Of a stretch of 26,221 nt of DNA, positions 1 to 26,221 are shown one piece after another. Numbering within the stretch: position 1 is the stretch's first letter; each line of letters opens with the position of its first letter. Made by a program: the position numbers and the translations under genes. The stretch covers positions 1 through 26,221 of the forward strand of contig JAKSYS010000774.1 of the NCBI GenBank assembly GCA_022925895.1. The letters are read 5' to 3'. This DNA is from Fragilaria crotonensis. Lineage: Eukaryota; Bacillariophyta; Fragilariophyceae; Fragilariales; Fragilariaceae. The notes under the pieces were generated by a model. It was given only the letters and a program-made list of their open reading frames with translations, was not told the origin of the DNA and searched no databases.

Positions 1-450
1 ATCTGTTCACCAACGACAATTGGTGACCTCCATCATCCATTCACACCTCGTTCACTCTCCGTCGACATCGCCAACACTCCAGTGAAACCTAAAACCTAAA
101 TAATTCGTCTCAATTGAAATCAAAGTTTTAGGCTAAGCCTAGAGAAGAACCTTATCTTGAGTTTAACCTAGCACCTAGCTAGCACCTCTACCCCTGTTGT
201 GAAGAGTGAATTAATGCGGAGTAGAGTTTGGGTATCGGGCATCGGCATTGTTCACCATCGTGAATCATGATTTAATCATAGGCTCGGAAGACTTAGGAGA
301 GGACTAATAATGCCTGAGCCATGAGAGTCTGAGACCTGCGATTGGGGAAATGACGAGCGTATCTCGAGCAGAAAGGAGGAGTACCTGTACTACGGTAGGT
401 GTACCCGTATGGTACTATTCACTCTAGTCTCTAGTGTCTACCCTCCCAAC
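1..450. other. Intergenic DNA left of the transposon
   Basis: No gene can be supported here. Reading frames are short and show no recognisable motif. The stretch at about 379-420 contains clustered GTAC words like those in the other intergenic regions of the window, which suggests host DNA that predates the neighbouring insertion. Confidence 0.6.
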
Positions 451-499
451 GGCATTATTTAAGGCCAAATGACCTTATTTAAGGCCGTTTTTGCCAACC
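451..499 (+). repeat. Left terminal/subterminal inverted repeat of the transposon
   Basis: This stretch carries two TTAA sites (459-462, 479-482) inside GGC.TTATTTAAGGCC-like words and ends with TTTTTGCCAACC. The same elements occur as the reverse complement at 3151-3206. Alignment is imperfect and needs small gaps. Confidence 0.5.
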
Positions 500-3202
500 T
501 CCATATGCTTTGCCAATTCTGTAGCAAGGTCCGTTGAGCTCCAGGTTTGGCATATCTCTTTGTAACACATGCAGCAAGGTTGGGGTAAAGGGGTTTTGGC
601 TGGATATCCTTCCATCCTTCCTTGAAGAGTAATTAGAAATCTTCGGCGGCTAAATTTTTTTGCGAAGGAATTTTGATCGTATTTGTCGACGGTCGCCCCT
701 GAACTTTGAAGGATCAGACCTCCTTCAGAGCAAAGCGAATTGAGCTCTTAATGCCAAGAGTCGATCCTCGTTTCGTGATTGGAGCAAGGGTGCAGGCGAA
801 AGCTCACCATGTGACATCACTCTCGCTCTGAGTGTCACCGATGATACGGAGCCAATGCCAAAACGAAGCACGTTAACGGGACTGTGACTTCAGTAAATTC
901 AGTCCCCTCGACCAATAACAAGCATGCTGTCACTCTCATCACCGCAGCTTACGAGCTTGGTGGTGGTCCTATCAAAGGAGTTGTCCTTGAATTCGCGATC
1001 AATCAAGTTGGCAGAAGAGGGATCGACGATGAACCCGTGACTGGACTCGGGAATGGAAACGACGCTCCCATCGACGACGCAATTGGAGCTCATGTTGCAA
1101 GAGTGAGCAATGAAGAGATGCTTGCAGCTCTCGAGAGCTCAGATGAGGTGTCGAGGACGAGGTAAGAGCTGCTGAGAGGACAAGAATTGCAGCTGCTGCA
1201 GCAGCATTTGTTGCATTGCCAGGGCCACCGCAAGGACCAGCAGGACCCTCCCCTTTTGTTGCAACTGTTCACGATGTACACTGGCGTGCGTCAGCCACCA
1301 CTGAACCACCATTGAATGGTGCTGTTCCTCCTCGTCAATGGAGTGTCAGGACTGCTGAGGGAGATGTCTTTGTTCCAGGAGCAGGAACAAACATAGCTGC
1401 CGTGTCTGAGATGTCAGGGCTGGAGTTTTTCTTCTCATGTTCCCTCCCAAAGCAACTCAGGGCCATGGTCAAATTGACTAACACTGAATTGATCAAGTTG
1501 GCGCTGCAAACCACTAACACCTCTGAAATGCTCAAATTCTTTGGCCTCTTGATCTTGATAACGACGTACAAGTTTACTTCCAGGGCAAGCTTGTGGGCGA
1601 TGACTGCACAAATGAAGTATAGACCAGCACCTCACTTTGGTCGCACAGGAATGTCAAGAAAATGATTTGACGACTTGTTTTGGGCAGTAAGGTGGAGTAA
1701 ACAACCTGCTGAACGTGAAAAGGACGAATGTTCAGAGGTACACAGGTGGAAGTTGGTGGATGACTTTGTTGCTGCATTCAATGAACATCAAGCAAATTTT
1801 TTTATTCCGTCGGATCACATTTGTGTTGACGAGTCCATGAGCCGTTGGTACGGCCAGGGAGGCCATTGGATCAGCCATGGCCTCCCACAATACGTTGCAA
1901 TCGATCGCAAGCCTGAGAATGGCTGCAAAATCCAGAACTCTGCTTGTGTTTGGAGCGGTGTGATGCTTTGTCTAAAGTTGGTGAAGGGTGCTGACCTTGT
2001 TGGTGAGGAGGACAAAAGTCAAGGAAACCAGGAGGTCGGTCTGTTGCATGGTACTCAAGTCTTGAAACATGTTGTCTCACACTGGTTTGGAACCAATCGA
2101 ATTGTTTGTGCAGACTCCTACTTCGCTTCGGTCGGCGCAGCGAAGGAGCTTTATCGAAACGGACTTCGATTCATTGGCGTCGTCAAGACGGCCACGAAAG
2201 GATTTCCAAAATCCTATCTCACCAACGTTGAACTCCATGAATGCGGCGACTTCCATGCCGAAGCTTCCGACAAGACTGACGCTATGGATCCTGATATGGC
2301 TGCCTTTGTGTGGATGAATCGTGAGCGTCGGTATTTCATTGCAACGGCAGGCAATCTTGCGGAGGGAACACCATATACTCACTGACGCTGGCAGCATGTG
2401 AACCATGCTCCAAACGCAGCTCCAGAGAGGGTATTCATGACAATCAAGCAACCTCAAATTGCAGAAGTCTACTATGATACTTGTGGGGCTATTGACCGTC
2501 ACAATCGATACCGACAGGACGACCTTCGAATGGAAAGAAGGTCAAGACAAAGGATTGGTCGGTAAGAGTCAATCTATCTATTTTTTCCATGATTGTTGTC
2601 AATACATGGCTTGTTTTCTATGCATTCAAGAATTCCCCAGACCTTCTTGCGGGCAAAAAAGAGATTCTGCAGAAGGACTTCTATGCAATGCTTGCAGAGG
2701 AGTTGATCGACAATACCTACGGCAGCAGCATCAGCAGTGCACGGCGACCGAGGTCGTCACCGACCAACTATCAAGATGCGTGCATGAGGGCGCTGGAATA
2801 TGGATCTGCACGCGCTGGTGTCCTCACTCATTTAACTCCAGTCAAGAGACTTAAGACTTCTGGAGGTAAAGCAACAAATCATAGGTACCGAGGGGGATGC
2901 AGAGAGTGTCAGAAGAAGTCAACTTGGCAATGCAGCGACTGCGGCGTCAGTGGAAAAACGGTGTTTCTTTGCTCAACAATATATGGCAAATGGTGCTTTT
3001 TGGACCGCATTGCTCACAACCATGCACACATAGATGAAGAATGAAGCATCGTATCAATGTTTCAATCATCTTTTATTAGTGTCAACATTGCCGTATTGAC
3101 CGTCATGGTCAACCCCTCTTTTGAGTGGAGTACAGTATCTTTTCCACGAATGCTGGCAAAAAATGGATGACGTTATTTAAGGCACTCGATGGCATTACTT
3201 AA
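459..3202 (+). mobile_element. Degenerate piggyBac-like DNA transposon
   Basis: The element is proposed from a piggyBac-type transposase pseudogene (884-3044) with matching sequence at both ends. TTAA, the piggyBac target and duplication, occurs at 459-462 and 479-482 on the left and at 3177-3180 and 3199-3202 on the right. The ends are imperfect inverted repeats: GGCATTA..TAA.GCCA at 451-466 matches the complement of about 3187-3206, CCTTA follows on each side, and TTTTTGCCA (488-496) matches TGGCAAAAA (about 3154-3163). The 400 bp before the transposase and 130 bp after it hold no other gene. GTAC words common in host intergenic DNA are scarce inside. Which TTAA pair is the true edge is uncertain, because the repeated TTAA could also reflect nested or subterminal repeats. 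Confidence 0.6.
884..3044 (+). pseudogene. piggyBac-like transposase (DDE_Tnp_1_7 type), inactivated
   Basis: Once catalysed cut-and-paste movement at TTAA. Seen: the fragments read 884-1162, 1216-1662, 1666-2382, 2386-2538 and 2538-3044. All three acidic residues expected for the family are visible: Asp at 1828-1830 (VDESM context), 2113-2115 (CADSYF) and 2494-2496 (IDRHNR). The C-terminus has the cysteine-rich zinc-binding domain (CREC, CSDC, then C/H residues) typical of piggyBac proteins. Breaks: a frame change near 1131-1162; TGA at 1663-1665 in a GMSRK*FDDL context; TGA at 2383-2385 in PYTH*RW; and a one-base loss at about 2533-2541 inside an A/G run. Both nonsense codons are explained by CGA to TGA at a CpG. 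The first codon shown is GTG and the true start is unclear. The body is multiply broken but the triad is intact, so inactivation looks fairly recent. Confidence 0.85.
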
Positions 3203-3206
3203 TGCC
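3151..3206 (-). repeat. Right terminal/subterminal inverted repeat of the transposon
   Basis: This is the reverse-complement counterpart of 451-499. It contains TGGCAAAAAA at about 3154-3163, TTATTTAAGGC at 3173-3183 and GGCATTACTTAATGCC at 3191-3206, with TTAA at 3177-3180 and 3199-3202. It sits about 110 bp after the transposase stop, as expected for a piggyBac 3' end. Confidence 0.5.
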
Positions 3207-3212
3207 AAGGGC

Positions 3213-3793
3213 TTGGAAGGCTAGACACTAGGAGTATTGCACTTCGCTATGCGCTGGGCTTCTTGGAGGAAACGCCAGTACGTGTAGCTTCGATAAGTAG
3301 TGTGGCTCTACTATACACTCTGCACGCTGTGCCAGGTACAGTACTAGTACTTGCTCTCATGAGTCCAGTGGATTATCCGCAAGCAAGACGCTGGGCCGAA
3401 AAATTAGTCGACATAAACACTGCTCGCACTCAATGTCACCATTTGTATCCGCTACTGTACTACCGGTAGATAGAGGATATACTTCGGAGCCGTAGAGTAG
3501 CTGTCCACTGGAGGTTCCGGAAAATCCACTCCGGTGCAAAATACTGTGTAGGTATCTTACTACTGTACCGGTACAGGTTATGAAGACTTCGAGTATTCAC
3601 GAAGTCGTAAAGTCTATATCTGGAAACAAATGATGGATTTCGATTAAGTGCCGCACGTTTTCTGCCCAGATACAAAAATCTCCTTCAGACAGATCATACT
3701 AATTATTTAGATATATATTTTCATCAACTTAGTTACTCTGCCTTTTCCACGTCCTCAACTTCTATGTTAAGGTTTCGATGTGCTGGCTGGAGA
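3213..3793. other. Intergenic DNA right of the transposon
   Basis: No gene is supported. The region contains GTAC-centred words, for example GTACAGTACTAGTAC near 3337-3351 and GTACCGGTAC near 3565-3574, and AT-rich sequence near 3690-3730. Confidence 0.5.
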
Positions 3794-3906
3794 CTGAATG
3801 ATTCATTCAGGGGCATTCAGTTGCTTGAACGATTCATTCAGGACCCTTCAGATGCTTGAATGATTCATTCAGGACCATTCAGTTGCTTGAATGATTCATT
3901 CAGGCT
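3794..3906 (+). repeat. 31-bp tandem minisatellite, block 1 (4 units)
   Basis: The word GATTCATTCA starts at 3800, 3831, 3862 and 3893, an exact 31-bp period. Each unit continues with GG.CCATTCAG.TGCTTGAA. Across unit junctions TGAATGA-T-TCATTCA forms a 7-bp-arm palindrome. There are no unique spacers. Confidence 0.9.
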
Positions 3907-4017
3907 ATTCAAAAAAAACAGACATTTTCTCAACAACGAACTCGAAGTACTCCGAGTACTGCAGTACAACATCAGTACGAGGTACACTTGTTGCAAATAG
4001 TCGTTACTTAAAAAATC

Positions 4018-4114
4018 GTTCAGGGGCATTCAGTTGGTTGAACGATTCATTCATGACCATTCAGATGCTTGAATGATTCATTCAAGACCATTCAGTTGCT
4101 TGAATGATTCATTG
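4018..4114 (+). repeat. 31-bp tandem minisatellite, block 2 (3 units plus a partial)
   Basis: The same unit as block 1 recurs with GATTCATTCA or GATTCATT at 4044, 4075 and 4106, again exactly 31 bp apart, preceded by a partial unit (GTTCAGGGGCATTCAG) from 4018. The 110 bp between the two blocks is unrelated, suggesting an insertion or a segmental duplication. Confidence 0.85.
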
Positions 4115-4130
4115 AGATGCTATTTGAAAA

Positions 4131-4201
4131 TGGGGTTGCGGGAAACACCGATTTTTCACTACGGTTCCCGCAATCCCGAAAAATTCCGGTGTACAGTTCA
4201 G
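4131..4201 (+). repeat. Outer inverted-repeat arm, left
   Basis: The reverse complement lies at 5086-5156 with 4 mismatches in 71 positions. The arm itself contains GGGGTTGCGGGAA (4132-4144) and its inverted form TTCCCGCAATCCC (4175-4187), so it can also fold alone. Confidence 0.9.
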
Positions 4202-4245
4202 TAGCTACTGGTATCAGTAGAGAGTACTGAAATATGGAGTATGTA

Positions 4246-4297
4246 TACGCGAAGGACAAAGTCGGCAGTTTTTTTAGGGGATGCGGGAAACAGCTGG
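4246..4297 (+). repeat. Inner inverted-repeat arm, left
   Basis: It pairs with 4756-4807 at 49 of 52 positions. It starts TACGCGAAGGACAAAGTCGG and includes the motif copy GGGGATGCGGGAA at 4277-4289. Confidence 0.9.
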
Positions 4298-4360
4298 TTT
4301 CGATTTGTTGTTTCGTACTATTATCAAAAAATGGAGCTCGACAAAAATAGCGTCTTTCAG

Positions 4361-4420
4361 AGAATTTTCGAGTTGTCCAGAGGATTTTCGAGTTGTCCGG
4401 AGGATTTTCGAGTTGTCCTT
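4361..4420 (+). repeat. 3 x 20-bp tandem repeat in the foldback loop
   Basis: Units 4361-4380, 4381-4400 and 4401-4420 share AG.ATTTTCGAGTTGTCC. A GGACAACT-bearing 21-bp repeat lies inverted at 4648-4710. Confidence 0.9.
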
Positions 4421-4422
4421 CT

Positions 4423-4492
4423 GGATCACTTCTTAACCCTATTTTTGTGTAGCTTCTGGTATAGGTCTACAGGGATTAAAAAGAAGTGATCC
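4423..4492. repeat. Hairpin at the start of the foldback loop
   Basis: GGATCACTTCTT at 4423-4434 is repeated inverted as AAGAAGTGATCC at about 4481-4492, with AACCCT and AGGGATT continuing the pairing imperfectly. The enclosed loop is about 46 nt. Confidence 0.7.
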
Positions 4493-4647
4493 CAATTCCG
4501 GATCACTCATTTCTTGAAACGACTTTTCGGAGCGATTTGACTTTTTGAAACTCGTTTCAGAGGATGAAATTACTTTAACATGGACTACTCTACTGACATT
4601 CCTACACACCCTAGTACTCAGTACCGCTATGCATTAGGGATATGCTC

Positions 4648-4710
4648 TCGGACAACTTCTCGGATCACTCGGACAACTTCTTGGATGACTCGGACAATTG
4701 TCGAATCCGT
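4648..4710 (+). repeat. 3 x 21-bp tandem repeat in the foldback loop
   Basis: TCGGACAA starts at 4648, 4669 and 4690, a 21-bp period. Its core is the reverse complement of the AGTTGTCC core of the 20-bp repeat at 4361-4420. Confidence 0.85.
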
Positions 4711-4755
4711 GTTGAGCTCTCTCTGACGCAATAGCGTGACACCAGAGAATCAATT

Positions 4756-4807
4756 CCAGCCGGTTCCCGCAACCCCTAAAAAAACTGCCGACTTTGTCCT
4801 TCGCGTA
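4756..4807 (-). repeat. Inner inverted-repeat arm, right
   Basis: Inverted copy of 4246-4297, with the motif TTCCCGCAACCCC at 4764-4776. Confidence 0.9.
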
Positions 4808-5085
4808 TCTTACATGCTCATCATACGTATGACATATATGCATATATCATACGATAGCAATACAAGCTGTTCAATGGAAGCGCGATCCGAGACGCCGTTA
4901 CGAACCCTGGAAAACGGTGTTCTCTCTAGTAGTAGAGTTCTGGGTTTTTAGGAGGAAGCATACGTAATCAAATATATTATTTCATTTTATGCGTAGTCTA
5001 CTATATATATATATATTTACTATACTCTTATACTACAGTACTCTGTATTCCAGTACAGTACTTGTATTCTGTACTGATTCCAGCA

Positions 5086-5156
5086 CTGAACTGTACGCCG
5101 GAATTCTTCGGGGTTGCGGGAACCGTATTGAAAAATCGGTGTTTCCCGCAACCCCA
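5086..5156 (-). repeat. Outer inverted-repeat arm, right
   Basis: Inverted copy of 4131-4201 (67/71). It contains GGGGTTGCGGGAA at 5110-5122 and TTCCCGCAACCCC at 5143-5155. Confidence 0.9.
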
Positions 5157-5490
5157 ATGTCTTATCCCGAACGTGACGAACCTGAAACACCGGGGAATTA
5201 CCAATGACATTATAAACTGTCCATCTACACGTGTAAAAAACGGATTGTTTGAAAAGTTCCTGCTGCCACTGGCCAATTTTGTCCGAAGTGCACATTCGAC
5301 GTACAAAAAATCACGACCCATCCGAGTGCAGAAAATCAAGAATCCAATCCCGTATAAACTCTACCGTTAGTATTGGGCTCCATGTAGACACACGTAGAAC
5401 GGCGGTAGAGCGAAAATTCCGGAACCTCCTGTAGCTGGTTTTCAGAAAATCCATCCTATGACATATTAAAAGCACATGGTTGCGTTATGG

Positions 5491-5590
5491 CAGCCTTTAT
5501 ATGCAAAAAAGGTTTATATCAAGTGATCATGTGTCATATGCAGCGTTTATATGCAAAAAAGGTTTATATCAAGTGCTCATGTGTCATATG
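5491..5590 (+). repeat. 50-bp direct tandem duplication
   Basis: 5491-5540 and 5541-5590 are nearly identical: both start CAGC.TTTATATGCAAAAAA and end TCATGTGTCATATG, with differences only at about two positions. A second short direct repeat, GCACATGGTTGC, brackets the pair at about 5472 and 5620. Confidence 0.9.
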
Positions 5591-5734
5591 TCATATGAAT
5601 CTACCCTATTAATGTTAATGCACATGGTTGCATCTTGGCATGCGCCGTACGCGTCAGATTCAAGGGTTATTCATTCTCGTTCTACTCCATGATTATATTG
5701 TATGTGGAGTATGGATTTTTCTAGCTGTACCTGT

Positions 5735-5940
5735 AGGACGTGAATACGAAGTACGCAGTACTCCAGTACCAGGTATTACTCCACAGAAGCATGTGGAGTG
5801 TACGAGTACTGGTACCGTAAGGGTTCCGATGTCATACAGCAGTACATACCTGGTACCAGTACGTATCCCAAACATGCATGATGTGCATGACGCATGATCG
5901 CATGATGCACTAATGTACTGTACCAGTACTGTACTGTACA
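5735..5940. repeat. GTAC-palindrome cluster
   Basis: Dense overlapping words such as GAGTACTGGTACC, CCTGGTACCAGTACG and GTACTGTACCAGTACTGTAC occur here. The same word family recurs in other intergenic regions. Confidence 0.7.
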
Positions 5941-6093
5941 GGAGATTTCGGTTTTGATCACAAATATATAGTATGTTCTTGAAAGTGGATGTAAATATTT
6001 GAAACGAAGCCTGAATTCCCAAGTTTTTGGTCTTTATTATTATGTCGATCAAAAGGCGAGACCACCGACCACCGAGCCTTGCACGACCGGCCA

Positions 6094-6104
6094 TATATAA
6101 AAGG
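6094..6104 (+). promoter_or_regulatory. TATA box of the membrane-protein gene
   Basis: TATATAAAAGG is a strong TATA match, 146 bp before the ATG at 6240 and 191 bp before the ATG at 6285. It predicts transcription starting near 6125-6130. Confidence 0.6.
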
Positions 6105-6118
6105 TCAGACGCCCCTCT

Positions 6119-6140
6119 GTCTCGGCCTTCAAACCGAGAC
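6119..6140 (+). promoter_or_regulatory. Short hairpin at the predicted transcript start
   Basis: GTCTCGG (6119-6125) and CCGAGAC (6134-6140) form a perfect 7-bp inverted repeat with an 8-nt loop, about 25 bp after the TATA box. It could be a 5' UTR hairpin or a palindromic factor site; function is not known. Confidence 0.35.
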
Positions 6141-6239
6141 TGAACTTGTCACTCCCAGATCTCCTCCTCGTCGCCCTCCTTCTCCAACGTAGTCGAAAGA
6201 CTTTTTGTTGTTCCCACGAAGAGACTAGAGATCGTTTTG

Positions 6240-9200
6240 ATGAAGAGAACTCGGGCACGGTGTGCCAATGCAAGTACCAACGTCATGAAGTTATCCTTCA
6301 ATTATTTATCACCTCCTCGGTTGGTTCTTATCATCCTATTTTGTCTGTCTCGATCTGCCTTGTCTCAAACCTTACGGTATGAGTGTTATGCCCACCTCGA
6401 AGGCGCTGATCACAATCGAGACAATAAATTAAATAGAGAAGAATTCACGAATGCAGTCAATCGCATGGGGAAGGGGCACAATAATGACGCGTTGGAAGTG
6501 AATAATTTCATGGAACTTCCATTGGCCATCCAAGAAGCGTTCACACGCCTATCGTGCCGCTGTTTGGCTTTGGGACAGGAGAATGTGAATGTGGCGGTGT
6601 CTTGTTGCGGGGGAGAATACGCAACAGTGGACATTTCCGGTATAGTGCCTGGTACGCGTCCGACATCGGCCGAGGCACAACTTTTAGATGAAACATGCCA
6701 GGCAATTGACGATGCTCTGGCTAAATCCAAAATATCCAATGCAGACTTCCGTTTCAAGTCGTGGATGTATTGAGCGATGTCACATTTGCTCGCCAAGCAA
6801 CAGTAGCACCGACGTCGAATTCACAGCAGTGTTTGATTGGCATGGTTGTCTCTGATCAAAACCCGAGAGACGGTCTCATGAGCAGTTCGGAATACGTCGT
6901 TTTCGTCAATAGACTCTCCAATAAAGCTTTTGGCAGCACATTCGATGACCTTCCAACTGTTCTGCAAACAAACTTTGACAACCTGGCCCAAACCAATGGA
7001 GAGATCAACATCGAAGGGTCAACTCCTGGCTCCGATGCCACCACGGAACAAGAAGCGTTCCTTGAGCAAATATGTTCCGACACTCAAAGTGCTATTGATA
7101 CGGCACTGAGTGATCCCAATCGACCATCGGAACCACCATCACCGACCGCTATTCTGCCAACATCGGATGCCGTGCCGACTCCAACGCCCACTTCACCTTC
7201 CAACGTTCTTCCTACCACCCCCGTCTCCCTGACTAGATCGCCCACCAGAGCTCCAATACGATCACCAACAACGGGCACTCCAGAGCCAACACCGTCACCG
7301 CCAACGAGCACGCCCAAGCCAACACCGTCGCCAACAAGTACGCCCAAGCCAACACCGTCGCCGGTAACAAGTACACCCAAGCCAACTCCATCGCCGGTAA
7401 CGAGTACGCCTAAGCCAGTACCGTCGCCGACGCCAGGGCCACCATCGTCCAGTGGTACTGCAAGACCGACAAGGCAGGTAAATGAATGCTTCGTTGGAAT
7501 GCTCATCAGTGACAGCTCTCGCGACGGCACATTGGACCAAACCGAGTACGTGACCTTTGTCAATTTTTTGCAGAATTCGTTCGAAGGCATGACATACGAC
7601 GAGTTGCCCTCGGTCCTTCAGGATAATTTTGATAATTTGGCTACCAATGGATCAATTGACATCGAAGGTGTGGCGGGTCCAACCGAGGCGCAAAACATCG
7701 TCCTTACGAACATATGCGACGAAACCAACCAAGCCATTAGTGCGGCACTTGACATCCCGACCATTTCGCCGCAGCCTGCTGCGACCCCTTCGCCAACGAG
7801 AAAGCCGACACCACCGCCTACTCCGGTGCCAGCCACACCTGCTCCTACCTCAACGCCAACGACGAAGCCGACTTCATCAGCGCCAATTTCACCGCCAACG
7901 AAGAAACCAACGTCATCCGCGCCGACCTCACCGCCAACGAAAAAGCCGGTTTCATCCGCTCCAACATCAACGCCTCCGCAAATAACTACATTGGGTCCAA
8001 ATGAAATCCAAAGTCCCGCCCCAACTTCAAGAGCTCCTACAATATCGTCGCCTTCAATATCGTTCCAACCCTCTGGACAATTGGAGAACGTCGAGGTATC
8101 TAACATTTTCGTGATCTCCAATACGGATGGCATCACTGTCAGCCAGCTTAACAATGCAACAAACCCGGAACGAATTAATGTGGACGACGCCTATGCATCC
8201 ATAGTACAGACCACAATCGACAGCGAGTTCCAAGGATCAAGATACCTCAGAACGAGACGATTTCTGAAAGTCGATTACGTCAGCGCAGGCGCTCGCCAGT
8301 TCACTGACGTTGCGTGTCCAGCGGGGGCTGCTGCGCTTGCCTTGTGCCAACAGGTCCTTGCGACATTCTTCCTTGCAGTTTCTAGCGACGAGGATGCTGC
8401 GCAAGTGTCGGCGGACGCCAAGGCGGCTGTTGATGCAGCTATCGCTGCTGGCGACATGCAATCACTTCTAAGTCAGGAAGGATCGTCAATTAGCGTTGAA
8501 GAGGGCGCCCCTATTGTTGATGTACCCACATCCGCACCTTCATTGCCGCCGTCAGATGCTGCCACACTCAAGCCGACGTTTGGTGGATTCTCCGGTGACA
8601 TTACAATTGAGAGTGTTTTCTGCATTTCGAATACTATCAATATGACTGCATCTGATTTGCAGGCAGACAACAGCAACAAAGTAGACCTAGAGGCTGCCTA
8701 CAACAACACCGCGTCAGGGGTTGTAACAGCAAAAGGTGACGTGGGAACCAGTTTCGTTCCGTCCAGCGGATTCATCACGGATATTGTTGATGTTCCGTGT
8801 CCTGCAGGTTTGACCAACGCAACTTTGTGTCAGCGAGTCAACGCGCAATACAACATCTCGGCAGTCAGCGATGATAGAGGCGCCACCCTCCAAGAGTACA
8901 CTAACGCAACGAATACGGCCATCATAGAGGGCGAGCTTCAGAATGCCCTTGACAAAATCAACCGCAGCACACCTATTAACATTGAATGGCAGATGAGCAC
9001 TCAGTCTCCGACGCCGACCCCAACGTCCGCGCCCACAGGAGGCGGAGATGGTGGTCTCTCGACGACTGCTACGATTTTTATCGGAGTTGGCAGCGCAGTC
9101 GCTTCGCTAATCTTTTGTATTGGACTCTACTTATTCTGTGGACGACGCCCCGCTCGAGGCTCCAAGCAAGGACGCCCTGGAAAAGCTTCAGCGACTGAGG

Positions 9201-11945
9201 CGGATGATTTCGGTTACGGATTTGTGGGTCGCGATGATGCAGGCAAGACAGACATGAAAGGGGACAGTAGTGCAAGTTACGACCAGTACGGGGTTCTTGA
9301 TGACTCTGAAGTATCCGGTCCGGCGGATCAAAGGAAGCCAAGTGCCACCAAGGATGCGAACAATGATAGCTTCGCTCGGTTCGATGATGATTCAGACTCA
9401 CGGTCATTTTCAGAATCTGACGCCTCACGGTCTGATTCCGGCTCAGAATCGATGTCTGAAGACCCGCGTGAGAATCTCAGTATGGGTGATGATTCACAGG
9501 CATCTTCAAATCTCGATGACTATGAGTTTGATGATCCCACTGGAATTGACCAGAAGAAAATTGTTAAGAGAGCCGCAAACCAGCCCTCCTCTGATGAGGA
9601 TTCCGAGTCGTCACACGGTTCTGTTTCCGAATCATCAGCGCCACAATCTATGTCCGATTCTGCATCCCGTTCTGCCTCAGAGTCGGTTTACGATAGCGAA
9701 TCCTCGCAGGAAAATGATGACGGTTGGGACGATGATGACGGAAGCACAAGTGAACCCGAAAAATCGGAAGACATCGAAATCCAGGGATCCTTCTCCGATT
9801 TGGTTGCTGATCGAAGCGCTGCGGTGCAAAATAAGGTCTTTGAGACCGCGTCCTCTCAGGCAGCAGTAGCTCCCTCAAGTGTTGAGGATCAGGAGGGTTT
9901 GACAGCTGGCGAAGCCGCTGGTATTGGTGTTGCAGCTGGTGCAGCAGGTGCCGGCGCGGCTGTATTGCTCTCGCGAAAGAACAGGAGTGATAAAGTCGAG
10001 GACCCGGCCTATGATTCTGAAATGGACGATACTCAGACCGATGACAACACAAATACTGATGGTTACACCAATACTGACGACTACACAAACACGGATGATT
10101 ACACGAACACTGATGATTATACGCGCACGGATGATTACACGAACACTGATGACTACACGAACGAGGGGTACACCTCAGTGGACGGCACTGAAGTTGGCGA
10201 AAAATCTGTAGCTGTTGCAGCCACTGCAGCCGTTGGTGCAACCGCACTCGTCGCTGCGACCAGCGGGAAGTTTGATTCGGAATCGGAGTTTGAATCGGAC
10301 TCCGACTCGCGCTCGTCGGGATCATACTCGTCCGGATCTTATACGGAGTCCGAAGGTGAGAATGACCGTAAGTACTCTAATGCCAACCGTGCAAGGGGTT
10401 CCACACCGCCTGGTCAAGTTCCCCTGGACGACGAGTCAGAGTCTTCATACACCAGTGGCTCGTACACTGAGTCTGAAAGCGAGGTCGAACGGAAAAGGGA
10501 CAAGACTGAAGTTACCACCTCTGTGTCGCCCACGGAGAGCAACCATCTCCGCTCAGCGTTAGATGAAAGTGAAAGCGAACTTGACGAGAGTGACTACACT
10601 GATTCAGATAACGACACATACGAAGAGGGAACCCTAGACGGAACACTTGATGGCACTTATGCTACAGACCAGGATGTTCAAGCTGCAATAGCTGCTGGCG
10701 CTCTGGGGAATGGTTTTAAGAACGCATCCGAGAAAGCCCAGGGGGGCATTCCTGACGAAGTGCGACGAAACAGTGATTTAATGGATAAGAAGTTAAACGA
10801 AGGAGACTGGGATGGAATAATCGACCATGTGGGTAAGGTGGAAAACCTTGACGAAATGGAGAAAAATGAGGCTGCTCGAGAGCGAGATCACACTCCTAGT
10901 TCGGGTTCCGATTCTGGCTCGCAGTCTCACTCCGACTCCCAAAGTCGCTCGGGTAGCTCATACTCTGGTTCATCGTACACTGGAAGTCACTCTGGGAGTG
11001 GTTCTTACAGCCGGAGTGGCAGCGAATCGGATAGGTCTTCACGTGGGAAGGACAGAAGTGAACAATCCTACTCTGATGACGGTTCTAACACCGAGGACTA
11101 CACCACTGAAGGCTACGTCACCGAGGGTGCTTCGTCGACCGTTGATACATTGGTCACGGAAACCCTCAGGTGAGATGCAGCGAAAGCAAGAGGTCAGAGC
11201 AGAAGTGGAGGCTCTTGTTCGACTCGTAGTTCCGGAGGAAATCGATAATATCGATGCCATGCTGGCTCAATTCGAAGGACGTGAAGAGGAGCTGTTGCAG
11301 ACTTTGAGAACCATGCAGGAACGGAGTGTAACGTTTCGAGCTCGAGCCGCAGTTCACAAAAGCTCCGGTCGACCGCCACCTCGTCGTGGTGATGGTGTAG
11401 GTTATCGTCGTGATGGCGGCGCCTATTCAGTTGACTCGCGGCAAACTGGCGAGTCGGAAACATCTCGCGGTTCTACAGCAGGCTCAGCGGCTATTGCCGC
11501 GGCTAGCATTCCAAGGCCGGCAACGGGTAGGGTGCCGATTCACCCCCCACCCGTTCCTGCTTATGAATCGAGGCGTGAGTCGGACGGCTCATCGCCTTAT
11601 TCGGATCCTTCAAAGAATTCTCCCCCTGAGGTTCGTTCCTCTGGTGCCATTCGGCGCGAAAAGATACGAGACCCATCAAGTGATGGTGACAGCGATAGTG
11701 GCAGTGAGAGTGAAAGTCGAAGCGAAGAAGGCAGCTATAGCAGTGGAAGCTACACATCGGCCTCTGGATCGCAATCCGGGTCCTACACTGGCAGCAGCGC
11801 AAGTAGAAGCGAATCTTATGCAAGCAGGAGTCTCGATGATTTGCCCAACCGATGGAAGACTAACGACAAGCAGCCCTTGAGCAAGAAGCTGGACGCTGGG
11901 GACAGCTACGTGGAGAGCGCTGCACATCGCGTTTCACGTCGTTAA
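6240..11945 (+). CDS. EF-hand, PTS-rich, single-pass membrane protein with acidic tail
   Basis: Role unknown; it looks like a diatom cell-surface or silica-vesicle membrane protein. A signal peptide (MKLSFNYL.. to SALSQ) starts at the second ATG, 6285; the first ATG is 6240. Three related cysteine-containing domains follow at about 6380-6720, 6830-7110 and 7475-7760. The first and third have canonical EF-hand loops ([24 protein letters not shown]); the second loop has one extra residue. TPKPTPSP and [10 protein letters not shown] linkers separate them. Two homologous DV.CPAG modules lie at about 8080-8480 and 8590-8990, then a membrane segment (about 9063-9140). The cytosolic side is Ser/Asp/Glu-rich with a YTNTDD repeat and two Ala/Gly-rich hydrophobic stretches (about 9900-9975, 10200-10265). 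It ends with a helical block ([28 protein letters not shown]) I recall from many diatom proteins. The frame changes 0 to 2 near 6750-6806 and 2 to 0 near 11170. Confidence 0.75.
6751..6806 (+). other. Possible short intron (or frame break) after the first EF-hand domain
   Basis: The first domain reads in one frame to a stop at 6771-6773, while the second domain reads in another frame and is open from 6725. A GT-AG segment of 56 bp (6751-6806) would join them correctly, giving NADF-PPTSNSQQ. A 53-bp version ending at 6803 also works. The donor GTTTCA is poor, so a one-base sequencing or assembly error is a real alternative. Confidence 0.3.
7301..7426 (+). repeat. Coding 30/33-bp repeat, TPKPTPSP linker
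   Basis: Units at 7301-7330, 7331-7360, 7361-7393 and 7394-7426 each encode (V)TSTPKP.PSP. They form an extended, probably O-glycosylated spacer between the second and third EF-hand domains. Confidence 0.85.
7852..7968 (+). repeat. Coding 39-bp repeat, [10 protein letters not shown] linker
   Basis: Three in-frame 39-bp units at 7852-7890, 7891-7929 and 7930-7968 encode PPTKKP.SSAP.S-like sequence. The lysine in each unit makes this linker basic, unlike the neutral first linker. Confidence 0.85.
10052..10159 (+). repeat. Coding 18-bp tandem repeat, (N/R)TDDYT x 6
   Basis: Six exact 18-bp units encode [30 protein letters not shown] and NTDDYT, followed by a partial NEGYT. They lie in the predicted cytosolic tail and are rich in Thr, Tyr and Asp, so could be phosphorylated. 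Confidence 0.9.
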
Positions 11946-12562
11946 GCCTCACAGTGACCCGGAAGTCGATACGAATGATTTAACCAAAGTAACCGATGTT
12001 GGTTGGTCGCATCATGTTGATTTTGTTCCTGGTAGTGAACTACTGTTCGTTAGTTTGAGTTGCCTCTTCTTGTGCCGTCAAGGTGTTGTCGCTAGCATTG
12101 TCATCATTACTCAGAGCATTGTTTGGGTTTTCGTAGTACAAGTAGTCTAGTGTCTAGTCTACTGTTAAGATGTAGAAGCTTATACGACGTATAGGCGTAT
12201 AGGTCTTACTCTTGCAGATGCACCGTTGTACCAGTACTAGTAGCATGATGAGGGAGTACAAGTAAATGTTATGCACTGTATGTGTATATTTTTTGTACTG
12301 AGGTACTTGTACCAGTTACTTGTACTGTACGTCGGCGATGCTATGGTATGCATAGCCGCGAGACCGAGGTCGATTCCGCAGGGTTCGAGTTCAGGACCGT
12401 CGTTTGATATACGACTATTGAACATATCATACGCTTGTCGCCAGGTACTCGTACCAGTGCATTGAGGATTGAGGTAATCCAGTTCATCAAGTCGCCGACA
12501 GTCGATATTCGATACTCGGACACTCGCTAGATCCGTTCCATTTCAGCGCCCCAATAGAAGTA
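11946..12562. other. Intergenic DNA with GTAC words
   Basis: It should contain the 3' UTR of the membrane-protein gene and the promoter of the next gene. No gene is supported. GTAC-centred words cluster at about 12225-12330 and 12440-12455. Confidence 0.5.
12225..12330. repeat. GTAC-palindrome cluster
   Basis: GTACCAGTACTAG, GTACTGAGGTACTTGTACCAG and CTTGTACTGTACG are packed into about 100 bp. Confidence 0.6.
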
Positions 12563-13771
12563 ATGGAGACGGAACCTGTCCCAATGGGTCAGTCTGCGTC
12601 AACGGATTCCGAGGCGCCTAAGAATGCAACCCAACAGGAAGCAATGGAAGATACCGTAGCGCTTCCTGGAGCTGCGACCGACGGTGTTGATAACGACCAC
12701 GACAGTATTGAAAAATCATCCCATCCCAACAGTGTCCAGCACAGTACCTCCGAAGGCGACAAGGATGCGCCTTCGATTTCACTTGCTGCTATTCCGAAGA
12801 AAGCACAAGAGTCGCAAGACGATGCCGTTCCTGAAGACTCGTCGGGGCTTGGCTTGCTTGACATGTCCAGGGCTGATGCGAGCGAACCAAACCGTCAAGA
12901 GTTGACAAAGAGCAATACTCAAACAGTGCCGGAAGCTGGTAGTGAGAAAAATTCTGACGCAGCCCTAGATCACGTGGTGGATGATGCGCGGAGCAATGAT
13001 GTTGTGAAGGAACTATCGCAGAATTCCAGCGAGCCAATCGCGGCCGCAAATGGTGACGTTCCTGCAAAAGGCGAATCGTCTGGCACGCCACTGCCAGTCA
13101 CTACCGCTTGGACAGACGTGAGTCCCCGACGACGAAAGCGAGGTACGTTCGAAAACCTAGTTTGGCGTGTCATGTTAGCCATGTGATGAATGCGCCTCAT
13201 CCATGCTGCAAATGAAGTTGCTGTTAAAACTGTTATTCGGAATCTGACTGCTGGGCGAGATGAAGCGGAAGTCGACGGTCCGATGACCAAGAAACCTAGA
13301 GATACGAGCGATATGCTAGAATTGTCTGGTTCATCAGCCTTGAACCAGGAGGCGTTAGACGTATCTATCCCTACGAAAGCATCCAAAACGGAGACTAAGC
13401 GCAAGAAGTCGGTTACGCCTTCTGGAAGTTCAGTGTCCAAAAAGAAAGTTGCAGCTTCGGGACCATTGCCAAATTCCAAGGCAACACCTAAACAACCCGG
13501 AAAATCCCCGGCTAGGACGAGTGCTAAGGAAATATGGTCTGGACCGCCTACAGAGCCTTTGGAAGGGGGTTGGCCTGCCGGATGGATTAAGAAAGTATTT
13601 GAACGGCAAAGTGGAGGAACCGCTGGATCCACGGATAGGTATTGGTATTCTCCGATGACAAACAAGAAGTTTCGATCCATGGTGGAAATAAATCGTTTTT
13701 TCCACCACTTGAAAGCTTGCGGAGGCAACGAAGATCAAGCTTGGCGATTAATGAAGGCAAAGCAAGGATGA
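12563..13771 (+). CDS. MBD-like domain protein (377 aa)
   Basis: Probable nuclear DNA- or chromatin-binding protein. Exons 12563-13142 and 13218-13771 join in phase 1 across a 75-bp GTACGT..AAG intron that removes two consecutive TGA codons. Residues 1-290 are low-complexity, acidic and Ser-rich, with a basic PRRRKR patch at the splice junction that could be a nuclear localisation signal, and a second lysine-rich patch before the domain. Residues about 300-355 resemble a methyl-CpG-binding domain: GGWPAGWIKKVFERQSG, TDRYWYSP, KKFRSMVEINRFF. Compared with MeCP2, the counterparts of Asp121, Tyr123 and Arg133 are present, while Arg111 is Lys. The start is the first ATG in frame. The next gene downstream, same strand, ends in a related domain, so the two probably arose by local duplication. 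The family call rests on motif order and spacing read by eye. Confidence 0.7.
13143..13217 (+). other. 75-bp intron of the MBD-like gene
   Basis: AG|GTACGT is a good donor and ATGAAG|TT an acceptable acceptor. The length is a multiple of three, so the frame is kept, and removal deletes tandem TGA codons at 13184-13189. Continuous reading on both sides gives RKR-V-AVKTVIRN. Confidence 0.65.
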
Positions 13772-14435
13772 TGTCGTTATCGCTATCTAGATGACGAATG
13801 GATTAGGTTTTACTCCGTACTTTAGCGATAGTACAGGAGTCGCAATGCATTACGCCTCAAATAATTGCAGGCTGCTGTAAGATAATTGTTTTAGAAACAT
13901 GCAGTGATATGTATTCGGAGTCCTATAGCTTCGATGCTAGTTCATTACTTGTACGGAGTACCAAATTACCCGTGAAGGAATTGCAAAATCCTGTTTCTGA
14001 AACTTGCCGTCAAAACAGCAATCTTGCGAACTTCGACCTCGTAACTCGCTACAAGAGTATTATTGCAACTTTCATGACCCATTGCCCATTGCCCATTGCT
14101 GTTTAGGATCAAAGCTCCCCGTAATGAATCCGTAGGCCGCAACCTGCAATTGTACTCGTACCTGGTACCTGGTATATGTACTGTATTATACTTGTGTCTT
14201 GTGTCGTATACAGGAGCACTACAGTAGGCGCTCGGACTACTACAGGTAGTAGTAAACAGTAAACAAGCACTATACATGATTACTTTTTTGTGCTGTAACT
14301 GTACTTGTACAAGGAGTCTATCGTCTATTACAGTCTACCGGTAGATGAATGCATGAGCAGTGAGCAGTTATCAGGATCGCTGTCATCAAGCATCAAGAAC
14401 AAGACAAAGGATTCTTTCGGGTTGTGACCAAGAAC
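13772..14435. other. Intergenic DNA between the two MBD-like genes
   Basis: No gene is supported. It holds a (CCCATTG)x3 microrepeat at 14078-14098 and a GTAC cluster at about 14152-14310. Confidence 0.5.
14152..14310. repeat. GTAC-palindrome cluster
   Basis: CGTACCTGGTACCTGGTA, GTACTGTA, and CTGTACTTGTACAAGG occur within 160 bp of intergenic DNA. Confidence 0.6.
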
Positions 14436-16529
14436 ATGGACAACACGTCGTTGTTACAGTCATATCCCAGCGACAAAGCTGCATCCATCCTAGAGAGGCA
14501 GAATGAACTGAATCAACTGTTGCCGCCATTAAAGATTGGCGAATACGACACTGTCGTTGAATCCATCGCGGGTAGAGGATTAGGGTTGCATTTAAAGGTC
14601 AAGGAGGGGATCATCGCCTTTTGCGGCTATAAAAAATTTGAGGATGGGTTCAAATGCCCAGCTGAATTAAACAAGTCCGTTCATGCAGTAGGGGACGTGT
14701 TCATCGCAGTCGACGGTGTGAGCCTTGATGGTCTGTCGTTTAGGGATGCATTCGCGGCACTCCAGGCGAGCGTCGGAGAAGGAAACAAGTTTGTTTTCCT
14801 GAGGTTTAGGGAGAATGCGACAGCGTCGTCGTCCAACATCTCCACCCCAGCATCGGTCGTTCAGCCACTTTCTGCTGATACAGGCTCTACCACTGTCATT
14901 CAACCGCCCACCATACTGGATAAAGCTGAACAACCTCACCGAGAAGTGGTGTCATCGACTGAAGCCAAGAGTCACGATGGGTCCGCATCACCCGCGATTC
15001 CCCCCTCTAGAATGCCGCCAAAAAGTCGGACAATGGTATGGTATGGTCATACACGCATTCCCTATCCCGGGATAGCGCAGAGGCTCCAAGCCATGGAGGA
15101 GGCATTCGCTGAGGAAAATGCTCCTCCAACATCGAGTCAAGAGAACGCAAGCGTAGAATCAGCAAGTGTATCGGAGATAGGCAAACACCAACAACTACAA
15201 GCTGGTAGCGGTGAAACTGGAATTGCCCCTCAAAGGAGCGTTTACAGGGCGCCTTCGGTCGTCGAACCTGCAACATTTGCTTCAAATCATCCAGCGTCGT
15301 CGAGTCAAGAGAACGCAAGCGTCGAATCAGCAAGTGTATCGGAGATAGGCATACACCAACAACTACAAGCTGGTAGCGGTGAAACTGGAATTGCCCCTCA
15401 AAGGAGCGTTTACAGGGCGCCTTCGGTCGTCGAACCTGCAACATTTGCTTCAAATCATCCAGCGTCGTCGCAATCTGCTGGAACCAGTTTTGGAACCAAC
15501 CGCTCAGAGACGAATTTCATGGGCACGCCGACGGAGCAGTCGACAGCGATGCGTACCAACGAAAAGCAGGACTCTTTGTCTGGCTCAGAGCAGCAACTAC
15601 CTCAAAATGTGTACCACCAACCGAGCGTCAACTCCATGGGAAATGCAACCGCTTCCAACGATATGACTAATGTCGCCGATAATTCGAATCATGAAGCAGG
15701 TCCTGTGACCACGTCAACAACGAATGAGTCGCATTCCACACCACGCAATGCTGTCACTCTACAAGCCAAACAACCCGCACTTCCCACAAAATCGAGCTCA
15801 GTGCAACAAGTGCCGTCGCAGCAATCGAATTTCGGATCAGTCAATTCTTCATTCCAATCTCTTGGAAACTGCGCAAATATTGCTGAGTCGAGCTCGATGG
15901 AACCGATGCTGATGAAAGAAGGAAATGTGTCATCCGCACTTAGCACGAATGCACTACAACTTACAAACAGCAACGAGCCTCTCCCCCCTTCGGATTCGTT
16001 CACTGCAGACACTTCCGTTGACCATTTTCCAAGGAAGAGGCTATTTGCTTTCAAAAGTGTCCTCCAAGGCGACGTACGATCTATGAACGCGTCGTCAATC
16101 GTCTCTTGCAGGGTCTTGGAAGCCAAAGGGGAGGAGGGGTACAAGCCCCTACATTTGAAGCGAGCCGCAATAGCGTATGCGACACCATTGAATGACATTG
16201 ACGAGCTGATGGAAGCGAAGCAACAACACACTACTCGCAACCGAAATGGTGGGCGAGGTCAAAAGCGAAGTGCGGAAGCGCACACCTCACCGCACGCTTC
16301 AACGAGTCCTAAGAAGCAAAGCAATCCTCGTAGCTTGATGGGAAGGGCTCCCACATTGGTGTACGAAGGACCACCCCTAAAATCACTGTTTGGAGGTTGG
16401 CCTGATGGATGGATTCAGAAAACATATCAACGACAGGGATCAACGAGCCGCGATAGCTACTTCTATGGTCCAGGGACGGACCATAGATTTCGGTCTTTGA
16501 TCGAAGTACTGCGTTTCCTGGGACGCTAA
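14436..16529 (+). CDS. PDZ-like and MBD-like domain protein (697 aa)
   Basis: Probable nuclear adaptor that couples a protein-binding PDZ-like fold to a DNA-binding-type domain. ATG at 14436 is chosen; the frame also opens at a GTG twelve bases earlier. Residues about 37-125 fit a PDZ domain: GRGLGLHLKV as the carboxylate-binding strand and loop, VGDVFIAVDGVSLDGLSFRDA, and a closing FVFLRF strand. Residues 130-630 are Ser/Gln/Asn-rich and look disordered, with a near-perfect 56-residue duplication. Residues about 643-697 resemble an MBD: GGWPDGWIQKTYQRQ, RDSYFYGP, HRFRSLIEVLRFL, ending two residues after the fold. Counterparts of MeCP2 Asp121, Tyr123 and Arg133 are present, but Arg111 is Gln. 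The shorter neighbour upstream shares only this C-terminal domain. Both the PDZ and MBD calls are by motif reading. Confidence 0.7.
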   Translation: MDNTSLLQSYPSDKAASILERQNELNQLLPPLKIGEYDTVVESIAGRGLGLHLKVKEGIIAFCGYKKFEDGFKCPAELNKSVHAVGDVFIAVDGVSLDGLSFRDAFAALQASVGEGNKFVFLRFRENATASSSNISTPASVVQPLSADTGSTTVIQPPTILDKAEQPHREVVSSTEAKSHDGSASPAIPPSRMPPKSRTMVWYGHTRIPYPGIAQRLQAMEEAFAEENAPPTSSQENASVESASVSEIGKHQQLQAGSGETGIAPQRSVYRAPSVVEPATFASNHPASSSQENASVESASVSEIGIHQQLQAGSGETGIAPQRSVYRAPSVVEPATFASNHPASSQSAGTSFGTNRSETNFMGTPTEQSTAMRTNEKQDSLSGSEQQLPQNVYHQPSVNSMGNATASNDMTNVADNSNHEAGPVTTSTTNESHSTPRNAVTLQAKQPALPTKSSSVQQVPSQQSNFGSVNSSFQSLGNCANIAESSSMEPMLMKEGNVSSALSTNALQLTNSNEPLPPSDSFTADTSVDHFPRKRLFAFKSVLQGDVRSMNASSIVSCRVLEAKGEEGYKPLHLKRAAIAYATPLNDIDELMEAKQQHTTRNRNGGRGQKRSAEAHTSPHASTSPKKQSNPRSLMGRAPTLVYEGPPLKSLFGGWPDGWIQKTYQRQGSTSRDSYFYGPGTDHRFRSLIEVLRFLGR
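15132..15467 (+). repeat. 168-bp in-frame tandem duplication
   Basis: 15132-15299 and 15300-15467 differ at only two positions noticed (GTAGAATC/GTCGAATC and GCAAACAC/GCATACAC). Each encodes 56 residues beginning SSQENASVESASVSEIG. The length is a multiple of three, so the frame is kept. Confidence 0.95.
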
Positions 16530-17509
16530 GTTGTGGCCTGGTCATAACCTTAGATTTCATATTAGTTTATGGACATTATTTGCACGGGTCTCATGCGCAT
16601 GGAACGAAAATCGGACCATTGGATGCATCGTTCTTCCTTTCGCGCTCCGTCGCTTAGCATTCCATGCTCTGAACAGAAGCCCCTCTCCCTGTCATTCTTG
16701 CAGTGTGGCTCCTGTACTCACCGGAGAGCTTGCCTTTTGCTATAACCTCCATTCTTTTTAGCGCATGTAATTTTTCTTGATGCACTTGCGCACACTCTCA
16801 AGACCTTCATCATAGTGAGTGTCATATCATGAATTGTTGGCACCATGCTTGTTTTCCCTCGAATCATGGTATGGTTCCAACTTGGACGATTCCGAAAATG
16901 AGGTGTCAGCAGCCCCAGGACTGTGAGGGTTCCATTATAATCAATTTTCTGCTGTTTCACTGTGGCGGGCGTCAAAAGTGCTCACAGTGGTGCTCTGTCG
17001 TTGAATTGTAACATGAAAGGCTCATGGATTAATGGTTCTCGCTCTAGCTCATTGGCGCGTACAGTTTATGCTGTGTTGTGTGAAGTTGTCGCTTTAGTTA
17101 GAACCTACTCTAGCTCGTTGGAATTCGGTGGATATACTGTACTATATGTTTGGACCCTAAGTAAGATACGCAGACAGTAATTCGAAGGGCCATCGGCTCA
17201 CTCTATAGAAACTTATTCATATTTTTTACCTTGTTTCGTGGCAAAATCAACGCGTCAGGCTTTCGACTTGGTGTGGTGTCAACCCTTGGCCGCCTTCTCC
17301 TTAAAACTTTATTGCTCACCTTGAGCAAGCCAAACGAATAGCAGCAACAGCGCCGGGAGCAACACATCGAATGCTCTGGCGCGCAGAATTTGAAATAGTG
17401 CAGGGTGTGGGTGAATTGCAACGTCATGGCGCGTGTCTGAGAGAACGACGGAGTGAGCTGGAATCGATTGGTCAAGAAATTTTCAATAAAGTCACAAACC
17501 TCACGTGGT
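16530..17509. other. Intergenic DNA between convergent genes
   Basis: It lies between the stop of the PDZ/MBD gene and the stop of the minus-strand E3 gene, so it should hold both 3' UTRs. CTTTATTG near 17307-17314 reads as AATAAA on the minus strand and could be the E3 gene's polyadenylation signal. No gene is supported. Confidence 0.5.
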
Positions 17510-18883
17510 CTAACCTTGACGAAGAATTTGTCGCAGTTCCTCTTCAGAGCCCAAAACTCGAACGCAACACTCCGTCACCTTGGACCCAAAGTTGCCACGC
17601 CAGAAGCTCGAGTCTTTTCCATAAACTAGTATAGCAACCTCATGCGCTCCATTCGTTGGCTCAAGGACCAGCGAAGCCCTCTCCCAAAAATCTGCTGGAG
17701 CTTGCAATTCGGGGGTACTGACCCGAGCCAGTTGCGTCCGTTCCGCGTTGAGGATGATTGCCTCGAGTCGGAAGACGGACGGGCAATCACTCCTACCCAT
17801 GAATTTCGCAGATACTTCAACTCTCACCGATGAAGCGTCATTGACGAACTGATGCAGGGGGACAGTCTGTCCCATAACGCTCCACATGTAGGAACTAACA
17901 AAGTTCGTTGTCACAGTGTCATTGAGTGGGATTTCTGAAGTTTGCACTTCCCATGGCCTGGCAAACTGACGCCACCCCCGCAGGCCCTCCTCGCCATTGG
18001 GATTGTGAACAAAGTTTCTCGATCCTGGATCCTCTTGAACGACTCGGAAAGGAGATGAAAGGCACATGATACAATGATAAAGTTGTTCACACGACGGCGA
18101 GGGTCCATTGTCATGATGATGATGATTCTCGTCGCCTTGACCGCCTGGTGCTTTGGGGTACTGGCACGCACCACCTTGACATGGGATTGGTTCCAACGGA
18201 GGCGGGGCGGTAGTAGCACCTGGTCGCTGATGTTCTCTGACTCGTTGGCTGTTTCGATCGTGACAGTCGTGACAAAAGTGAACTGTACCCGAGCAAACAA
18301 AGTTTGCAGGGTTGCAACAATAGCGACATTTCCAAATGTGAAATAGTCGATGTTCGTTTGGGTGTCGGCAGATTGCTTGTGAGTGGGGTGCGCAAGAAGG
18401 ACAAAGTCTGTCGTTCGTTGGCAATTCTCCTTCGTCCTGGTCAGCACACTCAATGGTTCCTCCAAAGTAGGGTTCTTCGCATGAATTGCATAGATAAAAT
18501 GCGTAGGTGTTCCTCCCTTCGTCCAACAATTTGATCTTGTCTTGCGCAGCGTCCCAAATCTGCGGGGCATCAATCTGCAACTGCTCTTTAATGAGAGCAT
18601 CTACTTGTTGCCTTAATGCATCTGTACGTCTGGTGAGATTCCGAAGAGATTCGTGATCGCAGAAAACACCACATTTGGCACATCGACAACCAGAAAAAAG
18701 AATCCTCTTGGCATGATTGGGTTGAGCATGCTCAAGCTGCTCCTTGAGACAATTAAAATGCCATCGGTGACCACAGGTAAGTTCAATGGTCTCTTCATCC
18801 TCCAAGGAGGATAGACAGATAGCGCACTCGGTGGATGCATCCTTGAACGTTGTACCCCTGGTACCGATCGCATTCGTCGCCAT
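17510..18883 (-). CDS. RING / tandem-cysteine (RCR) / FBA-domain E3 ubiquitin ligase (457 aa)
   Basis: Predicted E3 ligase. The only ATG in the frame is 18881-18883. RING-H2, residues 20-71: C20, C23, C37, H39, H42, C45, C66/C68, C71. Residues about 125-275 match the tandem-cysteine domain of MYCBP2/PHR proteins: NTYAFYLCNSC, YFGGTIEC, KCRYCCNPANFVCSGTVHFC, HDCH, and a closing CIMC. In MYCBP2 this domain relays ubiquitin between two cysteines and esterifies Thr/Ser. C146 and C197 occupy those two positions and H208 that of the base. Residues about 290-445 match the F-box-associated domain of FBXO2/FBXO6: NPNGEEGLRGW, WEVQ, FVSSYMW, GRSDCPSVF, DSSFWRGNFGSKVT. That domain binds high-mannose N-glycans; W428 aligns with the glycan-contacting Trp. 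No F-box is present. Ubiquitylation of glycoproteins is inferred. Confidence 0.85.
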   Translation of the reverse strand: MATNAIGTRGTTFKDASTECAICLSSLEDEETIELTCGHRWHFNCLKEQLEHAQPNHAKRILFSGCRCAKCGVFCDHESLRNLTRRTDALRQQVDALIKEQLQIDAPQIWDAAQDKIKLLDEGRNTYAFYLCNSCEEPYFGGTIECADQDEGELPTNDRLCPSCAPHSQAICRHPNEHRLFHIWKCRYCCNPANFVCSGTVHFCHDCHDRNSQRVREHQRPGATTAPPPLEPIPCQGGACQYPKAPGGQGDENHHHHDNGPSPSCEQLYHCIMCLSSPFRVVQEDPGSRNFVHNPNGEEGLRGWRQFARPWEVQTSEIPLNDTVTTNFVSSYMWSVMGQTVPLHQFVNDASSVRVEVSAKFMGRSDCPSVFRLEAIILNAERTQLARVSTPELQAPADFWERASLVLEPTNGAHEVAILVYGKDSSFWRGNFGSKVTECCVRVLGSEEELRQILRQG

Positions 18884-20151
18884 AGTCCTTACCAAATTGT
18901 GAATCGTGCTGATGTGGAACGGATCAAACAGGGGAAATCCGAAAACGCGGATCTTTTGACTCGACCTGGAACGTGGACGCGACAAGAGTTTTCCAAGTAT
19001 GTCATGTACGGGTACCAGTAGAGAAGTGCTGCAAGTACCGATAGTTCCTCGTATTCTACTTCGTACCAACAGTACACGGATCTTCTGGATGAAGTTGCAG
19101 ATTCGATTTTACCCTTGCACTCGAGGATTGTACTCTACAAGAGTACAAGTACGACTTTCTAGTAGCAGTAAACCTTCCCTACCGGTAGAGTACAGTCACT
19201 GTGGACTCTACCGTAAATAGTGTAAGTTAAGCACCGGGAATTGTGCATGAAATTTCCAAAATGGAGCTTATCTTCCGAGATTTCGTTCGTGTTTGGTCCG
19301 CGAGAAAAACTAAAAAATGAAGATTCAAACTCTTTTCCCTGTATTTGATGATATATATTCATTTGAACCTCTTATCCAACACTATTTGAATGACCTGACG
19401 TTTCGGTTGAATGCCAGATTTCATCGATACAAAACGGCATCCGCGAGTTTCGTTGTGGCCGATCGATGTACGCAAGATTCCGTCCAGATTCCGTCCTTGG
19501 AGTTTATCTTCCGGTGGAGCTTAAGGTGTCTCGTATTTTACTGGTGTAGTAGTACAACAGTATCTCATAGTCGGAGATCTTACCAGCATAGTATGATGCG
19601 TTACTGTTGCGTTCCAGAGTACTGGTATCTACCTGGCACTGGAGTACCAAGGTTAAAGTAGTAGTTCAACGTACCACCAGTACAATTACACTGTTACGAC
19701 CTGCTCCTGTACACATAAATGATATACTGTATGAGTACGGTACGCATACATCTATGACATATGATATGATATATCATTGGGACGCGCACATGCCTGAGGG
19801 GGTGTCACGAAGTCTGCAATTCAGGCAATACGGCTATACAGTACGAGAATGTACCAGGTACTCGGATGGCGAACAACATCACACGCCGCCGGACCGAATT
19901 TTGTTCGTGCCAACTGAATGATAAATCATCCTCATTCGACACGAAGGACAAAGAACGACATTAACATGCCTACCAGTAGACCTAATGCATACTGCAAGCA
20001 TAAATGTACGCAATCCTCGATCCCATCGAGGTCGTTGACGTACCAGTACTCTATTGCATCAAACTCAAGCGATAACCAGAAGACAGGTCGTGAACGGCGA
20101 AAACGAACGATGGAAGAACTCCGAATATCTCACACTCATCGGTACCCGCAC
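18884..20151. other. Intergenic DNA between divergent genes
   Basis: This 1.27-kb stretch separates the E3 gene (minus) from the SET gene (plus), so it should hold both promoters. Scattered GTAC words occur (about 19005-19020, 19060-19075, 19555-19760). The two reading frames extend upstream of the chosen ATGs into it but without motifs. No further gene is supported. Confidence 0.5.
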
Positions 20152-21894
20152 ATGTCCAGGGTGAGAAGACGTTCGTTTCTGGGATTCGTACCATTACTGG
20201 CAATCATTTCTTGCCATTCTGCAGTGGCATTTAGTTCGATACGAAAACAAGTTGATGAGGACAAACCTACAGCGCCGGTGGTTCCAATACCCTCACCAAA
20301 CAATGCACCAGCAGCTCGACATCGTTTGCACGAGTCAGCGTCAGGTGCAGAGGATGACGATGTTGATCATGATCATATCGATCTCAAACCACCCACACAA
20401 TCACCTCCAGGCCTGCAACCCGGCGACGTTGCGCTTCCAATTGACGCCGCTGCTGTTGCCCCAGATCAGCCGTCAATCCTTAAGCGACCGCCGGCGAATA
20501 CACCAGTCCAAACTCAAAATGAAGCCATTCAACAAGATTTTCTTCATTGGTGTACTGCAGTAGGAATACACACGAATCTGACAATACAAATCTTTGACTA
20601 TCAAGACTTTCGACAAATACACACGAACCAAAAAAATCATGCAGATTTGAACGATGATGACGACAACACCCCATCATCATCGTCATCACGAAAGGTTGCC
20701 ATCGTTGATCCCCCTCTCTTGCAAGTTAGAGGTTTGGCTGCTACACGAGACATTCAAAAGGGTGAAGTTGTCATTGTCATTCCCTTCTCCGCCATGATTA
20801 CTGTTACCACAACAATTGATGGTGATCCCATCCTTAACAAGGTCATGGGTCCTGCGGTACGGAGTCAGCATGACTGGGAGGATGAATTTTACGAATTAGC
20901 ACTCCTCACAGTTGCCATTTTGTACCATCGAAATTTAAAGAAGGCTTCGCCCTTGTACCATTACATTACCATTTTGGAAACTTCACCAACGGACAACATT
21001 CCATTCCTATGGACCAAGACACGTTTGCAACAGGAAACTCCGGAGGGCGTTCGTCGACACGCTCGTGGTATTTATAAGGACATTCAAGAGGCATATGATG
21101 CTGTTGTTTTAGTTCTTAAACGAGAATATCCGGATCTATTTGAGACGGAGACCTATTCCCTCCACAATTTCATGTGGGCCTTTGCATTGGTCAATTCACG
21201 ACATTGGCACTTACCCATTCCGGGTCAGCGCAAGGGACCGAAAGATCTCGAAAATCGTGCCCCATTATCAACGGAGGGAGTTGGAGATCAGCTCCCACCT
21301 GCGTCATTACCGACGGACGAGTGGATGGCAAAACGAGGGGACGTGGGGAGTGTTGTACCAGTCGAAGCACATTCCTTCTTGGCACCCGTCGCCGATTTAT
21401 TGAATTTTGGTCCACCTTGTACGAGAGGGTCGTACAATTCCAAGACACAAGCCTTTGAATTGGTAGCGACATGTTTCTTCCTCAAGGGACAAGAAGTGAC
21501 GTATTGGTACAGTGACGACTGCGATGATATCGTCATCGCCAACTACGGCTTCACACACCCAATGGTACCAGCCTGCCCAACGACAGAAGAGTTGCGACAG
21601 GAGGTGGAACTATGGAAGCGACGTGCCAACAATTTTGAGACAGAAATCGAGCTTGCGTACGTGGACTTGGAGGTCCTGGAACGAGAATTGGTGCATGCGC
21701 ATGACGCGTTGGCGTCTTGCAATTGTGACGATTCCTTTCAGGGACAGCATAAAGGGACAGGCAAGTCAAGAAAGGGAAAGACAGCAATCGATAAGCATGA
21801 TCACATTCGAGGAAGTAACCAACCACCAGACTACGAACGACACGGCATCCGGCGGAAAGCGTGGAATCATCAGAAATCGGATATGGGATTGTAG
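20152..21894 (+). CDS. SET-domain methyltransferase, LSMT/SETD3-like, plastid-targeted (580 aa)
   Basis: Predicted S-adenosylmethionine-dependent lysine (or histidine) N-methyltransferase of the Rubisco LSMT/SETD3 type. The frame is open from ATG 19918, with ATGs at 20110 and 20152. The last is chosen because it gives a proper signal peptide: MSRVRRR, a hydrophobic FLGFVPLLAII core, and cleavage at AVA|FSS, an ASAF-like plastid-import site. Residues 30-115 are a disordered linker. The SET region spans about 192-467: RGLAATRDIQKGEVVIVIP, a long helical insert, NSRHW (348-352), PVADLLNFG (412-420), GQEVTYWY (446-453) and ANYGF (463-467) with the expected catalytic tyrosine. The usual Asn-His of SET motif III reads Asn-Phe. 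A charged helix (about 480-525) and a basic tail follow. It converges on the gene at 21955. The substrate is not predictable. Confidence 0.8.
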   Translation: MSRVRRRSFLGFVPLLAIISCHSAVAFSSIRKQVDEDKPTAPVVPIPSPNNAPAARHRLHESASGAEDDDVDHDHIDLKPPTQSPPGLQPGDVALPIDAAAVAPDQPSILKRPPANTPVQTQNEAIQQDFLHWCTAVGIHTNLTIQIFDYQDFRQIHTNQKNHADLNDDDDNTPSSSSSRKVAIVDPPLLQVRGLAATRDIQKGEVVIVIPFSAMITVTTTIDGDPILNKVMGPAVRSQHDWEDEFYELALLTVAILYHRNLKKASPLYHYITILETSPTDNIPFLWTKTRLQQETPEGVRRHARGIYKDIQEAYDAVVLVLKREYPDLFETETYSLHNFMWAFALVNSRHWHLPIPGQRKGPKDLENRAPLSTEGVGDQLPPASLPTDEWMAKRGDVGSVVPVEAHSFLAPVADLLNFGPPCTRGSYNSKTQAFELVATCFFLKGQEVTYWYSDDCDDIVIANYGFTHPMVPACPTTEELRQEVELWKRRANNFETEIELAYVDLEVLERELVHAHDALASCNCDDSFQGQHKGTGKSRKGKTAIDKHDHIRGSNQPPDYERHGIRRKAWNHQKSDMGL

Positions 21895-21954
21895 CGTATA
21901 TAGATGGTGCTATTGTTAACTTGCGAATACATTAGTACAAGGGAACCTCGATTT

Positions 21955-24315
21955 TCAATATCGTTTAGATCCCGTTTGAGTGTGAACGAGACGGCTCCAT
22001 CCAATTCTTCCTAGCCCCCCACGGGATGCCTCGTCTAATCGACTTGATGCGATAGTGGTCATCTTGACGACTCCAGGCAACAGCAAGATAACCTTTTCAA
22101 CTACGGCAAAGACAATGTCCAGAGAACGCAGAGTCGCGTCAGCCAGCAAGTTCCTTTCTTCGGCTTCATCATTTGTCGCATCCGATATGCTTCGCAGTAC
22201 ATCATCCTGGTCATCAAACGCGGAATCATCGAAAATGATCTCTGCAACAGCGCTCTGAAAGTCATCATCGACAATGACCTCGACGTCGGATGTTGAAAAT
22301 CGTGCCACAGTTGAGGTAGATTTTTCGAACGCCGCATCAATCGCAGCAACATCTGCCAGAACTACATTTTCTGCTGCATCGGCTGCTTCAGCCCTCTCTC
22401 GTTCACGATTCAATGCCGCCTCTTCTGCTGCCGCAGCTAATCTGGCGGCGAATTCCTTTGCTTCTTGAATCAATCGTTCCCGTTCGTCAAAGGCTTGTTC
22501 CCATTCGATGATCACTCGTTCTCGAGCAGCGACCGCTTCTTCGTATGCAGCCTCGGCCGCTGCTTCCGCTTCGCGAATTTCCCTCTGATAGATAGTTTGG
22601 ATTTCATCGATTGACAAGAGAGTTGGTTGGATTTCATCGGCAGGATCGTATCCGTAGAGAATGTTTCTCAAATTACTCGCCACCTCCAAAGTGGACGACG
22701 TCTCGGCAATGGAAATGACTGTATCAATTGTGCTCTTGACTTTTCTCAAGCTACCAATTAACTCCTTCATTGAGTTCGATTCCGAAGCCTTCACATCTAG
22801 GTCATCTCTGGCAATAATCATGGCAGTGACAACATCCCTCAAGGAATCCGTATTGAGTACAGCGTTTGAGCTTGCCAGGATCTCTTGCGTCAACCACGTA
22901 TTTTCTGGCTTTTCAATACAAAGTTTCAGTCGCGAGACCACACTGTTTTGCTCATCCAGTAGCTCTGCAGGAAGGGGCACGACAGGAACAACGAGTGTTG
23001 GTTCATCAGGAATTGTGGGCAGTTCAGGGAGTTCTTGTATTTCTGGAAGGGTTGCTTCTGCGCTTTCCAACTCCAGCACTTGTTCCTTCTCCTTTGTTCC
23101 AAAGAGAATATTCTTCCAGGAACCCCGCGATCCATCACGGGCTGCTGCGATCACACGCGACGTCGTCTCCGCACCAGCAGCAATGGCGGTCCGTACCCGC
23201 TCGGTTTTGTATCCAGGTTTGTTCACCTCAACTTGAAGATCTCGTCGAACTTCATATGCGGCATCGACAACTTTACCTGCGACTCTAAGAACGTCTACAC
23301 CTTCCTTTTCCCGTTTGAGCACTGTCTGCTTCCTCTTTTGATAAGCGCGTTGCTGTCGTTCTGTCCTCGTTTTCTGTCCTGCTGGGGCTGCAGTTCGAAT
23401 CCCTCGTTGCGATGCAGTAGATGATGCCTCTCCCTTCAAGATGTCTTGGATCGCCTGTGTCACGCTCTTGATCTCATCCAACGGTGTATTCATTTCTTCA
23501 TATAGATCCAAATCCTCCAACTTGCGCGCGTCCGTTACCCTCACAGTATCGTCAACGTCGCTGCCAGTAGTGCTGGCGCTGGTACGACTAGTCGTGGCGG
23601 AACCTTGTAATTGCCTCGTTGCCGTCCGAACAGCCCGTCCCACTGCACCCGACGAGCTTGCTGCAGGCAAGGCTCGTGCCACATCTCGGACCACGCGATC
23701 CCAAACGAAAATTCCCAACGATGCCAACAATCTGGTATCACGTTCGATGCGATTTTCAATAAAAATCTTGGCCGATTCCAACAAATCGTCCTTTTTGGCA
23801 CTGAGGGCTTTCCATAGCTTGGTATCCATTAGAGCTTGTAATGTTTTAGATTCGTAGTCACTGTCAGAGGATGGAATCGGAGGGAGGGACGCATCCTTGG
23901 GACCTGACGCTCGATCCAACAATTGACGCATGTCATCTTCAGTTAACAAATCCAGAGATCCGTCACTTAGCATGGACCGAAGCACACGAGCGTCGAGATC
24001 ACTCAGATCCTCCTCTAGCTGTTGAACACGATATTCTTGACCTTGTTGACCATCGGTAGGTTCAAATTGTTCGCTGTCGTTGTAACTACTGTTGCTGTCG
24101 TTGTTGCTGCTGGTACTAGATGATTGACAACTTGACGGAGACGTAAAAGACGAACGTGTTGGATGCCTTGCGGACAGGACACATGACGCCTTGGCATTCG
24201 ATGCAAACGAGGTCACTCTATCGGGTGCCCCCACCACAAAGAGCACGATCAAGTATAGTCTTAGTCGGAGCACCTTCTGGTTCATGTCGATAATTCCAAA
24301 TCGCAATACACGCAT
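21955..24315 (-). CDS. Coiled-coil protein of unknown function, probably plastid-targeted (786 aa)
   Basis: I do not recognise the family. The ATG at 24313-24315 is the first in frame; a second at 24283-24285 also precedes the leader. The N-terminus has a basic-hydrophobic leader (KVLRLRLYLIVLFVVGA) ending VTS|FAS at residue 37, an ASAF-like plastid-import site, then a Ser/Asn-rich stretch. Helical segments follow: an EEDLSDLDARVLRSMLSDG region, LLASLGIFVWDRVVRDVARAL (partly hydrophobic), an Arg/Lys-rich helix around QRAYQKRKQTVLKRE, and a long Ala/Glu/Arg coiled coil at about 575-660. An acidic segment and a hydrophobic helix near the C-terminus (VEKVILLLPGVVK, about 745-757) may touch a membrane. 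The gene converges on the SET methyltransferase gene with 60 bp between stops, so their 3' UTRs probably overlap. There is no intron. Confidence 0.75.
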   Translation of the reverse strand: MRVLRFGIIDMNQKVLRLRLYLIVLFVVGAPDRVTSFASNAKASCVLSARHPTRSSFTSPSSCQSSSTSSNNDSNSSYNDSEQFEPTDGQQGQEYRVQQLEEDLSDLDARVLRSMLSDGSLDLLTEDDMRQLLDRASGPKDASLPPIPSSDSDYESKTLQALMDTKLWKALSAKKDDLLESAKIFIENRIERDTRLLASLGIFVWDRVVRDVARALPAASSSGAVGRAVRTATRQLQGSATTSRTSASTTGSDVDDTVRVTDARKLEDLDLYEEMNTPLDEIKSVTQAIQDILKGEASSTASQRGIRTAAPAGQKTRTERQQRAYQKRKQTVLKREKEGVDVLRVAGKVVDAAYEVRRDLQVEVNKPGYKTERVRTAIAAGAETTSRVIAAARDGSRGSWKNILFGTKEKEQVLELESAEATLPEIQELPELPTIPDEPTLVVPVVPLPAELLDEQNSVVSRLKLCIEKPENTWLTQEILASSNAVLNTDSLRDVVTAMIIARDDLDVKASESNSMKELIGSLRKVKSTIDTVISIAETSSTLEVASNLRNILYGYDPADEIQPTLLSIDEIQTIYQREIREAEAAAEAAYEEAVAARERVIIEWEQAFDERERLIQEAKEFAARLAAAAEEAALNRERERAEAADAAENVVLADVAAIDAAFEKSTSTVARFSTSDVEVIVDDDFQSAVAEIIFDDSAFDDQDDVLRSISDATNDEAEERNLLADATLRSLDIVFAVVEKVILLLPGVVKMTTIASSRLDEASRGGLGRIGWSRLVHTQTGSKRY

Positions 24316-24999
24316 GACGAATGAGATATGGCGAATGACTGCTTAATTCACCTGAGTACTGCAGTAGTAGTATGTGCTGCAGGATACAACGCCGTCGACT
24401 TCTTTCAAATTGTTCCCTTTGACATGAGATCAATTCTGTTGGATCTCGATCTACAGAAAGTTCAAAGATGATGATTGATTTCATACACGCAAGATACTCA
24501 AATATCCACGTGCTATACATGCTCGTACTACCAGTAGGTACCAGGTACCTGGTACCGGTACTGTCTCCTTATACACATGTTGAACGTTGAACACGTACGT
24601 ATATGCCTACTTGTACCATGCACATTGCGTACGGATAGTACCGAGTAGTAGTACTCCAGTAGGAGGACCAGGTACTGTGCTACGCGTGCGCTAAATTGCA
24701 AGTGCGTATTGCGTATGCATACCCTCATGGTCTGGCATCTTACATATATAGATGATCTTGTAAATCATAGATATATGCTTTTATATGTCTTTGAATAGCA
24801 CAGGTGGAGATCGCCTGTACTTCTATGATATAATTCTTGAGATCGAAATACAAGGCCATGGCGCGAGTCGTGGAGCAACTGAACCTTAGTTTATACTCCG
24901 AGTAGTTCATAAGTTCATACCTCATACCTCTATCAGCGCATTCTAAGCAAGCTTGTTAAAAAATTCTCCTCTTGCACCAGAGCCTTCCTTCATTCGTAT
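24316..24999. other. Intergenic DNA with GTAC palindromes
   Basis: Promoter-side DNA of the coiled-coil gene. No gene is supported. It contains the longest perfect GTAC palindrome of the window at 24537-24556 and AT-rich sequence at about 24740-24840. Confidence 0.5.
24537..24556. repeat. Perfect 20-bp GTAC palindrome
   Basis: GGTACCAGGTACCTGGTACC is identical to its own reverse complement. It sits within a run of GTAC words from about 24524 to 24563. Confidence 0.95.
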
Positions 25000-25611
25000 C
25001 TAGGAAATCACCATGATAAATGGGATGGCATCATGTGCCTTGGAGATCCGAGGTACCAAGTCCACCATCCAGCTCCATTTCAGATTAGAACCGTGAGTGT
25101 CAAGTGCCAACAGACACTCCAGAGAAGTAATTTCAATGCATGGAAACCATGACATTAGGTACGCTTTTAGTATGCACTCATCCATACAACATGACAGCTT
25201 TAATGCAGACAAATGTGCGCACCATTTCAAGACTTAGTGCAAGTCATTGCAGCTGTGAGCTGGAGGAGGCGTTGTTTCAAGGTGGCCTTTTCCAATGGAA
25301 AAGTGAGGAAACCACGTGTAACATCGTTGTGCACCTTTATCACATTGAACAACTTGTCTTGGATACATCTATAAGCTAATTTGTGAGGAGATTCTCGCTT
25401 TGGACATGGTGAGTCGATGCGTTTTATCCTCAACACAACTTTGCCAGATTTTCAGCCCCACTAGGACAGCCATGAATGATGTAGTCATAAACCAGTGCGC
25501 ACAAGGATTCCGATGCCTATACAACCAACTTTGGGTGGCGGGATGCCGCGCGAGAAGTCGATTCTCTGACAAAAGCTGCGCTGCACAATGTGTTGATCCC
25601 GTGGAGATCAA
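25000..25611 (-). pseudogene. Possible degraded coding remnant
   Basis: Minus-strand reading gives protein-like pieces in different frames: 25611-25369 (HWFMTTSFMAVLVGLKIWQ), 25436-25227 (FPLEKATLKQRLLQLTAA) and 25230-25000 (CMDECILKAYLMSWFPCIEI, DTHGSNLKWSWMVDLVPRIS). The second and third would join by a one-base shift near 25227-25235 and lack ATG starts or a continuous frame. I cannot assign a family; a decayed transposon-encoded protein is a guess. Chance open frames remain possible. Confidence 0.25.
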
Positions 25612-25902
25612 TGTCTACACGTCATTGGCATGTACTACGCGGCAGAAATTCTTGCCTTGAGACAAGTGACGTTAATGTATCGATTGAAACATTTTTCGAA
25701 AGACCCTGTCCATTCCTTTGTCTGTCATGTTCTCGATTAATCATTGTGAACATGCACCAACTACAGTATCGACTGACTGGATGGGAGCGCCAACGAAAAT
25801 CAGCGACCGACCGTGCTAAGAATGAACTCAGAGACAGGCGAGGAGCCCAAGCGAATTCTTACTATATAATTATGGTAACTTTGCCTTTATAATAGTAAAC
25901 TT

Positions 25903-26217
25903 TCACTTGGTAAGCTTGAAAATTTGCGGAGCCGCGCACTTGTCCACGCAGTGCAGAAGGTCAAAGTACCAACTCTCGCAATCACCCTCACCCTTGGCCT
26001 CGATCCTCTTTTCGCATGCTTTGTAGGCTGACACATACTTGGGACAGTTCTTTTGGCATTCTTCGCGAATCTTGGGGAGTTGATCGACCGGATCGTCCTG
26101 TTTATGGAATGGTTGGGCAAAAAAATCAGGATGAAGCTGATTGAGACCGTATGTCACACTGCCAGTAGACGACAACGCGACAGTGGGTGTAGGATTTGTA
26201 CCAGAGTGACACGTCAT
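25903..26217 (-). CDS. QCR6: Cytochrome bc1 complex hinge subunit (QCR6/UQCRH)
   Basis: Small acidic-type hinge subunit of mitochondrial complex III, which lies on the intermembrane-space side next to cytochrome c1 and aids electron transfer to cytochrome c. The C-terminal half fits the family: DPVDQLPKIREEC, then a twin CX9C pattern, C58-x9-C68 and C80-x9-C90, with extra cysteines at 54 and 94, and the closing CAAPQIFK. Such twin CX9C proteins are imported by the Mia40 oxidative route rather than by a cleaved presequence. Residues 1-40 are an extension without similarity I can recognise and contain Ser/Thr and aromatic residues. ATG at 26215-26217 is in frame, but only four bases lie beyond it in the window, so an upstream start or exon cannot be excluded. 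The stop is TAA at 25903-25905. Confidence 0.85.
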   Translation of the reverse strand: MTCHSGTNPTPTVALSSTGSVTYGLNQLHPDFFAQPFHKQDDPVDQLPKIREECQKNCPKYVSAYKACEKRIEAKGEGDCESWYFDLLHCVDKCAAPQIFKLTK

Positions 26218-26221
26218 ACGA

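Follow-up and report, generated by a model that had tools for sequence, protein, structure and literature searches.

The list of E3 ligases that form ester bonds is short but growing. MYCBP2 is described as having two relay cysteines, a Cys-His-Glu triad in which the histidine acts as general base, and a threonine pocket of three phenylalanines (PMC9527308, PMC6769291). A 2019 review raised the question of whether it is a lone E3 with non-lysine specificity (PMC6769291), and a 2026 compendium of human E3s places it among the atypical E3s as the one that uses the relay mechanism (PMC13061254).

F-box-associated (FBA) domains are found in a different set of proteins. In Fbs1 (FBXO2) a pocket of aromatic residues holds the sugar; FBXO44 (FBG3) keeps Tyr-Tyr-Trp at these positions, yet is reported not to bind sugar and to act on a non-glycoprotein (PMC4603797). 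Fbs3 (FBXO27) is described as N-myristoylated and as ubiquitinating LAMP2 on ruptured lysosomes, and FBA receptors in the Fbs form as restricted to vertebrates (PMC6389600). Together, SCF-FBS2 and ARIH1 are reported to esterify ubiquitin to the C6-OH of GlcNAc, for which ENGASE is required, and to Ser/Thr of the sequon (PMC13270118).

Gene structure and family

The window analysed here is the whole 26,221-nt stretch of a contig of the diatom Fragilaria crotonensis. On its minus strand, positions 17510-18883 form an open frame of 457 codons that encodes a RING, a tandem-cysteine (TC) domain and an FBA domain, in that order; read forward in the same frame, the interval is interrupted by stops. 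The initial annotation had proposed this order, with a TC domain of MYCBP2 type, and had given no strand. Pfam, solved-structure and family-profile matches bear it out on the minus strand.

The length of 457 residues did not hold. The stop of this frame (17510-17512) lies within a 78-bp, phase 1 intron (17437..17514, minus strand; GTTAGA...TCTCAG). The gene (17309..18883, minus strand) has two exons. Exon 1 (17515..18883, minus strand) encodes residues 1-456 plus the initial base of codon 457, and exon 2 (17309..17436, minus strand) encodes the C-terminal tail. Joining 18883-17515 to 17436-17309 yields a RING-TC-FBA-tail-anchor protein of 498 residues, whose translation is exactly that of NCBI protein P0002 from the same species. 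A soluble protein of 457 residues is ruled out, its stop being intronic. The name that the source gives to P0002, which refers to a cupin-like domain, was rejected as support because Pfam shows no cupin family.

Elsewhere in the window, all on the plus strand, are broken-looking transposase pieces (1216-3044; one lies just below the PF13843 cut-off and another has no Pfam match) and a 1,470-aa low-complexity ORF without a Pfam match (6761-11173), which is rich in Pro, Thr and Ser and has acidic repeats and, by eye, a possible transmembrane stretch. An ORF at 13190-13771 encodes, close to its C-terminus, a methyl-CpG-binding-like domain (MBD; PF01429, 7.2e-8); another at 14424-16529, with no Pfam match, ends in a stretch that resembles this MBD by eye. 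A SET-domain protein (19918-21894; PF00856 1.6e-4, 22.5 bits, at the cut-off of 22.4) adjoins the gene described here in divergent orientation.

Relatives were collected in two protein searches, with 120 of 181 and 120 of 175 matches listed, and aligned in three sets of 47, 50 and 48 sequences. Conservation is counted over 140 rows that include P0002; P0001 was left out as part of P0002. "Diatom clade" refers to 120 of these rows, that is, all but 20 red-algal or similar rows that were set aside by hand. A quick, unrooted tree of 61 rows places 42 diatom-like rows across a branch with an SH-aLRT of 100 from three named red algae and 16 others, and so confirms the division for 42 + 19 rows.

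Among the matches listed, the named diatom relatives come from Seminavis, Cyclotella, Stephanocyclus, Skeletonema, Thalassiosira, Cylindrotheca and Epithemia, and the named red-algal ones from Gracilariopsis chorda, Rhodosorus marinus and Purpureofilum apyrenoidigerum. Lineage assignment was checked for four species. Contamination is less likely for G. chorda and R. marinus because their genes lie on long contigs (590 kb and 3.19 Mb). Other stramenopile proteomes had been suggested as a place to look for the same order: it does recur in diatoms, but it is not a stramenopile speciality, since red algae have it too. A family confined to diatoms is thereby ruled out. With the tree unrooted, transfer from a red-algal plastid ancestor is one possible history. 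In the F. crotonensis assembly, an exon-by-exon search with the whole protein finds one match only, this gene.

Could the arrangement be an artefact, in which annotation has fused two adjacent genes? Gene models in the RING-TC-FBA family are often wrong at their ends, and P0122, although marked complete, has RING and TC without an FBA domain. Even so, the idea is vanishingly improbable. The three domains lie in one unbroken exon, which already refutes it for the 17510-18883 frame, and FBA is found in 47/47 and RING_11 in 45/47 aligned members. A split into two genes had been named as something transcripts might reveal; instead, five MMETSP transcript ORFs (P0017, P0022, P0030, P0054 and P0064) hold RING, TC motifs and FBA together. 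These ORFs from relatives support the view that the frame is part of one expressed reading frame, and the two-gene explanation was rejected.

Residues 1-130 of P0120, used as a query for relay modules with other partners, gave three matches: P0120 itself, P0123 and P0122. The last is a transcript ORF of 298 residues that ends before the FBA domain and may be either a genuine short form or a truncated transcript. The Purpureofilum and Rhodosorus proteins and P0122 (P0120, P0122 and P0123; residues 1-40) have an added Cys/His-rich stretch ahead of the RING, and none was seen in the diatom proteins of the 47-sequence alignment. In the Rhodosorus model a segment running from the last part of TC into the first part of FBA is absent, apparently through a missed exon. 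Two longer relatives, P0133 (937 aa) and P0126 (711 aa), have much additional sequence past the first FBA domain, and P0133 has two FBA stretches. NCBIfam gave a single match, far below cut-off, for P0002 and P0120. A scan of viral contigs with the 47-sequence family alignment gave 43 pattern stretches, none of them confirmed.

The relay module and the FBA domain

The RING is of the RING-H2 type and spans residues 20-71 (18671..18826, minus strand; Pfam PF17123 1.6e-8, PF13639 1.8e-6). Among the 126-128 rows with a letter at the position concerned, each of its eight ligands is missing from one row at most. Pfam gives no family above cut-off for the middle region of the protein, where the TC domain (residues about 127-275; 18059..18505, minus strand) is recognised by its match to the MYCBP2 RING-Cys-relay (RCR) module. 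In a comparison with solved structures, the protein matches the MYCBP2 RCR chains 5o6c (E 5.7e-21) and 6t7f (E 7e-21) over residues 14-216, and with a 47-member family profile the match improves to 3.3e-34.

Structure prediction, which had been proposed as a check, agrees with both assignments: MYCBP2 and Fbs1/FBXO2 both rank high among the fold matches. The pTM of the model, 0.56, leaves the relative placement of the domains uncertain. The VIA list for the whole model was filled by FBA matches, and the RCR module was therefore folded separately for comparison.

We take the catalytic residues of MYCBP2 to be C4520, C4572, H4583 and E4534, numbers that are consistent with the RCR module of 5o6c spanning residues 4379-4631. 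By alignment, the first relay cysteine is Cys146 (18446..18448, minus strand), which is Cys in 140/140 rows, and the second is Cys197 (18293..18295, minus strand; 138/139). The one row without it has Tyr there and is, by sequence, the divergent long row P0133. The general base corresponds to His208 (18260..18262, minus strand), His in all 139 rows. Residue 158, aligned to the glutamate, is Asp in 72/140 rows, including Fragilaria, and Glu in 41/140, and is thus acidic in 113/140. The protein thus shares with the RCR class a RING followed by a MYCBP2-type TC domain that has, by alignment, the two relay cysteines and the histidine of the catalytic site.

The acceptor pocket is a different matter. 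The three pocket phenylalanines of MYCBP2, whose identity we presume, align with residues 198, 203 and 211. Position 203 is Phe in 127/139 rows; position 198 is Tyr in 132/139 and Ser in Fragilaria, and position 211 is Asn in 121/139, Fragilaria included. Two of the three phenylalanines are thus replaced, which counts against the function proposed below. The three-Phe pocket is perhaps a specificity feature of MYCBP2 and not necessarily of the whole RCR class. Going by the alignment, RCR chemistry looks conserved and the acceptor pocket altered.

One could also suppose that the RING is an ordinary lysine-directed ligase and that the TC domain does no more than hold zinc as a scaffold. By homology, many of the TC cysteines coordinate zinc, and invariance by itself does not tell relay cysteines from zinc ligands; the altered threonine pocket would fit as well. 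Against this, Cys197 and His208 vary about as little as the remaining TC cysteines do, and the acidic partner is kept in most rows. We regard the scaffold explanation as quite improbable, and relay and ester chemistry as likely on the basis of the conserved residues.

The FBA domain follows at residues 284-446 (17546..18034, minus strand). PF04300 matches residues 284-443 with an E-value of 2.8e-18 and scores 66.7 bits, well past the Pfam cut-off of 32.4; this profile search, too, had been put forward as a check. Residues 288-441 match the FBXO2 structure with E 4.2e-11, and the 47-member profile does so with 3e-24. This is the sole FBA match found in the F. crotonensis assembly by the exon-by-exon search. 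The F-box that normally accompanies such a domain had been noted as absent, and none is detected: Pfam gives none at E up to 10, and across the 47 aligned members 13 families come up at E ≤ 0.01, an F-box not being one of them.

Does the domain bind glycans? The aromatic pocket of Fbs1 (Phe177, Tyr279, Trp280), which is necessary and not sufficient for sugar binding, is present as Tyr332, Phe427 and Trp428. Tyr332 (17888..17890, minus strand) aligns to Phe177, and its position is Phe or Tyr in 125/138 rows, His in 10/138 and Cys in 3/138. Phe427-Trp428 (17600..17605, minus strand) align to Tyr279-Trp280, with Phe or Tyr in 128/137 rows and Trp in 136/137.

An alternative is that the same relay ligase uses its FBA domain to bind a protein degron, as FBXO44 does, so that its substrates would be non-glycosylated membrane or cytosolic proteins. 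FBXO44 itself, with its Tyr-Tyr-Trp and no reported sugar binding (PMC4603797), is the precedent. By family profile it is closer to this FBA domain than FBXO6 is (2.7e-18 against 2.2e-16), which counts against glycan binding, and the Foldseek E-value likewise puts FBXO44 nearer than Fbs2/FBXO6. The rows with His or Cys at the first pocket position also favour a protein ligand. On the other hand, an interface with protein only would have no obvious need for the near-invariant Trp428 or the aromatic residue at 427. VIA gives the opposite order to Foldseek, placing the model closer to wild-type Fbs1 (Z 20.7-21.4) and Fbs2 (20.4) than to the non-binding FBG3 (18.3), although for the sugar reading this is weak evidence. 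The protein degron is a possible explanation that we think has distinctly less than an even chance. Glycan binding, suggested by the kept pocket, is the property that we infer for the domain.

The C-terminal tail and its cellular setting

Exon 2 adds 42 residues, from 457 on, which end in RARAFDVLLPALLLLFVWLAQGEQ and include a predicted transmembrane helix. The hydrophobic stretch covers residues 478-494 (17324..17374, minus strand), with a Kyte-Doolittle mean of 2.35 over 17 residues, and the predicted model has a helix at 468-496. According to hydropathy and model only, this is a single helix at the extreme C-terminus (478-494 of 498), as in tail-anchored proteins. The earlier reading missed this: the protein is a predicted tail-anchored membrane protein.

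Relatives were scored for a 17-residue stretch past Leu444 whose mean Kyte-Doolittle value is at least 1.6 and whose end lies no more than 19 residues from the C-terminus. Rows in which 40 or more residues follow Leu444 were testable, which applies to 60 of the 120 diatom-clade rows. The helix is found in 53 of these 60 (53/120 overall), and in about 8% of shuffled versions of those tails. Seven testable rows are without it, which speaks against an anchor: P0026, barely below the threshold, P0051, P0077, P0105, P0107, P0132 and P0134. Shorter rows, such as Seminavis P0042, also end without the helix. The Cylindrotheca fusiformis model includes the tail, and that of Cyclotella cryptica ends ahead of it. 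Among nine transcript-type rows examined, seven have it (P0017, P0019, P0022, P0030, P0054, P0064 and P0075; the helix of P0019 is weaker, and P0075 is without its N-terminus) and two, P0014 and P0122, do not.

Some of the missing helices may be a matter of gene models. At about the position of the intron, 12-14 residues past the equivalent of Leu444, 23 of the 120 diatom-clade rows come to an end, 14 of them in G and five in GE. Such ends would match read-through of G|GT or G|GTGAG into the intron, and read-through may explain some diatom-clade rows that lack the tail helix.

Basic residues after the helix are typical of mitochondrial tail anchors and not of ER ones. There is no Lys or Arg after the helix in 36 of the 53 diatom-clade rows, and because basic tails are mostly absent the ER is the favoured membrane. 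In or adjoining the stretch, LP is found in 35/53 rows, an aliphatic residue, Ala or Phe followed by Pro in 47/53, and Trp followed by L, F, I, A or M in 45/53. A tail-anchored protein of such a shape would have its RING, TC and FBA domains on the cytosolic side.

On the red-algal side the ends look different. CaaX-like ends are seen in 4/20 red-side rows (P0120, P0123, P0126 and P0133: CNMC, CRFM, CAIM and CCLS) against 1/120 in the diatom clade, and two of the three named red-algal members end in such boxes. A prenyl anchor that replaces the tail helix in red algae is possible; the pattern is post hoc and serves as a lead only.

With two possible membrane attachments, a tail helix in diatoms and CaaX-like ends in a minority of red-side rows, the protein might be a sensor of membrane damage and not an ERAD ligase. 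It would be anchored to endomembranes and ubiquitinate glycoproteins bared by a broken vacuole, endosome or plastid-associated membrane, much as the N-myristoylated Fbs3 ubiquitinates LAMP2 on ruptured lysosomes (PMC6389600). The CaaX part of this argument was noticed after the fact, however, and 16/20 red-side rows have no such box, some perhaps because their models are cut. We consider a dedicated damage sensor unlikely.

The assembly also offers a setting for glycoprotein quality control. It contains seven matches to the Derlin family, of which two share a frame, as well as a frame that matches PRKCSH twice (OS-9 or glucosidase-II-beta type) and a gene that matches peptide:N-glycanases with E 7.9e-28. 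Because of these matches, handling of misfolded N-glycoproteins is plausible. The N-glycanase relative begins, by eye, with a signal-like stretch and hence may not be cytosolic. A search of the assembly for GH85 endo-N-acetylglucosaminidase (ENGase) gave 0 matches; the exact mammalian sugar reaction is therefore disfavoured, and the Ser/Thr branch could still operate.

Proposed function and comparison with known systems

The domain architecture, the conserved catalytic and pocket residues and the hydrophobic tail on a separate exon are established at the level of sequence. We propose that they make up a tail-anchored, hydroxyl-directed RING-Cys-relay ligase for cytosol-exposed glycoproteins at the ER or chloroplast ER, a function whose chances we judge to be roughly even.

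Such a ligase could work as follows. The C-terminal helix would insert into a membrane, most likely the ER or the continuous chloroplast ER, and leave the remainder in the cytosol. There, the FBA domain would grip N-glycans of glycoproteins that have been retrotranslocated or exposed through membrane damage. The RING would recruit E2~ubiquitin, and ubiquitin would move to Cys146 and then to Cys197. With help from His208 and the acidic Asp158, a hydroxyl of Ser/Thr, or possibly of a sugar, would attack the thioester. One chain would thus perform a job that in mammals is split between SCF-FBS2 and the transthiolating ARIH1. The glycoprotein substrates are suggested by the FBA pocket, and sugar hydroxyls may be among the ubiquitin acceptors.

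In its broadest form, the proposal would describe a single-chain, membrane-tethered glyco-ubiquitin ligase of diatoms and red algae, whose Tyr/Asn pocket permits ester-linked ubiquitin on sugar hydroxyls or on Ser/Thr near N-glycans, and which serves cullin-independent quality control at the ER or endomembranes. This version is rather doubtful at present. If true, it would mean that the RCR mechanism is an old eukaryotic invention and is not peculiar to the giant PHR proteins. Compact relatives of about 500 residues with a built-in substrate domain would be a convenient system for studying relay chemistry and ester-linked ubiquitin, and would show that FBA receptors have been coupled to ubiquitination a second time, without cullins. 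The predicted tail anchor gives the loose notion of a glycoprotein ligase a location that can be put to the test.

With MYCBP2 and the PHR family, the diatom protein shares the RING and tandem-cysteine module, both relay cysteines, the catalytic histidine and, in most rows, the acidic partner. It differs in having 498 residues where the PHR proteins are giants, and in being fused to an FBA domain and a membrane tail. No PHR-family accessory domains are found in it by Pfam, which gives only RING and FBA above cut-off.

Fbs1/FBXO2, Fbs2/FBXO6, Fbs3/FBXO27 and FBXO44 have the FBA (SBD) domain in common with it. Unlike these F-box proteins, it has no detected F-box, carries its own catalytic module and has a tail anchor; SCF recruitment is accordingly not expected. 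If the proposed function is right, the resemblance to SCF-FBS2/ARIH1 lies in pairing an FBA receptor with a transthiolating ligase that places oxyester-linked ubiquitin at or near N-glycans (PMC13270118). The mammalian system consists of a multi-subunit cullin complex and a separate RBR, whereas the diatom protein would be one chain with a relay module.

Database entries of the same family and architecture are named "protein ligase MYCBP2" (Seminavis robusta), "E3 ubiquitin-protein ligase highwire" (G. chorda), "F-box associated region/RING-like zinc finger" (JGI) and "cupin-like domain-containing protein" (P0002). The first three of these source-given names already hint at the MYCBP2/FBA make-up, and none of the four refers to the tail. 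The initial annotation held that the arrangement had not been described before, and among the matches listed from the openly licensed PMC literature no paper deals with such a protein. The catalytic module and the binding domain were already known; what is new is their combination, the predicted membrane attachment and the lineages in which they occur.
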